Positions 1 to 64,000 of a stretch of DNA of 64,000 nt are shown here, piece by piece. A model generated the notes under the pieces. That model was not told the origin of the DNA and did no database searches. It saw only the letters and a program-made list of their open reading frames with translations. Both the position numbers and the translations under genes were made by a program. The stretch comes from Bacteroidaceae bacterium. GTDB lineage: Bacteria > Bacteroidota > Bacteroidia > Bacteroidales > Bacteroidaceae. Where the stretch lies: positions 62,001-126,000 of the forward strand of contig JAFXVZ010000044.1 of assembly GCA_017534535.1 (NCBI GenBank), written 5' to 3'. The first letter of the stretch is position 1. Each line of letters opens with the position of its first letter.

Positions 1-1446
1 ATCTTCATCAATAAAGTCTATAACGGCAGCTATTTCACCCGCAACGATGAAGTAGTGCTTTATGCCAATGCCAACCTGCCCAATGGTAGTACCCTTGACC
101 AGATGAACACCCTTATTCAGCGTATGGAAGTGTTCCTCAGTGACTTCAAGGAAATCAAACAGTTCCAGACCACCATCTACAATGCCAACCGTGCCAATAT
201 CAGTATCTATTTCAAGGATGAATATGCTCATACTGGCTTCCCTTATCAGCTCAAGAGCCGCATGACTACCCAAGCCCTGCAGTTGGGTGGGGGAAGCTGG
301 AGCATCTATGGTTTGGCAGACCAAGGTTTCAGTAATGATGTGCGAGAAACGGCTGGTTCTTATCGCATCCGCATGTATGGCTATAATTACGATGAGCTAT
401 ATGAATGGGCAGAGAAATTGAAAGCTAAGCTCTTAGAGCATCGTCGCATTCAGGAAGTGGCGATTACCAGCGAGTTCAGTTTCTGGAAAGACGATTATCA
501 GGAGTATTATATCAACCTCGATAGAGAAAGGATGATGAATGCAGGCATAACGCCTTCCGGCCTTTTCTCCACACTCCGTCCTGTCTTTGGTCGTGATATG
601 TCAGTGGGCTCAGTATCTACCCCTGATGGCATAGAGCGTATCAAGCTCACTTCCCTGCAATCAAAGGAGTATGATATCTGGATGCTTATTAATGGCCAAT
701 GGTCAATGGCCAATGGTCAATCTTCAAATGAATTTCAAAAGTCCAAATTATCCGACTTTGCATCTATAGAGAAAGGCCAACAGCCCCAGCGCGTGGTCAA
801 GGAAAACCAGCAATACCGTCTCTGCCTGCAATATGAATATGTGGGAGCTGCTGAGATGGGCAAGCGGGTACAGGAACGGGAATTGGAGGCATTCATACCA
901 CAACTGCCTATGGGATATACGGCAGAAGGTATTGATTACTATAGTAGTTGGACAAAGAAAGACAATCGCCAGTATTTGTTGTTATTAGTGGTAATAGCCA
1001 TCATCTTCTTTATCACTGGCATACTTTTCAACTCCTGGAAGCAACCCTTAGCCATCATCTTCGTTATTCCAGTGAGCTATATCGGAGTTTTTCTGACATT
1101 CTATTGGTTCCATCTCAACTTCGACCAAGGAGGCTTCGCTTCTTTTGTCTTACTTTGTGGTATCACCGTCAATGCCAGCATCTACATCATTAATGAGTAT
1201 AACAACATCCGCAAGCGATATCCTCATCTCTCATCTGCCCGTACCTACGTCAAGGCGTGGAATGCCAAGGTCATCCCTATCTTCCTGACAGTCATCAGTA
1301 CAATTCTGGGCTTTATTCCATTTATGGTAGGTACATCTAAAGAAGCCTTTTGGTTCCCATTGGCAGCTGGTACCATCGGAGGTCTGCTCATGTCCGTCAT
1401 CGCCATCTTCTGTTTCCTCCCAGCATTTGTGGTAAAGAGGAAATGA
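1..1446 (+). CDS. RND-family efflux transporter permease, C-terminal part (5' end outside window)
   Basis: This is the C-terminal part of a resistance-nodulation-division pump, an inner-membrane proton-driven exporter that works with a periplasmic adaptor and an outer-membrane channel. The frame is open from base 1, so the start lies upstream. The visible part contains a porter-domain stretch, then five C-terminal membrane segments (for example QYLLLLVVIAIIFFITGILF and the segment ending IFCFLPAFVV), ending in VKRK as AcrB-like proteins often do. No partner genes are visible; an adaptor and outer-membrane factor would be expected upstream. A 14-bp perfect tandem duplication at 693-720 adds a Gln/Asn-rich stretch inside the porter domain, which is unusual. 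Substrate cannot be told from sequence. Confidence 0.85.
   Translation: MFINKVYNGSYFTRNDEVVLYANANLPNGSTLDQMNTLIQRMEVFLSDFKEIKQFQTTIYNANRANISIYFKDEYAHTGFPYQLKSRMTTQALQLGGGSWSIYGLADQGFSNDVRETAGSYRIRMYGYNYDELYEWAEKLKAKLLEHRRIQEVAITSEFSFWKDDYQEYYINLDRERMMNAGITPSGLFSTLRPVFGRDMSVGSVSTPDGIERIKLTSLQSKEYDIWMLINGQWSMANGQSSNEFQKSKLSDFASIEKGQQPQRVVKENQQYRLCLQYEYVGAAEMGKRVQERELEAFIPQLPMGYTAEGIDYYSSWTKKDNRQYLLLLVVIAIIFFITGILFNSWKQPLAIIFVIPVSYIGVFLTFYWFHLNFDQGGFASFVLLCGITVNASIYIINEYNNIRKRYPHLSSARTYVKAWNAKVIPIFLTVISTILGFIPFMVGTSKEAFWFPLAAGTIGGLLMSVIAIFCFLPAFVVKRK
693..720 (+). repeat. 14-bp perfect tandem duplication inside the RND gene
   Basis: TGGCCAATGGTCAA occurs twice back to back. The two copies total 28 bp, and the reading frame stays open through them, giving NGQWSMANGQ. 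Similar AATGGT/GGTTAA-rich micro-repeats occur near the 3' end of the HAD gene at about 23580. Confidence 0.85.
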
Positions 1447-1513
1447 TTTCTCTACGCATCACTCACACCGCTTGTTTGCAATGTCAGTACTGCTTGAGAC
1501 GCCTCTAGGGAAG

Positions 1514-1608
1514 CAACAAAAAACAAATCTTCTTCCGCTAAATCGAAATAGATTATATATATCAATGGCTGTCATGGCGGAAGAAGCGGTAGAAGAACGA
1601 TGTTTTTG
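1514..1608. repeat. Imperfect inverted repeat around an AT-rich loop
   Basis: The core arms CTTCTTCCGC (1529-1538) and GCGGAAGAAG (1577-1586) are perfect complements. An overlapping longer imperfect pairing joins 1514-1540 with 1585-1608. The loop holds TATATATA. It lies 70 bases after the RND stop codon and could be a terminator or a decayed mobile-element end; neither is proven. Confidence 0.5.
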
Positions 1609-1666
1609 GTGAATTATATGCTTAAAACAAGTGATAATGACCTCCTAATTATGCAATGCTTACGGT

Positions 1667-1839
1667 GGTCTTACACCTATTACCTACTGGTCTGATGGCG
1701 TATGCCCATTGGTCGGAAATCATAAGCTCGCTTGTCTGATGGTATAAGACCGAGAGTCCGTTGGTGTCTAACCGGCAGTCCGTTGGTGTCTGACCAATAG
1801 TCAGTACACGTCTGACTGGCAGTCTGATACTATTAGACT
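1667..1839. repeat. Array 1: eight degenerate near-palindromes in exact 22-bp register
   Basis: Eight 19-bp units start at 1667, 1689, 1711, 1733, 1755, 1777, 1799 and 1821, each followed by a 3-bp linker. Examples are AGTCCGTTGGTGTCTAACC, AGTCCGTTGGTGTCTGACC and AGTCTGATACTATTAGACT. Most begin (A/G)GTC and end ACC or ACT. The last unit is a palindrome about its central C with one mismatch per arm. The array fills the 1447-2070 gap between the convergent RND and lipoprotein genes. No open reading frame of note covers it. Confidence 0.85.
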
Positions 1840-1860
1840 CGGGCAGACTCAACTAATGTT

Positions 1861-2013
1861 GAATATCAGCTAATTACATAGTGTTACTCGCAAAGCAGTG
1901 GAGTTACATTGATTCGTAGCAACGATAAAGCTCGTACTTTTTCACTAAATATTGTTTTAGTTGCATAGTTACATTATGCATGTTAATCGCCTGATACTTA
2001 TTGACTCTCATTA
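1861..2013. other. AT-rich intergenic remainder, no gene seen
   Basis: This is the rest of the 624-bp gap between the RND and lipoprotein genes. I see no convincing coding region, RNA gene or promoter here. The gap as a whole holds the inverted repeat at 1514-1608, the 22-bp array at 1667-1839 and the hairpin at 2014-2040. Confidence 0.6.
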
Positions 2014-2040
2014 AGTGTAGCTTCTCTCAGAAGTTACACT
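2014..2040. terminator. Hairpin downstream of the lipoprotein gene
   Basis: Arms AGTGTAGCTTCT and AGAAGTTACACT form a 12-bp stem with one G-T pair and a CTC loop. It stands 30 bases after the stop of the minus-strand lipoprotein gene. The T tract is weak on both sides, so it is a terminator or mRNA-stabilising hairpin candidate. Confidence 0.5.
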
Positions 2041-2070
2041 GCTTTTGCCAGATGCAAAACGAGTCATTGT

Positions 2071-2409
2071 TTACTTCTTCTCACCTAACTGTTTCTTAGC
2101 AGCATCTGCAGCATCGTCGATAGCTTGCTTAGCAGCATCTACGGCTGCATTAGAAACCTCAGTTGCTTTATCCTTAGCAGCTTTCTCCAGCTCCTTGCCT
2201 GCTTGCTTGGCGGCATCCTTTACTGATTCAATACCCTCAGCAGCTTTATTGGCAGCATCCTCAGCAGCCTTTGTAGCTACTTTGTTCAGAGAGTCCTTGA
2301 CAGTCTGCACCTTCTTAGTTGGTTCTTCACTCTTTGCATTATTACCACCTCCACATGCTGTGAAAGTCACAGCTATGAAAGCTGCTACAAAAAACATAAT
2401 CTTTTTCAT
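2071..2409 (-). CDS. Small Ala/Lys-rich lipoprotein with amphipathic helical repeats
   Basis: A 112-residue protein with a signal peptide and a lipobox ending FTAC, so the mature protein starts at a lipidated cysteine near residue 19. The body is one long run of Ala, Lys, Glu and Asp with recurring KDAAKQAGKE-like blocks about 11 residues apart, as in LEA-like or apolipoprotein-like amphipathic helices. No catalytic residues are seen. It is transcribed alone, divergently from mtaB, and ends in a hairpin. Proteins of this kind may line or stabilise the envelope, but the function is unknown and this is inference. Confidence 0.75.
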   Translation of the reverse strand: MKKIMFFVAAFIAVTFTACGGGNNAKSEEPTKKVQTVKDSLNKVATKAAEDAANKAAEGIESVKDAAKQAGKELEKAAKDKATEVSNAAVDAAKQAIDDAADAAKKQLGEKK

Positions 2410-2451
2410 TTTTCTTTTGCTTTAAAACTAGATTGTCAATTAAAAACGGTG

Positions 2452-2459
2452 CAAAGGTA
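2452..2459 (-). promoter_or_regulatory. -7 element of the lipoprotein gene
   Basis: TACCTTTG on the minus strand matches the Bacteroidota TAnnTTTG element, 42 bases upstream of the lipoprotein start. No clear -33 element is seen. Confidence 0.6.
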
Positions 2460-2502
2460 AATAGAAATGCAATACGTTGTTCTCAAAAATACTTTTTTTT
2501 CG

Positions 2503-2510
2503 TACCTTTG
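2503..2510 (+). promoter_or_regulatory. -7 element of the mtaB operon
   Basis: TACCTTTG matches TAnnTTTG and lies 19 bases before the mtaB start, diverging from the lipoprotein promoter about 45 bp away. Confidence 0.65.
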
Positions 2511-2529
2511 CAGCGTATAAAAAAGAAAT

Positions 2530-3849
2530 ATGACAGACAACCAAATATTTCAGGATAAGAAGGCAGTTTATTATACCTTAGGCTGTAAACTTAACTTCTC
2601 TGAAACCGCTACCATAAACAAGCAGTTGCAGGAGGTGGGTATCCGTGATGCACGTAGAGGTGAACAGGCAGATGTGTGCATAGTCAACACTTGCTCCGTC
2701 ACTGAGGTAGCAGACCGCAAATGTCGTCAGGCTATTCATCGACTCCACAAGCAACATCCCAATGCCTTTATGGTCGTGATGGGGTGTTATGCCCAACTGA
2801 AGCCTGAGACGGTAGCATCTATCCCAGGGGTAGATGTAGTTTTAGGTGCTGAACAGAAGAAAGACCTCCTGAAATACCTGGGCAATCTTACTAAGAAAGT
2901 TGATGGTGGTGAGTCGTTTACGTCTAAGCTGAAGGATATCTGCTCTTTCGCTCCCTCCTGCTCAAGAGGCAATCGCACACGCTATTTTCTGAAGGTTCAA
3001 GATGGCTGCAACTATTTCTGTACCTATTGCACCATTCCTTTTGCCAGAGGGCGAAGTCGTAATGGCTCAATAGCCTCTTTGGTGGATGATGCCCAAAAAG
3101 CTGCTTCTGAGGGAGGCAAGGAAATTGTTATCACTGGAGTTAACATAGGTGATTTTGGTCAGACTACAGGTGAGAGTTTCCTGGATTTGATTAAAGCCCT
3201 AGACGAAGTGGAAGGTATTGAGCGTTATCGCATTTCATCATTAGAGCCTGACTTACTCACGGATGAAATCATCGACTTTGTGGCTCATTCCCGTCACTTC
3301 ATGCCTCACTTCCATATCCCCTTGCAATCAGGATGTGATGAGGTACTCAAACTGATGAAGCGTCATTACGATAGGGCTTTGTTTGCTCATAAGATTGAGC
3401 AAATCAAACAGTTGATGCCTCATGCTTTCATAGGCGTGGATGTAATGGTGGGCACACGAGGTGAAACGGGAGAATACTTCGAGGATTCTTATGAATTCAT
3501 CAAGAGCCTCGATGTTACCCAACTTCATGTGTTCAGCTATTCAGAAAGACCAGGTACCAAAGCCCTTCAAATACCTTATGTGGTGTCCCCTCAGGTAAAG
3601 CATGAGCGAAGCCAGCGTCTGCTCGACCTCTCTGATGAGAAGACCCGTGCCTTTTATCAAAACTTTGCGGGGCAAGTGATGCCTGTTTTGCTGGAGAAGT
3701 CAAAGTCAGGTCAACCCATGCATGGTTTTACACCTAATTATATACGCGTGGAAGTGGAAAACCACCCGGAACTTGACAATCACATAGTCCCGATTCGTTT
3801 GGGTGAAATGAATGAGGCTGGTGATGCCTTGAAAGGAGGGTGGGTATGA
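2530..3849 (+). CDS. mtaB: tRNA (N6-threonylcarbamoyladenosine(37)-C2)-methylthiotransferase MtaB
   Basis: Radical-SAM methylthiotransferase that converts t6A to ms2t6A at position 37 of ANN-decoding tRNAs, using two iron-sulfur clusters. The 439-residue protein has the N-terminal UPF0004 domain (YYTLGCKLNFSE; cysteines in NTCSV and MGCYAQ), then the radical-SAM CxxxCxxC motif CNYFCTYC near residue 160, and a C-terminal TRAM-like region. Length fits the family. It is the first gene of a three-gene unit; its stop overlaps the acyltransferase start (ATGA). The overlap suggests translational coupling, although the later genes belong to envelope metabolism. Confidence 0.93.
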   Translation: MTDNQIFQDKKAVYYTLGCKLNFSETATINKQLQEVGIRDARRGEQADVCIVNTCSVTEVADRKCRQAIHRLHKQHPNAFMVVMGCYAQLKPETVASIPGVDVVLGAEQKKDLLKYLGNLTKKVDGGESFTSKLKDICSFAPSCSRGNRTRYFLKVQDGCNYFCTYCTIPFARGRSRNGSIASLVDDAQKAASEGGKEIVITGVNIGDFGQTTGESFLDLIKALDEVEGIERYRISSLEPDLLTDEIIDFVAHSRHFMPHFHIPLQSGCDEVLKLMKRHYDRALFAHKIEQIKQLMPHAFIGVDVMVGTRGETGEYFEDSYEFIKSLDVTQLHVFSYSERPGTKALQIPYVVSPQVKHERSQRLLDLSDEKTRAFYQNFAGQVMPVLLEKSKSGQPMHGFTPNYIRVEVENHPELDNHIVPIRLGEMNEAGDALKGGWV

Positions 3850-4727
3850 AGAGATTGAGCTACTGGTTTACCTATATTGGCATGCATTTGTTGGCTTTGT
3901 TACCATTCAGCGTGCTTTATCTAATATCTGATTGTCTGTATGTGCTTCTACGTCATGTGGTTGGCTATCGGAAGAAGGTAGTCCGTACCAATTTACGTAA
4001 CTCTTTCCCAGAGAAAACGAAAGATGAGTTGAAGGAGATTGAACGAGAGTTTTACCATTATCTTTGTGACTACTTGGTTGAAGAGGTCAAAATGGCTCGT
4101 CTTTCTCCAGAAGAGATTAAGCGTCGGATGTGCTATGACAATTTTGAGGAGTTCAGTGATAGAGCAAAGCGAGGCCAAAACATAGCCTTGCTGATACCCC
4201 ATTATGGCAATTTCGAGTGGCTTATCAACATTAAGTTACTGGTGCCGCAAGAATATCCTATCCTGCACATATACAAACCATTGCATAACCCTTATATGGA
4301 TGGGATGTTGCAACAGATAAGGGCTCAATATGGAGGCGTAAACGTGGCGAAGCATGCTACTGTTAGAACACTTGTCAAGATGCACAAAGAATACAATGGC
4401 TTTGGAGTAGGCTTCATCACAGACCAGAGTCCTAATAAGACAGAGGCGAAATATTGGACTACCTTCCTACATCAAGACACTGTCTTCATGGATGGTGCTG
4501 AGAAACTCGCCAAGATGCTGGATATGAGTGTGCTGTATGCTGATATCACTCGCATTAGGCGAGGCTACGGCAAAGTGCATTTCGAAGTGATAACTGACTC
4601 CGCTAACGAAACGAAGGATGGTGAGATTACAGAGGCTTTTGCTCGAATGTTGGAGCAAACCATCCGACGTGAACCTCCTTATTGGTTCTGGAGTCATAAA
4701 AGGTGGAAGATTAAGAGGGATGTCTAA
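3846..4727 (+). CDS. Lysophospholipid/lipid A acyltransferase (LpxL/HtrB family)
   Basis: Predicted inner-membrane acyltransferase that adds a secondary acyl chain to a lipid A precursor or a related lipid. The 293-residue protein has an N-terminal hydrophobic segment (YIGMHLLALLPFSVLYLI), the catalytic HX4E motif HYGNFE near residue 117, and a late DQSPN block typical of the family. I chose the ATG at 3846 because it overlaps the mtaB stop by four bases (ATGA); a GTG at 3840 is an alternative. Its end overlaps the next gene by eight bases, so mtaB, this gene and the glycosyltransferase are probably co-translated. Lipid A is the usual substrate, but an ornithine-lipid role cannot be excluded. 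Confidence 0.82.
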   Translation: MKRLSYWFTYIGMHLLALLPFSVLYLISDCLYVLLRHVVGYRKKVVRTNLRNSFPEKTKDELKEIEREFYHYLCDYLVEEVKMARLSPEEIKRRMCYDNFEEFSDRAKRGQNIALLIPHYGNFEWLINIKLLVPQEYPILHIYKPLHNPYMDGMLQQIRAQYGGVNVAKHATVRTLVKMHKEYNGFGVGFITDQSPNKTEAKYWTTFLHQDTVFMDGAEKLAKMLDMSVLYADITRIRRGYGKVHFEVITDSANETKDGEITEAFARMLEQTIRREPPYWFWSHKRWKIKRDV

Positions 4728-5733
4728 AGTAGCTATTGTCATATTAACTTGGAACGGTGTTGAGATGCTCCGTACGTTCTTGCCTTCAGTGCTTCAGTAC
4801 AGTGAGGACGAGGCTGATATCTATGTGGCAGATAATGGCTCAGAGGATGATACCCTGCAAGTGCTGGCTTCTGATTTTCCATCTGTAAGAACCATCCAAA
4901 TGGAGAAAAACTATGGCTTTGCCGAGGGCTATAATCGTGCGCTTCAGCAAGTTGAAGCAGAATATGTAGTGCTACTCAATTCTGATGTCGAGGTTACTGA
5001 CCATTGGCTTACTCCTTTGATTGGTTTCATGGATGCCCATCCAGAGGTAGCAGCTTGCCAACCCAAGCTTCGTAGTTGTCGAAACAAGAATCTTTTCGAA
5101 TATGCAGGTGCCTCAGGTGGGTTCATTGACCTTTATGGCTATCCCTTCTGTAGAGGCCGCCTCTTCAATACCATTGAAGAAGATAAGAGCCAATATGATT
5201 ACCCACAGCAAGTGTTCTGGGCCACAGGTGCTTGCCTCTTCATCCGTTTGCAAGACTATCGTGAAGCAGGTGGTTTGGATGGTCGTTTCTTTGCCCATAT
5301 GGAGGAAATCGACCTATGTTGGAGGCTGAATGCACGAGGTCGAGAGGTGTGGTGCATTCCCCAAAGTATGGTCTATCACGTAGGAGCTGCTACCTTGAAG
5401 CGAGAGAATCCTCGAAAGACTTTCCTCAACTTCCGCAATAACCTCTTGATGCTATACAAGAATCTGCCCGACAACGAGTTGCATCATGTGATGTGGACAC
5501 GATACTTCCTTGATTACTTGGCATCCTTTACTTTCTTCTTGAAAGGTCAGTTCCCCAATGCGAAAGCTGTCTTTCAGGCTCGTAAGGCCTACCAGCAGAT
5601 GCGCCCTGATTTCTTTATTGACAGGAATAAGAATATGTTGGCAAGTGTTTCAAAGCCTGCTCTATGTCGATACCCCAAAAGCATTCTCTGGGCTTACTAT
5701 GCTCAATTCAAGCACAAGTTCTCTGCCCTGTAG
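4720..5733 (+). CDS. Family 2 glycosyltransferase (rhamnosyltransferase-like)
   Basis: A 337-residue GT-A fold glycosyltransferase, likely acting in the cytoplasm on a cell-surface glycan or lipid-linked sugar. It opens VAIVILTWNG, with the nucleotide-binding YVADNGSEDDT and the DxD-like LLNSDVEV near residue 85; the acceptor-region motif EIDLCWRLNARG follows near residue 195. These are features of the WbbL-type rhamnosyltransferase group. I chose ATG 4720 because the conserved fold begins right there; a longer frame to 4618 would run inside the acyltransferase. Donor and acceptor are not determinable. The acyltransferase neighbour points to lipid A, O-antigen or capsule work. Confidence 0.85.
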   Translation: MSKVAIVILTWNGVEMLRTFLPSVLQYSEDEADIYVADNGSEDDTLQVLASDFPSVRTIQMEKNYGFAEGYNRALQQVEAEYVVLLNSDVEVTDHWLTPLIGFMDAHPEVAACQPKLRSCRNKNLFEYAGASGGFIDLYGYPFCRGRLFNTIEEDKSQYDYPQQVFWATGACLFIRLQDYREAGGLDGRFFAHMEEIDLCWRLNARGREVWCIPQSMVYHVGAATLKRENPRKTFLNFRNNLLMLYKNLPDNELHHVMWTRYFLDYLASFTFFLKGQFPNAKAVFQARKAYQQMRPDFFIDRNKNMLASVSKPALCRYPKSILWAYYAQFKHKFSAL

Positions 5734-5802
5734 TGCATATTTTATTGGGTAGGGTTATGCATAAATATATGTATATACAACGCATTTTTTTATGCTCAAA
5801 TC

Positions 5803-5881
5803 TTGCTTCAAGCAAACGGCTCGATTACTTCAAGTAAAAGGGCTGATTAGTCCAAGTAAACCCACCTTTTGCTTCAAGTAA
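5803..5881. repeat. Array 2: four near-palindromes in exact 22-bp register
   Basis: The 13-bp cores TTGCTTCAAGCAA, TTACTTCAAGTAA, TTAGTCCAAGTAA and TTGCTTCAAGTAA are centred at 5809, 5831, 5853 and 5875, each 22 bp from the next. The first two are perfect palindromes about the central C. The array lies between the convergent glycosyltransferase and folB genes and is preceded by an AT-rich stretch (5759-5795). The same family recurs at 30758-30864. Confidence 0.88.
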
Positions 5882-6004
5882 ATGAAAGCATCTTCAAAAT
5901 CTCCTTTTTACATTCCATTTTATGAATACATATACAAAAATGATAACTCTGAATGAGGTATATGAACAGAGCACAGCAAACTTTTGCTATGTGCAAGCAG
6001 TTGT

Positions 6005-6364
6005 TCACGGTAGTACCAAATGGATGGCTGAAGAGTGGATTTGAGAGCCTGGGATAGGGGGATTGAGCTTCTCCAAAAGGATTTCTACAGATTGTATTTG
6101 AGGGAAGTCTTTGAGGAGGTGGTGTGCAATGCGACCTGCTACGTGCTCAATGAGTTTGGAGGGTTGTTGCATCTCTGCCTTGACTACCTGATAGACCTCG
6201 GTGTAGTTTATGGTATCTGCCACATTGTCTGTTTGCATCACCTGACTAATGTCAACTGATAGGGTGAGGTTGACAACATATTCATTGCCCACCACGGCTT
6301 CTTGGGGAAGAAGTCCGTGGTAAGCAAGGAAATGCATGTCTTTCAAGATGATTTCGCTTTTCAT
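6005..6364 (-). CDS. folB: Dihydroneopterin aldolase
   Basis: Converts 7,8-dihydroneopterin to 6-hydroxymethyl-dihydropterin and glycolaldehyde in tetrahydrofolate synthesis. The 119-residue length is normal for FolB. It shows the N-terminal block LKDMHFLAYHGLLPQE with the substrate-binding glutamate, INYTEVYQVV with the tyrosine, and the C-terminal catalytic lysine in LLEKLNPPIPG. It starts six bases after the stop of malQ on the same strand, so it is probably read with it. No functional link to starch metabolism is known. Confidence 0.93.
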   Translation of the reverse strand: MKSEIILKDMHFLAYHGLLPQEAVVGNEYVVNLTLSVDISQVMQTDNVADTINYTEVYQVVKAEMQQPSKLIEHVAGRIAHHLLKDFPQIQSVEILLEKLNPPIPGSQIHSSAIHLVLP

Positions 6365-6369
6365 AAGCT

Positions 6370-9063
6370 TCAGTCTCTGCCTGTGTTTTCAATCATGCTG
6401 ATGATTTTGTTGTTCAGTGTGTCTGCACTAAGCAAGGCTTCCAGAGTGAGATGCATACGATAGCGCCAATAGTGCTTCACAATGGCTGGGATGTTGATAC
6501 GTTCATCCTGTCCGTCAGGCAGACGGATGTCGCCATCGATAGAAAGCCAATCCTGCAGAGATGGTACGCAGAGCATGGACTTGCCTTTCAAGTGAGCATC
6601 AATGATTATTTCGCAGATCTCTGGTGTTGCCGTAGAAGGTGAGAAGCCCTTAATTCCAAGTGTCAGATTGTAATAACGTTGGGTAATCTTGGGGTCTTCC
6701 TCCCACCAGCCACGCAGGGTGGACATATCGTGGGTAGAGATGGTGCACACTGAGCGATAGGGATAATGGGCTGGGTCACCAAACTCCTTGCCCAACTCCT
6801 TCGGCATGCGCTGAATCTCTAATGAGAGGATGCGCAAGTCGTTCATCACGGATGGCACACAGTCTGGTATCATGCCCAAGTCCTCGCCACATACCAGCAT
6901 GTTGGTACATTGGGTGAGCTGAGGCAGTTTCTTCATTGCTTGCTCACGCCAGAAGTCGTTATGACGCTGGTAGTAATAGTGGTTGTAGAGGTTGGTGAAT
7001 GCTTTCTTCTCCTCCTCGTTCAGTGTCTGATAGATATAGTCATTCTGGACACTGATGCGTGGATGGAAACGATTGGCATCGTGACGATCACGCAGGAACA
7101 GTACATCACTGATGAGGCTATAAAGCCCTTCACGAATCTTCACACTATTGGCATCTGTCTTGCCCATAAAGTAAGCCTCCACCTGCTTCTGAGTGGCAAA
7201 CTCAGGTTTCATATCATAAACCTCGTAAGTATCAGATGGATGGAGGAATGTTTGCTTTACATAATCGGTATGCTCACCAAAAATGTTCTTCAGGAAACGC
7301 TCATGAATATATGGTTTGGTGAAGAAATCTTCGTTGAAATGTAAGCCGAAACTCTCGATTTCTTCTTTCGTCATCGGCAATGATGGTACAAACTGTCCCA
7401 GCAATCCGTGAACGGCATGACTCGGCATCTCCCAAATGCGGAAGAAGCCCAGAATATGGTCGATGCGATAGGCGTCGAAATACTCGCTCATCTTACGGAA
7501 ACGACGCATCCACCAAGCATAGTTGTCTTTTTCCATCACATCCCAGTTGTAGGTTGGGAAGCCCCAGTTCTGGCCATTGGCGGAGAAATCATCAGGTGGA
7601 GCACCTGCTTGTCCGTTTAGGTTGAAGTAATAAGGCTCTGTCCAAGCCTCCACACTATTTCGACTGATTCCAATAGGAATGTCTCCCTTCAGCACCACAC
7701 CTGCCTTGCGGGCATGACGGCTGGCTGTAGCCAATTGGCGATCTAGGTGATACTGGATGAAATAATAAATGGCTATCTGGGGGAATATCTCGCTTTCAGG
7801 GTTACAGAGCATGGAAATTTCTTCTGCGTTGTAGGTTTGATACTCGGGCCACTCGCGGAAGTTAGGTGTGCCGTACTTGTCACGCAGATAGCTGAAAGCA
7901 GCATAGGGCACCAGCCATTGCTTGTTGTTCATGAAGAAGGTGCCGAACTCACGAGTACGCATGGTAGCCTCGCCATCCTGCTGGAAAAGTAGGCGGAAGT
8001 ACTTCCACTTTGCCTCGTTAACTGCCTCATAATCTACTTGAGGCAATTTGTTCAGCGTTTCTTTCGTACGCTCGAAGCCGATGCGTTGTTTGGCATCCTT
8101 TAGTTCACCCATTTGACGCAGGTCGGCATACATGGGATGGATGGCATAGATAGAAATGCTGTTATAAGGATAAGAGTCTGTCCAGGTTTTGGTAATGGTG
8201 GTATCATAGATAGGTAGGATTTGCACCAGCTTCTGACGGGTCTTAGCGGCCCAGTCAATCATCAACGTCAAGTCGCCAAAATCGCCCACACCGAAACTAC
8301 CCTCAGAACGCAAGGAGAACACGGGCACAGCCACACCTGCACCCTTCCAATTATGAGGGTCAAATGCTGCATATCGGTCACCATATACCAGCGTTTCCTT
8401 CTCCTCTAATTCAGGAGCAGCTAAGAAACGGTTAGGGTGGTCTTCCCATCCCAAGAACTGCTTGGTTTTCACATCTACCAGCACAAATTTATACTCGATG
8501 GGGAATTGCAGTTTTTTTGCATCTACCTCACATTGCCATTCAGGATAATAGGTGTCGCTCATTAGCATTGCCTGCTCAGGATTCCAGTTGCCAAATACTT
8601 CCTGGTTACCGCAAATGGCCAGACGAATGTTAGGTTTGGTAGGCAAGTAAGCCTTGATGACGATGCCTTGGGCAGGTGTTGGTAAGCCAAGACTGCGCTT
8701 GTTGTGAGCAGTCCACGCCTCCGTGAAAGCTGAAGAAAACAAATAGCTGTTTTCAGGCAGGTCCTTCCAACTGTCGAATAGTGTATAGACCTTGTCCTTC
8801 AGGTTGTGTGCATGCAATACACGTGGGAAGGCATGCCATTCCTCACGGATGATTTCCTGGCCTCGTGCTATCAGGTAACGATACTTGATAAGCTTGGTGG
8901 AGCTCACTTTCACTTCAAACTCGGCAGACCATCTGATGCCGTCAGTCGTTGAGAGGGCCACGGCTTGCTCGATGCTGTCATTTCCCAGTTCGGGCATATT
9001 GCCCACTACTCTTACTTCCTCGCCCCAATGGGTACGATACTCGATATTAAATTTAAGCTTCAT
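6370..9063 (-). CDS. malQ: 4-alpha-glucanotransferase (GH77) with two N-terminal CBM20 modules
   Basis: Cytoplasmic amylomaltase that rearranges alpha-1,4-glucans, releasing glucose and lengthening maltodextrins. The 897-residue protein has two starch-binding CBM20 modules (about residues 1-110 and 125-235; WNPEQAMLM is a typical motif) and then the GH77 barrel. The catalytic aspartate is in YRIDHILGFFR, the acid/base glutamate in VCGEDLGM, and the transition-state aspartate in TISTHDMSTLRG. I start at ATG 9063, because the frame upstream offers only a TTG at 9072. No signal peptide is seen. This long CBM20-bearing form is the normal Bacteroidota one. It lies 103 bp after nrdJ, with folB directly downstream. 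Confidence 0.93.
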   Translation of the reverse strand: MKLKFNIEYRTHWGEEVRVVGNMPELGNDSIEQAVALSTTDGIRWSAEFEVKVSSTKLIKYRYLIARGQEIIREEWHAFPRVLHAHNLKDKVYTLFDSWKDLPENSYLFSSAFTEAWTAHNKRSLGLPTPAQGIVIKAYLPTKPNIRLAICGNQEVFGNWNPEQAMLMSDTYYPEWQCEVDAKKLQFPIEYKFVLVDVKTKQFLGWEDHPNRFLAAPELEEKETLVYGDRYAAFDPHNWKGAGVAVPVFSLRSEGSFGVGDFGDLTLMIDWAAKTRQKLVQILPIYDTTITKTWTDSYPYNSISIYAIHPMYADLRQMGELKDAKQRIGFERTKETLNKLPQVDYEAVNEAKWKYFRLLFQQDGEATMRTREFGTFFMNNKQWLVPYAAFSYLRDKYGTPNFREWPEYQTYNAEEISMLCNPESEIFPQIAIYYFIQYHLDRQLATASRHARKAGVVLKGDIPIGISRNSVEAWTEPYYFNLNGQAGAPPDDFSANGQNWGFPTYNWDVMEKDNYAWWMRRFRKMSEYFDAYRIDHILGFFRIWEMPSHAVHGLLGQFVPSLPMTKEEIESFGLHFNEDFFTKPYIHERFLKNIFGEHTDYVKQTFLHPSDTYEVYDMKPEFATQKQVEAYFMGKTDANSVKIREGLYSLISDVLFLRDRHDANRFHPRISVQNDYIYQTLNEEEKKAFTNLYNHYYYQRHNDFWREQAMKKLPQLTQCTNMLVCGEDLGMIPDCVPSVMNDLRILSLEIQRMPKELGKEFGDPAHYPYRSVCTISTHDMSTLRGWWEEDPKITQRYYNLTLGIKGFSPSTATPEICEIIIDAHLKGKSMLCVPSLQDWLSIDGDIRLPDGQDERINIPAIVKHYWRYRMHLTLEALLSADTLNNKIISMIENTGRD

Positions 9064-9175
9064 AACAAACAATAGCTACAAATGATTATGCAATTATATG
9101 AAAATTTTTGCAAAATCTTGTAGCTATTGCGAATATTATTAACAGAAAGTTTAAAAAAAGAGCATTTTTAACGAT

Positions 9176-11722
9176 TTATCCGCATCTGGAAGCCCCACAA
9201 GAGGTGCAAATGAGGCATCCTTCTTGGTAAACCAGCGTCTCATTGCCACAGTTGGGGCAAATCTGTCCTTTCGCCACCGTGCCATCAGCAATGTATTTCT
9301 TCAGGGCTCTCTCCACGCCATTCTTCCAGGTGTTGATACTCTCACTGTCGAGTTCTAGCTGGCCTACCAGACGGATGACGCGGTCGATAGGCATACGGTA
9401 ACGCAGCACACTGGAAATGAGCTTTGCGTAGTTCCAGTATTCCTTGTTGAATTTCTCAGAAAGCCCTTCAATGGTAACCTTGTAACCTCGCTTATTCTCG
9501 AACTGGAAGTCGTAGCGTTTGATACCGTTCTCATCAACGTTCTTAATGATGTGTCCTCGCGAGATGGTTTTGGGCAACATGATGCCCTCATCATCATCGA
9601 GAACACCGGTGAAGATTTCGTAGGGATATCCATCGAGCAGACCCACGAATGCCACCCATTTCTCTTTGTTGTTCTGGAAACGGACCACATCGGCTTCGAG
9701 CACTTTTGGACGAACTTCCACCACTGTAGGCTGGATACATGGCACTGGTTCCTTCTTCTCCTCTTTCTCTTCTTTCTTGGTAGAGAGTAACACGCCGGCA
9801 CGGGAACCATCACGATAAACGGTGCATCCCTTGCAGCCTGATCTCCAAGCTTCCACATATAGACGATTAACTAAGGTTTCATCAACATTGTTCGGTAGGT
9901 TGATGGTGACACTAATACTGTGATCAACCCACTGCTGGATGCGCCCTTGCATCTTTACCTTCATAAGCCAGTCGATGTCATTAGAGGTGGCCTTGTAATA
10001 GGGCGACTTCTCCACCAGGGAATCCAGCTCCTCCTGTGTGTAACGCTTGCTGAGGTCATAGCCGTTCACCTGCATCCACGTCTTGAACTTGGGATGGAAT
10101 ACAATGTACTCCTCGAAAGCATCTCCCGATTCATCCACGAAATCTACATGCACGTTGGTATCATTGGCATTTACTTTGCGCCTACGCTTATAGACAGGCA
10201 TGAATACGGGCTCGATACCAGAAGAAGTTTGTGTCATTAAGCTGGTAGTGCCTGTGGGGGCGATGGTGAGGCATGCGATATTACGTCGACCGAACTGCTT
10301 CATATCGGCATACAAAGCAGGGTCGGCCTTCGCCAATCGCTTAATGAATGGGTTGTTTTCTTCACGTTGGTAATCATATATCTCGAAGGCTCCACGCTCT
10401 TTTGCCATCTCCACGGATGAACGATAAGCACTCAAAGCGAGTGTCTTTTGCACCTCTACAGAAAAATCGGTGGCTTCCTCGGTTCCATAGCGCAAGCCCA
10501 AGGCTGCAATCATGTCACCCTCAGCTGTAATACCTACGCCTGTTCGACGCCCCATACCGCTTTTCTTATAAATCTTCTCCCACAATTCCCACTCAGTGTG
10601 CTTGACCTCATCGTCCTCTGGGTCGGTCTTTACCTTCTCTAGAATCATTTCAATCTTCTCCAGCTCAAGGTCGATGATGTCGTCCATAATACGTTGAGCT
10701 AGTTGTACATGCTTTTTGAACTTATCGAAGTTGAAGTAGGCATTCTTGGTAAAAGGATTCTCTACATATGAATATAGGTTGATGGCCAACAGGCGGCAAG
10801 AGTCGTAAGGACACAGAGGTATCTCGCCACAAGGGTTAGTTGCCACTGTGCGGAAACCTAAGTCGGCATAGCAATCGGGGATGGACTCGCGTAAGATAGT
10901 GTCCCAGAACAATACGCCAGGTTCAGCTGATTTCCAGGCATTGTGCACAATTTTCTTCCAAAGGGCAGAAGCATCTATCTCCTTCTTTACTTTTGGGTCA
11001 GTACTATCTACTGGGTACTGTTGGGCGTAGGGCTTGCCTTCTATAGCTGCATGCATGAACTCGTCGTCAATTTTGACAGATACGTTGGCGCCTGTCACCT
11101 TACCTTCCGTCATCTTGGCATCGATAAAAGCCTCTGCATCTGGATGCTTGATGGCTACCGTGAGCATCAGCGCACCACGGCGACCGTCTTGTGCCACTTC
11201 ACGGGTGGAGTTGGAATAGCGCTCCATAAAGGGCACCAGACCTGTGGAGGTCAGCGCAGAATTCTTTACTGGGGAGCCTTTCGGGCGGATGTGAGAGAGG
11301 TCATGACCCACGCCACCGCGGCGTTTCATGAGCTGTACCTGCTCTTCGTCAATTTTGAAAATTGCACCATAAGAATCGGCTTCACCATCGATGCCCACTA
11401 CGAAACAGTTGGATAGCGAGGCAACCTGAAAATCGTTGCCTATGCCTGTCATCGGACTGCCTTGTGGCACGATGTATTTGAAATGACTCATTAAGTCATG
11501 CAACTCTTGTGCACTTAGTGGGTTGGGGTATTTTGACTCGATGCGAGCCAATTCGTTTGCGATACGCCAATGCATATCATCGGGTGATTGTTCGTAGATT
11601 TTTCCAAAAGAATCTTTTACGGCATACTTGTTGACCCAAACACGGGCAGCCAATTCATCCCCTTCGAAGTATTTCAATGACGCTTCGAAAGCTTGTTCGT
11701 AGGTGTAAGTTTGTTTCTCCAC
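9176..11722 (-). CDS. nrdJ: Vitamin B12-dependent (class II) ribonucleoside-diphosphate reductase
   Basis: Reduces ribonucleotides to deoxyribonucleotides with adenosylcobalamin as radical source, so it works with or without oxygen. The 848-residue protein carries the active-site cysteine pair region SLSNCFVVG and NPCGEIPLCPYDSC, the PTGTTSLM loop, and a C-terminal CxxC...CxxC zinc-ribbon-like tail ending GASRCG. The start is GTG; no better ATG exists. It follows dnaA by 26 bp on the same strand and has no promoter of its own that I can see, so it is probably read with dnaA. No cobalamin riboswitch is visible upstream. Confidence 0.93.
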   Translation of the reverse strand: MEKQTYTYEQAFEASLKYFEGDELAARVWVNKYAVKDSFGKIYEQSPDDMHWRIANELARIESKYPNPLSAQELHDLMSHFKYIVPQGSPMTGIGNDFQVASLSNCFVVGIDGEADSYGAIFKIDEEQVQLMKRRGGVGHDLSHIRPKGSPVKNSALTSTGLVPFMERYSNSTREVAQDGRRGALMLTVAIKHPDAEAFIDAKMTEGKVTGANVSVKIDDEFMHAAIEGKPYAQQYPVDSTDPKVKKEIDASALWKKIVHNAWKSAEPGVLFWDTILRESIPDCYADLGFRTVATNPCGEIPLCPYDSCRLLAINLYSYVENPFTKNAYFNFDKFKKHVQLAQRIMDDIIDLELEKIEMILEKVKTDPEDDEVKHTEWELWEKIYKKSGMGRRTGVGITAEGDMIAALGLRYGTEEATDFSVEVQKTLALSAYRSSVEMAKERGAFEIYDYQREENNPFIKRLAKADPALYADMKQFGRRNIACLTIAPTGTTSLMTQTSSGIEPVFMPVYKRRRKVNANDTNVHVDFVDESGDAFEEYIVFHPKFKTWMQVNGYDLSKRYTQEELDSLVEKSPYYKATSNDIDWLMKVKMQGRIQQWVDHSISVTINLPNNVDETLVNRLYVEAWRSGCKGCTVYRDGSRAGVLLSTKKEEKEEKKEPVPCIQPTVVEVRPKVLEADVVRFQNNKEKWVAFVGLLDGYPYEIFTGVLDDDEGIMLPKTISRGHIIKNVDENGIKRYDFQFENKRGYKVTIEGLSEKFNKEYWNYAKLISSVLRYRMPIDRVIRLVGQLELDSESINTWKNGVERALKKYIADGTVAKGQICPNCGNETLVYQEGCLICTSCGASRCG

Positions 11723-11748
11723 GGTATAAGCTTAGTATATAATAAGTG

Positions 11749-13161
11749 TTATCTGTTTTTCAATGCGATGCGAATCTCCTCCAACTCCTCATGGAAGACT
11801 TTGTCCACTTCTTCCTGCTCCTTGATGGTCTTGCAGGCATGGAGTACTGTAGCATGGTCTCTGTCGCCAATGAGTTTGCCGATACGTGCGGTAGAGAAAT
11901 CCGTATTGTCTTTTGCAAGGAACATGGCAATCTGTCGAGCCTGCACAATCTCTCGTTTCCTTGATTTTGTTTGTATGGCACTAGTCTCTAAACCATAATG
12001 CTTGCACACCGTCTCGATGATATCGTCGATGGTTATTTCGTGCGTCTCCATCATGGTAAGCTTCTGAACGGTTTTACGAGCTAGCTCCATGTCAATCTCT
12101 CTATTAAATATGGTGGCTTGAGCCATCATGGCAATAGCGATGCCCTCCAGGTCTCTAACGCTACCTGTGACGTGCTCTGCAACAAACTCAATCACATTTT
12201 CAGGAATCTGCCAACCGTCACGTCTTGCCTTGCTACGTAAAATGTCTTTGCGCAAGTCGAAAGAAGGTGATTCCAGTTCTGCCACCATGCCCCACTTGAA
12301 GCGAGTGATGAGACGGTCTTCCATACCTTGTAGCACCATTGGGGCTCTGTCGGCTGTCATGACCAACTGCTTGCCATTTTGGTGTAGCTGGTTGAATATA
12401 TAGAAGAATGTGTTTTGTGTCTTGGTATTTCCTGCAAACTCCTGGATATCATCAATGATGAGCACATCAATCGTTTGGTAGAAGTTGATAAAGTCGTTCA
12501 GGGTATTATTACGTACCGAGTCGGTATATTGTACCTTAAACAGATGGGCAGATACGTAAAGTACCCTTGCTAAGGGATTAAGTTCCTTTACTTTAAGACC
12601 AATAGCATTGGCGAGGTGAGTCTTGCCCACACCTGAAGCTCCATAAATAAAAAAAGGATTGAAAGTCTTGCCAGGCTCTTTGGCCACTGCTTCCGCTACA
12701 CTGCGTGCCAGTTTGTTGCTCATGCCTTCAATAAAAGTATCGAAGTTGCACTCGGTGTTTAGATGTGGATCAAGTTCCGTACTGGCCATCTGTGGTAAAT
12801 CTTTTTTGATGATGGTCTTGGGCGCTTGGGGCAAAATGGTGCGTTGGGTGGACTTGTATTCAACGGTGGCATGCTCATCCTGTACAATCATAATCTGATA
12901 CTCCAGGTTGGTTCCCTCACCGAAATACCTGTACAGCACCTTACGCATCAGGTCAATGAACCTTTCTTCCAGAAATTCGTAGAAATACTGGCTCGGTACA
13001 CTGATGTGCAAAGTGTTATTTTCGAAACCCAATGGCACGATAGGGGCAAACCACGTTTGAAATATCTTTTCGCTGACATTATCCCGTATGGCTTGCAGGC
13101 ATTTTGACCACTGAGCGGCAAAATCTATATGCTGTATGATATGTTCACCTTGATTCATCAT
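11749..13161 (-). CDS. dnaA: Chromosomal replication initiator DnaA
   Basis: AAA+ ATPase that binds DnaA boxes and melts oriC. The 470-residue protein has an N-terminal DnaB-interaction domain ([14 protein letters not shown]), Walker [10 protein letters not shown] near residue 180, Walker [11 protein letters not shown], sensor regions, and the C-terminal helix-turn-helix with the signature [13 protein letters not shown]. The start is placed at ATG 13161 (or 13158) because the promoter -7 element at 13180-13187 lies inside the longer frame that begins at 13191. The next gene, nrdJ, follows after 26 bp. No DnaA boxes (TTATCCACA-like) are evident around the gene, so this is not recognisably the origin. 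Confidence 0.96.
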
Positions 13162-13179
13162 TTGCTTCTTTTGCGAGTA

Positions 13180-13211
13180 CAAAGTTGGCAATCTTTTTTG
13201 AAAGAAACAAA
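13180..13211 (-). promoter_or_regulatory. dnaA promoter
   Basis: On the minus strand, TTTG (13208-13211) stands 20 bases before CAACTTTG (13180-13187), close to the Bacteroidota TTTG-N20-TAnnTTTG pattern. Transcription would begin near 13173, giving a very short leader to ATG 13161. Confidence 0.6.
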
Positions 13212-13474
13212 TGGCTTTTTTTCGTGGAAAAATGGCACAAGCTACAAATTACTGTGTTTCAGCAAAGAAAAGTATTTAGTTGCCTTTACTACCCTATTTA
13301 TTTGTTTGCAATTTTACAACATTCTGTTTCTTAGCTGTTTGAGAAACATGTTTTTTAAATTAGTCCTTTTTTTGCCGTTTATTTTACAATCATTCGCTAG
13401 TGCTTTATATAAGTGCGTTTCCGAATGCTTATTCCATATCCAAGGGGAATCTTCTTATTTAGATAAAATCTAAA
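13212..13474. other. AT-rich gap upstream of dnaA, no gene seen
   Basis: This is the AT-rich gap between the MCE gene and the dnaA promoter. It holds a small hairpin, TGTTTCT (13325-13331) with AGAAACA (13342-13348), which may end the amidase-MCE transcript. No 22-bp array, DnaA box or RNA gene is visible. Confidence 0.55.
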
Positions 13475-14380
13475 TTATGGGTTCTGTGCCTTATCTTTTT
13501 TGCCAAAAACGGAGAAGTGGACATAGCGTTTTGGATGGTTTTGCAAATCATTCAGAAGGCTGGCTGCATTGGCAGCGGTCTGGTTCAAGTTGTTATACAG
13601 TGCAGGGTCATTTAAGAGCAGTCCCACGGTGTTATCTTTGCGTTCCAGCTTTGATGTAATTTGTTGTACGTTGGCCAGTGTCTCATCCACCTTACTCATG
13701 GTTGCGGCATAGTCAATCTGCTTGAGGTTGCCACTGATGACGGCAAAATTGTCCCCTATTTCGTTTAGTTTGCCTGTAAGTTGAGGGATGTCGTCACGCA
13801 TCATTCTCTCCAGCTGGCGACTGTTGTTGTTGAGGCTGGCAGTAAGGCTCTCAATGTTGTGCAGGGTAGCAGGGATGGCAGGGTCGGCCAATAGGGCATT
13901 CAGTGAAGCCATGATAGAGTCGAGTTTGGGCAGCATCTTCTCCAAAGTGGGTATCATGGCAGCTGCCTTACCCAAAGCTCCTGCATTAACGCTACCGATG
14001 ATTGTATCACGTGGATTCATCTTCTCCCTAGGGTTGTTGGCTAACAGAAGGTTCAGTTTCACGGCACCCAGTAGGTCTGATTGCAATTCAGCAGTCGAAC
14101 CCTTGGGAATGCGTAGGGAAGGATCTACGTCAATCTCTGCTACCACATTGCCTGCATGGTTATAGTCGTATTTTAGGTCTCTGACGATGCCCACCTTGAA
14201 GCCATCGGCAAACACCGGACTGGATTTGGCCAATCCGTTGATATCTTCAAATTGCACGTAGTAATAACTGGTGGATTTAAATAGGCTGATGCCTTTTAGG
14301 TAATTGATACCATATATTAATAAAAACAGGGCGATGATGCCTGCTATGCCTATCTTTACTTCCCTATTAAAACCTTTCAT
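13475..14380 (-). CDS. MlaD/MCE family protein (lipid transport)
   Basis: Membrane-anchored periplasmic MCE protein, the substrate-channel subunit of Mla-type phospholipid transport. The 301-residue protein has one N-terminal membrane anchor (IAGIIALFLLIYGINYL), the MCE domain at about residues 37-115 (YYVQFEDINGLAKSSPVFADG), then a long helical tail with repeated LNNNSRQ/KLDEIG-like segments. It follows the amidase by 11 bp on the same strand. The MlaE permease and MlaF ATPase are not next to it, so partners must be elsewhere. Confidence 0.87.
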   Translation of the reverse strand: MKGFNREVKIGIAGIIALFLLIYGINYLKGISLFKSTSYYYVQFEDINGLAKSSPVFADGFKVGIVRDLKYDYNHAGNVVAEIDVDPSLRIPKGSTAELQSDLLGAVKLNLLLANNPREKMNPRDTIIGSVNAGALGKAAAMIPTLEKMLPKLDSIMASLNALLADPAIPATLHNIESLTASLNNNSRQLERMMRDDIPQLTGKLNEIGDNFAVISGNLKQIDYAATMSKVDETLANVQQITSKLERKDNTVGLLLNDPALYNNLNQTAANAASLLNDLQNHPKRYVHFSVFGKKDKAQNP

Positions 14381-14391
14381 ATCTGTTTGTT

Positions 14392-15642
14392 TTATTTGTT
14401 TCTATTCCGTTTAAATTCCTCGATGGCCTGGTTCACGTTCACCTTCTTATCTTGTTTGAAAGCTATGATGAAGGCATCCTTGAACTTGACCGTCACTCCC
14501 TTGAGCTTGCTTCGCACGGCGTTATAGTCGGTAGAAGCAGCATAAGTATATTTATATGTACCATTTTCAATGTAATAATCTACTGGACTGAGCCCCTTCA
14601 GCCGTTTGTCGTCTTCCTTGAGCTTGGTGGACGAGAGTAGGAATTGAATCTTGAACACAGGGGCATCCGTGGGGGTAGAAGCTACAGTTGCAGGAGTAGT
14701 ATTGGCTGACTCCTTATTAGGTTTAGCTTTATCATTTGTTGGCTTAGTTGGCTCTTTTGTAGGAGTAGGTTTACTGGTTTGTTCCTCTTGGACTGGCGTA
14801 GGCTTCACGCTAGTAATGGGTTTTACATCTTCATCGCCATTTGCAGGTGAAGGGGTGTTGACTGCATTCTGTTCACGGGCCATCTGTTCCGTCTTGTAAG
14901 CCAAAAAGGCATTGAAGATGCTCTGTGCCATTGACTGACTGCCTGCTGCTGTATTCAGATACTGTTCCTCGGCAGGAGTAGAGATAAAGCCCAATTCCAC
15001 CAGTACACTTGGCATCGAAGTGGCACGTAATACTAGGAAACCGGCTTGATGCACCCCGCTATCTATACGCTTGCTGTTGCTCTTAAACTGCTGCTGGATT
15101 TGTGAGGCAAAGTGTACGCTTTGCGACATAAATTGGTCCTGCATGAACTCGAAGATGATGTAAGACTCGGCAGAGTTAGGGTCGAAGCCGGCATAACGAC
15201 TCTTGTAGTCGTCCTCATATAGGATTACAGCATTCTCTCGCTTAGCCACTTCTAAGTTTGCCTCGCTTCGTGCCAAACCCAAGGTCCAAGTGGAAGCGCC
15301 ACGAGCCGTATGGTTATTAGCGAGGGCATTGGTATGGATGGAGATGAAGAGGTCGGCATTTGCCTCGTTAGCAATCTCAGCACGGCGGTTCAAATTCACA
15401 AATACGTCCGTCTTACGAGTATAGACCACCTTCACGTCATTGCACTGGTTCTCTATCAGCTTGCCCAGTTTCAGCGCCACCGTAAGATTGATATTCTTTT
15501 CCTTCGATGTCTTGCCTACAGCACCAGAATCGTGCCCTCCGTGTCCGGCGTCAATTACCACCACGAAATCCCTTGCTGAGGAACTCAAGCATACACACCA
15601 CAGCAGAATTGCCAATCCTAATATGTGTTTAAAATAGACCAT
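14392..15642 (-). CDS. N-acetylmuramoyl-L-alanine amidase (AmiC type) with C-terminal SPOR-like domain
   Basis: Zinc amidase that cuts the bond between N-acetylmuramic acid and L-alanine in peptidoglycan, usually at division. The 416-residue protein has a signal peptide ending near SSSA, the Amidase_3 zinc motif IDAGHGGHDSGAVG near residue 30, the second histidine in FISIHTNA, and the catalytic glutamate in VLVELGFIS. A Pro/Thr/Lys-rich linker (about 265-325) leads to a C-terminal region that looks like a peptidoglycan-binding SPOR domain (VFKIQFLLSS). It is first in a unit with the MCE gene. Confidence 0.9.
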   Translation of the reverse strand: MVYFKHILGLAILLWCVCLSSSARDFVVVIDAGHGGHDSGAVGKTSKEKNINLTVALKLGKLIENQCNDVKVVYTRKTDVFVNLNRRAEIANEANADLFISIHTNALANNHTARGASTWTLGLARSEANLEVAKRENAVILYEDDYKSRYAGFDPNSAESYIIFEFMQDQFMSQSVHFASQIQQQFKSNSKRIDSGVHQAGFLVLRATSMPSVLVELGFISTPAEEQYLNTAAGSQSMAQSIFNAFLAYKTEQMAREQNAVNTPSPANGDEDVKPITSVKPTPVQEEQTSKPTPTKEPTKPTNDKAKPNKESANTTPATVASTPTDAPVFKIQFLLSSTKLKEDDKRLKGLSPVDYYIENGTYKYTYAASTDYNAVRSKLKGVTVKFKDAFIIAFKQDKKVNVNQAIEEFKRNRNK

Positions 15643-15720
15643 ATTTTCAATTTCTCTGCAAATTTAATTCAAAATTCCTGAAAACTTGCCTGTCGGCGTA
15701 GGTTTTAAGCGTAACATTTG

Positions 15721-15728
15721 TAATTTTG
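15721..15728 (+). promoter_or_regulatory. -7 element of the HD-domain gene
   Basis: TAATTTTG fits TAnnTTTG and lies 18 bases before the start codon; the -33 element is not clear. Confidence 0.5.
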
Positions 15729-15746
15729 CACAAAAATTAAGAGATT

Positions 15747-16295
15747 ATGGACATAAAATCGTTTCCTTACACCATATTATATAAGTATTACCCTGAAGAA
15801 AACCAATTGCGGAACATTCTTCTCACCCATAGTGAAAAGGTGGCACGCAAAGCGCTACAGGTGGCAGATGCCCATCCTGAGCTACCTTTGGACTGTCAAT
15901 TTTTGGAGGAGGCTTCTTTATTACACGACATCGGAATCTTCTTGTGCGATGCCCCTAGCATCCAGTGTTTCGGTCCCCATCCCTACATTTGTCATGGTTA
16001 TCTGGGTGCTGATTTGATGCGGCATGAGGGGTATGAACGCCATGCCTTGGTGTGTGAGCGACATACGGGAGCAGGTTTGACTCTCTCGCAAATTGAGACA
16101 AGAGACTTGCCTGTGCCCCATCGCGACATGTTGCCCTTGAGCTTGGAGGAAAAGGTGATTTGCTTTGCCGACAAATTTTTTTCCAAGACCCGTCTGCAAG
16201 AGGAAAAAACGGTGGAACAGGCTAGGAAAAGTTTGTTGAAGTTTGGCGAAGACGGGGTGGAAAGGTTCGACCGTTGGTGTGAGATGTTCCTTTGA
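15747..16295 (+). CDS. HD-domain phosphohydrolase of unknown substrate
   Basis: A 182-residue HD-superfamily protein. The metal-binding residues are visible in order: the first histidine in LLTHSEKVAR, the HD pair in ASLLHDIGIF near residue 57, later histidines in HGYLGADLMRHEG and CERHTG, and the final aspartate in ICFADKFFSKT. The family includes nucleotide and cyclic-nucleotide phosphohydrolases, but nothing shows the substrate. It has its own promoter and lies 100 bp before lptD on the same strand. Length matches the short stand-alone HD proteins common in Bacteroidota. Confidence 0.8.
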   Translation: MDIKSFPYTILYKYYPEENQLRNILLTHSEKVARKALQVADAHPELPLDCQFLEEASLLHDIGIFLCDAPSIQCFGPHPYICHGYLGADLMRHEGYERHALVCERHTGAGLTLSQIETRDLPVPHRDMLPLSLEEKVICFADKFFSKTRLQEEKTVEQARKSLLKFGEDGVERFDRWCEMFL

Positions 16296-16341
16296 AGAAC
16301 TAAAAAACCGTTAAAACTGCGAGTTTTATTCTTTTTATTAC

Positions 16342-16349
16342 TAATTTTG
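16342..16349 (+). promoter_or_regulatory. -7 element of the lptD transcript
   Basis: TAATTTTG matches TAnnTTTG. Transcription from it would start close to 16356, almost at the ATG of the 13-codon ORF at 16358. Confidence 0.5.
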
Positions 16350-16357
16350 TAGGTTTA

Positions 16358-16399
16358 ATGGCTGATAGTAATCAGGTAGAAAACAAGGTAAATAGTTGA
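16358..16399 (+). CDS. Possible 13-residue leader ORF overlapping the lptD start
   Basis: ATG at 16358 opens MADSNQVENKVNS and ends at TGA 16397-16399, which overlaps the TTG start of lptD (TTGA). Such an overlap would allow translational coupling to a weak start codon. The evidence is only the overlap and the position next to a -7 element, so it may be chance. Confidence 0.3.
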   Translation: MADSNQVENKVNS

Positions 16400-19119
16400 G
16401 AAATAGAGTTGTAATATGGATTTTGGCGATGCTGGCACTCGTTTTCTATGCGTTGGATGCGAGTGCTCAAAGGCGTCGTAACACCCGAGTTGCCCCTTTG
16501 ACTGAGGATGCAACAATTCGTACTTTGCCCATTGATTCTATTTCTTCCGATTCTTTAGCTTTGGATTCAGTACCACAACGCCAGGAAACCATCACGGCAC
16601 CGGTAGACTTTGAGGCTTCAGATTCCATTGTGTTCACTCAAAACGGTTTTGCTCACCTGTATGGCGAGAGCAAGGTGACCTATGAACAGATTAACCTGGC
16701 TGCAGATGTCATCTCAATGAACATTGACAGTACTACGGTATTTGCTTATGGGCGAGAGGACTCCTTGGGCACAGTGAAGGGCAAGCCTGTTTTTACGGAG
16801 GGCGATACTCCTTATGAAACGAATCAGATTCGCTATAATTTCAACAGTAAGAAAGGTGTGATCAGTAATATCGTAACCCAGCAGGGTGAGGGCTATGTTA
16901 TTGGTAACAATGCTAAGAAAGGTGCCAACGATGAGATTTACCTCAAACAGGGTATTTATACCACTTGCGATAATCATGAGCATCCACATTTCTACTTGCA
17001 GATGACTTATGCTAAGGTTCGTCCAAAAAAGAATGTGGTGACTGGTCCTGCTTATCTTGTTGTTGAGGATGTGCCTTTGCCCATCGCAGTGCCATTTTTC
17101 TTCTTCCCATTCAATAGTACATATTCGTCTGGTATCCTGATGCCTACTTATATGGACGACTCCAATAGAGGCTTTGGTTTGACCAATGGTGGTTATTACT
17201 TTGCCATCAGCGACAACATGGACCTAGCTTTGCGAGGAGACATTTTTACTAAGGGTTCTTGGCGTGTGGATGCGTCAACAAACTATGTGAAACGTTATCG
17301 CTATTCGGGAAATTTCCAGGCTAATTATCAGGTGACCAAGATGGGTGACAAGGGTTTGCCTGATTACTCTGAGGCCAAGGACTTCAAGATTGTGTGGTCA
17401 CATCGTCAGGATCCGAAGGCGAATCCTAATACAACTTTTACAGCTAGTGTGAATTTCTCGACCAGTAGTTATGAGAAGACTAATATCGGCAATTTGTATA
17501 ATGCACAGGCGATGGCACAGAACACTAAAACTTCAAGCGTGAGCTACTCACGAAACTTCCCTGACCAGAAGTTGAATATCTCGCTGTCAACCAACATTGC
17601 TCAGACTACGCGTGACTCATCCATCTCCATCACGTTGCCCGACTTGAACATCTCCCTTTCCACCATCTTCCCCTTCAAACGCAAGGTTCAGGTGGGCAAT
17701 GAACGTTGGTATGAGAAAATCTCACTGCGATATAGCGGACGTTTCTCTGCCAGTATCAGTACCAAGGACGACTTAATTTTCAAGAAGAGCTACATCAAGG
17801 ATTGGCGTAACGGTATGAAGCACGAGATTCCTGTGAGTGCTACTTTCCAGGTGTTGAAGTATTTCAATGTGACACCATCTTTCAATTATACAGAACGTTG
17901 GTATTCTAGGAAAATTAAAAAAGACTGGGATCCTGTGAATCAGCAAGTGGTCAACACGGATACTATTTATGGTTTTCACCGTGTGTATGACTATAGTGGA
18001 AGCCTGAGCGTGAATACCAAGATTTATGGCATGTATCAGCCTATGTTTATGAAGAAAAAACAGATACAGATTCGTCACATCATCACGCCTGAGGTGTCAA
18101 TTAGTGCTACTCCGGATTTTGGCTCATCTCGTTATGGCTATTACAATAGTTATGTGCGTCGGGACCTCAATGGCACTCCTCAAGATACGGTAACTTATAA
18201 TATGTATGAAGGTGCTCTCTTTGGTGTGCCTAGCACGGGCAAAAGTGGGGTGGTAAACTTCCGACTGAGCAATAACTTGGAGATGAAGTATCGCGACAAG
18301 AACGACTCCATCCACAAGGTAAGTTTGATTGATGAGTTGGGCTTTGGTATCTCTTACAACTTTGCAGCTGAACAGAAACCGTGGAGTAACCTCTCAATGA
18401 ATCTGCGTATGAAGCTTACCAAGAGTTATACCTTCAGTATGAGTACCTCATTTGCTACATATGCTTATGAATTCGACAAGAATGGCAATGTATTTGAGGG
18501 AAATCGTACGGAGTGGTCATATGGTCGATTTGGACGTTTTCAGGGCTATGGCACCTCTTTCAATTATACGCTTAACAATGAAACCATCAAGAAATTGTTT
18601 AGCAAGAAGGAGAAGAAAAAGGATGAGAAGAAGGAAGGGGATGATAACTCTCCTGATGGGAATGATCTACCTAATAGCGATAATGATCAGCCTTTGCAGA
18701 AACGTAAGGTACAAGCCGCAACTGATGACGAGGGTTATCAGAAACCCAATATCCAGTGGTCTATTAACCTCAGTACGGGTTTCAATATCCGTGAAGACCG
18801 TAGCAAACCGATCAACAAGCGCACCATGCGTTATCCTTACAAGATTAGCTTGAATGCATTGAACATCAACGGTAACTTGAAGTTAACCAATAAGTGGGTG
18901 ATGAATTTCAATACTGGTTACGACTTCGAGACTAAACAGGTGGTACAGACATCGTTTAATATCAGTCGAGACCTTCATTGCTTTACTATGACAGCAGCTA
19001 TCTCGCCTTTTGGACAGTATAAGTATTATAACTTTACCATCCGTGCTACGGCCAGCATCCTGCAAGACTTGAAGTGGGATCAGCGTAGCCAGACGCAGAG
19101 TAATATTCGCTGGTATTAA
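16396..19119 (+). CDS. lptD: LPS-assembly protein LptD (Bacteroidota type)
   Basis: Outer-membrane beta-barrel that inserts lipopolysaccharide into the outer leaflet. The 907-residue protein has a signal peptide ending DASAQ, an OstA-like N-terminal jellyroll (FTQNGFAHLYGESKVTYEQ), and a long barrel with alternating strands; the motif YSSGILMPTYMDD marks the start of the LptD family barrel. A Lys/Glu/Asp-rich low-complexity insert (about residues 735-780) lies in a loop of the barrel. The start is TTG at 16396: a stop codon directly precedes it in frame, and this start gives a proper signal peptide. The next ATG (16432) would lose the charged N-terminus. Confidence 0.85.
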   Translation: MRNRVVIWILAMLALVFYALDASAQRRRNTRVAPLTEDATIRTLPIDSISSDSLALDSVPQRQETITAPVDFEASDSIVFTQNGFAHLYGESKVTYEQINLAADVISMNIDSTTVFAYGREDSLGTVKGKPVFTEGDTPYETNQIRYNFNSKKGVISNIVTQQGEGYVIGNNAKKGANDEIYLKQGIYTTCDNHEHPHFYLQMTYAKVRPKKNVVTGPAYLVVEDVPLPIAVPFFFFPFNSTYSSGILMPTYMDDSNRGFGLTNGGYYFAISDNMDLALRGDIFTKGSWRVDASTNYVKRYRYSGNFQANYQVTKMGDKGLPDYSEAKDFKIVWSHRQDPKANPNTTFTASVNFSTSSYEKTNIGNLYNAQAMAQNTKTSSVSYSRNFPDQKLNISLSTNIAQTTRDSSISITLPDLNISLSTIFPFKRKVQVGNERWYEKISLRYSGRFSASISTKDDLIFKKSYIKDWRNGMKHEIPVSATFQVLKYFNVTPSFNYTERWYSRKIKKDWDPVNQQVVNTDTIYGFHRVYDYSGSLSVNTKIYGMYQPMFMKKKQIQIRHIITPEVSISATPDFGSSRYGYYNSYVRRDLNGTPQDTVTYNMYEGALFGVPSTGKSGVVNFRLSNNLEMKYRDKNDSIHKVSLIDELGFGISYNFAAEQKPWSNLSMNLRMKLTKSYTFSMSTSFATYAYEFDKNGNVFEGNRTEWSYGRFGRFQGYGTSFNYTLNNETIKKLFSKKEKKKDEKKEGDDNSPDGNDLPNSDNDQPLQKRKVQAATDDEGYQKPNIQWSINLSTGFNIREDRSKPINKRTMRYPYKISLNALNINGNLKLTNKWVMNFNTGYDFETKQVVQTSFNISRDLHCFTMTAAISPFGQYKYYNFTIRATASILQDLKWDQRSQTQSNIRWY

Positions 19120-19169
19120 AACGATTCCACCTCTAAGTCTGAAGGGGGCATAGGGGTGGTGTGTGAGTT

Positions 19170-19832
19170 TTACCAAACAATTGGCTCCAAACCGTTTTGT
19201 TTCAAATAGCTATTAGCCAAGCTGAAATGATGGTTACCAAAGAAGCCTCTATATGCAGATAAGGGTGAAGGATGGGCGGAAGTTAATACTAGATGCTTCT
19301 GCCTATTGATGAAAGCTCCTTTTTTTTGTGCATAACTTCCCCATAAGATAAACACCACATGTTCCTTTTCGGCATCAATCGTACTAATTACGGCATCTGT
19401 AAAAGTTTCCCAACCTTTATTCTGGTGAGAGCCAGCCTGATGCTCACGTACCGTGAGGGTGGCATTGAGCAAGAGTACTCCTTGTTGAGCCCAGCGAGTG
19501 AGGTTGCCGCTTGGTGGAACTTGAGCTCCTGTGTCATCGTGTATCTCCTTGAAGATGTTTAACAAAGAAGGTGGAAAATCTACTCCATCGTTTACGGAGA
19601 AACACAATCCATGAGCCTGCCCTGGTTCGTGATAAGGGTCTTGCCCAATGAGTACAACCTTTACCTTGTCGAAAGGACAGAGGTTGAAAGCGTTGAAAAT
19701 AAGTTTGCCAGGAGGATAAATACGATAGTGTTGGTATTCTGAACGCACAAAATTTGTGAGTTGTTCAAAATAAGGCTTGTCAAACTCGCTCTGCAGTCTT
19801 ACCTTCCAACTATCTTCAATTTGTACATTCAT
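19170..19832 (-). CDS. ung: Uracil-DNA glycosylase
   Basis: Removes uracil from DNA in base excision repair. The 220-residue protein has the catalytic water-activating motif GQDPYHEPGQAHG, the uracil-recognition FSV block, and the minor-groove loop HPSPLSAYRGFFG, all in family 1 UNG order. Length is standard. It converges with lptD, with a 50-bp gap. Directly upstream of its ATG is a GAAAAATGAAGAAT micro-repeat like that before the DUF3237 gene. Confidence 0.96.
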   Translation of the reverse strand: MNVQIEDSWKVRLQSEFDKPYFEQLTNFVRSEYQHYRIYPPGKLIFNAFNLCPFDKVKVVLIGQDPYHEPGQAHGLCFSVNDGVDFPPSLLNIFKEIHDDTGAQVPPSGNLTRWAQQGVLLLNATLTVREHQAGSHQNKGWETFTDAVISTIDAEKEHVVFILWGSYAQKKGAFINRQKHLVLTSAHPSPLSAYRGFFGNHHFSLANSYLKQNGLEPIVW

Positions 19833-19881
19833 AATTCATTATTCTTCATTTTTCACCTTATATATAATAAGGAGTAGGTAG

Positions 19882-19955
19882 TGACCCGGGCGGGATTCAA
19901 ACCCGCGACCTTCAGAACCGGAATCTGACGCTCTATTCAGCTAAGCTACCAGGCC
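19882..19955 (-). tRNA. tRNA-Arg (anticodon CCG)
   Basis: A cloverleaf folds on the minus strand: acceptor GGCCTGG pairs with CCGGGTC (two G-U pairs), the D arm is GCTT...GAGC, anticodon stem TCAGA/TCTGA with loop TTCCGGT gives anticodon CCG, and the T arm is GCGGG TTTGAAT CCCGC. CCA is not encoded. Confidence 0.93.
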
Positions 19956-19968
19956 TTGTTTTGTGCTA

Positions 19969-20000
19969 CAAAAATAGACAAAATGTTTGCATCCACCAAA
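19969..20000 (-). promoter_or_regulatory. tRNA-Arg promoter
   Basis: On the minus strand, TTTG (19997-20000), 20 bases, then TATTTTTG (19969-19976). This matches the Bacteroidota consensus fully. Confidence 0.7.
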
Positions 20001-20125
20001 TCTTTTGTACACTAAAACTATCTAAAACGAACAAGAATAATGTTATTTTGAACAAGGTTTTTTAAATTTTACCTGCAAATTGTCAAATATTTGGGAAAAT
20101 GTGCGTCATCTATCAATATAATTTG

Positions 20126-20133
20126 TATCTTTG
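20126..20133 (+). promoter_or_regulatory. -7 element of asnA
   Basis: TATCTTTG lies 32 bases before the asnA start codon. Confidence 0.65.
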
Positions 20134-20165
20134 CCTCGCAAATTAAAAAAAGATAGATAATAAAG

Positions 20166-21203
20166 ATGAGCTATTTTATAAAACCTTACGACTATCGCCC
20201 CTTGCTGGATATGAGGCAGACCGAACAAGGCATCAAGCAGATCAAGGATTTCTTTCAAGTGAACCTTTCTTCAGAATTACATCTGAGACGTGTTACGGCT
20301 CCGCTGTTTGTGCTTAAGGGCATGGGTATTAACGACGACTTGAATGGTGTGGAGCATGCTGTGTCTTTCCCAATCAAGGACTTGGGAGGTGCACAGGCTG
20401 AAGTTGTGCACTCACTTGCTAAGTGGAAACGCCTTACTTTGGCAGAGTATAATATAGAACCCGATTATGGCATCTATACCGATATGAATGCCATCCGCGC
20501 AGATGAAGAGTTGGGCAACCTGCACTCATTGTATGTGGATCAGTGGGACTGGGAGCGTGTAATTACCCCAGAAGAACACAATGTGGAATTTCTGAAAGAG
20601 GTGGTAACTCGCATCTATGCTGCCATGCGTCGTACAGAGTATATGGTATTTGAGAATTATCCTATAATTAAACCTCAATTGCCTAAGAAACTACACTTTA
20701 TACATTCTGAAGAATTGCGTCAGCTTTATCCTGATATGACTCCGAAAGAACGTGAGAATGCCATAACGAAGAAGTTTGGTGCTGTTTTCATCATCGGAAT
20801 CGGATGCAAGTTGGGTGATGGGAAACCACACGATGGACGAGCTCCTGACTATGATGACTATTCTTCTCCGGGCTTGAATGACTTGCCTGGACTTAATGGA
20901 GACTTGTTGCTTTGGAACTGTGTGTTGCAATGTGCCTTTGAGATTTCATCTATGGGTATTCGTGTGAATAAGGAAGTGATGATAAAGCAACTTAAAGATG
21001 CAAGACAAGAGGAACGCAAGAACCTTTATTTTCACAAGAAGTTACTGAATGGTGAGTTGCCTCTCTCCATCGGTGGTGGTATCGGTCAGTCTCGTCTCTG
21101 TATGTACTACCTGCGCAAAGCACATGTGGGTGAGATACAGGCCAGTATTTGGCCTGATGAGATGCGCAAGGAGTGTGCAGAGGAGAACATCCACTTGATT
21201 TGA
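20166..21203 (+). CDS. asnA: Aspartate-ammonia ligase
   Basis: Makes asparagine from aspartate, ammonia and ATP, forming AMP. The 345-residue protein has the class II aminoacyl-tRNA-synthetase-like fold of AsnA, with the conserved QTEQGIKQIKDFF start, AVSFPIKDLG, LYVDQWDWE, and the C-terminal motif 3-like GGGIGQSRLCMYYLRKAHVGE. Length fits the family (about 330-345). The next gene starts 23 bp downstream, so the lyase/GH88 gene may share this transcript. Confidence 0.95.
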   Translation: MSYFIKPYDYRPLLDMRQTEQGIKQIKDFFQVNLSSELHLRRVTAPLFVLKGMGINDDLNGVEHAVSFPIKDLGGAQAEVVHSLAKWKRLTLAEYNIEPDYGIYTDMNAIRADEELGNLHSLYVDQWDWERVITPEEHNVEFLKEVVTRIYAAMRRTEYMVFENYPIIKPQLPKKLHFIHSEELRQLYPDMTPKERENAITKKFGAVFIIGIGCKLGDGKPHDGRAPDYDDYSSPGLNDLPGLNGDLLLWNCVLQCAFEISSMGIRVNKEVMIKQLKDARQEERKNLYFHKKLLNGELPLSIGGGIGQSRLCMYYLRKAHVGEIQASIWPDEMRKECAEENIHLI

Positions 21204-21226
21204 GAAGTTTATTATCTATATACATC

Positions 21227-23566
21227 ATGAGAAAACACATTGCAGTCATTATCATATTGCTGCTTGCCTGGGCCTTCAATATGAAGGCTCAGACTATTTG
21301 GGACGCAGCACATCTGGCAGAGGTAAAGACACAGATCCAACAGTCTGTTACCCCTGCATACCAATATGCCTATCGTCAATTGCTTTTAGAGGCAGATGCT
21401 TTGTTGACTATTCAACCTCCTTCAGTAATGCAGAAGGAACGTGTAGCAGCCAGTGGTGATAAGCACGACTATCTAAGTTTGGCTCGATACTACTGGCCTG
21501 ATGTCACGAAGCCAAATGGTTTGCCTTACGTCAATCGCGATGGGGTGACTAATCCAGAGATAGAACGTCTGGATCGCCCTAGATTAGGTGAGATGGCCAG
21601 TGGTGTGGTCACCCTTTCACTGGCTTGGTACTTCAGCGGCGAGGCAAAGTATGCCCAGAAAGCTGTTGAGATACTACGTGTGTGGTTCATCAATAAAGAT
21701 ACTTTTATGAATCCCCATCTGAACTATGCCCAAATGGTACCTGGTGTCAATAATGGCAAAGGCAGGTGTTACGGACTCATTGATGCTTATTCTTTTGTGG
21801 AGATGCTGGATGCCGTACAGCTTTTGGAGGCTTCTGATGCTTTTACTGCCAAGGATGGCAAAGCGTTGAAAGAGTGGTTCTCCCGATTCCTCGATTGGAT
21901 GATTGAGAGCGAACAGGGTAAGGAGGAAAGCAGTCAGCCTAACAATCACTCCATTGCTTACGATGTGCAGGTTATATCTTATGCTAATTATATTGGTAAT
22001 CAGCAGATAAGGGATGATTTCTTGCATCGTTTCTACGAGCAGCGCATGTTAAAACAAATCACTCCCGATGGTAGCCAACCTCAGGAATTGAGGCGTACCC
22101 TTGCTTTTGGCTACTCGGAGTATAATCTTGCTCATATCATAGACATCTTTCAGATAGCCCGTCATGCGGACATGTCTTTTACATTTGCCCCGTATCTGCC
22201 TTTGTTGGAGAAAGCTGCTGATTTTCTGGCAAATTATCTTGGTAAAGAGGTGAAGGAATGGCCTTACCAGCAAATCAGTGAGTGGGACTATAAGCAGAAT
22301 GAGCTTTCAAAAGATCTCTATCGGTTGTATCTTTTGCATCCAGAGCGTCAAGACTATTTGAAATTAGCAAAAGATAATTTGGTGAAACGTTTTACCGATC
22401 GTTTCTTCTTACTCTACTATACTCCAGATGAAACAGATAATGCTTTTGCACAGGCAGATGCACAGCTTCGTTATCTCTTACAGCAGACGACTCTGGCCAG
22501 AAAGGATGCTGCTGACAAGGTCAAGCTTATGCCTCGTTGCATGGAGAAGGATGGTTCACTTCGTTTGGTTGGTATTAGCGATTGGTGCTCAGGTTTCTTT
22601 CCTGGAGAACTTTGGCAGATGTGGCACTATTCTCACGATCCTTTTTGGCGTGAGCAGGCCGTGTCAAACACTTGGAAGTTGGAAGACTTGAAGTGGAACA
22701 ACAGCAGTCACGATTTGGGTTTTATGGTCTATAATTCTTTTGGCAAGGCTTATGAGTATTCTGGCGAACGTTCTTACAGGGATGTAGTGATACAGGCAGC
22801 TAAAACGTTGGCTACCCGTTTCGATGAAAAAGTGGGATGTATCCGTTCCTGGAGTTGGGGTACCCCCGAACGTTGGAAGTTTGCCGTCATCATAGATAAT
22901 ATGATGAATCTCGAGTTGCTTTTCCAGGCCTCCTTACTTACAGGCGACAGGAGTTTCTACAACATGGCTGTGAGTCATGCCAATCAAACCCTGAAGAACC
23001 ATTTCCGTGAAGATAATTCCTCTTATCATGTGGTAGATTACAACCCTCAAGACGGTGGTGTTATCAAGCGAATCACTCACCAAGGCATTGCTGATGAGTC
23101 AATTTGGAGCCGAGGTCAGTCATGGGGCATGTATGGGTTCATCATGTGTTATCGCTATACGCATGATGAAAGATATTTGGAACAGGCCAAAAAGATAGCC
23201 AATTTCTTCTTCTCGCAGATGAACTTACCTGCAGATTTGATACCTTATTGGGATATGCGTGACCCTGCTATTGATACTCAACCTAATAATGTACCTCGTG
23301 ATGCCTCCGCTGCAGCTGTATTTGCCTCAGGCCTCTATGAGTTGGCAACCTATGTAAGCGAGGGCGAGGCGCAAAAGTATCGCAGTTGGGCAAATGGGAT
23401 ATTGGATTCGCTAACAGCTTCTTACCAACCTCAGACGGAAGCGGCACAAGGCTTCCTGCTCTTGCATTCTACAGGTAATTATCCTGCTGATGATGAGATT
23501 GATGTGCCCATCATCTATGCGGATTATTATTACTTGGAAGCGTTAACTCGTAGAAACAGAAAATAA
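21227..23566 (+). CDS. Fused alginate-lyase-family protein and GH88 unsaturated glucuronyl hydrolase
   Basis: A secreted 779-residue protein in two parts. After a signal peptide ending NMKAQ, residues about 12-380 match the alginate lyase family (PF05426, (alpha/alpha)6 barrel): the N-H pair in QPNNHSIAYD and the block SQPQELRRTLAFGYSEYNL. Residues about 410-770 match GH88: GFFPGELWQMWHY, SSHDLGFMVY and VIIDNMMNLELL carry the two aspartates expected at the active site, followed by SIWSRGQSWGMYGF. A lyase of this kind leaves an unsaturated uronic acid at the new end and GH88 removes it, so one protein could do both steps. Start ATG 21227 begins the signal peptide. Substrate (alginate, glucuronan, other uronan) is unknown. 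Confidence 0.82.
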   Translation: MRKHIAVIIILLLAWAFNMKAQTIWDAAHLAEVKTQIQQSVTPAYQYAYRQLLLEADALLTIQPPSVMQKERVAASGDKHDYLSLARYYWPDVTKPNGLPYVNRDGVTNPEIERLDRPRLGEMASGVVTLSLAWYFSGEAKYAQKAVEILRVWFINKDTFMNPHLNYAQMVPGVNNGKGRCYGLIDAYSFVEMLDAVQLLEASDAFTAKDGKALKEWFSRFLDWMIESEQGKEESSQPNNHSIAYDVQVISYANYIGNQQIRDDFLHRFYEQRMLKQITPDGSQPQELRRTLAFGYSEYNLAHIIDIFQIARHADMSFTFAPYLPLLEKAADFLANYLGKEVKEWPYQQISEWDYKQNELSKDLYRLYLLHPERQDYLKLAKDNLVKRFTDRFFLLYYTPDETDNAFAQADAQLRYLLQQTTLARKDAADKVKLMPRCMEKDGSLRLVGISDWCSGFFPGELWQMWHYSHDPFWREQAVSNTWKLEDLKWNNSSHDLGFMVYNSFGKAYEYSGERSYRDVVIQAAKTLATRFDEKVGCIRSWSWGTPERWKFAVIIDNMMNLELLFQASLLTGDRSFYNMAVSHANQTLKNHFREDNSSYHVVDYNPQDGGVIKRITHQGIADESIWSRGQSWGMYGFIMCYRYTHDERYLEQAKKIANFFFSQMNLPADLIPYWDMRDPAIDTQPNNVPRDASAAAVFASGLYELATYVSEGEAQKYRSWANGILDSLTASYQPQTEAAQGFLLLHSTGNYPADDEIDVPIIYADYYYLEALTRRNRK

Positions 23567-23588
23567 TAGATAGGAAAACAGTCAATGA

Positions 23589-24332
23589 TTAATGGTTAAC
23601 AGTCAAATGTTCTGCCAACTCTTCCCACTTTTCATATAGTGCCACCATCGATGGATACAGTAAGTTGGCACCTGCATCTATGAGTACTTGGTTTGGTAGA
23701 GGACCCGTATTTACAGCTACCGTAAATACTCCAGCTGCCACACCAGCTTGCACTCCAATTGGTGCATTCTCAATTACGATTGCCTCGTTGGCAGCTACTC
23801 CAGCTTTCTTGAGTCCCATTAGATATGGCTCTGGGTTGGGCTTGCCATACTTCACATCATAAGCAGTCACCATCTTATCGTGTTCAAACATACCGGGATA
23901 GTCTCTGTCGAAGCGGGCAAATAGTGTATGTTGTCCTGAACCTGTCACCAGAACAGGAGTAATGCCTGTGGCTTTTAGCTTCTTCAACAATTCCCATGCC
24001 CCTGGCATACGTGGTGGGTCGGGATGCTTGGCAAACTCGTTGCATTTGTTGAGGTAAATCTCGTCAATCAACTCCTTCGAAGCATCCTTACCATAAACCT
24101 GATTGTAAATCAAGTTGATAGTACTCATGCCTGTACGGCCCTCATTCATGAAAGCTACTTCACGCGTCATAGGCAGGTTGTACTTCGCCATTGAGGTCAC
24201 CCACGCATCAGCATGATAGGGCATAGAGTCAAAAAGCACCCCATCCATATCGAAGAGCACTGCCTTGAGATGGATAAAAGAATGCCCGCTACTTTTCAGA
24301 TAGCGGGCAATGGCTGTTTCAATCTGCATCAT
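23589..24332 (-). CDS. HAD-family phosphatase, beta-phosphoglucomutase-like
   Basis: Haloacid-dehalogenase hydrolase or mutase acting on a sugar phosphate. The 247-residue protein has motif [15 protein letters not shown] (two catalytic aspartates), motif II LVTGSGQ, the lysine in [15 protein letters not shown], and motif [15 protein letters not shown]. The cap domain between motifs I and II fits the beta-phosphoglucomutase subgroup. It overlaps the pgi stop by four bases and is the last gene of the lysS-gpsA-pgi unit. The C-terminal residues EHLTVNH are encoded by an AATGGTTAACAG micro-repeat, hinting that the end was extended by it. Confidence 0.85.
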
Positions 24333-25672
24333 GCTTGCAGACGAGCTTGGATAGCCTTAGACTCTGCCTCATACCCAGGCTTGTTCAGCAGAGCAAACAT
24401 ATTCTTCTTGTAAGCCTCTACACCAGGCTGGTTGAATGGGTTCACATCCAGGATGTAACCGCTGATGCCACAAGCAACCTCGAAGAAGTACAGCAACTGA
24501 CCGATGCACTCCTCACACAGACATGGGATGACGATGCGGATGTTAGGTACACCACCATCAACGTGAGCCAACTGAGTACCCAGTTCAGCCATCTTGTTTA
24601 CCTCGTCAACACGCTTGCCAGCCAGGAAGTTCAGACCATCCAGGTTCTCCTCGTCGAATGGGAATTCTACCTTGTAATTCACCTTATCTACAGAAAGCAC
24701 AGTCTCGAAGATAGAGCGCTCGCCTTCCTGGATCCACTGACCCATAGAGTGCAGGTCGGTAGTCAAATCTACAGATGCAGGATAGATACCCAGATTGTCC
24801 TTACCTTCAGACTCACCGTAAAGTTGCTTCCACCACTCACTTACGAAATGCAGTTTCGGGCAGAAGTTAGCCATAATCTCAATCTTCTTGCCATGACGAT
24901 ACAGTTCGTTGCGAACAGCAGCATACTGCATAGCGATGTTCTGCTCGAAAGGAACGTCAACGCCAGTAGCCTTCTCCATCTCAACAGCACCAGCTACCAG
25001 TTTCTCGATATCGAAGCCAGCCACAGCGATAGGCAGCAAGCCTACAGGAGTGAGCACTGAGAAACGACCACCCACATTGTCAGGAATTACGTATGACTTG
25101 TAACCTTCCTTGTCAGCTGTTACGCGAGCAGCACCCTTCTTGGCATCTGTAATAGCTACAATTACCTTCTTTGCCATCTCCTTGCCGCGCTGATCCTCGC
25201 ACTGCTTCTTCAGTAAGCGGAAAGCAAGGGCAGTTTCAGTAGTGGTACCAGATTTAGAGATATTGATAACACCGAACCTCTTGTCCTTTAGGTATTCAGT
25301 CAGCTCAAACAGATAATCCTCACTGATGTTGTTGCCAGCAAACAGAATCACAGGATTCTCCTTCTTTTCAATTAGCCATGCGAAACTATTAGAAAGTGCC
25401 TCAATTACGGCACGAGCTCCTAGGTAACTACCACCGATACCAGCAACCACCACCACGTCGCAATTTTCACGCAAAACCTGAGCTGTAGCATTCAGGTCGG
25501 CCAGATCAGCCTCACTGATAGAAGATGGCAAGTGCAACCAACCTAAGAAGTCGTTGCCTTTGCCTGTGCCGTTTTCTAATGCCTCGCGAGCAGCTTTAGC
25601 CTTAGCTGCATAGCCATAGACATTCTCCTTGGATACAAATCCAAAAGTCTTTTCAATGTTTAAAGTAATCAT
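24329..25672 (-). CDS. pgi: Glucose-6-phosphate isomerase
   Basis: Interconverts glucose 6-phosphate and fructose 6-phosphate in glycolysis. The 447-residue length is that of the short bacterial form. Motifs seen: [11 protein letters not shown] (sugar-phosphate binding), [23 protein letters not shown], and the C-terminal [12 protein letters not shown] with the catalytic lysine. It follows gpsA by 15 bp and overlaps the HAD gene. The gene uses strongly preferred codons, consistent with high expression. Confidence 0.96.
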
Positions 25673-25687
25673 ATTACAACAATTAGT

Positions 25688-26677
25688 TTAATTAAATTTT
25701 CTTGTCAATTCTTTCAGCTCCCTACGTGCGTTAGCTTTCTCATAGAGAATACGATACACTGCGTCTAAAATAGGTATGTCCACCTTATAGCGCTCATTAA
25801 TCTCGCTGATGCACTTCGTTCCGTAATATCCTTCGACCACCATCTCCATCTCCACCTGTGCAGCTTTTACCGAGTAGCCCTTGCCAATCATCGTGCCAAA
25901 CACACGATTGCGGCTGAAGTTAGAATAGCTCGTCACCAGCAGGTCACCCAGATAGGCTGAGTTCGACACACTGCGCTTGCCCGGAGAGATAGCGCTCAGG
26001 AAGCGTTTCATCTCACGTATGGCGTTGGATATCAGCACAGCGTGGAAGTTGTCACCATATTTCTGCCCGTAGTAGATACCCGCACAGATAGCGTAGATGT
26101 TCTTCAGTACGGCTGCGTACTCAATACCCACGATATCGCGGCTCACCGATGTCAGCACATAGTGGTTGGTCATCTTCTCCGCCACACAGTTGGCCATCTT
26201 CTGGTCCTTGCCCGCAACAGTGAGGTAGGTCAGGCGCTCTAGCGCAATCTCCTCAGCATGACTGGGTCCGCTCATCACCAGTATATTCTCCTCGGGCATA
26301 TCGTAATACTCGTGGAAATATTCCGAGATGGTCATGTTCTCATCTGGCACGATACCTTTTGTTGCACTCAGCAGCACTTTGTCCTTCAGCGAGGCGGTCA
26401 GTTTCTGCAGGTGTTGCTTCAGGTAGGGCGACGGGATAGCCAGCACCAGTATGTCCGAGTTCTCCACCGTCAGGTTGATGTCCGACGAGAAATGGATGCG
26501 GCTTACGTCAAAGGCCACATCTGTCAGGTAGGCAGGATTATGTCCCAGTTCGATGAAATCGGCAATTCGGTCATCACGGCGCATGTACCAGTTTATCTCC
26601 GGCTCTTTCTCCAGAAATATCTTGGCAATGGCCGTAGCCCAACTGCCTCCACCGAATATGGCTATCCTCTTGCTCAT
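25688..26677 (-). CDS. gpsA: NAD(P)-dependent glycerol-3-phosphate dehydrogenase
   Basis: Makes sn-glycerol 3-phosphate from dihydroxyacetone phosphate for phospholipid synthesis. The 329-residue protein opens with the Rossmann motif IAIFGGGSWATAIA, then VLAIPSPYLKQ, SATKGIVPDE, SGPSHAEEIA, the catalytic lysine in YAAVLKNIYAICAG, and GDLLVTSYSNFSRNR. I chose ATG 26677 because it overlaps the lysS stop (ATGA) and begins at the Rossmann strand; a longer frame adds seven residues from inside lysS. Confidence 0.95.
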   Translation of the reverse strand: MSKRIAIFGGGSWATAIAKIFLEKEPEINWYMRRDDRIADFIELGHNPAYLTDVAFDVSRIHFSSDINLTVENSDILVLAIPSPYLKQHLQKLTASLKDKVLLSATKGIVPDENMTISEYFHEYYDMPEENILVMSGPSHAEEIALERLTYLTVAGKDQKMANCVAEKMTNHYVLTSVSRDIVGIEYAAVLKNIYAICAGIYYGQKYGDNFHAVLISNAIREMKRFLSAISPGKRSVSNSAYLGDLLVTSYSNFSRNRVFGTMIGKGYSVKAAQVEMEMVVEGYYGTKCISEINERYKVDIPILDAVYRILYEKANARRELKELTRKFN

Positions 26678-28404
26678 CCCTCTATCTTGCTCTGCCATTC
26701 AGTTACCTCGGCCACCGTCGGGTTGGTCAGCTCCAGTTTGTATTTCTTGTTCACGCCGCAGATGTCCATATGCAGCTTCTGCGGGTTCACGTCTTTCATG
26801 TCGCTCACCAGGTTGTAGCCCGCTTTCTGGATCACAGGCACCCAGTCCTCACTGATACCCAGTGCGGTATATTTCTCCACGCTGTCCTTAGGTGTCACCT
26901 TCTCGGGACGCATCTGTGGGAACAGCAGTACCTCCTGTATGAAGGTCTTGCCCGTCATCAGCATCACCAGACGGTCGATACCGATACCGATGCCCGATGT
27001 AGGAGGCATACCATATTGCAATGCACGCAAGAAGTCCTGATCAATGATCATCGCCTCGTCGTCACCCTTTGCTGCCAGTCGCATCTGCTCCTTGAAACGC
27101 TCCTCTTGGTCAATCGGGTCGTTCAGCTCAGAGTAGGCGTTGGCCAGCTCCTTGCCGTTCACCATCAACTCAAAGCGTTCGGTCAGTTCGGGGTTGTTGC
27201 GGTGACGCTTGCACAGCGGCGACATCTCAATAGGATAGTCGGTGATGAAAGTAGGCTGAATGAAGGTGCCCTCGCAGAACTCGCCAAATAGCTCGTCAAT
27301 CAGCTTGCCCTTGCCCATCGTCTCGTCCACTTCCATACCCTTGCTCAGACAGAAGGCACGAATCTCCTCCTCCGTCTTACCGTCGCAGTCGAAGCCCGTC
27401 TTCTCCTTGATAGCCTCCAGAATAGGCAAGCGGTGATAAGGCGCCTTGAAGCTCACGATGTTGCCGTCTATCTCACGCTCCGTCGTGCCGTTCACAGCAA
27501 TACAGATGGTTTCGAGCAACTTCTCCGTGAAACTCATCATCCAGTTATAGTCCTTGTACTGCACATACAGCTCCATGCAGGTAAACTCAGGGTTGTGGTT
27601 ACGGTCCATACCCTCGTTGCGGAAGTTCTTGCCAATCTCATACACACCCTCGAAGCCGCCTACGATGAGACGCTTCAGGTACAGCTCGGTGGCAATGCGC
27701 ATATACATGTCCAGATCGAGTGCGTTGAAGTGAGTGGTAAATGGTCTTGCCGAAGCACCACCAGGGATAGACTGCAGGGTAGGGGTCTCCACCTCGGTAT
27801 AACCTACATCGTCCAAGTATTTGCGCATCGTCTTCAGCACGGTGGCACGCTTCAGGAAGGTGTCCTTCACGCCCTCGTTCACCACGAGATCCACATAACG
27901 CTGACGGTAGCGCAGCTCAGGGTCGTCAAACTTGTCGTATGCCACACCGTCCTTGTACTTCACGATAGGCAGCGGCTTGAGGCTCTTGCTGAGCAAAGTC
28001 AGTTTCTGGGCGTGTACCGAAATCTCACCCATCTGGGTGCGGAACACGAAGCCCTCGATGCCCACGAAGTCGCCGATGTCCAGCAACTTCTTGAATACTA
28101 CGTTATACAGGTCTTTATTTTCGTCGGGGCAGATATCATCGCGGGTAACATATACCTGGATGCGTCCCTTGGAGTCTTGCAGTTCCATGAAAGAAGCCTT
28201 GCCCATGATACGCTGGCTCATCATTCGTCCGGCAATCGATACCTGGCGAGGTTCATCCTCATCCTTGAACTGCTCGCGTATGTCGGTCGAGAAGGCGTTA
28301 GTCACATATTCTGCTGCGGGATAGGGGTTGATACCCATTTTGCGAAGCTCTTCCAAGCTATTGCGACGGATTATCTCCTGCTCGCTCAATTCCAATACAT
28401 TCAT
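26674..28404 (-). CDS. lysS: Lysyl-tRNA synthetase, class II
   Basis: Charges tRNA-Lys. The 576-residue protein has an N-terminal OB-fold anticodon-binding domain (VSIAGRMMSQRIMGKASFMEL), class II motif 1 with the PGGASARPF loop, motif 2 FRNEGMDRNHNPEF, and motif 3 GIGIGIDRLVMLMTG. A C-terminal extension of about 70 residues after motif 3 makes it longer than E. coli LysS (505) and is usual in Bacteroidota. It is the first gene of the lysS-gpsA-pgi-HAD unit, with a TACCTTTG promoter element upstream. Confidence 0.96.
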   Translation of the reverse strand: MNVLELSEQEIIRRNSLEELRKMGINPYPAAEYVTNAFSTDIREQFKDEDEPRQVSIAGRMMSQRIMGKASFMELQDSKGRIQVYVTRDDICPDENKDLYNVVFKKLLDIGDFVGIEGFVFRTQMGEISVHAQKLTLLSKSLKPLPIVKYKDGVAYDKFDDPELRYRQRYVDLVVNEGVKDTFLKRATVLKTMRKYLDDVGYTEVETPTLQSIPGGASARPFTTHFNALDLDMYMRIATELYLKRLIVGGFEGVYEIGKNFRNEGMDRNHNPEFTCMELYVQYKDYNWMMSFTEKLLETICIAVNGTTEREIDGNIVSFKAPYHRLPILEAIKEKTGFDCDGKTEEEIRAFCLSKGMEVDETMGKGKLIDELFGEFCEGTFIQPTFITDYPIEMSPLCKRHRNNPELTERFELMVNGKELANAYSELNDPIDQEERFKEQMRLAAKGDDEAMIIDQDFLRALQYGMPPTSGIGIGIDRLVMLMTGKTFIQEVLLFPQMRPEKVTPKDSVEKYTALGISEDWVPVIQKAGYNLVSDMKDVNPQKLHMDICGVNKKYKLELTNPTVAEVTEWQSKIEG

Positions 28405-28435
28405 AAATAATCAGTGTTTCTTCTAATTTGGACTG

Positions 28436-28443
28436 CAAAGGTA
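28436..28443 (-). promoter_or_regulatory. -7 element of the lysS operon
   Basis: TACCTTTG on the minus strand, 32 bases before the lysS start; it diverges from the MATE promoter. Confidence 0.65.
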
Positions 28444-28485
28444 GGAAAAAAAAACGAGATAGCCTTATTTTCCAAAGAAAATACG

Positions 28486-28493
28486 TATCTTTG
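28486..28493 (+). promoter_or_regulatory. -7 element of the MATE gene
   Basis: TATCTTTG, 25 bases before ATG 28518. Its position rules out the longer frame that starts at 28428. Confidence 0.65.
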
Positions 28494-28517
28494 CAACCTC
28501 AAAAACAGATTTTAATT

Positions 28518-29867
28518 ATGACCCAACAGAAAGTTCCTACCTCGTTAGGCACAGAAAAAGTCAGTAAGTTGCTGATGCAGTATGCAATTCCGTCCATCAT
28601 CGCTATGACGGCATCGTCTTTATATAATATGGTGGACAGCATTTTTATTGGTCAGGGTGTGGGTGCAATGGCTATTTCTGGCATCGCCATCACCTTCCCC
28701 TTGATGAATATTGCAGCTGCATTTGGCTCTTTGGTGGGTGTGGGTGCCGCAACGTTGACCTCTGTCAAGCTGGGTCAGCGAGATTATGACACAGCTCGTC
28801 GTGTATTGGGTAATGTGTTTGTGCTCAACATCATGTTAGGTGCTTTACTTACTATCGTTACCTTGCCTATCCTCTCGCCCATCCTCTATTTCTTTGGAGC
28901 TAGCGACAACACGCTGCCTTATGCACGAGATTATATGCAGATTATCCTGCTTGGTAACATCATTACCCATCTTTATTTTGGTCTGAATGCTTTGCTGCGT
29001 TCCTCTGGTCATCCAGAGAAGGCGATGTATGCCACCATTGGTACTGTGTTGATTAACACCATCCTTGACCCTATTTTCATCTTCGGACTGGATATGGGTA
29101 TCCGAGGTGCTGCTATCGCCACTGTCATTGCCCAGACTTCGGCTTTGATGTGGCAAATTAAGTTGTTTAGCAATAAGAATGAACTGCTTCATTTTCAAAA
29201 GGGTATCTTCAAGTTGAAGAAACGTATTGTGCTTGACTCGCTGGCTATTGGTTTATCGCCTTTCCTGATGAATCTGGCTTCGTGTGTGGTGGTGATATTG
29301 ATCAACAATGCGTTGGTTTTCCATGGAGGTGACTATGCCATTGGCGCTTACGGCCTAGTCAACCGCCTGGTGTTCGTAGCCATCATGGTGGTCATGGGCT
29401 TCAATCAGGGCATGCAGCCTATTGCGGGTTACAACTATGGTGCCCATCGATATAATCGTGTATTGCAAGTTACTAAGCTTACCATGCTGTGGGCAACAGG
29501 AATTACCACTTTTGCCACCATCTTGTGTATGGGCATTCCTGAGATTTTGGTGCGTATTTTTACCACCGACGAAGAGCTGATCTGTATCTCTGTCAAGGCG
29601 ATGCGCATCATTATGTTGGTGTTCCCTGTGGTGGGCTTCCAGATGGTAACAGGTAACTTTTTCCAGAGCATAGGTATGGCCAGCAAGGCCATCTTCCTGT
29701 CCTTGACTCGCCAGCTGATTTTCCTCTTGCCATGCATCCTCATTCTCCCTCATTATTTTGGTGAGAATGGCGTTTGGTATAGTATGCCAATCTCCGATGC
29801 AATAGCAACGATAGTTGCAGCTGTGATGCTTTATTATCAGTTCCAAGCATTTAAGAAAAATGAATAA
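28518..29867 (+). CDS. MATE family efflux transporter
   Basis: Inner-membrane multidrug and toxic compound extrusion protein of 449 residues with about 12 membrane helices, exchanging a cation for organic substrates. Family signatures include IPSIIAMTASSLYNMVDSIF at the first helix, GVGAATLTSVKLGQ, and in the second half MGFNQGMQPIAGYNYGA. ATG 28518 is chosen over an upstream start because the promoter lies between them. The cytidylate-kinase-like gene overlaps its end by eight bases, so the two are probably co-transcribed. Substrate unknown. Confidence 0.93.
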   Translation: MTQQKVPTSLGTEKVSKLLMQYAIPSIIAMTASSLYNMVDSIFIGQGVGAMAISGIAITFPLMNIAAAFGSLVGVGAATLTSVKLGQRDYDTARRVLGNVFVLNIMLGALLTIVTLPILSPILYFFGASDNTLPYARDYMQIILLGNIITHLYFGLNALLRSSGHPEKAMYATIGTVLINTILDPIFIFGLDMGIRGAAIATVIAQTSALMWQIKLFSNKNELLHFQKGIFKLKKRIVLDSLAIGLSPFLMNLASCVVVILINNALVFHGGDYAIGAYGLVNRLVFVAIMVVMGFNQGMQPIAGYNYGAHRYNRVLQVTKLTMLWATGITTFATILCMGIPEILVRIFTTDEELICISVKAMRIIMLVFPVVGFQMVTGNFFQSIGMASKAIFLSLTRQLIFLLPCILILPHYFGENGVWYSMPISDAIATIVAAVMLYYQFQAFKKNE

Positions 29868-30501
29868 TACTATGATTGACAACTTTGTAATCAATGTGGG
29901 CCGTCAATTAGGTAGTGGCGGACGTGAAATCTCAGCCGAGTTGGCCAAAAGACTCGGTATTGCTTATTATGATAAGGAACTCCTCAATGTAGCTTCCGAG
30001 GAGAGTGGCTTGAGTAAAGAATTTTTTGAAAAAGCCGATGAACAAGCTAGCCAACCTTTAGCTGGTAACCTCTTTGGCTTGCGATTCCCCTTCAGTGGCA
30101 ATGCTGCCTTGAATACTATGAACTACCTTAGTAACGATGCCTTGTTTCAAATGCAGAGCGATGCTATCCGTAAGTTGGCTTCAGAAAAATCTTGCCTGTT
30201 CATAGGTCGATGTGCTGACTATATCCTGCGTGATAACCCCCGCTGTGTCAACATCTTCATCTCTGCGTCCCTTCCTTTCCGCGTTGAACGCATTTCCCGC
30301 ATCGAGAACATCAGTGCGACTAAGGCTGAAGAAAAGATCAATCATGTGGAGAAACGTCGTGCCGAGTTTTACAATTATTACAGCAATAAACGTTGGGGAG
30401 CTGCTGAGAGCTATCACCTCTGCATCGACTCCTCTATGCTTGGTATCGCCAAAACCACTGACTTTATTGAAGAGTTCGTCAAGGCAAGGCTGGGGCTGTA
30501 G
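29860..30501 (+). CDS. Cytidylate kinase-like family protein
   Basis: A 213-residue P-loop kinase of the cytidylate kinase-like family (PF13189). The N-terminal INVGRQLGSGGREIS holds the nucleotide-binding loop, followed by LAKRLGIAYYDKELL and LFIGRCADYILRD. True CMP kinase (Cmk) has GPAGSGKST, so this is a relative and its substrate is not known. It overlaps the MATE gene; in other Bacteroidota this pairing with a MATE pump is familiar to me, but the reason is unclear. ATG 29872 is an alternative start. Confidence 0.85.
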   Translation: MNNTMIDNFVINVGRQLGSGGREISAELAKRLGIAYYDKELLNVASEESGLSKEFFEKADEQASQPLAGNLFGLRFPFSGNAALNTMNYLSNDALFQMQSDAIRKLASEKSCLFIGRCADYILRDNPRCVNIFISASLPFRVERISRIENISATKAEEKINHVEKRRAEFYNYYSNKRWGAAESYHLCIDSSMLGIAKTTDFIEEFVKARLGL

Positions 30502-30757
30502 CTGTAGCATTTGTTTAATTATTAAGGCAACTGCTATTTCTTTGCTATAAAAATATTAAGAGGAAGAACCTTCATAAGAATCGTTCTCGCTATGGATGAA
30601 AACCGTTTTTGAGATGATTGAGAACGGATTGGGTTGTGAAAGGGTAGAAAAGTTATGGAAAAAAAGAGTTAAATGAAGAATTCTTTTTTTCTGGATGTGT
30701 TGAGGCGAATGATACCAAAGGGGAAATGTTCTATTTTTCCTGTTTTTATCCATTTTT
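30502..30757. other. First part of a 492-bp convergent gap, no gene seen
   Basis: This is the gene-free stretch after the cytidylate-kinase-like gene. A 65-codon frame on the minus strand has no family features and is not called. The rest of the gap holds array 3 (30758-30864) and the paired 23-bp repeat (30923-30963). Confidence 0.6.
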
Positions 30758-30864
30758 TGGGCACTTTAAGTGAATGCTTCGATTAGTCCAAGTAAAAGGG
30801 TCATCCTCCCGAAGTAAACGGGCCTTTTGCTTCAACTAATCGAGGCATTTGCTTCAAGCAAATG
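30758..30864. repeat. Array 3: five near-palindromes in exact 22-bp register
   Basis: Units are centred at 30767 (CACTTTAAGTG), 30789 (TTAGTCCAAGTAA), 30811 (CCTCCCGAAGTAA), 30833 (TTGCTTCAACTAA) and 30855 (CATTTGCTTCAAGCAAATG, a 19-bp palindrome about its central C). The unit at 30789 is identical over 13 bp to one in array 2, 25 kb away. It lies between convergent genes. Confidence 0.85.
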
Positions 30865-30922
30865 AGAGTGTTCTAAATGTCGCTTTTTCCCTCTTTCAGC
30901 AAATCGACGCTAAATCCCCCCT

Positions 30923-30963
30923 CAGCTTGGAATAACCAAACCTCCCAGCTCGGAATAACTAAA
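30923..30963. repeat. Two-copy repeat, 23-bp spacing
   Basis: CAGCTTGGAATAACCAAA and CAGCTCGGAATAACTAAA start 23 bp apart (30923 and 30946), just after array 3. It is similar in style but with a different sequence and a period one base longer. Confidence 0.7.
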
Positions 30964-30993
30964 ATGACACTTTGCTATTTGCAAACTTTCACC

Positions 30994-31509
30994 TTACTTT
31001 ACCACTTTCCAAATGTTCAGCCTGACCGTGTTCGGCTCAGAGGGAGCAGTTGCACAGACAAAGATGGCATTGTTGAGCCAAGCATAGGGACTATCCTTTG
31101 GTGCCTCAAACTTGGGGGCAGTGAAGAAATAGAAACCATCGGCACTTGCATGTAAGACACCGCAATTGCGAACGTGAATATACACACCATCGTCGGTTTG
31201 GATGGAGTAGATGGCTTCCAGTTCTGTACGCATTGACTTTCCATCAGTCTTTTGGTATTGGTAATCTGCTCCACCAGGGATAATTTTGCCCTTCAGTTTG
31301 GGCCCTTCGAAGATGCCACCTGTGATGGGGATGACCACTCGCTTGCCGTGAGGCACCTCGCCTACGGTATATTGGGGTTCCAAGGTGACATAAAGCTGCA
31401 TAACATACTCTAAATTAGGCGTATCTGATGCAGTGGGAGGCACAATTTGTTGGGCTTTTATGGTTAATGTTGCCCCAATAATCAGCAATGTAATGAAAAT
31501 CCTTTTCAT
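30994..31509 (-). CDS. Secreted DUF3237 domain protein
   Basis: A 171-residue protein with a signal peptide (MKRIFITLLIIGATLTIKAQ) and a DUF3237 beta-barrel-like domain; the typical blocks are GEVPHGKRVVIPITGGIFEGP, GKIIPGGADYQ and YSIQTDDGVYIHVRN. The domain has no established biochemical role. I start at ATG 31509; a longer frame would add MKNEEWT, which is encoded by a GAAGAATGAAGAATG micro-repeat and is probably not translated. It follows the deiminase-like gene by 24 bp, so the pair likely share a transcript. Confidence 0.82.
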   Translation of the reverse strand: MKRIFITLLIIGATLTIKAQQIVPPTASDTPNLEYVMQLYVTLEPQYTVGEVPHGKRVVIPITGGIFEGPKLKGKIIPGGADYQYQKTDGKSMRTELEAIYSIQTDDGVYIHVRNCGVLHASADGFYFFTAPKFEAPKDSPYAWLNNAIFVCATAPSEPNTVRLNIWKVVK

Positions 31510-31533
31510 AGTCCATTCTTCATTCTTCAATGT

Positions 31534-32868
31534 TTACTTCTCTCTTGTCATCACTTGTGTCATGCAATGAGCAGCTCCGTAACCATCGATGAGGCTTTCC
31601 AAAGGAATCCATTCCACGTTTACCTTTGCCTCCTGGAAGCGACGTTGCAGGGTTTCCGATTGACCTGCCACCGCCATGATGTGACGTGGGGCGATAGTCA
31701 GGAAATTGTTGGCATAGTGCATCTCATCATCGTAATCTATCGGGATGATTTCGAAGCCCCTGTCCTTTAGGTAATTCACAAAAGGAACATCTTCATTAAT
31801 ACGGGTGTATTGCTTGGTACCTTTAGCACGTGCATAGATATCGCAAGTGTCATATTCGGGATCGTTAGGTTGGGCATTCAGACGACTCGTCACCATCGTG
31901 CAGAGGTTCTTGTCGATGATGTTGAAATGCGTGTCGAGATGCATCTGCATCTGCCAGAGCTTATGGTCTTTCACCACCACAATGGTATCATGCCCAAAGG
32001 CGTCGGCATCCATCATTTGGCGAATACCCTCAAGATTGGTGCGCATACCCATACCGATGAAAGAAATGGTTCCGGCAGGGATATAGTCGCCTCCTTCCAA
32101 ACGGCCTTCACCACTGATTTGCAAGATAATGTCCTTGCCTAAGTATTCATAACACAACTTGATGATGTCCACTTCTGGGGCTCGCTGGCTGGAATTCATA
32201 TTGCAAATAACATGTCCACGAGGTGTGGTAATGCTCTGGTCGCGAGTGAAATACAGGTTCATCAATGGTTTGTTGAGATAATCCGCCTGGTAACCAGTGT
32301 TGTTGTCAGTCTTGTAAAGAGTCACTGTGGGTTGCAACAACAGACAACGAATCAAATCGTTGCGACTCATGTTCCGTATGACCTCTTGGCGATACTTTTC
32401 CGACTCCTCCACATCTTCATTCTCAATATTGGAGATGTCGTAGGTAAGCACATTCTTCACCAACGCCTGCAGTTTTTCAATCTCCACCTTACTCAGGATA
32501 TCCATCACCGTATATACCTCGATGCCGTTCTTTTGGAGCATTTTTATATAATTGGTGTGTTCCTCAGCGGCTTTATCCACATCGAAATAATGTTCAAAGA
32601 GACCTGCAGAAGGGTGGATGACACCATCAAACAACTCTTGGCCTGGGGTGTGCATCAGGATGGAGCCTGCCCTTGCCCACTCAGCTGAAGGGTAGGCCCA
32701 CTCCGTAACGACAGCAGGTCTGTCTGGTGTAGTTGGAATGTGGTGTTGTTGGTCACTCCCCGCATGACGCGAAGGGGCTAATACCAATACATCATCATCG
32801 TCGCATGATGAGATAGTAGTCAGGATGCAACCACATAACACCAACCAAAACAACTTATGTTTCCTCAT
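31534..32868 (-). CDS. Lipid-anchored arginine deiminase-like protein
   Basis: A 444-residue lipoprotein with the amidinotransferase/arginine deiminase fold. The signal peptide ends TISSC, and the mature protein starts CDDDD, an acidic run like those that direct Bacteroidota lipoproteins to the cell surface. Active-site landmarks of arginine deiminase are present in order: FTRDQSITTPRG, GRLEGGDY, MHLDTHFN and the catalytic cysteine in AAHCMTQ near the C-terminus. ArcA enzymes are normally cytoplasmic, so an exported one is unusual. Expected activity is arginine to citrulline and ammonia, or on a related guanidine compound. It is followed by the DUF3237 gene. Confidence 0.82.
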   Translation of the reverse strand: MRKHKLFWLVLCGCILTTISSCDDDDVLVLAPSRHAGSDQQHHIPTTPDRPAVVTEWAYPSAEWARAGSILMHTPGQELFDGVIHPSAGLFEHYFDVDKAAEEHTNYIKMLQKNGIEVYTVMDILSKVEIEKLQALVKNVLTYDISNIENEDVEESEKYRQEVIRNMSRNDLIRCLLLQPTVTLYKTDNNTGYQADYLNKPLMNLYFTRDQSITTPRGHVICNMNSSQRAPEVDIIKLCYEYLGKDIILQISGEGRLEGGDYIPAGTISFIGMGMRTNLEGIRQMMDADAFGHDTIVVVKDHKLWQMQMHLDTHFNIIDKNLCTMVTSRLNAQPNDPEYDTCDIYARAKGTKQYTRINEDVPFVNYLKDRGFEIIPIDYDDEMHYANNFLTIAPRHIMAVAGQSETLQRRFQEAKVNVEWIPLESLIDGYGAAHCMTQVMTREK

Positions 32869-32879
32869 ATCCTATGTTT

Positions 32880-33719
32880 TTATTTCAATGTTCTTTTTAG
32901 AAACTCAACAGCAATGTCCGTGGCGCGCTCCATATCTTTCATGAAACCGTGATCTTCGCCAGGCAGGATGTAGAGCTCGGCATTGTTGCTCTGCTCGGTA
33001 TAACGTTCGCCGTAGGTGTAGGGCACTACCTTGTCGCCTGTGCCGTGAATGACGCAGAGGGCGCCTTTGTAGTTGGCTGCTGTCTTGTAGATGGGCAGAC
33101 TGAAGGCAGTGCGGATGTACTCGGTACCGAGCTTCTGACGGCCTCCCATCAGCTCAATATAATCGCCCTGCAGGTTCAGCGGGTCGTAGCTTGAACCAAA
33201 CGTACTGCCGCGAATGGCATCGTCTCTCAACACGGCTGCAGGAGCCATCAGTACGGCTGCCTTGATTTCGGCGCCGAGCTTGCCGGCTACCATGCTGGCT
33301 ACTACGCCACCTTGTGAGTGACCCAATACAGAAACGGTGCTCACATAGCGCAGGTCGCGCACGTACTCATATACTTTCAGGGCGTCTTCAATTTCGTTGG
33401 GTACAGTGTGCTGCCAGAACTCACCTTCACTCTCACCATGACCGTTGAAGTCGAAGCGAATTGTAGCAATGCCTTGAGCCTCCAGCTTGTCGGCAATGAC
33501 ATCGAACAACGTTTTACGTTCTCCTCCTCCTTTGTTACCTCCAAAGCCGTGCATCATTATAACCATAGGGATTTGCTCGCCAGGTTGAGTAGAAGGCTTT
33601 TGGATAATAGCTGCAAGTTTTCCTTTACTTCCGTCGATGGTAAGTTTGGTGGTCTCTGCCTGTGCAGAAAAGCTTGTCAGTAACATGACTGACATGAATA
33701 GCGCTAAAAATGTTCTCAT
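32880..33719 (-). CDS. Secreted alpha/beta hydrolase (esterase/lipase-like)
   Basis: A 279-residue serine hydrolase with signal peptide MRTFLALFMSVMLLTSFSAQA. The oxyanion region MMHGFGGNKGG, nucleophile elbow VLGHSQGGV near residue 145, the acid in IHGTGDKVVPY and the final histidine in GEDHGFMKD give a complete triad. It resembles esterases of the dienelactone-hydrolase/BD-FAE type; substrate unknown. ATG 33719 is preferred over GTG 33725. Its 5' end and promoter exist in a second, truncated copy at 34543-34690. Confidence 0.88.
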   Translation of the reverse strand: MRTFLALFMSVMLLTSFSAQAETTKLTIDGSKGKLAAIIQKPSTQPGEQIPMVIMMHGFGGNKGGGERKTLFDVIADKLEAQGIATIRFDFNGHGESEGEFWQHTVPNEIEDALKVYEYVRDLRYVSTVSVLGHSQGGVVASMVAGKLGAEIKAAVLMAPAAVLRDDAIRGSTFGSSYDPLNLQGDYIELMGGRQKLGTEYIRTAFSLPIYKTAANYKGALCVIHGTGDKVVPYTYGERYTEQSNNAELYILPGEDHGFMKDMERATDIAVEFLKRTLK

Positions 33720-33753
33720 TGTCACTTTTTTTGTTTTTTGTTAGTTAATTGAT

Positions 33754-33789
33754 ATTGCAAAGATAGTATATTTTCATTACATTTGCAAA
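33754..33789. promoter_or_regulatory. Interleaved divergent promoters, copy A
   Basis: Plus strand: ATTG (33754-33757), 20 bases, TACATTTG (33778-33785), reading into the GH3 remnant and phosphatidyltransferase. Minus strand: TTTG (33786-33789), 20 bases, TATCTTTG (33758-33765), reading into the hydrolase. Each -33 abuts the other's -7, so polymerase cannot hold both at once. Confidence 0.75.
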
Positions 33790-33807
33790 ACAATAATAAA
33801 AGATGAC

Positions 33808-33963
33808 ATGAAATTTCAAGAGGCAGTTTGGGAATGTCAGGCTTATCCTATCAAGGAGAATCTGACCAAGCAAATAGCAGCATTAGTGGGCGAAATGACG
33901 CTCAACGAGAAAATTATAATGATAGCTGGTCATTGTGTGTGGATACTAGATGAATACCAATGA
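33808..33963 (+). pseudogene. GH3 N-terminal remnant, 51-codon chimeric ORF
   Basis: The first 45 codons match the start of the complete GH3 gene at 34711 (MKFQEAVWECQ here against MNFQEAVKEYQ there; GEMTLNEKI against GEMTLDEKI). Similarity ends near 33942, and the frame then stops at 33963. The stop overlaps the ATG of the phosphatidyltransferase gene (ATGA), so translation of this remnant may drive that gene. It has no GH3 active site and cannot act as an enzyme. Confidence 0.85.
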
Positions 33964-34460
33964 AACATCTGCCGAATATCCTCTCATCGCTACGAATGGT
34001 GGGGGCTGTTGCTCTGCTGCTGAGCAATGTGTCAAGCAGTCCGTTCTGGGTGATTTACATGGTTTGCGGCATCAGCGACATAGCCGACGGGTGGCTGGCT
34101 CGGAAGCTGAAGAGCGTTACCAGGACTGGAGCATTGCTGGATAGTTTAGCAGACTTTTGCTTCGTAGCGTGTTGTGCCTGGAAGTTCCTGCCGATACTTG
34201 AACTGCCGCAATGGTTATGGCTGTGGTCAGGAGTAATAGTCGCAATTAAAGTTGTGAATCAACTTTCTTCACTTGTGATGTACGGGCGGTGCTGCTTCCC
34301 TCACACCCTCGCTAATAAGGCAACAGGATTCCTGTTATTCATTGCAGTTCCCATGACATTTTGCACAGTCATCCCCATCACCATTGTGGCCTCCGTCGCC
34401 ACGTTTGCTGCCATACAAGAGGGGCATTTCATAAGAACAAGTAATAATACTTCTTTATAG
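33960..34460 (+). CDS. CDP-alcohol phosphatidyltransferase family protein
   Basis: Integral membrane enzyme of 166 residues that moves a phosphatidyl group from CDP-diacylglycerol to an alcohol. It holds the complete family signature D-G-x2-A-R-x8-G-x3-D-x3-D: DGWLARKLKS followed by GALLDSLAD, at about residues 43-65, with several membrane helices around it. It is shorter than PgsA or PssA of E. coli but similar to small members. It sits inside the broken duplicate of the GH3 gene: GH3 sequence ends at about 33942 and resumes at 34499. Its start overlaps the stop of the GH3 remnant. The alcohol acceptor is unknown. Confidence 0.82.
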   Translation: MKHLPNILSSLRMVGAVALLLSNVSSSPFWVIYMVCGISDIADGWLARKLKSVTRTGALLDSLADFCFVACCAWKFLPILELPQWLWLWSGVIVAIKVVNQLSSLVMYGRCCFPHTLANKATGFLLFIAVPMTFCTVIPITIVASVATFAAIQEGHFIRTSNNTSL

Positions 34461-34498
34461 ACATTGGCAACGTCGGCAATCTGTCCGCTTTGGACGAG

Positions 34499-34542
34499 GC
34501 CTCCCGTTTTGTTTACCGACGTTCCGCGAGGCGTGGTGATGG
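34499..34542 (+). pseudogene. GH3 internal fragment
   Basis: These 44 bases match 34929-34972 of the intact GH3 gene with two mismatches. The fragment belongs to the same broken copy as 33808-33942; 83 bp of GH3 between the fragments are missing and 556 bp with the phosphatidyltransferase stand in their place. Confidence 0.85.
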
Positions 34543-34620
34543 TATGTTTGTGCTCTCTGCCTGTTCGGAAACGCTTGTCATCAACATAACAGACGTAAAT
34601 AGCGCTAAAAATGTTCTCAT
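34538..34620 (-). pseudogene. Hydrolase N-terminal remnant
   Basis: About 25 codons (MRTFLALFTSVMLMTSVSEQAE...) match the signal peptide of the hydrolase at 33719. The remnant joins the GH3 fragment at a shared GATGG (34538-34542), a microhomology junction. Translation past the junction would read GH3 antisense. Confidence 0.85.
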
Positions 34621-34653
34621 TGTCACTTTTTCGTTTATTATTAATATATTGAT

Positions 34654-34689
34654 ATTGCAAAGATAGTTTATTTTCATTATGTTTGCAAA
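34654..34689. promoter_or_regulatory. Interleaved divergent promoters, copy B (GH3)
   Basis: Second copy of the promoter pair: TATGTTTG (34678-34685) with ATTG 20 bases upstream drives the intact GH3 gene; minus-strand TATCTTTG (34658-34665) with TTTG at 34686-34689 now drives only the hydrolase remnant. Confidence 0.72.
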
Positions 34690-34710
34690 ACAATAAAATA
34701 ATTTGACGGA

Positions 34711-36744
34711 ATGAACTTTCAAGAGGCAGTTAAGGAGTACCAGGCCAACCCTACCAAAGAGAATCTGGCCAAGCAGACAACCGCATTGACGGGCGAGATG
34801 ACGCTCGACGAGAAAATCTACATGATTGCAGGTCATGGCGTGTGGCCTACCATCAAGGATTACATTAAGACGCAGAGGTATTACAATGTGCATGCTTTGC
34901 CTGCTGGCGGATGCAAGCGTTTGGGTGTGCCTCCCGTATTGTTTACCGACGGTCCGCGAGGCGTGGTGATGGGCAAATCGACTTGCTTCCCTGTTTCCAT
35001 GCTGAGGGCTTCGGCTTTTGACACAGATTTGGAATACCGCATCGGTAAAGCGATTGCGGCGGAGGCTATTGCCCAGGGTGCCAACTTCTTCGGTGGCGTG
35101 TGTATCAACCTGGTGCGTAACCCACGCTGGGGAAGGACGCAGGAGAGCTATGGCGAAGACCCGCATGTGCTGGGTGAGTTCGGCGTGGCTCTGACCAAGA
35201 GTGTGCAGGAGGAGGGTATGATTGCCTGCCCGAAGCATTATGCGCTCAATAGCATCGAGGACTTGCGTTTCTATGTGAATGTGGAATGTGACAACCGTAC
35301 GCTGCATGAGGTGTATCTGCCTCATTTCAAGAAGTGTGTCGAGGCAGGAGCCTTGTCGGTGATGGGCGCCTACAATCGCTACGATGAGTTCCATTGCTGT
35401 GGCAATAAGAAGTTGCTGGCAGATATCTTGCGTGACGAATGGGGCTTCGATGGCTTTGTGATGAGTGATTTCGTGTGGGGAGTGAGGGATACAGAGCAAA
35501 GCCTGCGGGCAGGATTGGATATCGAGATGATGGTCACCTTGAAATACACCAAGCGCAAGATTAAAAAACTGCTGAAGAACGGAAAGGTACATCAAGGGCA
35601 CATAGACCGTGCCGTGAAGAATATATTGGGCGTGTTGATCAGGCTGTTACCGAAGATGCAGCCGAGAAGCATGCAGGTGGTGGGTTGTCCAGAACATAAG
35701 GCATTGGCGTTGGAAGCAGCCGAAAAGGGAATGGTGTTGCTGAAGAACGACGGATTGTTGCCTTTGGCAAAAGACACTGCTGTGATGGTAACTGGTCCGT
35801 ATGCTGATGTGGAGAACGTGGGCGATCATGGGTCGAGTAGGGTATATGACCCACATGTGGTTACTCCTTTCGGTGGTATCAAGCGCGTGTTCAGTCAGGC
35901 ATCGCTCACTGACGGCGAGGTGGCTGTGGTATGCGTGGGCAGCAACAGCAAGAAGGAGGGTGAGTATTTCCTCAGTACCAAATACAGTCTTGAGCAGAAA
36001 CCCAAGGATGCCGGAGGCGACAGGGCGAGCCTGCGTCTGGAACCTGATGAGGTGGACCTCATTAAGCGCCTGAAGGCTGAAGGGAAGAAAGTGGTGGTGG
36101 TACTCTATTCAGGATGCGCTATTATCACGGAAGACTGGAAGCAATATGCCGATGCCATCATCATGAACTATTATTCAGGATGCGAAGGAGGAACAGCCCT
36201 TGCCAACTTGCTTTGTGGCAACAGGAATTTCTCTGGTCATTTGCCCTTTACGGTGGCTCTGCGTGAGGAAGACTATCCGCCTATCATCGGTATCGGACAG
36301 AAACCCTACGAGATTACCTATGGCTATTATCACGGCTACACCCTGTTTGACAAAGAGGAGAAAGAGGTGGAATATCCATTTGGCTTTGGTTTGAGCTATA
36401 CTGATTTCGCTATCTCAAATGTGGAGGTGGAATCAGTTGCAACAGATGTGAAAGTAAAAGCAATGATAAAGAATACCGGCAAGGTGGACGGAGCCGACGT
36501 GGTGCAGGTTTATGTGGGCAGTAAGGGAGCTAAAGACGGTGCTGACCGACCTGTCAAACTGCTCAAGGGATTCCAGCGTGTGGAACTGCAGGCTGGCGAG
36601 AGCAAGACGGTGGAAATCAGCATCCCGAAGGACGACCTCCGCTTCTGGACACCTGGTGGCTGGATACTCGATGATGCCTATACCGTATATGTGGGCGACG
36701 ACAGCAAGAAGGCTATGTCGTGCAAGGTGGATGTGACGATGTAA
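34711..36744 (+). CDS. Glycoside hydrolase family 3 beta-glycosidase
   Basis: Retaining beta-glycosidase (beta-glucosidase or xylosidase type). The 677-residue protein has the GH3 barrel with GPRGVVMG, RNPRWGRTQESYGEDP, CPKHYALNS and the nucleophile aspartate 253 in VMSDFVWG; then the alpha/beta sandwich (GMVLLKNDGLLPL), and a C-terminal fibronectin-III-like domain (VKLLKGFQRVELQAGES). No signal peptide is seen, so it may be cytoplasmic and act on imported oligosaccharides. A broken second copy lies just upstream. The secreted hydrolase gene follows after 18 bp and is probably in the same operon. Confidence 0.92.
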   Translation: MNFQEAVKEYQANPTKENLAKQTTALTGEMTLDEKIYMIAGHGVWPTIKDYIKTQRYYNVHALPAGGCKRLGVPPVLFTDGPRGVVMGKSTCFPVSMLRASAFDTDLEYRIGKAIAAEAIAQGANFFGGVCINLVRNPRWGRTQESYGEDPHVLGEFGVALTKSVQEEGMIACPKHYALNSIEDLRFYVNVECDNRTLHEVYLPHFKKCVEAGALSVMGAYNRYDEFHCCGNKKLLADILRDEWGFDGFVMSDFVWGVRDTEQSLRAGLDIEMMVTLKYTKRKIKKLLKNGKVHQGHIDRAVKNILGVLIRLLPKMQPRSMQVVGCPEHKALALEAAEKGMVLLKNDGLLPLAKDTAVMVTGPYADVENVGDHGSSRVYDPHVVTPFGGIKRVFSQASLTDGEVAVVCVGSNSKKEGEYFLSTKYSLEQKPKDAGGDRASLRLEPDEVDLIKRLKAEGKKVVVVLYSGCAIITEDWKQYADAIIMNYYSGCEGGTALANLLCGNRNFSGHLPFTVALREEDYPPIIGIGQKPYEITYGYYHGYTLFDKEEKEVEYPFGFGLSYTDFAISNVEVESVATDVKVKAMIKNTGKVDGADVVQVYVGSKGAKDGADRPVKLLKGFQRVELQAGESKTVEISIPKDDLRFWTPGGWILDDAYTVYVGDDSKKAMSCKVDVTM

Positions 36745-36762
36745 ATATAAGAGTGTAGAAAT

Positions 36763-38877
36763 ATGAAGACAATCAGACTTGTGATGTTGCTGATGACAGC
36801 GCTGCTGGTGGGTACGGCGAGTGCTGCAGGTGTGAAGAACCTCAAGGGTAAGAAACTGGATTTCGTATGTGCTGACGCACAGTTCAAGAACCCGTTTATC
36901 GATGTGGACAAGACAATGACCGAGCCGGTGAAGTGTCGCTATATTCACGGTGGCTTCGACGACGGTACGCGTTTCTCGTTCTACTTCCCACTGAACAAGG
37001 AGGACTTTACGGGACGCTTCTTCCAGTATATAACCCCGATGCCTGACAGCGAGACTTCTGCGCAGCACTACTATGCGGCAAGTCCCATTGGCTTCAGTAT
37101 CTCGCACGGCGCTTATTTCATTGAGACCAACGAGGGTGGGGCGATGGATGTGAACGACCCCTCTACCCGCAGGGAGGCTACGATAGGTGCCTATCGTGCC
37201 AACGCTGCCTGTGCCGAACTGTCACGCTATATCGCCAAACTGCTGTACGACTGTGACCGTCCTTACGGCTATTGCTTCGGAGGCAGTGGGGGTGCCTATC
37301 GCACTACGGGCAGCATGGAGGCTACCGAGGGTGTGTGGGACGGAGTTGTGCCTTTCGTGCTGGGCTCTTCGCAGGCTATCCCCAACGTGTTTGGCGTGCG
37401 CATGAATGCCTTGCGTGTGTTGCGTGACAAGATGGAGGATATTGTGGATGCGATGCGCCCGGGTGGCAGCGGTGACCCATACGCCACGCTGAATGCCGAG
37501 CAGCGTCAGGTACTGAAGGAGGCCACCAGCATGGGATTTCCCATCAAGTCGTGGTATGGTTGGAAATATATGGATGCACACGGATTTACGGTGCTCTACA
37601 GAAGCATAGTAGGAATGGATACGAAGTATTTCCGTGAGGACTTCTGGAACAAGCCGGGTTACTTGGGCTATGACAATCCACCCTCATTGCAGCGTGATCA
37701 TGTGCAGACCAAGGCGGTGGTGAAGCGAGCCATCGGGCAGTTGGAGGCCGAACAGCTGGGTATCGTGGCGCCTATGTCGGAAACCGACCGAGGCAGTGCC
37801 GACCGTGCGTGGGCAAGTCTGGGTACCGAGGTGAAGGAAAAGCCTGTGGCATTTGAGATAGACAAAGAGGTAGAGATGCACACCTTGGGTGGCGAACTGA
37901 TGCTGCTCTCGGGCGAGGGCAAGGGCGACCAGCTGCAGATTGTCAGTACGAAAGGGAAGTATGTGATACTGGCTTCCATCAATAATCCGCAACTGCCGGC
38001 GAAGGTGCGCGAGGGCGACCAGGTGCAGGTGGACAACAGCGACTGGCTGGCTTCGGAGACTTATTACCGTCACCAGATGCCTACCAAGGACTATTATGCG
38101 TGGAATCAGTTCCGCAGTTTCAACGATCTGCCCATCTATCCGCAGCGTCCGATGCTGCTGGGCCCGATTATCACCCAATCGGCTTCGGGCATATTGCCAA
38201 CGGGCAAGATTCACGGCAAGATGATTCTTTGCTGCTCTGTGTGGGACAGGGAGGCTTATCCCTGGCAGGGCGACTGGTATAGAACTAAGGTGGCAGAATA
38301 CTTGGGCAATGCTACAGATGACAACTTCCGTCTGTGGTACACCGACCGCAGTACGCATGGTGGCGAGGATGATCCTACCGAGGTGGTGGATTATACGACT
38401 GTGCTATATCAGGCCTTGCTGGATGTGAGTGACTGGGTGGAACGTGGCGTTGCTCCTTCGAAGACCTCCGACTACAGGATAGAAGATGCGCAGGTATTGC
38501 TCACAGCCGACGGTGTGCAGCGTGGCGGTATACAACCTGTGCCAACGGTGACCGTTGGCGGCAAAGAGCGTGCTGACGTGAAGCCAGGCGAGCAGGTGAC
38601 GATGCATGTATCTATCGATGTGCCCAAAGGAACGGGCAAGGTGGTGAGTGCTGCCTGGTGTATGGATGGCTCTGGTGAGTTTACACAACCTGTAGATTTG
38701 TCGAAGGCGCAGTATAGTGCCAACGGCGAACATGTGGAGTTTGACACCTCCGTGAGCTACAACCAACCTGGTACCTATTTCCCAACGGTGAAGGTATTCT
38801 CGGAACGCAAGGGTGACGCACAGACGCCATATACTTGCATTCCGAATTTGGGTAAAGTCAGAATAGTGGTAAAATAG
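36763..38877 (+). CDS. Large secreted alpha/beta-hydrolase-like protein of unknown substrate
   Basis: A 704-residue protein with signal peptide MKTIRLVMLLMTALLVGTASA. A nucleophile elbow of the GxSxG type, YCFGGSGGAYR, is near residue 173 and is followed by an alpha-helical region; a late IHGKMILCCSVWDREAYPWQGDWY segment and STHGG near residue 530 could carry the remaining triad members. A C-terminal beta-sandwich-like region (PGEQVTMHVSIDVPKGTGKVV) may be a binding or linker domain. It recalls tannase/feruloyl-esterase-type hydrolases but I cannot assign a family with confidence. It lies 18 bp after the GH3 gene, which suggests an ester or glycoside of plant origin as target. Confidence 0.6.
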   Translation: MKTIRLVMLLMTALLVGTASAAGVKNLKGKKLDFVCADAQFKNPFIDVDKTMTEPVKCRYIHGGFDDGTRFSFYFPLNKEDFTGRFFQYITPMPDSETSAQHYYAASPIGFSISHGAYFIETNEGGAMDVNDPSTRREATIGAYRANAACAELSRYIAKLLYDCDRPYGYCFGGSGGAYRTTGSMEATEGVWDGVVPFVLGSSQAIPNVFGVRMNALRVLRDKMEDIVDAMRPGGSGDPYATLNAEQRQVLKEATSMGFPIKSWYGWKYMDAHGFTVLYRSIVGMDTKYFREDFWNKPGYLGYDNPPSLQRDHVQTKAVVKRAIGQLEAEQLGIVAPMSETDRGSADRAWASLGTEVKEKPVAFEIDKEVEMHTLGGELMLLSGEGKGDQLQIVSTKGKYVILASINNPQLPAKVREGDQVQVDNSDWLASETYYRHQMPTKDYYAWNQFRSFNDLPIYPQRPMLLGPIITQSASGILPTGKIHGKMILCCSVWDREAYPWQGDWYRTKVAEYLGNATDDNFRLWYTDRSTHGGEDDPTEVVDYTTVLYQALLDVSDWVERGVAPSKTSDYRIEDAQVLLTADGVQRGGIQPVPTVTVGGKERADVKPGEQVTMHVSIDVPKGTGKVVSAAWCMDGSGEFTQPVDLSKAQYSANGEHVEFDTSVSYNQPGTYFPTVKVFSERKGDAQTPYTCIPNLGKVRIVVK

Positions 38878-38898
38878 TTCAACGGTGATTATATAATA

Positions 38899-38932
38899 AA
38901 AACGCTCCTCACTAGAACGAGGGGCGTTTTTT
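38899..38932. terminator. Bidirectional terminator
   Basis: AACGCTCCTC and GAGGGGCGTT pair (one G-T) around an 8-base loop, with a T6 run on the plus strand and T5 on the minus strand. It sits between the convergent hydrolase and AspT-type genes. Confidence 0.8.
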
Positions 38933-38940
38933 ATAATAAC

Positions 38941-39046
38941 ACTTGGCCAACGATGATTCTTTGAACGGAGCAATACCCCGCCAGCGGCGGGGTGTTGTTT
39001 TATCCTACATCATGGCCAGTAATATTACTTGGCCAACGATGATTCT
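38941..39046. repeat. 20-bp direct repeat flanking a hairpin
   Basis: ACTTGGCCAACGATGATTCT occurs at 38941-38960 and 39027-39046. The second copy is the coding end of the AspT-type gene (RIIVGQV), the first lies after its stop. Confidence 0.85.
38971..38997. terminator. GC-rich hairpin
   Basis: CAATACCCCGCC pairs with GGCGGGGTGTTG around AGC, followed by TTTTAT on the plus strand. It lies just after the stop of the minus-strand AspT-type gene and could end transcripts from both sides. Confidence 0.7.
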
Positions 39047-40666
39047 CAAGAACATACTCAAAGGATAAACCGTTGAGTAGCCCACAGAAGGAGCATCGGT
39101 GTCGGTCTGCTGGTTGGCATAAGCCAAAGCTGCAGGCTGGGTGTAGCTACCACTGATGAGACCCATCAGCGTGAGGTAGTTCAGCTTGTATTTCCAACGG
39201 GCAAAGATGCCCACGATGAGCAACGGGATGATGGTGATAAGGAAACCGTAAAGTACATACATCATACCTCCGCCATCGACCACCGTCTTGACAAAACTCT
39301 CGCCTGCCTCGATGCCCACGCTGGCGAGGAAGAGCACAATACCCAACTCTCGCACCATCAGGTTGGCGCTCATGGTGGTATAGGTAACCAATTTGAACTT
39401 ATATCCAAAGCGACCAATCAGAATGGCCACCACCAAAGGTCCGCCAGCCAAACCTAACTTCACTGGGGTAGGGATGCCTGGGAACATGATGGGAATGCTG
39501 CCAATCAAGATACCCATGAAAATACCCACAAAGATGGTGATGATGTTAGGTGCATCAAGTTTCTTCATCTCATTGCCCAGCACGCGAGCCACACGCTCAA
39601 CCGCATCTTGAGGACCTACCGCCATTACTCGGTCACCCACTTGCAGCTTAAGGTTAGGAGCAGCAAACAGATCCATACCGGAACGGTTGACACGCGTCAC
39701 ATTCACCCCGTGCATGCTGCGGAAATGCAAATCGCCTAACTTCTTACCGTTGATTTCAGACTTAGTGACGAGGATGCGGCGAGACACCAGGGGGAAATGC
39801 TTGTCTTCCCACTTCACACCCTCTACCTCACGACCAATGAAGGCGGTGATGCCGGCAGCATCGTCCTCTGCACAGACAATACGCAGCTGGTCGCCTATAT
39901 TGAAGATGGTATCTTGGTTAGGACTGTCGAGAACACCATTGTGCTTGATGCGAGACACCACGAAGTTGCGGCCCGAAAGACTCTTGACTTCCAATAACTG
40001 CTTGCCGTCGATGGCTTCGTTGCGCACCTCCAGATAGAGCGTGTGCGGCTGTTTGCTGGTATCTTCTAATCCTTCAAGGTCTTTCTCCTCATCTTTGGTA
40101 TGTATCTTGAACAACTGCTTGATGAGCAAGATGGCACCGATGATGCCGATAACACCCAAAGGATAGGCGCAGGCATACCCCAAAGCAATAGGGTCGCCTG
40201 TATAGCCCAACTGGTTCAAGGCTTCCTGTGCGGCACCCAAACCAGGGGTGTTGGTAACGGCACCGTAGAGCACACCAATCATCATAGGCAGTTCGACGGA
40301 ACCATCCATATAGAAAATGGCTAAGGTAACAATGATGTCTAACGCTATGATGGCAGTAGCCAGCAGGTTGAGTCGGATACCTCCTTGCTGGAAGGTGGTG
40401 AAGAATGACGGACCTACCTGCAGACCTATGCAGAATACGAAGAGTATCAATCCAAAATCGCGAATGAAATGCAGGATGTCTGTGTTGCCCGTAAAGCCGA
40501 AATGGCCCATGAGGATACCCATGAACAGCACGAAGGTGACACCCAATGATACGCCATAAACTTTCTGCTTACCCAAAAAGACGCCAGCCGCTATGACAAA
40601 TGAATAGAGCAGCACGATGTGTGCCACTGATGAAGTATCCCATAATAAACTCTGAATCCAATCCAT
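39005..40666 (-). CDS. AspT/YidE-family transporter with two RCK_C domains
   Basis: Inner-membrane transporter of the aspartate:alanine exchanger family. The 553-residue protein has two halves of membrane helices (each holding an AspT/YidE duplication domain; for example [17 protein letters not shown] and [20 protein letters not shown]) separated by a cytoplasmic part with two TrkA-C/RCK_C domains (about residues 205-370). Known members exchange dicarboxylic amino acids or act in hydroxy-acid export; this one's substrate is open. Its 100-base leader holds a 20-codon ORF over a hairpin with a T6 tract, suggesting attenuation. Confidence 0.88.
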
Positions 40667-40679
40667 AACAAATTGAAAT

Positions 40680-40742
40680 TTAATAATTAAAAAAGATGGC
40701 TACCTTCCCAGGCTGCCATCTCTCAACAATTAATTCATTCAT
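40680..40742 (-). CDS. 20-residue leader peptide of the AspT-type gene
   Basis: An ATG 25 bases after the predicted transcription start opens a 20-codon frame ([20 protein letters not shown]) that runs through the terminator-like hairpin and stops 13 bases before the transporter start. No Trp/His/Arg run is present; W, Q, P, G and F are the notable residues. Whether it is translated is unproven, but its exact overlap with the hairpin fits a leader that controls termination. Confidence 0.45.
40689..40720 (-). promoter_or_regulatory. Terminator-like hairpin in the 5' leader (attenuator candidate)
   Basis: On the minus strand, GATGGC (40715-40720) and GCCATC (40695-40700) pair around a loop containing GCCTGGGAAGGT, followed at once by TTTTTT (40689-40694). 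It lies inside the 5' untranslated region of the AspT-type gene. Confidence 0.6.
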
Positions 40743-40773
40743 AACAATGCCCAACTATGAAATTGGAACAGTG

Positions 40774-40804
40774 CAAAGATAAATACTTTTTTATTATCTG
40801 CAAA
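40774..40804 (-). promoter_or_regulatory. Promoter of the AspT-type transporter
   Basis: On the minus strand TTTG (40801-40804), 19 bases, TATCTTTG (40774-40781). Transcription would start near 40767, leaving a leader of about 100 bases. Confidence 0.7.
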
Positions 40805-40852
40805 ATATTTCATTGTTTTTTTTATTTTTTTCTTGATATCACTATCTTTGTA

Positions 40853-40860
40853 TCATTAAT
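40853..40860 (+). promoter_or_regulatory. -7 element of the GH20 gene
   Basis: TATCTTTG, 27 bases before the start codon. Confidence 0.65.
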
Positions 40861-40887
40861 GTACCTTAAATCTAACAGAACACAGAT

Positions 40888-42534
40888 ATGAAGAAGTTGT
40901 TATTTTCTCTATGCATGTTTTTCATGCTTTCTATTAGTGCCATTGAGGCTCAGGTGGCCAATTACGATGTTGTCCCTTTGCCTAAATCGGTCAATCAATC
41001 TTCAGCTGCAAGCTTTGTGTTGAGTGAGTCGTCATCCATAATTTATCCTGAAGGCAATGCCGATATGCAGCGTAATGCTCAGTTTTTGAGCGATTATGTG
41101 AACGAAATGACAAAGCTGCGACTTGGCAAACGCTCGATGGGGGGTAAGGAAAATGCTGCAAAAGTAGGACAAGGAAACATCTTACTTGCACTGGATGCCA
41201 AGATAAAGAATGACGAAGGCTATACAATCAATGTAACAGACAAAGGGGTGATAATCAGAGGTAAGACACCTGCAGGTGTATTCTTGGGCATACAAACCTT
41301 TAGAAAAGCATTACCGGTAGTTAAGGTAAAACCACAAGTCGTGACACTGCCGGCTGTTAATATTGTGGATGAACCACGATTTGGCTATCGTGGTATGCAC
41401 CTGGATTGTGCCCGCCACTTCTTCACAGTGGATTTTGTAAAAGAATACATTGACCTCATTGCGCTGCACGGGATGAACCGTTTCCACTGGCACCTTACGG
41501 AGGATCAAGGGTGGCGCATAGAAATTAATAAATATCCTCGTTTGACAGAAGTGGGTGCTTGGCGTTCTGGTACCACTATTGGACGCAATTCTGGTGTTGA
41601 CGACGGAATTCCATACGGGGGCTTCTATACACAAGATGAATGTCATGAAATTGTGAAGTATGCCGCTGAGCGTTACATCACTGTGATACCAGAAATAGAT
41701 ATGCCGGGTCATATGCTGGCAGCATTGGCAGCTTATCCCGAGTTGGGTTGCACTGGTGGTCCGTATGAGGTGGAACACACTTGGGGTATTTTTGCAGATG
41801 TGCTCTGTCCTGGTAAAGAAGAAACCTTCAAGTTTATCGAAGGTGTGCTTGACGAGGTGGTCTCTATCTTCCCTTCGGAATATATACATATAGGCGGTGA
41901 TGAATGCCCACGTGATCGTTGGGCTGAATGTCCATTGTGCCAGCAACGCATTGTACAAGAAAGTCTGAAGCCGGAGGGTAAGCAGACGAAGGAGGATTTA
42001 TTGCAGGGCTATTTTGCAAGAAGAGTGGAGAAATACCTGCATGCGAAAGGCAAGAAGCTGATTGGATGGGACGAAATCCTCTCTTGTAATGTGGATCGTA
42101 CTTCTACTATCATGTCTTGGCGTGGTGCTGCACCAGGAGCAGAAGCTGCTAAGTTGGGTCACGATGTGATTATGACTCCAACCAACCCTATGTATTTTGA
42201 TTACTATCAGACTGAGAACACTCGCCATGAACCTTTGGCAATTGGTGGTTTGGAGACCGTGAAGGATGTGTATGCTTTTGAACCGATAGCTGCCGATCTA
42301 ACGGCAGAGGATGCACATCATATTTTGGGGGTGCAGGCTAACCTTTGGACAGAGTATGTAGCAGTGCCGCATCATGTTGAATATCAAGTATTGCCTCGTA
42401 TGGCTGCTTTGGCTGAGGTACAGTGGCTGAAGCCTGACCAAAAGGATTATGATGCCTTTATCGTGCGCCTGAAAAGACTAAAGGAGATATATGACTTGCA
42501 TCAATGGACGGTGGCTCAACATGTATTTAGATAA
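40888..42534 (+). CDS. Secreted beta-N-acetylhexosaminidase (GH20)
   Basis: Exo-hydrolase that removes terminal beta-GlcNAc or GalNAc from glycans by substrate-assisted catalysis. The 548-residue protein has a signal peptide ending AIEAQ, the GH20b domain (about 25-155), and the GH20 barrel starting FGYRGMHLDCARHFF. The catalytic pair is Asp338-Glu339 in HIGGDECP; the substrate-binding tryptophans are in VQANLWTEYV. Export to periplasm or surface is expected. It is a single-gene unit with its own promoter. NagA at 46.8 kb could act on the GlcNAc 6-phosphate made from its products. Confidence 0.94.
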   Translation: MKKLLFSLCMFFMLSISAIEAQVANYDVVPLPKSVNQSSAASFVLSESSSIIYPEGNADMQRNAQFLSDYVNEMTKLRLGKRSMGGKENAAKVGQGNILLALDAKIKNDEGYTINVTDKGVIIRGKTPAGVFLGIQTFRKALPVVKVKPQVVTLPAVNIVDEPRFGYRGMHLDCARHFFTVDFVKEYIDLIALHGMNRFHWHLTEDQGWRIEINKYPRLTEVGAWRSGTTIGRNSGVDDGIPYGGFYTQDECHEIVKYAAERYITVIPEIDMPGHMLAALAAYPELGCTGGPYEVEHTWGIFADVLCPGKEETFKFIEGVLDEVVSIFPSEYIHIGGDECPRDRWAECPLCQQRIVQESLKPEGKQTKEDLLQGYFARRVEKYLHAKGKKLIGWDEILSCNVDRTSTIMSWRGAAPGAEAAKLGHDVIMTPTNPMYFDYYQTENTRHEPLAIGGLETVKDVYAFEPIAADLTAEDAHHILGVQANLWTEYVAVPHHVEYQVLPRMAALAEVQWLKPDQKDYDAFIVRLKRLKEIYDLHQWTVAQHVFR

Positions 42535-42586
42535 AAAGTTTTAAATCTTTAACTATTCATATACCTTTTATATTTACAAAATTTCG

Positions 42587-42594
42587 TAACTTTG
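42587..42594 (+). promoter_or_regulatory. -7 element of the mutA-mutB operon
   Basis: TAACTTTG, 52 bases before the mutA start. Confidence 0.62.
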
Positions 42595-42646
42595 CATCGC
42601 TTTTAAATAGGGCAACTAATTTTTAATCTAAATAACTGATATTACA

Positions 42647-44497
42647 ATGGCAGAAATGAAAGAAAAGCTTTTCGAGGAGTTCTCTCCGACCACTACCGAA
42701 CAGTGGGTTGAGAAGATTACTACCGACTTGAAGGGCGCTCCATTTGACAAGAAGCTTGTCTGGAGAACAAACGAAGGATTCAATGTGTATCCTTTCTACC
42801 GTCTGGAGAATGTGAAGGATCTGAAGACCATCAACTCTCTTCCAGGCGAGTTTCCTTACCTGAGAGGTAACAAGAAGAAAGACAACACCTGGTTCGTGCG
42901 TCAGGACATCAAGGTTTCTAACCCTGCTGAGGCTAACAAGAAGGCGCTCGATGTGTTGAATCGCGGCGTTGACTCTCTGATGTTCAGCCTCGGACACGCT
43001 GAGGTGGATGAGCAGTTCATCGAAACATTATTGGCTGGTATCCTGCCACAATGTGTTGAGTTGAACTTTGCTTGCTGCATGAAGAAAGCTGAAAACCTGG
43101 CTAAGTTGCTGGTGGCTTACTTCAAGAAAAACAATTGTCCTTTGGCTGACCTGAAGGGATCTATCGACTACGACTTCATTGGCAAGATGATGACTCGTGG
43201 TCACGAACGTCAGGATGCTGTAGCAACAATGAAGGCGCTGATCGAGGCAACTGCTGAGCTGCCACAGTATCAGGTAATCGGCGTAGGTGCTTTCAACCTG
43301 CAGAACGCTGGTTCATTCATCTATCAGGAACTGGGCTATGCTTTGGCTTGGGGTGCTGAATATCTGAACCTGCTGACTGATGCTGGTGTTGCTGCTGAGA
43401 CAGTGAACCAGAAGATGCGCTTTAACCTGGGTGTAAGTCCTAACTACTTCATGGAAATCGCCAAGTTCCGCGCTGCTCGTCTGTTGTGGGCTAACATCAT
43501 GGCTACCTATACTGACAACAAGGAGGCTTGCAAGATTCACATGCATGCTGTTACTTCTACCTATAACCTTAGCGTATTCGATGCTCACATGAACCTGCTG
43601 CGTACACAGACAGAGGCTATGAGTGCTGCTCTGGGTGGCGTAGATTCAATGACCGTTACTCCATTTGACGTTACTTATGAAGAACCTAATGACTTCTCTG
43701 AGCGTCTGGCACGCAATCAGCAGTTGCTGCTGAAGGAAGAGAGCCACATGGGCCGTATCGTTGACGTAGCTGGTGGTTCTTATTATATTGAGAACCTGAC
43801 AGTAGCTATTGCTGAGCAGGCTTGGAAGCTGTTCCTCGCTGTTGAGGAAGACGGTGGCTTCTATGCTCAGGTGAAGGCTGGCAAGGTGCAGGCTGCTGTG
43901 GCAGAAAGCACCAAGACTCGTCATGCTAACGTAGCTAAGCGTAAGGAGATTCTCGTTGGTACCAACCAGTATCCTAACTTTACTGAGGTAAGCAACGGCA
44001 AGAAGCCTGTTACTTGCTGCTGCGGTTGCGGTGAGGGTGAGAAGGAGATTGCTACTTTGAACTTCGACCGTGCTGCTTCTGAATTCGAGGCTCTGCGTCT
44101 GGAAACCGAGGCTGCTGCTAAGCGTCCTATTGCTTTCATGCTGACTATAGGTAACCTGGCTATGCGTCAGGCTCGCGCTCAGTTCTCTTGCAACTTCTTG
44201 GCTACAGCTGGTTACAAGGTGATTGACAACCTGGGCTTCCCAACTGTTGAGGAAGGTGTTGACGCTGCTTTGGCAGCTGACGCTGACATCGTGGTGCTCT
44301 GCTCAAGCGATGATGAATATGCAGAATATGCTGTTCCAGCATTCAAATACCTGAATGGCCGTGCTATGTTTATCGTGGCTGGTGCTCCTGCTTGCATGGA
44401 GGACCTGAAGGCTGAGGGTATCGAGAACTTTATCCATGTTCGTTGCAACGTGCTGGAAACAATGAAGGAATATAATGCTAAATTATTGAAGAAGTAA
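42647..44497 (+). CDS. mutA: Methylmalonyl-CoA mutase, small (beta) subunit
   Basis: Partner of the catalytic subunit MutB in the B12-dependent conversion of succinyl-CoA and methylmalonyl-CoA, on the route from succinate to propionate. The 616-residue protein keeps the mutase barrel (LNFACCMKKAENL; NYFMEIAKFRAARLLWANI) and a C-terminal flavodoxin-like domain, but lacks the cobalamin motif DxHxxG, as expected for this subunit. Odd feature: a Cys cluster CCCGCG at residues 457-461 in the linker between the two domains. It is separated from mutB by six bases. Strongly biased codons suggest high expression. Confidence 0.93.
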   Translation: MAEMKEKLFEEFSPTTTEQWVEKITTDLKGAPFDKKLVWRTNEGFNVYPFYRLENVKDLKTINSLPGEFPYLRGNKKKDNTWFVRQDIKVSNPAEANKKALDVLNRGVDSLMFSLGHAEVDEQFIETLLAGILPQCVELNFACCMKKAENLAKLLVAYFKKNNCPLADLKGSIDYDFIGKMMTRGHERQDAVATMKALIEATAELPQYQVIGVGAFNLQNAGSFIYQELGYALAWGAEYLNLLTDAGVAAETVNQKMRFNLGVSPNYFMEIAKFRAARLLWANIMATYTDNKEACKIHMHAVTSTYNLSVFDAHMNLLRTQTEAMSAALGGVDSMTVTPFDVTYEEPNDFSERLARNQQLLLKEESHMGRIVDVAGGSYYIENLTVAIAEQAWKLFLAVEEDGGFYAQVKAGKVQAAVAESTKTRHANVAKRKEILVGTNQYPNFTEVSNGKKPVTCCCGCGEGEKEIATLNFDRAASEFEALRLETEAAAKRPIAFMLTIGNLAMRQARAQFSCNFLATAGYKVIDNLGFPTVEEGVDAALAADADIVVLCSSDDEYAEYAVPAFKYLNGRAMFIVAGAPACMEDLKAEGIENFIHVRCNVLETMKEYNAKLLKK

Positions 44498-44503
44498 GAC
44501 ATC

Positions 44504-46669
44504 ATGAGAAAAGATTTTAAAAACTTAGATATATATGCAGCACTCGGTCAGGCTACCGATGGTGCTGCTTGGCAGAAGGCCAACGCTGTTACTGCCGACT
44601 GGGAAACCCCAGAGCATATCCATGTAAAACCCGCATATACCAAGGAGGACTTGGAGGGTATGGAACATCTGGACTTTGTGTCTGGTATTCCTCCATTCCT
44701 GCGTGGCCCGTATTCAGCTATGTATCCTCTGCGTCCTTGGACTATCCGTCAGTACGCTGGTTTCTCAACCGCTGAGGAGTCAAATGCTTTCTATCGCCGT
44801 AACTTGGCATCTGGTCAGAAGGGTTTGTCAGTAGCATTCGACCTTCCTACCCATCGTGGTTACGACCCAGATAACGCACGTGTAGTAGGTGATGTGGGTA
44901 AGGCTGGTGTGTCTATCTGCTCATTAGAGAACATGAAGGTGCTGTTCAACGGTATTCCTTTGAACAAGATGTCTGTGTCTATGACCATGAACGGTGGTGT
45001 GTTGCCTATTATGGCATTCTACATCAACGCAGGTCTGGAGCAGGGTGCTAAGCTGGAAGAAATGGCTGGTACTATCCAGAACGATATCTTGAAGGAGTTC
45101 ATGGTGCGTAACACCTATATCTACCCACCTGCATTCTCTATGAAGATTATCGCTGATATCTTTGAATATACTTCACAGAACATGCCTAAGTTTAACTCAA
45201 TCTCTATTTCTGGTTACCACATGCAGGAAGCAGGTGCTACCGCTGATATCGAGTTGGCTTATACTTTGGCTGATGGTATGGACTACCTCCGTACTGGTGT
45301 TAACGCAGGTATTCCTGTGGATGCTTTCGCTCCACGTTTGTCATTCTTCTGGGCTATCGGTATGAACCACTTCATGGAGATTGCCAAGATGCGTGCTGGT
45401 CGTCTGTTGTGGGCTAAGATCGTGAAGAGCTTCGGCGCTACTAATCCTAAGTCATTGGCACTGCGTACTCACTCACAGACTTCTGGTTGGTCACTGACCG
45501 AGCAGGATCCATTCAACAACGTAGGTCGTACATGTATTGAGGCTATGGCTGCTGCATTAGGTCACACTCAGTCTCTGCACACCAACGCTTTGGACGAGGC
45601 TATTGCATTGCCTACCGACTTCTCTGCTCGTATCGCTCGTAATACCCAGATTTATATTCAGGAAGAGACCAATGTCTGCAAGCAGATCGACCCATGGGGC
45701 GGTTCTTACTATGTAGAGTCCCTGACCAATGAGCTGGTGCACAAGGCTTGGGAGCATATTCAGGAAATCGAGAAACTGGGCGGTATGGCTAAGGCTATCG
45801 AGACTGGTCTGCCAAAGATGCGTATCGAAGAGGCTGCTGCTCGTACTCAGGCTCGTATCGACTCTGGTGTTCAGACTATTGTTGGTACCAACAAGTACCG
45901 TCTGGATCACGAAGACCCAATCGACATTCTGGAAATCGATAACACTGCTGTTCGCTTAGAGCAGATTGAGAACCTGAAGAAGCTGCGCGCTAACCGTGAT
46001 GAGGCTGCTTGTCAGGCTGCTTTGGCTGAGATTACTGAATGCGTTCGTGACTTCGCTGAAGGTCGCAAGAGCAAGAACAACCTGTTGGCTTTGGCAGTAA
46101 AGGCAGCTGGCTTGCGTTGTACATTGGGTGAGATTTCAGACGCTTGCGAGACTATCGTAGGTCGTTATAAAGCAGTAATTAGAACTATTTCAGGCGTGTA
46201 TTCATCAGAATCTAAGAATGATAGCGACTTCGAGAAAGCTTGTCGCTTAGCTCAGGAGTTCGCAAAGAAGGAAGGCCGTCAGCCACGTATCATGGTGGCT
46301 AAGATGGGTCAGGACGGTCACGACCGTGGTGCTAAGGTCGTTGCAACTGGTTATGCCGATTGCGGCTTCGATGTGGATATGGGACCATTGTTCCAGACTC
46401 CTGCAGAAGCTGCTCGTGAGGCTGTTGAGAACGACGTTCATGTAGTGGGCGCATCTTCTTTGGCTGCTGGTCACAAGACTTTGATTCCTCAGCTGATTGA
46501 AGAACTGAAGAAGCTGGGTCGCGAGGATATCATCGTCATCGCAGGTGGTGTTATTCCTGCACAGGATTACGACTTCCTCTACAAGGCTGGCGTAAGCGCT
46601 ATCTTCGGTCCTGGTACCTCTGTAGCTAAGGCTGCATGCACCATCCTGGAGATTCTGCTGGAAGATTGA
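44504..46669 (+). CDS. mutB: Methylmalonyl-CoA mutase, large (alpha) subunit
   Basis: Catalytic adenosylcobalamin-dependent subunit. The 721-residue protein has the substrate barrel ([46 protein letters not shown]) and the C-terminal B12 domain with the base-off histidine motif DGHDRGAK near residue 606 and the GG motif in VIAGGVIP. It is very close in length to MutB of other species. A methylmalonyl-CoA epimerase gene, often adjacent in other bacteria, is not next to it. The operon ends with a strong hairpin at 46701-46738. Confidence 0.97.
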
Positions 46670-46700
46670 TTCGGCTATTATGGTTGAAATATGCTAAATT

Positions 46701-46745
46701 GGTGGCTGCTCTCTCTGTTTTAGATGGGAGCAGCCATCTTTACTT
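46701..46745 (+). terminator. Terminator of mutA-mutB
   Basis: GGTGGCTGCTC (46701-46711) pairs with GAGCAGCCATC (46728-46738) with one G-T, followed by TTTACTTT. A possible upstream start of nagA at 46724 lies in the hairpin and is therefore rejected. Confidence 0.75.
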
Positions 46746-46768
46746 TAAACAAATTGTTACAAGAGAAA

Positions 46769-47911
46769 ATGAGCAGGTTGGCAATGGTAAATGCGAAATT
46801 CTATGGTCGGAAGTCTGATGACAGCTTTCTCCACATTGGGGTTATCGTTGAGGGTAACCGCATTGTAGGTGTGTGTAATGAGTCAGAGATTCCCGAGAGC
46901 ATCCAACGTGTCGATATGCAAGGGTACAATGTGGCTCCAGGCTTTATCGACCTGTTGACAAATGGCGCAGGTGGTGGTTCTTTTGGTGTGACTGCAGAGT
47001 TCGCTGATTTGAAGTGCATGGGTGAGACAATGATGCAGGAAGGAACAACGGGTTTTCTGGCTGCAGCTCCAAGCAATACCTTGCCGATGTACCTGAAGAT
47101 GCAGGGAGCATTGCAGAATCATTCTTCAGAGTTACCTGCCAATTTCATAGGCATGCATTTAGAAGGTCCTTTTTTCAGTATGGAATATAGAGGGGCGCAT
47201 CGTGAAGACTGCGTGAGGGATTGCTCTGATGATGAGTTGGATGCTTTATTTGGTCACCCTAACCATTATGTCAGTATGATGTCTGTTTCCCCTGAAAGGA
47301 TTACAAACAAGCAGGTGGAATATCTGGAGGCTAAAGGTATCAGGGTGTCGTTTGCGCATAGTGCTGCAGGCTATGAGGAAACTTTGAGCTTTTTGGAGAA
47401 ACCCCGCCATTCAGTAACTCATTTATATAATGGTATGCCTCCTATGCATCACCGCAGACCTGGTCATATACCAGCTATTTTTCACGCGAAGCCTATGACG
47501 GGTATAATTGTCGATGGCGTTCATGTGGCTTATGAGATGGTAAGGATGGCTTATGAGATTATGCCGGATTCGCTGTATCTCTTTACTGACAGGTTTACGG
47601 AGTGCACGGCTATGAATGTGACTTATGACGCCAACCTCGATTGTTTTAACCGTGCTGTTAATGATGGCAAAAAGGTTCTCTGTGGTTCTGCACTCAGCAT
47701 GATGAAGGCTGTAAGAAACTGCGTAGAGCATGTGGGCATTTCTTTAAAGAAGGCTGTGCAGATGGCCTCCTATTACCCAGCTAAGGTGTTGGGTATTGAT
47801 AAGAATGTAGGTTTGCTGGAGCCTGGCTATATGGCTAATCTTGTGGTATTTGACAACAATTGGCAGGTGCAGCACGTAATGATGAATGGTACTTGGACAT
47901 ACGAAAGATAA
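46769..47911 (+). CDS. nagA: N-acetylglucosamine-6-phosphate deacetylase
   Basis: Metal-dependent amidohydrolase that turns GlcNAc 6-phosphate into glucosamine 6-phosphate and acetate. The 380-residue protein has GFIDLLTNGAGG, the metal-binding MHLEGPFFS, the histidines of SFAHSAAGYEE and THLYNGMPPMHHR, IVDGVHV, and the catalytic aspartate in LFTDRF. Most NagA proteins have TDA here, so TDR is a deviation. I start at ATG 46769, because the frame upstream lies in the mutAB terminator; ATG 46784 is also possible. The phosphatase-peptidase fusion follows after 18 bp. Confidence 0.88.
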   Translation: MSRLAMVNAKFYGRKSDDSFLHIGVIVEGNRIVGVCNESEIPESIQRVDMQGYNVAPGFIDLLTNGAGGGSFGVTAEFADLKCMGETMMQEGTTGFLAAAPSNTLPMYLKMQGALQNHSSELPANFIGMHLEGPFFSMEYRGAHREDCVRDCSDDELDALFGHPNHYVSMMSVSPERITNKQVEYLEAKGIRVSFAHSAAGYEETLSFLEKPRHSVTHLYNGMPPMHHRRPGHIPAIFHAKPMTGIIVDGVHVAYEMVRMAYEIMPDSLYLFTDRFTECTAMNVTYDANLDCFNRAVNDGKKVLCGSALSMMKAVRNCVEHVGISLKKAVQMASYYPAKVLGIDKNVGLLEPGYMANLVVFDNNWQVQHVMMNGTWTYER

Positions 47912-47929
47912 CAACTTAATAATTGTAAT

Positions 47930-50143
47930 ATGATAAAACAACCCGCTAAATCTTTGATGCTGGCCATATTGATGCTAACTCTTTGCATCACTGCAGCATG
48001 GGCACAGAAAGTACAGCCATATTTGGAGACAGACGACCTACCAGATATCCTCTCGTTCCTACCACCGCCTCCTGCAGAAGGCTCTCATTTGTTTGATGCC
48101 GACATAGCAATACATAACTGGGCAAGAGAGCTAAAGCCGAGTGAACGTACTCGCAGGGCTATTTTTGAGGGAACAACCAATGTAGATACGATGGCATTGG
48201 CATTCAGTGGCGCTTTCGGCAAGAAGTTATCGAAGGAAACCACCCCTCAGACCATGTATCTGCTGGAACGGTGCATCCGTACCTTCCGTTTGGCAGCTGC
48301 CAAGCCCAAAAGGGAGTATATGCGCAAACGTCCTTTCGTTTATTTTAATGAGGGTACACTGATTCCTGAGTATGAGGAAGAAGAACGCAACACAGGTTCT
48401 TACCCTTCAGGACACACCTCTCGTGGTTGGGGTATGGCATTGGTATTGGCTCAGCTGAATCCAGAGCGACAGGATACATTGATGTCGTGTGGCTATGAGT
48501 GGGGACAGAGTCGTGTCATTGCCAATTACCATTGGCAGAGTGATGTGGATGCTGCCCGACTGATGACTTCCGCCACCTTTGCACGTCTGCAGGCTTGTGA
48601 GGAATATCGCAAGGACTTGGCAGCAGCATTGGATGAGTTATCTGCTGATAAACCTGTTCGCATGGGCGATGAGCAGTTGCTGAGGGAATGGATCAAAACC
48701 ATTGCATCAGATGAGTTTGGTGGTCGCAAGCCTATGACGCCATACGAGGATAAGACAGTGAGATATTTGGCTGATGAATTGGGTAAGCTGGGCTTGGAGC
48801 CTGCTTTCAATGGCAGCTGGTATCAGCCTTTTGAGATGATTGCCGTGACGGCTAAACCACAGGATAATAAGTTCTCTGTAAAAGGCAAGAGGAAAACCGA
48901 ATTGCGTTATCCCGACGATGTGGTGACTTGGACGGCTCGTGCTACTGATAGGGTGGATTTGCGTAAGGCGGAATATGTGTTCTGTGGGTTTGGTATTCAT
49001 GCTCCTGAGTATGGTTGGGATGATTATGCAGGCATTGATGTGAAGGGCAAGATTGTGATTGCGATGGTGAATGACCCAGGTTATTACGATAGCAAGCTCT
49101 TTAGAGGCAAGAATATGACTTACTATGGTCGATGGTTGTATAAATTTGAGGAGGCTAAACGACAGGGTGCTATCGGTTGTTTGGTTTTACATAACACCGA
49201 GGCGGCAAGTTATGGCTGGCATGTGTGTGTGAATGGTCACATGGAAGATAATCTGGCGCTCTATGACCCAGAAACCCGCAATGCAGATGAACTGGCCGTT
49301 AAGGGTTGGCTGCATGAGGATGGAGCACGTAAGCTTTTCAAGGCTGCTGGTATAGATATGGATAAGGCATTGGCATCAGCCAAGCAGCCTGGATTTAAAT
49401 CATTCTCACTGAAGGTGAAGGGCGATGTCAGGATAGCGGTAAACTATGACATTCAGCAGACGCACAATGTAGGAGGAATCTTGCGGGGCACTGATGATAG
49501 AGGTGAGGTGGTGGTGATGAATGCGCACTGGGATCATTTGGGCATAGGAACCCCTGATGAGCGTGGTGATTCTATTTATAATGGTGCAGCTGATAATGCT
49601 TCGGGTGTAGCAAGTGCTTTGTTGGTAGCCAAGAAGTTCAAGGAACTGCCTCAGGCTCCACGTCGTAGTGTGCTCTTCCTTTTCCCGTCATCTGAGGAGA
49701 GTGGCCTCTTTGGCTCAGAGTATTATTGTACTCATCCAGCTATGTCGATGGACAAGACTGTGGCTTGCTTGAATTTTGAAAGCATCGGACCTGCTGAATT
49801 GACAAGCGATGTAGTTATATTAGGCGGAGGTGAGACTGACCTTGACCAGTATTATGTAGCGGCAGCTGCTGCCCAGGGGAGAACCATCTTTTTTGATGAT
49901 GACAATTCTGATGGCTGGTTCTTCCGTTCTGATCATTATAACTTTGTAAAGAAAGGCGTTCCTGCCGTAGTGGTTGAGAATGGCTTACATCCTGTTGACC
50001 CAGGCCGCCCAAACAAATACCCCATGGCTTCTTGGTATCACAAGCCTTCTGATGAGTATCGCTCGGATTGGGACCTGACAGGTACGATGGCTAATGTCAA
50101 TATGATTTATAGTGTCGGACTTTCGCTTTCGAATGATGACTAA
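47930..50143 (+). CDS. Fusion of class A acid phosphatase (PAP2) and M28 metallopeptidase
   Basis: A secreted 737-residue protein with two enzyme domains. After a signal peptide ending AAWAQ, residues about 30-240 form a class A non-specific acid phosphatase with all three PAP2 motifs: KREYMRKRP (KX6RP), YPSGHT at 158-163, and SRVIANYHWQSD (SRX5HX3D). Residues about 245-737 are an M28 zinc aminopeptidase with a PA-like insert; metal ligands are seen in NAHWDHLG near 532, GAADNASG near 553, SSEESG near 589 and RSDHYNF near 667. Both active sites look intact. It follows nagA by 18 bp. The pairing could release phosphate and amino acids from phosphopeptides, but that is inference. Confidence 0.85.
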   Translation: MIKQPAKSLMLAILMLTLCITAAWAQKVQPYLETDDLPDILSFLPPPPAEGSHLFDADIAIHNWARELKPSERTRRAIFEGTTNVDTMALAFSGAFGKKLSKETTPQTMYLLERCIRTFRLAAAKPKREYMRKRPFVYFNEGTLIPEYEEEERNTGSYPSGHTSRGWGMALVLAQLNPERQDTLMSCGYEWGQSRVIANYHWQSDVDAARLMTSATFARLQACEEYRKDLAAALDELSADKPVRMGDEQLLREWIKTIASDEFGGRKPMTPYEDKTVRYLADELGKLGLEPAFNGSWYQPFEMIAVTAKPQDNKFSVKGKRKTELRYPDDVVTWTARATDRVDLRKAEYVFCGFGIHAPEYGWDDYAGIDVKGKIVIAMVNDPGYYDSKLFRGKNMTYYGRWLYKFEEAKRQGAIGCLVLHNTEAASYGWHVCVNGHMEDNLALYDPETRNADELAVKGWLHEDGARKLFKAAGIDMDKALASAKQPGFKSFSLKVKGDVRIAVNYDIQQTHNVGGILRGTDDRGEVVVMNAHWDHLGIGTPDERGDSIYNGAADNASGVASALLVAKKFKELPQAPRRSVLFLFPSSEESGLFGSEYYCTHPAMSMDKTVACLNFESIGPAELTSDVVILGGGETDLDQYYVAAAAAQGRTIFFDDDNSDGWFFRSDHYNFVKKGVPAVVVENGLHPVDPGRPNKYPMASWYHKPSDEYRSDWDLTGTMANVNMIYSVGLSLSNDD

Positions 50144-50154
50144 AGAACTTGTCG

Positions 50155-50281
50155 CGACAAAATTGCTGGCGAAAAGAGCAAAGGAACAATAACCCCCTTG
50201 TCGGACTTTTCGGAGCAGCGAGAGCAGAGCCAAGCTTGCTTGAGCTATGCCGAGTCGCGACGAAATTGCCGGCGTGAAAAA
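50155..50281. repeat. Imperfect direct repeat downstream of tRNA-Pro
   Basis: GTCGCGACAAAATTGCTGGC (about 50159-50178) recurs as GTCGCGACGAAATTGCCGGC (about 50254-50273), around a stretch rich in GAGCAGAGCC/AAGCTTGCTTGAGC. It lies between the fusion gene end and the tRNA terminator. Confidence 0.7.
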
Positions 50282-50310
50282 GCAGGACCAAAAGTCCTGC
50301 TTTTTTCACG
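50273..50310 (-). terminator. Terminator of the tRNA-Phe/tRNA-Pro transcript
   Basis: CGTGAAAAAGCAGGAC (50273-50288) pairs with GTCCTGCTTTTTTCACG (50294-50310). It directly follows tRNA-Pro on the minus strand and has long T runs on both sides, so it may also end the plus-strand gene. Confidence 0.8.
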
Positions 50311-50383
50311 TCGGAAAGAGGCGACTCGAACGCCCGACCCCTACGTCCCGAACGTAGTGCGCTACCAACTGCGCTACTTTCCG
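50311..50383 (-). tRNA. tRNA-Pro (anticodon CGG)
   Basis: Minus-strand cloverleaf: acceptor CGGAAAG/CTTTCCG, D arm GCGC...GCGC, anticodon stem CTACG/CGTAG with loop TTCGGGA giving CGG, T arm GGGCG TTCGAGT CGCCT, discriminator A. CCA is not encoded. Confidence 0.94.
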
Positions 50384-50401
50384 AGCAATGTAAATAAAAA
50401 G

Positions 50402-50474
50402 TGGTGTCACCAGGAATCGAACCGGGGACACAAGGATTTTCAGTCCTTTGCTCTACCAACTGAGCTATGACACC
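50402..50474 (-). tRNA. tRNA-Phe (anticodon GAA)
   Basis: Minus-strand cloverleaf: acceptor GGTGTCA/TGACACC, D arm GCTC...GAGC, anticodon stem AGGA/TCCT with loop CTGAAAA giving GAA, T arm CCCGG TTCGATT CCTGG. CCA is not encoded. It is upstream of tRNA-Pro in the same transcript. Confidence 0.95.
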
Positions 50475-50508
50475 CGAAGCTTTCTACGCTGTCCGTAAAA
50501 AGCGAGTG

Positions 50509-50539
50509 CAAAGATAAGCAGTTTTTTCCATACAGCAAA
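50509..50539 (-). promoter_or_regulatory. Promoter of the tRNA-Phe/tRNA-Pro operon
   Basis: On the minus strand TTTG (50536-50539), 19 bases, TATCTTTG (50509-50516): a full match to the Bacteroidota consensus. Confidence 0.75.
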
Positions 50540-50547
50540 CGAAAAAA

Positions 50548-50579
50548 TTTGTTTTTATTCAAATTTTACCTTATCTTCG
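50548..50579 (+). promoter_or_regulatory. cvfB promoter
   Basis: TTTG (50548-50551), 20 bases, TATCTTCG (50572-50579), one base off the consensus -7; 16 bases before the start codon. Confidence 0.6.
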
Positions 50580-50595
50580 CTGAAAATTATACACT

Positions 50596-51429
50596 ATGGC
50601 AATAGAACTTGGAAAATTCAATAACCTCGAGATTGTGAAGGAGGTTGATTTCGGACTTTACTTGGATGGAGGCGATGAGGGTGAGATTCTATTACCCTCC
50701 CGTTATGTGCCTTATCAATACGAGATTGGACAGAGATTGGATGTGTTTATCTACCTTGACAACGAGGAACGTCTGGTAGCCACCACTTTGAAGCCTTACG
50801 TGCAGGTGGGTGAGTTCGCTTACCTACAGGTATCATGGGTGAACCAGTATGGTGCTTTCCTCGACTGGGGCTTGATGAAAGATCTGTTCTGTCCTTTCCG
50901 TGAGCAGAGGCGCAAGATGGAGGTGGGCTATAAATACATCATCCATGCCCATGTGGATGAAAGTAGTTTCCGCATCATGGCATCGGCTAAGGTGGAGAAG
51001 TATCTCTCTACTGATATGCCCCCTTATCAGCCCGATGATGAGGTAGATATCCTCATTTGGCAGCATACTAACATGGGCTATAAAGTTATTATCGATAATA
51101 AATATCAGGGTTTGGTCTATGAGAACCAAGTGTTCCGTGCCTTGGAAATTGGTGACAAACTCAAGGGTTTCATCATGCAGGTGCGTGAAGATGGTAAGGT
51201 AGATGTGGCGTTACAACGTTCTGGTCGTCAGCAGACCATTGATTTTGCCGACACCTTATTATCTTATATGGAGCGTAATGGAGGCCGTTGCTATTTGCAT
51301 GACAAGAGCCCAGCCGAAGAAATCTATGAGCGTTTCAAGGTCAGTAAGAAAGTGTTCAAGAAAGCAGTGGGCGACCTTTACAAGCGTCGTCTTATTGAAA
51401 TCACCGACCACGGATTGCTCTTGCTGTGA
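50596..51429 (+). CDS. CvfB-family S1 RNA-binding protein
   Basis: A 277-residue cytoplasmic protein with tandem S1-like RNA-binding domains and a C-terminal winged helix, as in CvfB/YitL. The opening NNLEIVKEVDFGLYLDGG, the central domain KPYVQVGEFAYLQVSWVNQYGAFLDWGL and the later GDKLKGFIMQVREDGKVDVAL match the family; the final YERFKVSKKVFKKAVGDLYKRRLIEI is the winged helix. Family members influence virulence gene or RNA processing in Firmicutes; the role in Bacteroidota is not established. It has its own promoter and is followed by the ROK kinase gene. Confidence 0.9.
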   Translation: MAIELGKFNNLEIVKEVDFGLYLDGGDEGEILLPSRYVPYQYEIGQRLDVFIYLDNEERLVATTLKPYVQVGEFAYLQVSWVNQYGAFLDWGLMKDLFCPFREQRRKMEVGYKYIIHAHVDESSFRIMASAKVEKYLSTDMPPYQPDDEVDILIWQHTNMGYKVIIDNKYQGLVYENQVFRALEIGDKLKGFIMQVREDGKVDVALQRSGRQQTIDFADTLLSYMERNGGRCYLHDKSPAEEIYERFKVSKKVFKKAVGDLYKRRLIEITDHGLLLL

Positions 51430-51456
51430 AAATTGCTAAAAAAATAGGCTATTCTA

Positions 51457-51487
51457 TTGCAAGCTCCATAAACTTTACGTACATTTG
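51457..51487 (+). promoter_or_regulatory. Promoter of the ROK kinase gene
   Basis: TTG (51457-51459), 20 bases, TACATTTG (51480-51487), 40 bases before the start codon. Confidence 0.7.
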
Positions 51488-51527
51488 TGAGCAGAAAATA
51501 ATTTTTTAACTTTAAAATATTAATATC

Positions 51528-52508
51528 ATGGATTTAAAAGTAGAGAAGCCCTATGTAGTGGGTATTGATATCGGTGGTACTAACACCGTGTTTGGTTTGG
51601 TTGACGCACGTGGTACAGTAGTTGACGTTGACAAGATCAAGACTGGCAAGTATGAGAAGGCTGAAGATTATGTAGATGCTGTTTGCACAGGTCTAGAGGC
51701 ACTGATTGAGAAGAACGGTGGCAAGGACAAGGTAAAGGGTATTGGTATCGGTGCTCCTAATGGTAATTATTATACTGGTACAATTGAGTTTGCACCAAAC
51801 CTGCCTTGGAAGGGCATCATCCCTCTGGCTCGTCTGTTTGAGGAAAGAATTGGTATCCCTACCGCTTTGACTAACGATGCTAATGCTGCAGCAATCGGTG
51901 AGATGACTTATGGTGCTGCTCGTGGTATGAAGAACTTCATCATGATTACTTTGGGTACAGGTGTTGGTAGTGGTATCGTTATCAATGGTCAAATGGTATA
52001 TGGTTGCGATGGTTTCGCTGGTGAGTTGGGTCACGTGACTATCCGTCGTGACGGTCGTCTGTGCGGTTGCGGTCGCAAGGGCTGCCTAGAGGCTTACTGC
52101 TCTGCTACAGGTGTAGCTCGCTCTGCACGTGAGAAGTTGGCTCAGAGCACTGAACCTAGTTTGTTGCGTGAAATTCCTGTGGACGACATCACTTCAAAGG
52201 ATGTATTCGATGCAGCTCAGAAGGGCGATAAGATTGCTAAGGAAATCTTCGAGTTCACTGGTCAGTTGCTGGGTGAGGCATTTGTTGACTTCATTGCTTT
52301 CTGCAGCCCAGAGGCTATCATCCTGTTCGGTGGTTTGGCACATGCAGGCGACCTGCTGTTCGAGCCTATCCGTAAGACTGTTGACGCTAACGTAATGCCT
52401 ATCTTTAAGGGCAAGTGCAAGCTGTTGATGAGTGAACTGAAGGATGCTGATACTGCTGTCTTAGGTGCAAGTGCACTGGGTTGGGAGCTCAAGGAACTGG
52501 AGGCATAA
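51528..52508 (+). CDS. ROK-family glucokinase
   Basis: ATP-dependent sugar kinase, most likely phosphorylating glucose (or a related hexose) in the cytoplasm. The 326-residue protein has the phosphate motif GIDIGGTNTVFGLVD, the active-site aspartate in LTNDANAAAIGEM, the adenosine-binding LGTGVGSGIVINGQ, the sugar-contacting ELGHVT and the ROK zinc site CGCGRKGCLEAYCS. It lacks a DNA-binding domain, so it is a kinase rather than a repressor. It has its own promoter and ends in a GC-rich terminator. Heavy use of preferred codons suggests high expression. Confidence 0.92.
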   Translation: MDLKVEKPYVVGIDIGGTNTVFGLVDARGTVVDVDKIKTGKYEKAEDYVDAVCTGLEALIEKNGGKDKVKGIGIGAPNGNYYTGTIEFAPNLPWKGIIPLARLFEERIGIPTALTNDANAAAIGEMTYGAARGMKNFIMITLGTGVGSGIVINGQMVYGCDGFAGELGHVTIRRDGRLCGCGRKGCLEAYCSATGVARSAREKLAQSTEPSLLREIPVDDITSKDVFDAAQKGDKIAKEIFEFTGQLLGEAFVDFIAFCSPEAIILFGGLAHAGDLLFEPIRKTVDANVMPIFKGKCKLLMSELKDADTAVLGASALGWELKELEA

Positions 52509-52534
52509 ACATCATTAAATGATAAATAAGAGAA

Positions 52535-52574
52535 GGGGGGAGCTGTACATTGTCACTGCTCCCCCTCTCTCTTT
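52535..52574. terminator. Terminator between the ROK kinase and surface protein genes
   Basis: GGGGGAGC (52536-52543) pairs with GCTCCCCC (52558-52565) and is followed by TCTCTCTTT. It lies between convergent genes. Confidence 0.75.
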
Positions 52575-52595
52575 AGTTTCCCCTTTTTCTATATC

Positions 52596-53903
52596 TTATT
52601 CAACATAAAATGCCTTTAAGGCAGGGATATCGCCCGTGAATTGGAAGGTCCCGAAAGAATCTCCCACTTTGCTCAGCACATATACTTGCTTGCCATAAGC
52701 CACTGCGGAGGCAGAAGTAGCCTCCTCTGTGCCTCGCATGATGTAGTCGCCTAAAGGCATGGGAGTATGGTCGGTAAGTGTCAGTACAATATCGCCGTTG
52801 GCATCCAGTGCCTGTGCATCAGCCATGATAATTACCGCCACTCCGGCAGGGGTGATGTTGCCGTCGCCTACCATGTACAGCTCCTTATTGCCGTCCAGCG
52901 TAAAGGCTGACGCACCCTCAGGAAGCAGGTAGCTGTCTGTGGGATGATAGAACGTAGTCCAATACTTGGTTACTCCGTTCAGGCTTGCCTGGTTGGCTGC
53001 GATGTTCATCGTAGCAAGTGGAGTCCACTTGGCATAGAGAGTTGTGCTACGGCGGATACTACTGAAATTAGTAGCCACTGTGCATTCTTTATTATTGTAC
53101 CAGCCACCGAAGTCGTAGCCTGCTGCCGTGGGGGCTGCTGGCTCTGTTATTTTGCCTCTACTAAAGAAACTTTCAGAAAAAGTGGCTGGCCCGTGGCCGT
53201 TTGTGTCGTATGTAATATAGATGAATGGTCTGTTACCACCATCGTAAGATGGTGGTTTGGGTTGTGTGGTATTATACTCTTTGCCGTTAAAATTTACACT
53301 TGCAGTACAATCTATAATCTGATTAGATCTTTCAGTTTCTGTTATACTAGCGTTAATCGTTCTGATAAGGCCAGGACTGGCTGTGCAGATGAACGTTGCT
53401 GTGCAGGTTGGAAAGTCAGGCCAGTTCCACGTTGGTCCATTTGCCGGCGTGCAGGTGATGGTGCAGGTTATTGTGCTGCTTGAGCCAGCGCCTGCCCCGT
53501 TTGTTTCGCCAGAAGAGCTCTGCCCCTCAGTGAGACTGGTTATGCTTGAAACCGGCCATTCCGTTGCATTGGCATACAAAGCTGACGTGCTCCCTGAATT
53601 GCTGTTCCGTCTTACCATCAAGCATCCGTTTTCCTCAATGAGCTGCACAGAGGTCGTTTCCGACGTATTTATCCCCGTCCACTCCACTTTGTAGAAATGG
53701 TCGCTGTAGGCAAAATATCCTGTGGCAGAACCTGATGAACAGCTGAGGAAGCCGGTGAAGGCATCAGCCCTTGCCGTCAACGTGGTGAGCGACATTAATA
53801 ATAAAGCAGCGAAAAAGGTTGTAAATAACCTCTGATGTGCGCAGATGCCTTTAGTATGGGCAGCTACTAAATCCTTGTTTGTTAGATTCTTCTGGTTGTC
53901 CAT
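52596..53903 (-). CDS. Secreted protein with InlB B-repeat (Listeria-Bacteroides repeat)
   Basis: A 435-residue exported protein. The start ATG 53903 (MDNQKNLTNKDL) is chosen because the -7 element lies at 53929-53936; the longer frame would contain it. A signal segment (LFTTFFAALLLMSLTTLTARA) follows a charged N-terminus of about 24 residues. The middle has a Ser/Thr/Cys-rich stretch, then an InlB B-type repeat (YDTNGHGPATFSE ... GYDFGGWYNNKE ... LYAKW) at about residues 255-325, then a beta-rich C-terminal region. No clear Por-type sorting tail is seen. Such repeats occur in adhesins and other surface proteins; the ligand is unknown. Confidence 0.72.
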   Translation of the reverse strand: MDNQKNLTNKDLVAAHTKGICAHQRLFTTFFAALLLMSLTTLTARADAFTGFLSCSSGSATGYFAYSDHFYKVEWTGINTSETTSVQLIEENGCLMVRRNSNSGSTSALYANATEWPVSSITSLTEGQSSSGETNGAGAGSSSTITCTITCTPANGPTWNWPDFPTCTATFICTASPGLIRTINASITETERSNQIIDCTASVNFNGKEYNTTQPKPPSYDGGNRPFIYITYDTNGHGPATFSESFFSRGKITEPAAPTAAGYDFGGWYNNKECTVATNFSSIRRSTTLYAKWTPLATMNIAANQASLNGVTKYWTTFYHPTDSYLLPEGASAFTLDGNKELYMVGDGNITPAGVAVIIMADAQALDANGDIVLTLTDHTPMPLGDYIMRGTEEATSASAVAYGKQVYVLSKVGDSFGTFQFTGDIPALKAFYVE

Positions 53904-53928
53904 GCTGTCAGTCAGTTTAAAAGTTGTG

Positions 53929-53959
53929 CAAATATACAAATAAAAGAGGGGGAAAGCAA
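53929..53959 (-). promoter_or_regulatory. Promoter of the InlB-repeat gene
   Basis: On the minus strand TTG (53957-53959), 20 bases, TATATTTG (53929-53936). Confidence 0.62.
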
Positions 53960-54051
53960 GTGATTCCAGAACTTTTTCAATCAAAACTTGTACTGAGTAA
54001 ACTTAGATGATATCCGCTCCGCTTGACATGGAAAGGAATGCGTTTTCCCAT

Positions 54052-54129
54052 AACCCTATTGTTTCTGCTAGTTTAACCATAGGTTTACAGGTCGTTAACC
54101 TATGGTTTAGGCTAGCTTAACCTATGTCT
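54052..54129. repeat. Array 4: four near-palindromes in exact 22-bp register
   Basis: Cores ACCCTATTGTT, AACCATAGGTT, AACCTATGGTT and AACCTATGTCT are centred at 54058, 54080, 54102 and 54124, each 22 bp apart. The arms are AACC and GGTT. The linkers are also partly conserved (GCTAG before two units). The array lies between the end of pepD and the start of the InlB-repeat gene, both on the minus strand. Confidence 0.85.
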
Positions 54130-54155
54130 TTTTTTATTGCTTGTCTATGTATGAT

Positions 54156-54266
54156 GTGAAGCGGTGAAGTTATATATACTAACATTTATATATAGTAATT
54201 ACATTTAGTTAAGTATTAAATATAAGTATATAGTAAAAGACGCATACACGAGATTCACCGCTTCAC
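54156..54266. repeat. 13-bp perfect inverted repeat around 85 bp of AT-rich DNA (MITE-like)
   Basis: GTGAAGCGGTGAA (54156-54168) and TTCACCGCTTCAC (54254-54266) are perfect complements. The interior is about four-fifths A+T with several TATATA runs. No target-site duplication is visible. It lies 12 bp before the pepD stop and 27 bp after array 4. It may be a small non-autonomous element or a large hairpin. Confidence 0.75.
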
Positions 54267-54277
54267 AAGCCCTCTGT

Positions 54278-55735
54278 TTACTTCTCAGGTACCTGAGCCA
54301 ACGTTGCTACCAGGAAGTTCCAGAACTTAGGAACACTTGGAATGAAGGCACGTTCGCCCGGGGTATGAGGAGACTCCAGCGTTGGACCGAAAGAGATCAT
54401 GTCCATCTTGGGGTAGATGGCGCCGATGATGCCACACTCCAGGCCAGCATGGATAACCTTCACCAAAGGTTCCTTACCAAACTGCTCTTTGTAGCTCTTA
54501 CGCATAGCTGCCAAAATAGGAGAATCAACATTGGGCTGCCAACCTGAGTAACCTCCACTTGTTTCAGTTTTCAGACCTGCCATGTTGAAACAAGACTCTA
54601 AACAGTCAGCCAAATAATCTTTCATGCCGTCATTTGAACTGCGAGCCAAGATTTTTATACCCACATTGCCACCACCGATGTTTACGATAGCCAAGTTAGA
54701 TGAAGTTTCTACAGTGTCTGGTACAGTAGGTATCATGCGCATGGTACCGTTCTGACAAGCCATGATGACAGCGATAATGTTGTCTTGAATCTCTTCTGGT
54801 ACTTTAGTGGTAGGCGTTTCTGTATCTTCCATCTTCAGATAAATATCTTTCTCTATTGGATAGAATTCGGCATTCAGCTGTGCCTCATATTCTTGGATAT
54901 AGGTATCGAGCCCCTCCAAATCGTCAGGGTTGAATAGCAGCACGGCCTGTGCCTCGCGTGGAATAGCATTACGCATATTGCCCCCACCGAATGATGCCAA
55001 TTCACAGTCGAACTCAATCAGAAGGTCATGCACTACACGTGCCATTTGTTTGATAGCATTGGCACGGCCTTCGTTAATTTCCATGCCTGAGTGCCCGCCA
55101 CGCAAGCCTTTCAGTACAATTATCTTGGCAATGAAACCAGGAGTAGGGGGTACCTCTTGATATTGCATGGAAGAAGTGATGTCAAGTCCACCAGCACAGC
55201 CGATGTAGAGCTCGCCCTCTGACTCAGAGTCAAGGTTCAACAGGATATCTCCCTTCAGTGTATCAGGACTTAAGGCAAAAGCACCAAACATACCTGTCTC
55301 CTCGTCCTTAGTAATCAATGCCTCCAGTGGGCCATGCTTGATATCTTTTGACTCCAATACCGCCATGATGGCTGCTACACCCAAACCATCGTCGGCACCC
55401 AGGGTAGTTCCCTTTGCGCGAACCCAGTTGCCATCAATCCAGGTCTGGATAGGGTCTTTTACAAAGTTGTGCTCTACATCCGCTACCTTCTGAGGTACCA
55501 TGTCCATGTGTGCCTGCAGCACCACACCCTTGCGGTTCTCCATGCCAGAAGTAGCTGGTTTGCGTATCACCACATTGCCTGCGCTATCAGTGAAAGCTTC
55601 TAGACCAAGATTCTTACCGAAGTTTACTAAATATTCGCTCACCTGTTCGCAGTGTCCTGAAGGACGGGGAATCAGTGTGAGCGCATGGAAATTCTTCCAT
55701 ACCCCTTGAGGGGCTAAATCCAATATTGTACTCAT
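54278..55735 (-). CDS. pepD: Aminoacyl-histidine dipeptidase (PepD, M20C)
   Basis: Cytoplasmic zinc dipeptidase of family M20 that splits Xaa-His and other dipeptides. The 485-residue length is exact for PepD. Metal and catalytic residues are seen in VVLQAHMDMVPQ, TTLGADDGLGVAA, ALITKDEETGMFGAF, LLNLDSESEGE and the late VIHAGLECGIIG; the lid domain lies between (about 205-395), with GLRGGHSGMEINEGRANAIK. It is a single gene with a likely -7 element (TATATTCG) at 55780-55787. Confidence 0.94.
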   Translation of the reverse strand: MSTILDLAPQGVWKNFHALTLIPRPSGHCEQVSEYLVNFGKNLGLEAFTDSAGNVVIRKPATSGMENRKGVVLQAHMDMVPQKVADVEHNFVKDPIQTWIDGNWVRAKGTTLGADDGLGVAAIMAVLESKDIKHGPLEALITKDEETGMFGAFALSPDTLKGDILLNLDSESEGELYIGCAGGLDITSSMQYQEVPPTPGFIAKIIVLKGLRGGHSGMEINEGRANAIKQMARVVHDLLIEFDCELASFGGGNMRNAIPREAQAVLLFNPDDLEGLDTYIQEYEAQLNAEFYPIEKDIYLKMEDTETPTTKVPEEIQDNIIAVIMACQNGTMRMIPTVPDTVETSSNLAIVNIGGGNVGIKILARSSNDGMKDYLADCLESCFNMAGLKTETSGGYSGWQPNVDSPILAAMRKSYKEQFGKEPLVKVIHAGLECGIIGAIYPKMDMISFGPTLESPHTPGERAFIPSVPKFWNFLVATLAQVPEK

Positions 55736-55850
55736 GAGATTAGCTGTTTAAAAGGTTAAATATTTCGTTTCATAGTCTGCGAATATACAATTTTAATTTG
55801 GTAAATCTCGTTTTCTTGCGTTTTTTTATGGCAATTTCACAATAAAAGCC

Positions 55851-55858
55851 TATTTTTG
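55851..55858 (+). promoter_or_regulatory. -7 element of the SARP-type regulator gene
   Basis: TATTTTTG fits TAnnTTTG, 22 bases before the start codon. Confidence 0.6.
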
Positions 55859-55880
55859 CCCTATCTTGTATAGATAGGAT

Positions 55881-58520
55881 ATGAAAAACGCAAGGGAAAT
55901 ATATATAATGGTGAGCCTACTGATGACTTGCTGGTGCTGTTTAGCACAGGCACAACAGACGGCTCAATTGGCGCAACAGATCAATAGCCAGCGCATCGCC
56001 GATGTGGAGGCAGGTCTTACCTATGGTGAGAGTATGTTCGTCATCTCCAACTATTCATGTCTGAATGGATTCACGAAAGAAACCGCATCAGTGTCGGAAT
56101 TGCTGGGCAGTCAAGTGGAAGGCTTCTATTTCTACCTGAAAGAGGATGTACACAGCAAGCAGGTGGTGATGCGTAAGCCAGACGGTACCTTCGTGCCTTT
56201 CGTCACAGCCTTGCGAGACATTAGGCAGAGTCTCAATGCCAATCCTTATCAGTTTATTACCCTTTTCCTCGATTTCAATGTGGAGCTTGACCTGACAAAA
56301 GCCTTTACCGATGCTGGTCTGGTGGATTTCCTGTTTGAATATGGCCAGCGCACCAATTGGCCCACCCTGCAGGAGATGAAGGCAGCCGAGAAGCGGCTGG
56401 TGGCGTTTGAGGTGCAGGATCATGTGAACAGTCCGGCATGGCTGCATCCTATGACCGACCTCGTAATACATACCGACCCCGACTGGGGTAATAGCATGAA
56501 CAGCATAGAGCTACAGGAAGACAAAATGAAGAAAAACCTTACCATCTTTACCGGTTTCAAGAATGTGGAAGCCATGCAGTTCAGAAGTGGCAACCTTTAT
56601 GAAACTTCACGTTACACGCCTTATCTGGTGAATGCGGTAAGAGACACCTGGATCAATGAAGGGCGAGTACCCAACTTTATTCTGATTGACAGATACGGTG
56701 AGTGGGTAGGGGCTACTATGAGAAACCTCAGGAGCTTTAACCTGGTGTTTGGCGCTGTGGTTAGTCGTGATGAACTGGTGAACTATGTCAACTGGGAAGG
56801 TATGAACAATGCCACTACTGGCCTGTTCTGTTTCCCTTTGGAGAGTGGGCTGGAGATGATGCTCAGCCCATTAGTGCCTGGTTTCCGTGTGCAACCCGAG
56901 AAGTTGTATGCTACTGGCAATCAGAAAAGAGTGATGATGCAGACTTTTAATGCTACCCCTGTAAACATTGACCAGCACTTGGAGTTGTGGCTGCCTTTCA
57001 ACGGCGAAATGGAGAATGCTTCTGCTAAAGATGCCACTGTGACCAACCAGGGGGTAGAGTTCAACTTCGACACGAGTCATGGACAGGTTGCTTACTTTAA
57101 CAGTAAGAGTAAGATAAACCTGCCTACCTCACAGGACCTTCTGTTGCGTGATCACGATTTCACCGTGCAAGTGTGGCTCAAGATCCCCAAGTATGAGGAG
57201 GGTAAGCAAGACTATTGTATTATCGGCTCTAAGACTAGTGCCTATCAGCAGGCATTGCACCTGTTGGTGCGTAACAAGAAACCTTACATGGGCTTCTATA
57301 ACAACGATATTGAGGGTAGAACTACCATTGAACCCAATAAATGGTACAACTTGACTTGGCGTTTCAATAAGCAGAATGGTGAACAAGCTATTTTTGTGAA
57401 TGGCAAATTGGATGCCATTGCTACAGGTCGTCCAGGTTATATGGGCAGTGATAGTCTGTATGTGGGCTATACCAGTATTAATCAGTCGTATTACACTGGC
57501 ATGATGGACAACCTTGCCGTTTGGTCAAGAGTGCTGAGTGAGAAGGAGATACTTGGCTTGAGCAACCAGGTGATAGAAGTGCAGGTAACGCCTACCGATT
57601 CATTTTGGCAACTGAATGGGTGGCTCTTGGCTGCTTTAGTAGGACTTATTTTGGCCATTCTCGCCCTGTATTGGTATATCAGGTGGCGTGCCCAGCATCA
57701 TTTGCTCAAGCAGAATGGCACACTGCCTGAAATAGATGATAGAGTTATGGAACAGCAAGCAACAGTGGGATTGGTGCCTACCGTCAAAAATAGTATCCAC
57801 CTGTTTGGTCCGTTCTTAGTAATAGATAAGGATGGAGAAGACATCACAACCCTTTTCACCCCTAAGTTGAAACGTCTGTTCTTCCTGTTGCTGGTGAGTT
57901 CCGTTCGTGGTAAGCATGGTATTAATGGGGTAGAGATGAACGACTTTATTTGGGGCAAGGACAGCAAAAATGCCAAAAGCCTACGCAGTGTGTCTGTGCT
58001 GAAGCTGCGTAAGATATTGGAACGCCTTAATAAAGTGGAGATAGCTTTCCACGCCAATAAATATGTGTTGGTGATGAGTCGCGATGTATATTGTGACTAT
58101 ATGCAGTGTTTGGCCATGATTGAGGGTAAGCGCATTGAGAGTCGCAAGGATTTTGAACGCTTCTTCGAGATTGTACAGCGTGGCGAAGCATTTGCAGGTG
58201 AGTCTTTCAACTGGTTGGACGATGATAAGAGCTATGTCTGTAACACGGCAGTGGATGTGATGACTCATTTCATTAGTACCTTTCAGTTACCTGCTGAAGC
58301 TGATGAGGTGATTCATGTAGCCAACAAGATACTGGAGAATGACCCATGCAATGAGGAGGCTCTCTCTTATCTGACACGTGCCTTAATCAGTCAGAACAAC
58401 TTCAAGCAAGCCCGCTATGCCTATGAGAGTTTCTGCACCGAGTATGCCGTGGCATACGGCGAGCCTTTCAATATGAGCTTCGATGAACTGGTCAAAGAGG
58501 CAAAAGTAATCGATAATTAG
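55881..58520 (+). CDS. Membrane-spanning regulator: PLC-like and LamG sensor, TM helix, SARP-type DNA-binding domain
   Basis: An 879-residue one-component regulator. After a signal peptide ending CLAQAQ, residues about 40-340 resemble a PI-PLC X domain barrel (YQFITLFLDFN ... FEYGQRTNWPTLQEMKAAEKRLVAFEV), but the usual catalytic histidines are absent: the first site reads SNYSC. Residues about 365-560 form a LamG/concanavalin-like domain (FTVQVWLKIP; WYNLTWRFN). One membrane helix (about 575-600, LLAALVGLILAILALYWYI) leads to a cytoplasmic winged helix (LFFLLLVSSVRG ... SVSVLKLRKILERL) and a BTAD-like helical repeat of the SARP family. It probably binds a periplasmic glycan or sugar and controls the oxidoreductase genes just downstream. 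Confidence 0.78.
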   Translation: MKNAREIYIMVSLLMTCWCCLAQAQQTAQLAQQINSQRIADVEAGLTYGESMFVISNYSCLNGFTKETASVSELLGSQVEGFYFYLKEDVHSKQVVMRKPDGTFVPFVTALRDIRQSLNANPYQFITLFLDFNVELDLTKAFTDAGLVDFLFEYGQRTNWPTLQEMKAAEKRLVAFEVQDHVNSPAWLHPMTDLVIHTDPDWGNSMNSIELQEDKMKKNLTIFTGFKNVEAMQFRSGNLYETSRYTPYLVNAVRDTWINEGRVPNFILIDRYGEWVGATMRNLRSFNLVFGAVVSRDELVNYVNWEGMNNATTGLFCFPLESGLEMMLSPLVPGFRVQPEKLYATGNQKRVMMQTFNATPVNIDQHLELWLPFNGEMENASAKDATVTNQGVEFNFDTSHGQVAYFNSKSKINLPTSQDLLLRDHDFTVQVWLKIPKYEEGKQDYCIIGSKTSAYQQALHLLVRNKKPYMGFYNNDIEGRTTIEPNKWYNLTWRFNKQNGEQAIFVNGKLDAIATGRPGYMGSDSLYVGYTSINQSYYTGMMDNLAVWSRVLSEKEILGLSNQVIEVQVTPTDSFWQLNGWLLAALVGLILAILALYWYIRWRAQHHLLKQNGTLPEIDDRVMEQQATVGLVPTVKNSIHLFGPFLVIDKDGEDITTLFTPKLKRLFFLLLVSSVRGKHGINGVEMNDFIWGKDSKNAKSLRSVSVLKLRKILERLNKVEIAFHANKYVLVMSRDVYCDYMQCLAMIEGKRIESRKDFERFFEIVQRGEAFAGESFNWLDDDKSYVCNTAVDVMTHFISTFQLPAEADEVIHVANKILENDPCNEEALSYLTRALISQNNFKQARYAYESFCTEYAVAYGEPFNMSFDELVKEAKVIDN

Positions 58521-58686
58521 CCTCGTTGAGAATTATTTTCAGTCTTTTTGTTTTTTTTTACCTTGCATTGTATTTCAGTTAGTTGCTGTTAATTTGCTAT
58601 GCGTATTAGTCCTTTATTAGCCCTATATTAATGTGGTATTAAATAACCGTTAATATAGAGTTTGTAGGGGGTGTTGTATATTAGCG

Positions 58687-58747
58687 TTGTCAAGCGGGCG
58701 TTGCATCCAATTGACAAAGGTTAATAAGGTGAATAAATAATTGTCAA
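58687..58747. promoter_or_regulatory. Three TTGTCAA/TTGACAA sites upstream of the oxidoreductase genes
   Basis: TTGTCAA at 58687-58693, its inverse TTGACAA at 58711-58717, and TTGTCAA at 58741-58747 lie in the 245-bp gap between the regulator and the first oxidoreductase. They may be operator sites for the regulator. No TAnnTTTG promoter was found in this gap. Confidence 0.4.
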
Positions 58748-58765
58748 ATTAAAATTTTTAATTGT

Positions 58766-60283
58766 ATGAGTGAATCTAATTCCATGATGTTCTCTCGTCG
58801 GAGTTTTATGAAGACAGGTGCAGCTGCAGTGGCAGGCTTTACCATCGCTCCGAGTGTTGTATTGGGTAAGACCTATGGTCATGTACCCCCAAGTGATCAA
58901 ATTAACATTGCTGGTATCGGTTTCGGTAGCCAAGGTGGTGGTGACTTGCAGAACATTGCAGATCCGGATGCTCCTGTAAAGCGTTCAGGTGCAGGTGGCA
59001 TGGCGTATGTACCTCGTCAGCCATATGCAGGTATCCAGCCTCAGCGTCAGCAGCGCCGTGCTTCTGACAGCATCGTTCAGATGGGCGATGCAGGCCGTGA
59101 ACCTATACACCATGCTAATATCTATGCATTGTGCGATGTGGATACTGAGTATGCTGCTCATATCTTCAATGCCTACTACAAGGCTAAGAGATATACCGAC
59201 TTCCGTGAAATGATCGAGAAGGAGAAGGATATCGACGGCGTTTTGATCGGTACTCCTGACCATACACACGCTATCATTGCTGCAACAGCCATGAAGGCAG
59301 GTAAGGCTGTGTTCGTTGAGAAACCAATGGCTAAGACCATCAAAGAGGTTCGCTACCTTGCCGAACTGGCTAAGAAAACAGGTGTTGTTACTCAGATGGG
59401 TAACCAGGGACACAACGTTGAGGGTACATACCAGACCGTTGAGTGGATCCGCAGTGGCGTTATCGGCAACGTATCAGAGGTCCACATGTGGTCAAACCGT
59501 CCAATGTGGAGACAAGGTTACTTCGAGCGTCCTGCAGGGCAGGCTATCCCTCAGAATTTGGATTATGACCTGTGGTTAGGCCCGGCTCCAGAGAAACCTT
59601 ATAATCCGGCAGTGCTGCACTTCTCATGGCGTGGTCTGTGGGACTATGGTACAGGTGCCATGGGTGATATGGGTGCCCACACCTTTGATGCGCCTATCTG
59701 GGCATTAGGTCTGGGTATGCCTGACAAGATTATGGCTACTACCACTCCTTATAACGATGAGTTCCTGCCACAGGCTGAGGCTGTTAAGTATCACTTCCCA
59801 GCTCGTGAGGTTGACTCTCTGGATGGCAAGAAGAAGATCAAGATGCCTGAGTGCGTTGTTACATGGACCGACGGTGGTATCAAGCCTTACCGCCCATTCG
59901 AACTGGAGAATGGTCGTGCACTGCGCGAGTGCCTCTATGTAGGTGACAAGGGCATGATGATGCACGGAACTCACGGTGCAAGTCCTGAACTCGTTCCTAA
60001 CCGTCCAGGATGGAAGGAGCCTGCTAAGGTGCTCACTCGTCCAAAGAATATCTATGTTGACTGGGTTGAGGCTATCAAGGAAGGTCGCAAGGCTGCCAAC
60101 GACTTTGAGGTTTCTGCTAAGCTGACTGAGATTATGTTGCTGACCAACATTGCCGTAGCTGCTCAGAATACCAATATTACATTGGAATATGATGCTGCCA
60201 ACATGCGCATTACCAACCTGGAGGAAGCTAACAACTACTTCCACTACGAGTATCGTAAGGGTTGGGAGTTGCCAGCTATCTAA
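58766..60283 (+). CDS. Tat-exported Gfo/Idh/MocA family oxidoreductase, first copy
   Basis: NAD(P)-dependent periplasmic oxidoreductase of 505 residues. The N-terminus has a twin-arginine signal (FSRRSFMKTGAAAVAGF), meaning it is exported folded with its cofactor. The Rossmann motif is IAGIGFGSQGGG, followed by an insertion (about 75-105) and the family signature VFVEKPMAKT near residue 190. HMWSNRPMWRQGY and MGAHTFDAPIWALG are the catalytic-region blocks. Relatives oxidise sugars at C3 or act as GH109-type glycosidases. Its paralogue lies 1.4 kb downstream. A strong terminator follows at 60301-60340. Confidence 0.9.
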   Translation: MSESNSMMFSRRSFMKTGAAAVAGFTIAPSVVLGKTYGHVPPSDQINIAGIGFGSQGGGDLQNIADPDAPVKRSGAGGMAYVPRQPYAGIQPQRQQRRASDSIVQMGDAGREPIHHANIYALCDVDTEYAAHIFNAYYKAKRYTDFREMIEKEKDIDGVLIGTPDHTHAIIAATAMKAGKAVFVEKPMAKTIKEVRYLAELAKKTGVVTQMGNQGHNVEGTYQTVEWIRSGVIGNVSEVHMWSNRPMWRQGYFERPAGQAIPQNLDYDLWLGPAPEKPYNPAVLHFSWRGLWDYGTGAMGDMGAHTFDAPIWALGLGMPDKIMATTTPYNDEFLPQAEAVKYHFPAREVDSLDGKKKIKMPECVVTWTDGGIKPYRPFELENGRALRECLYVGDKGMMMHGTHGASPELVPNRPGWKEPAKVLTRPKNIYVDWVEAIKEGRKAANDFEVSAKLTEIMLLTNIAVAAQNTNITLEYDAANMRITNLEEANNYFHYEYRKGWELPAI

Positions 60284-60300
60284 TTAAATTAAATTTTAAC

Positions 60301-60340
60301 CCGCTACCTCTTTGCTTATGTATGGGAGGTGGCGGTTTTT
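60301..60340 (+). terminator. Terminator after the first oxidoreductase
   Basis: CCGCTACCTC (60301-60310) pairs with GAGGTGGCGG (60326-60335) with one G-T, followed by TTTTT. Confidence 0.8.
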
Positions 60341-60368
60341 CATTCAATCAGAATAAATCCTATTACGT

Positions 60369-61475
60369 ATGGATAAATCAAGACGCGCTTTTTTGGGCAA
60401 GTCATTTGCCGCTATCGGTGCCGCTGCTTTGGCACCACAACTTCTTTCTTCATGCACCACCGACGGTGCTAACAAACCTGTGGCTTCTACAGATGGCAAG
60501 CCAAACTCGGTTTTCAATGGTGTGGCTATCGGTACCATCACCTATAGCTGGCGTTCTATGCCAGGCGGATTGGAGAATATCGTGAAGTATTGCAAGGAAA
60601 CAGGTATCAGCACCATCGAGTTGATGAGTAATGATCTCGAAGCTTATCTCGGCATCCCGGAAAGTCCGATGCAACGCATCATGGCAGAGGCAAGAGCTTC
60701 TCAGGCAGCTGCCGCTCCTACGCCTGCTCCAGGCCGTCCTGCAGGTGGTCCTGGTGGTGCTCCTGGCCCTGGTGGTCCTGGTGGTTTCCGTCGTCCTTCT
60801 TTCACTCCTGAACAGCAAGCTGAGATTGACAAGTATAATGCAGATGTGAAGGCTTGGCGCAGAAACATCGATATGGACAAGGTTGCTGCTGCTAAGAAGT
60901 ACTTGGATGACAATGGTATTGAGGCTCATATTGTGAAATTCTCTCCGGGCAACTGGGATGATGACCAGATTGACTATGCATTCAAGGTAGCTAAGGCTAT
61001 GGGTGCTAAGGGTGTATCTGATGAGTTGAATGTAGAGTCAGCTAAGAAGATGGCTCCATTCGCAGAAAAGTATGGCTTGAAGGCTATCTTCCACAACCAC
61101 ATGCAGTATGCTGAGGATCCTAACGCTTGTGATCCTGTTTTGGCTGTATCTCCCGCTGTGGCATTGAATTTCGATTCTGGTCACTTCTTTGGCTCAACAG
61201 GTCGCAACCCAATCGAGATGATCGAGAAGTACCACGATCGCATTGTAAGTATCCACATCAAAGACAAAACCGGACCAAATACCCAGCCTACCCCTAATCA
61301 AAATCAGGTATGGGGTCAAGGCGAGATGCCTTTAGCAGAAGTGCTGAACTACATTAAGGAAAAGAAATATCCTATTTACTGCGATATCGAGCTGGAGTAT
61401 GAAGTGAAGCCGTGGTCTAATGCTGTGAAGGAAGTGAAGACCTGTGTGAACTATGCTCGTCAGATTTTGATGTAA
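60369..61475 (+). CDS. Tat-exported sugar phosphate isomerase/epimerase-like protein
   Basis: A 368-residue protein of the xylose-isomerase-like TIM barrel (AP endonuclease 2) family. The N-terminus combines a twin-arginine motif (KSRRAFLGKSF) with a lipobox (LLSSC), so it is likely a Tat-exported lipoprotein. Barrel metal residues appear in IFHNHMQYA, LNFDSGHFFGS, VSIHIKDK and CDIELEYE. An Ala/Pro/Gly-rich insert (about 111-148, PGGPGGAPGPGG-type) lies in the barrel and is not part of the usual family. Its place between two periplasmic oxidoreductases points to isomerisation or elimination of an oxidised sugar or glycoside, not a sugar phosphate. Confidence 0.85.
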   Translation: MDKSRRAFLGKSFAAIGAAALAPQLLSSCTTDGANKPVASTDGKPNSVFNGVAIGTITYSWRSMPGGLENIVKYCKETGISTIELMSNDLEAYLGIPESPMQRIMAEARASQAAAAPTPAPGRPAGGPGGAPGPGGPGGFRRPSFTPEQQAEIDKYNADVKAWRRNIDMDKVAAAKKYLDDNGIEAHIVKFSPGNWDDDQIDYAFKVAKAMGAKGVSDELNVESAKKMAPFAEKYGLKAIFHNHMQYAEDPNACDPVLAVSPAVALNFDSGHFFGSTGRNPIEMIEKYHDRIVSIHIKDKTGPNTQPTPNQNQVWGQGEMPLAEVLNYIKEKKYPIYCDIELEYEVKPWSNAVKEVKTCVNYARQILM

Positions 61476-61508
61476 AAGGCCAATCGACCATTAGAAAAAA
61501 CATTGAAC

Positions 61509-61541
61509 AAGCCTCTCGACCCCAAGTTGGGAGGCTTTTTT
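61509..61541 (+). terminator. Terminator after the isomerase-like gene
   Basis: AAGCCTC (61509-61515) pairs with GAGGCTT (61531-61537), with inner C-G pairs possible, then a T6 run. Confidence 0.75.
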
Positions 61542-61646
61542 GTGTTAAAATGGCGAGAAAGAGTATTGCGTATTGAAATATTTGTTATATTTACACCAAA
61601 TTTGTGAAATGGTAAATAATGTTTCATTTAATATAAACAATTTATT

Positions 61647-63128
61647 ATGAACGTTACTCGTAGAAACTTTTTGAAGACAGGAGCAGCTGCTGTTGCAGGT
61701 TTTACTATTGCTCCTAACATTATCTTGGGTAAGTCCCATGGTCACATGGCTCCAAGTGACACCCCTAACATCGCAGCAGTCGGTGTAGGTAGCCAAGGTG
61801 GTGGCGATATCCAGAACATCGCTGACCCAGACGAGAAGATTGGTAGAAGACCGAATCCAGACCGTAAGTATGGTGGTTGGGTATCTCCTAACTTCGCAGG
61901 TTTGCGCCCTGAGAGAAGAATGGTTGACCAGGGTGTGCAGATGGGTGATGCTGGTAAGCAGCCTATCCACCATGCTAACATGTATGCTCTTTGCGATGTC
62001 GATCTTGACTATGCAGGCCACATCATGGCTGGCTATCCAAAGGCTAAGAAGTATCAGGACTTCCGTAAGATGTTGGACGACTGTGGTAAGGAAATCGATG
62101 GTGTATTGATTGGTACTCCTGACCATACTCATGCTATCATCGCTGCTTATGCAATGCTGGCTGGCAAGGCAGTGTTCGTTGAGAAGCCTATGGCTAAGAC
62201 TATAGAGGAGGTTCGCTATCTTCGCGACTTAGCAAAGAAGACTGGTGTTGTAACTCAGATGGGTAATCAGGGCCACAACATCGAGGGTACTTACAAGACT
62301 GTTGAGTACATCCGCAGTGGTGCTATCGGTGATGTAACTGAGGTTCACATGTGGTCAGACCGTCCTGTATGGCGTCAGGGTGACTACCAGCGTCCAGAGG
62401 GTGAGGCTATTCCAAAGAATCTGGATTATGATCTGTGGTTAGGCCCGGCTCCTCTGAAGCCTTACAACCATCAGACTACTCACTTCGCTTGGCGTGGTAT
62501 GTGGGACTATGGTACTGGTGCAATGGGTGACATGGGTGCTCACACCTTTGATGCTCCTATTTGGGCACTGGGTCTGGGTATGCCTGATACCATCCAGGCT
62601 ACTACCACTCCGTTCAACGATGAGTATCTGCCTATTACTGAGCTCTGCCAGTATCACTTCCCTGCTCGTACTGTAGATGGTAAGAAGATGCCTGAGGTTA
62701 ATGTTTATTGGACCGATGGTGGTATCAAGCTGTCTCGTCCAAAGGAATTGGAGCCAAACCGCCAGTTGCAGGAGTGCTTGTACATTGGTACAAAGGGCAT
62801 GATGATGCACGGAACTCACGGTGCTAATCCTGAGTTCATCCCAGCTCGTCCGGGTTGGAAGGAACCTGCTCAAACCTTGAAGCGTCCAAAGAACATCTAT
62901 GTTGACTGGGTTGAGGCTATCAAGGAGAAACGTCAGGCTGCTAATAACTTCGAAGTAGCTGCTAAACTGACTGAGATTATGTTGTTGACTAATATCGCTG
63001 TGTTGTCACAGCAGCGTCACATCACATTGCAGTATGATGCAGATAAGATGCAGATTACCAATCTGCCAGAGGCTAACCAGTTCTTCCGTCGTGAGTATCG
63101 TCACGGATGGGAGCTGCCTAAGTTCTAA
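61647..63128 (+). CDS. Tat-exported Gfo/Idh/MocA family oxidoreductase, second copy
   Basis: A 493-residue paralogue of the oxidoreductase at 58766, alike over its whole length. It has the twin-arginine signal (VTRRNFLKTGAAAVAGF), Rossmann motif VGVGSQGGGD, EKPMAKT, and the catalytic-region blocks HMWSDRPVWRQGD and MGAHTFDAPIWALG. The largest differences are in the insertion near residues 65-95 and around 330-345, where the first copy has extra lysine-rich residues. The two copies probably oxidise and reduce the same sugar position or act on different sugars. It has its own upstream AT-rich gap and ends in a strong terminator. Confidence 0.9.
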   Translation: MNVTRRNFLKTGAAAVAGFTIAPNIILGKSHGHMAPSDTPNIAAVGVGSQGGGDIQNIADPDEKIGRRPNPDRKYGGWVSPNFAGLRPERRMVDQGVQMGDAGKQPIHHANMYALCDVDLDYAGHIMAGYPKAKKYQDFRKMLDDCGKEIDGVLIGTPDHTHAIIAAYAMLAGKAVFVEKPMAKTIEEVRYLRDLAKKTGVVTQMGNQGHNIEGTYKTVEYIRSGAIGDVTEVHMWSDRPVWRQGDYQRPEGEAIPKNLDYDLWLGPAPLKPYNHQTTHFAWRGMWDYGTGAMGDMGAHTFDAPIWALGLGMPDTIQATTTPFNDEYLPITELCQYHFPARTVDGKKMPEVNVYWTDGGIKLSRPKELEPNRQLQECLYIGTKGMMMHGTHGANPEFIPARPGWKEPAQTLKRPKNIYVDWVEAIKEKRQAANNFEVAAKLTEIMLLTNIAVLSQQRHITLQYDADKMQITNLPEANQFFRREYRHGWELPKF

Positions 63129-63150
63129 TCCTTGTGATAGAAACAAAAGA

Positions 63151-63180
63151 GAAGGTAGTCCGTTTGGGCTACCTTCTTTT
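63151..63180. terminator. Bidirectional terminator
   Basis: GAAGGTAGTCC (63151-63161) pairs with GGGCTACCTTC (63166-63176), with TTTT on one side and AAAAG on the other. It lies between the convergent oxidoreductase and VOC genes. Confidence 0.8.
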
Positions 63181-63182
63181 AT

Positions 63183-63572
63183 TTACAGCTTTTCGCAAAA
63201 CTCTATGGTCTCTTTGTTCGGACCTTCAATTTTGAAATACTTGATGCCATGCTCCCAATAGGGTAAGTCGTGGATAGGTGAATCGCTGATGTGGATGCCT
63301 TTAGCTTTAACCACTTCATACAATCCCTCAATATCCTTCACATCGATGGCTATATGTTCAAACGCTCCCGCCTGCATGGCAGTTGGTTCTTTATCGTAGG
63401 TCTCTATCTGTAGGTTGCCCAATTGCAGGAAAGCCACATGCTGTCCGTTGTTATTGGTACGTTGATAGATTACTTTAAAGCCTAGACTCTGATAAAACAC
63501 GATGGTCTTATCGATGTTGAATGTGGGGACTCCAATGTGCTGGAGCCCTGTACAGAAATCAGCTATGCTCAT
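63183..63572 (-). CDS. VOC-superfamily (glyoxalase-like) protein
   Basis: A 129-residue vicinal-oxygen-chelate protein with two beta-alpha-beta-beta-beta modules. Metal-ligand positions fit QHIGVPTFNIDKTIVFYQSLGF at the start, LQIETYDKE in the middle, FEHIAIDVKDIEGLYE at the start of the second module, and FKIEGPNKETIEF near the end. The reaction in this superfamily ranges from glyoxalase to dioxygenase and antibiotic binding, so the role is open. Its start abuts the stop of the TerB-like gene directly, so the two are co-transcribed. Confidence 0.85.
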   Translation of the reverse strand: MSIADFCTGLQHIGVPTFNIDKTIVFYQSLGFKVIYQRTNNNGQHVAFLQLGNLQIETYDKEPTAMQAGAFEHIAIDVKDIEGLYEVVKAKGIHISDSPIHDLPYWEHGIKYFKIEGPNKETIEFCEKL

Positions 63573-63938
63573 CTATTCTAATGCTTGTATCCATGCCTTA
63601 AAGAGTTCTGTCTCTGTCTTTTTCTCAACACAGTCAGAGTTAATGACATTGATAACGAACTGTCTCATGGTAAGCTTGATGACCTCCTGCTCAGGCTTGT
63701 TGAAGCCTTCTAATAAGTCCTTGGTCTCTGACACGATTTCATCCAAAGTATAGGCCTTGTTCAATGAGCCTTCAATCTCAGCCTTCACTTCATCCACTGG
63801 GCCAATTGCAGCCAATTTGTCGATAAAGCCCTCAATAAACTTTTTCTCGCGGACATCGTACTCGCCGTCGGCATGGGCGAAGAACAAGCCGGTCTTAGCT
63901 ACCAGCTTGATGACTTTTTCAATAGGTTTCTTATCCAT
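63573..63938 (-). CDS. TerB-like protein
   Basis: A 121-residue helical protein of the TerB family, named after tellurite resistance. The acidic loop FAHADGEYDVREKKFI near residue 20 is the TerB-type metal-binding motif; the second half (YTLDEIVSETKDLLEGF) is helical. In many bacteria such proteins are stress-linked and bind metal at the membrane, with no clear enzyme activity. It is followed without a gap by the VOC gene, and the gene ending at 63945 is just upstream. Confidence 0.8.
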   Translation of the reverse strand: MDKKPIEKVIKLVAKTGLFFAHADGEYDVREKKFIEGFIDKLAAIGPVDEVKAEIEGSLNKAYTLDEIVSETKDLLEGFNKPEQEVIKLTMRQFVINVINSDCVEKKTETELFKAWIQALE

Positions 63939-63944
63939 AGTTAT

Positions 63945-64000
63945 TTATTGTTTTGCGCCACCGAAAGCACTGGATGCCATACCGATGACAGAGATTACAC
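63945..64000 (-). CDS. C-terminal end of a gene running out of the window
   Basis: A minus-strand frame open to the window edge ends with VIGMASSAFGGAKQ and stops six bases before the TerB-like start. The visible 17 residues are too few to assign a family. Its tight spacing suggests it heads the TerB-VOC transcript. Confidence 0.4.
   Translation of the reverse strand, partial: VISVIGMASSAFGGAKQ

Follow-up and report, generated by a model that had tools for sequence, protein, structure and literature searches.

A phased 22-bp array of diverged dyads, read as an internal site of small VapE-encoding mobile elements in Bacteroides-related bacteria

Phase and symmetry of the array

What kind of DNA site holds the spacing of its repeat units constant while their sequence diverges? 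Such an array occupies positions 1667..1839 (+ strand) of a 64,000-nucleotide stretch of Bacteroidaceae DNA, hereafter the window, and consists of eight 19-bp units, one per 22 bp, the better of which carry GTC...GAC arms. The best reading of the sequence comparisons is that the array represents an internal cis-acting DNA site within a small mobile element that Bacteroides-related bacteria carry.

The unit starts follow 1667 + 22n for all eight units without a slip. Lag-22 identity reaches 0.62 in the 132 bp from position 1663, which is the top value for lags 10-60 across the 64 kb, and none of 1000 dinucleotide shuffles of positions 1446-2070 matches the lag-22 score at any lag from 10 to 60 (best shuffle, 0.46). 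The exact 22-bp phase of eight 19-bp units, which a sequence-only reading of the window had described, is thus confirmed. The same reading regarded the units as near-palindromes, and this description fits a part of them. Palindromy is good in three of the eight units, including the last one, and is absent from unit 1, which the reading had quoted as an example (complementary pairs out of 9 for units 1-8: 1, 5, 3, 6, 3, 4, 6 and 8). Over all eight units, 51.6% of positions pair at the best dyad, compared with 41.8 +/- 3.5% in column permutations that keep the repeat and scramble its order, and 22 of 2000 such permutations reach the observed value. A looser dyad test (1656-1870, seven units) is weaker, in that its value is reached by 54 of 2000 dinucleotide shuffles and by 525 of 2000 column permutations, the latter not significant. 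A 67-aa reading frame on the minus strand (1649-1852) was set aside because 22 is not a multiple of 3, and a CRISPR array was rejected as an identity, given diverged 19-bp units with 3-bp gaps.

The autocorrelation check at lag 22 that the sequence-only reading had proposed was run on 464 kb, consisting of the window and a 400-kb sample that omits the known array places on contigs C31 and C5. With ORFs of at least 110 aa masked, 46 kb remain. In this non-coding DNA, lag 22 is the commonest lag, with nine peaks of at least 0.56, three of them inside the window, whereas each other lag has at most three; the coding DNA of the sample contains no peak at lag 22.

The element and its gene-less copies

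The window lies on contig C13 of the 2.7-Mb host genome (G000), which has two close relatives, G028 and G006. BLAST of window positions 1600-1900 against the host genome returns seven array places, the window included, and the similarity covers window positions 1651-1880 on C47, 1684-1899 on C5 and 1726-1900 on C1 (to 1910 in another run). Three of 60 other genomes have 27-36-bp matches to this array type, and no long match was found in the 60 searched. The C47 match (locus L008) starts 17 bp before a gene for a 697-aa protein (L008:2686-4779) and extends to the end of a DUF6078 gene. The 697-aa protein contains a BT4734-like N-terminal domain (PF08800, 1.4e-30) and a VapE-like domain (PF05272, 4.6e-29). 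According to the sections of PMC5862659 consulted, BT4734 is a named primase family, and VirE-domain (PF05272) ATPases are predicted helicases of mobile elements. Where these sections lead one to expect an acidic primase motif, the L008 protein reads LVLLNV by eye, and its BT4734 primase-like domain may be catalytically dead. AlphaFold models are too poor to be informative (mean pLDDT 44.4 for VapE and 45.9 for DUF6078).

The array on C47 is part of a 3.1-kb unit with the order end, DUF6078 gene, array, BT4734/VapE gene, end, and the same cassette lies inside inverted ends ~3.1 kb apart in L112 (G028) and L113 (G006). DUF6078 and VapE are the sole ORFs of at least 90 aa between the ends of L008 and L113, and L112 has in addition one 90-aa ORF that spans the array. 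By eye, an 8-9-bp repeat makes up each ~85-bp end, approximately twice on the outer side and approximately three times, inverted, on the inner side, and this repeat varies among L008, L112 and L113 (TTCGTAAG, TTCTTCCGC and TTCCGCTA). The complete element is a fold-back end, an accessory gene (DUF6078 or HU-HIG), the array, a VapE-type gene whose product often includes a primase-like BT4734 domain, and an inverted fold-back end.

When the G000 end was used as a probe on its own genome, it matched eight places, which make up four inverted pairs, each bracketing one array (C47, C21 and two on C31), so that four of the seven arrays of this genome are bracketed. Of the 13 rows of this search, the remaining five consist of one match at chance level and otherwise of self-matches in reverse orientation; no strong copy of the end stood unpaired. 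The arrays on C5 and C1 gave no ends with the two end probes used. Ends of the TTCTTCCGC type occur at two other places of G000, namely a solo fold-back end between two converging genes (C33:43713-43796, L136) and a partial end on C44, and the 7 and 6 kb read around them, respectively, contain no lag-22 peak of 0.5.

How much of the element is left around the window array? At 1529..1595 (+ strand; C13:63529-63595), a decayed left end with a fold-back of the TTCTTCCGC type matches the element end of G028 (E = 8.9e-7, 77%). The array is followed at 1840..1897 (+) by a leader that BLAST finds in common with the copy before an intact VapE gene, and at 1898..1945 (+) by a vestige of a VapE/BT4734 gene start, ~15 codons long with a broken frame, whose sequence ACATTGATTCGTAGCAACGATAAAGCTCG was aligned by eye to the VapE gene start in L008. 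A right end was not seen, and the copy therefore has one end only. One decayed end, the array and the vestige of a VapE start together indicate a decayed non-autonomous derivative, and the window array appears to be the core left by a small mobile element whose copy here has eroded and lost its genes.

Solo units that retain both ends are found at L005, L006 and L007 in G000 and at L092, L095, L096 and L100 in G006. These units are short and gene-less, bear terminal inverted repeats and occur in several copies, as MITEs do, and a gene-bearing copy with the same ends exists, whose genes are DUF6078 and BT4734/VapE and include no known transposase. Each of the three genomes has its own array sequence type, and nothing of the G006 type was found in G028. 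In G006, ten strong places carry the genome's own type, and one of them precedes a VapE gene; VapE matches in G006 occur only on C51 and C30, and the other nine arrays are thus without an adjoining VapE gene. G028 has three strong places of its own type. By eye, L085 of this genome retains a remnant of the DUF6078 gene, whereas in L086 the DUF6078 reading frame seems whole and the VapE start is truncated. The G028 and G006 copies look like internal deletions that retain the array. The left end of L085 belongs to the TTCGTAAG type, unlike that of its G028 parent, which suggests that ends and interior may be exchanged.

Orthologous neighbourhoods were compared for an empty insertion site. Ten orthologs of the mtaB neighbourhood were found, of which seven were compared by BLAST and four were read, with no array match. 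The four closest genomes share 88-91% protein identity at the mtaB and lipoprotein genes; the gene beyond them differs or is not reached in these relatives (L124 ends ~300 bp beyond the lipoprotein gene), and the comparison thus yields no clean empty site. At alaS, the DNA of the four relatives differs and partly consists of other repeats, again with no clean empty site. The flanks are AT-rich, and no clear direct repeat that could be a target-site duplication was seen by eye. Another 22-bp spaced palindrome pair, AAACCATAGGTTT, lies beside the orthologous lipoprotein gene in G026 (L122:780-830).

Arrays and dyads at VapE loci of other genomes

VapE/BT4734 proteins are frequent in the genus, with 104 matches in 24 of 61 genomes and up to 12 per genome. 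We collected 44 loci, namely the best 30 of the 104 matches from one search and all 14 of a second search, and compared lags at 40 of them after leaving out L050 and L057 (duplicates of L021 and L022) and two fragments (L056 and L062). The upstream count covers 38 loci, without L052, which coincides with L027, and L054, which has no DNA upstream, and the downstream count likewise 38, without L052 and L058. Upstream DNA was measured from the match edge, and this edge falls within the gene where a match is partial. Among 49 lags, 22 scores best upstream in 24 of the 38 loci (peak identity 0.50-0.79) and downstream in 2 of 38, among loci several of which are related and hence not independent, and most of which come from one GTDB genus. 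Another lag is best upstream in 14 of the 38. Strong 21-bp arrays are present at L032 and L037, and the array lies downstream of VapE at L039 (21 bp) and L040 (22 bp). In the 12 kb of L110, which holds the second full-length VapE gene of G000, no peak of 0.56 appears at lag 22. By eye, the units are alike within a locus and unlike between loci; most loci share no evident unit sequence, and the period and the dyads persist. The sequence-only reading had pointed to a phase that stays fixed as the sequence varies freely, and this behavior is real and recurs at other loci.

The accessory gene at these loci is DUF6078, in the same direction as VapE, or HU-HIG, in the divergent direction. Inverted matches of at least 17 bp flank 9 of 37 VapE loci, compared with 4 of 400 mismatched flank pairs, and those of at least 13 bp flank 18 of the 37, compared with 25 of 400; the other 19 loci have no inverted match of at least 13 bp within 1.5 kb. 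L114 has an array and no such inverted ends. The VapE proteins carry invariant Q-G-x-R-K-S-T and N-I-D-E motifs in alignment A1, which we read as Walker A and B, so that a VapE-family helicase gene with Walker motifs, as in a VapE-type replication module, is present. The same alignment is matched at 1.4e-6 by PDB entry 7pds, 'Similar to D. nodosus vapE'. Two VapE relatives and no DUF6078 relatives were found in viral contigs, and no literature was found on DUF6078. Two of three plasmid records examined show HU, a gap and VapE, and the third shows VapE without an annotated HU gene; among the plasmid rows listed, the annotations go no further than naming a BT4734/BF3469 family, a VapE domain or a DUF3874 protein. 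These records are not used as evidence because the neighbours priA and proC cast doubt on their true plasmid status.

Dyad symmetry was assessed in sets of loci that were picked for having an array. It exceeds repeat-preserving permutation (p < 0.05) in 18 of 28 arrays other than the window array, and not in the other 10. Within-unit pairing over 38 arrays amounts to 809, compared with 761 +/- 11 across units within the same array (z 4.3), in a statistic that counts related arrays as independent and whose centre was chosen on the data; p < 0.05 is reached by 6 of the 38 arrays individually, and p is 0.08 for the window array by itself. Dyad centres lie multiples of ~11 bp apart in several arrays, which implies that half-sites alternate approximately every helical turn and agrees with the earlier suggestion that the centres face the same side of the DNA. 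In 18 loci without DUF6078, 13 of which have a divergent HU-HIG hit, the whole array forms an inverted repeat, in which 637 of 985 pairs are complementary at the data-chosen best dyad.

A TAnnTTTG-like box, which we take to be a promoter-like motif, is located 18-25 bp before the array and reads into it in 12 of these 18 loci, compared with 9-11% of control windows. Of the 13 loci with a divergent HU-HIG gene, 12 have the box, and none of the other five does. At the loci with the box, the array is probably part of the beginning of the HU transcript, where an operator or leader role would be possible.

Candidate functions and known systems

What would a mobile element gain from phased dyads? 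That the array belongs to a mobile element is very likely. By analogy with the SaPI and SCC helicases, the array is probably an iteron-like origin for the VapE helicase. Taken on its own, origin function has somewhat less than an even chance, and element identity and origin function, weighted jointly, come out slightly better than even. The VapE helicase of the element would bind the phased dyads, open the DNA at the array and start element replication, and the iterated ends would define what is copied or inserted. Gene-less copies with the array and ends may be copied in trans by an intact element of the same sequence type, which would explain why each of the three genomes has its own array type. 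The retention of the array in solo copies with ends suggests a need in cis. A bolder proposal, which we regard as doubtful, is that these elements form a new class of transposable replicon without a recognised recombinase, in which a VapE-type helicase is the recurrent protein and the site is defined by geometry. Dyads every 11 bp with a period of 22 bp and no fixed sequence would then constitute the site, array and protein would drift together, and each host genome would carry its own type and its own swarm of copies without VapE. If the association holds, many VapE/BT4734 proteins would drive small mobile elements, and some of the intergenic repeats that lack an explanation in these genomes would be copies that lost their genes. 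The array thereby offers a testable case of a DNA site with conserved spacing and symmetry rather than conserved sequence.

Other functions for the array are less probable, and the most serious of them, though unlikely, is an operator. A dimeric repressor, such as the HU-HIG, DUF6078 or VapE protein, would coat the dyads and shut the adjoining promoter, and the element would regulate itself. The ~11-bp multiples between dyad centres and the box that precedes the array in HU-HIG-divergent loci are consistent with this arrangement. However, solo copies without either gene still keep the array, the array of the DUF6078 type sits between two co-directional genes, and five loci have the array with neither the box nor an HU-HIG hit. 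The same box, together with stable predicted folds (mean z ~ -6 on either strand, 23 loci chosen for their array), would also suit a transcribed array that acts as a structured RNA, a leader or small RNA of stacked hairpins, which we consider quite improbable. A tandem palindrome folds well on both strands by construction, and the strands do not behave as an RNA would predict: among the 18 loci without DUF6078, only 10 fold more stably on the strand that points away from VapE, and each of the five DUF6078 loci folds less stably on the operon strand. RNA is also not favoured by the mismatches, given that G·T (85) is not above A·C (80) in the 18 loci (p = 0.76). Rfam, run over seven array loci (L001-L007), reports only a tRNA at gathering score and no array family. 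The structured RNA 3' end that the sequence-only reading had offered as one option is not supported, on these grounds and because the array lies mostly upstream of VapE where an intact gene is present.

The array could instead be a functionless minisatellite carried in a MITE and homogenised by slippage or gene conversion. Such a process would account for units that resemble one another within and not between loci, and a MITE with a 23-nt minisatellite, BrickBuilt, is described for P. gingivalis in the sections of PMC4596501 consulted. Homogenisation is a poor match, however, for a period that recurs at VapE loci whose units have no evident common sequence, and for dyads that exceed repeat identity in 18 of 28 arrays, albeit not in the other 10; we consider this explanation very unlikely. 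The nucleoid or segregation site that had also been raised at the outset is the least credible, close to negligible. Phased dyads in several copies per genome would fit a site that organises or segregates the host chromosome, but the copies lie within units that have their own inverted ends, the array was not found beside the orthologous gene in four close relatives, and the unit sequence is genome-specific. The paired ends and genome-specific types led us to set a chromosomal structural site aside.

Plasmid iterons with ~22-bp spacing, such as those of R6K, F and P1, place sites every two helical turns beside the initiator gene; these sites are mostly direct repeats, nearly constant in sequence, to which winged-helix initiators bind. 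The present array similarly repeats its sites every two helical turns beside a gene, whereas its units are diverged and contain dyads. REP/BIME palindromes are genome-specific and dispersed and follow one parent gene, as the palindromes described here do; the RAYT protein is a Y1 nuclease, and no Y1 domain was detected in 10 element proteins scanned against Pfam. SaPIs carry an integrase. The ORF content of L008, L112, L113 and L120 includes neither the integrase nor the packaging genes of a SaPI-like phage satellite; in L120 (G006), no ORF above 105 aa other than a 402-aa VapE lies between the paired ends, whose type has no other strong place in G006. In the parts of PMC7581432 consulted, the SaPI Rep and SCC Cch2 helicases bind repeats adjoining their own genes, the SaPI/SCC iterons lie downstream of the gene as short direct repeats, Cch2 binding needs the direct repeats and is unaffected by deletion of the inverted repeats, and ccrC is named as a recombinase. 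To the extent of those parts, our element resembles SaPI/SCC in having a helicase gene with an adjoining repeat array, and a VapE structure has been solved (7pds); it differs in that the array is mostly upstream and has dyads, and SaPI/SCC carry recombinases.

The sequence-only reading knew of no named element with these properties, and the literature searched, which left most subscription journals and bioRxiv preprints outside its scope, likewise contains no description of this element; the parts of PMC5771137 and PMC10434189 consulted do not describe it. The nearest described element found is the BrickBuilt MITE of Porphyromonas gingivalis (PMC4596501). In the sections consulted, BrickBuilt is dispersed and intergenic, has inverted ends with a leader and a tail around tandem repeats, and occurs in copies without a transposase remnant, and its authors raise the possibility that an autonomous element requires the repeat. 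Judged against these sections, the two are alike as dispersed intergenic elements with inverted ends and with a leader and tail around repeats. BrickBuilt is described there with a 23-nt direct repeat without spacer and with 12-nt ends that match the IS5 family, in contrast to the 22-bp period, the diverged units with dyads and the ~85-bp iterated fold-backs found here, where copies with VapE and DUF6078 genes are also present.

A second 22-bp family with TTGCTTCAAGCAA units is represented in the window by arrays at 5800-5887 and 30770-30857, the latter of which has 20 places in the host genome at E <= 2.1e-7, itself included. One place of this family adjoins a 393-aa VapE gene on the same contig, and an array resembling this family precedes the 402-aa VapE gene of L120 in G006. 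By eye, L065 and L069-L073 (G000) are solo arrays of the second family between short inverted ends of the TGCATAAATATGCATAAA type, which are unlike the fold-back ends of the family described above (family A). Fold-back repeats of iterated 8-10-bp units (CTCCTCAC, ATCCCGAC, CCTTACAT and ACTTCAT) are observed at L068, L073 and L074 (G000) and at L142 (G006), where by eye they adjoin second-family arrays or stand alone, as if the ends were elements in themselves. Further lag-22 arrays at L148:1127 and L150:19269 (G000) consist of AGCTTCGACCT-like units and possibly represent a third family.
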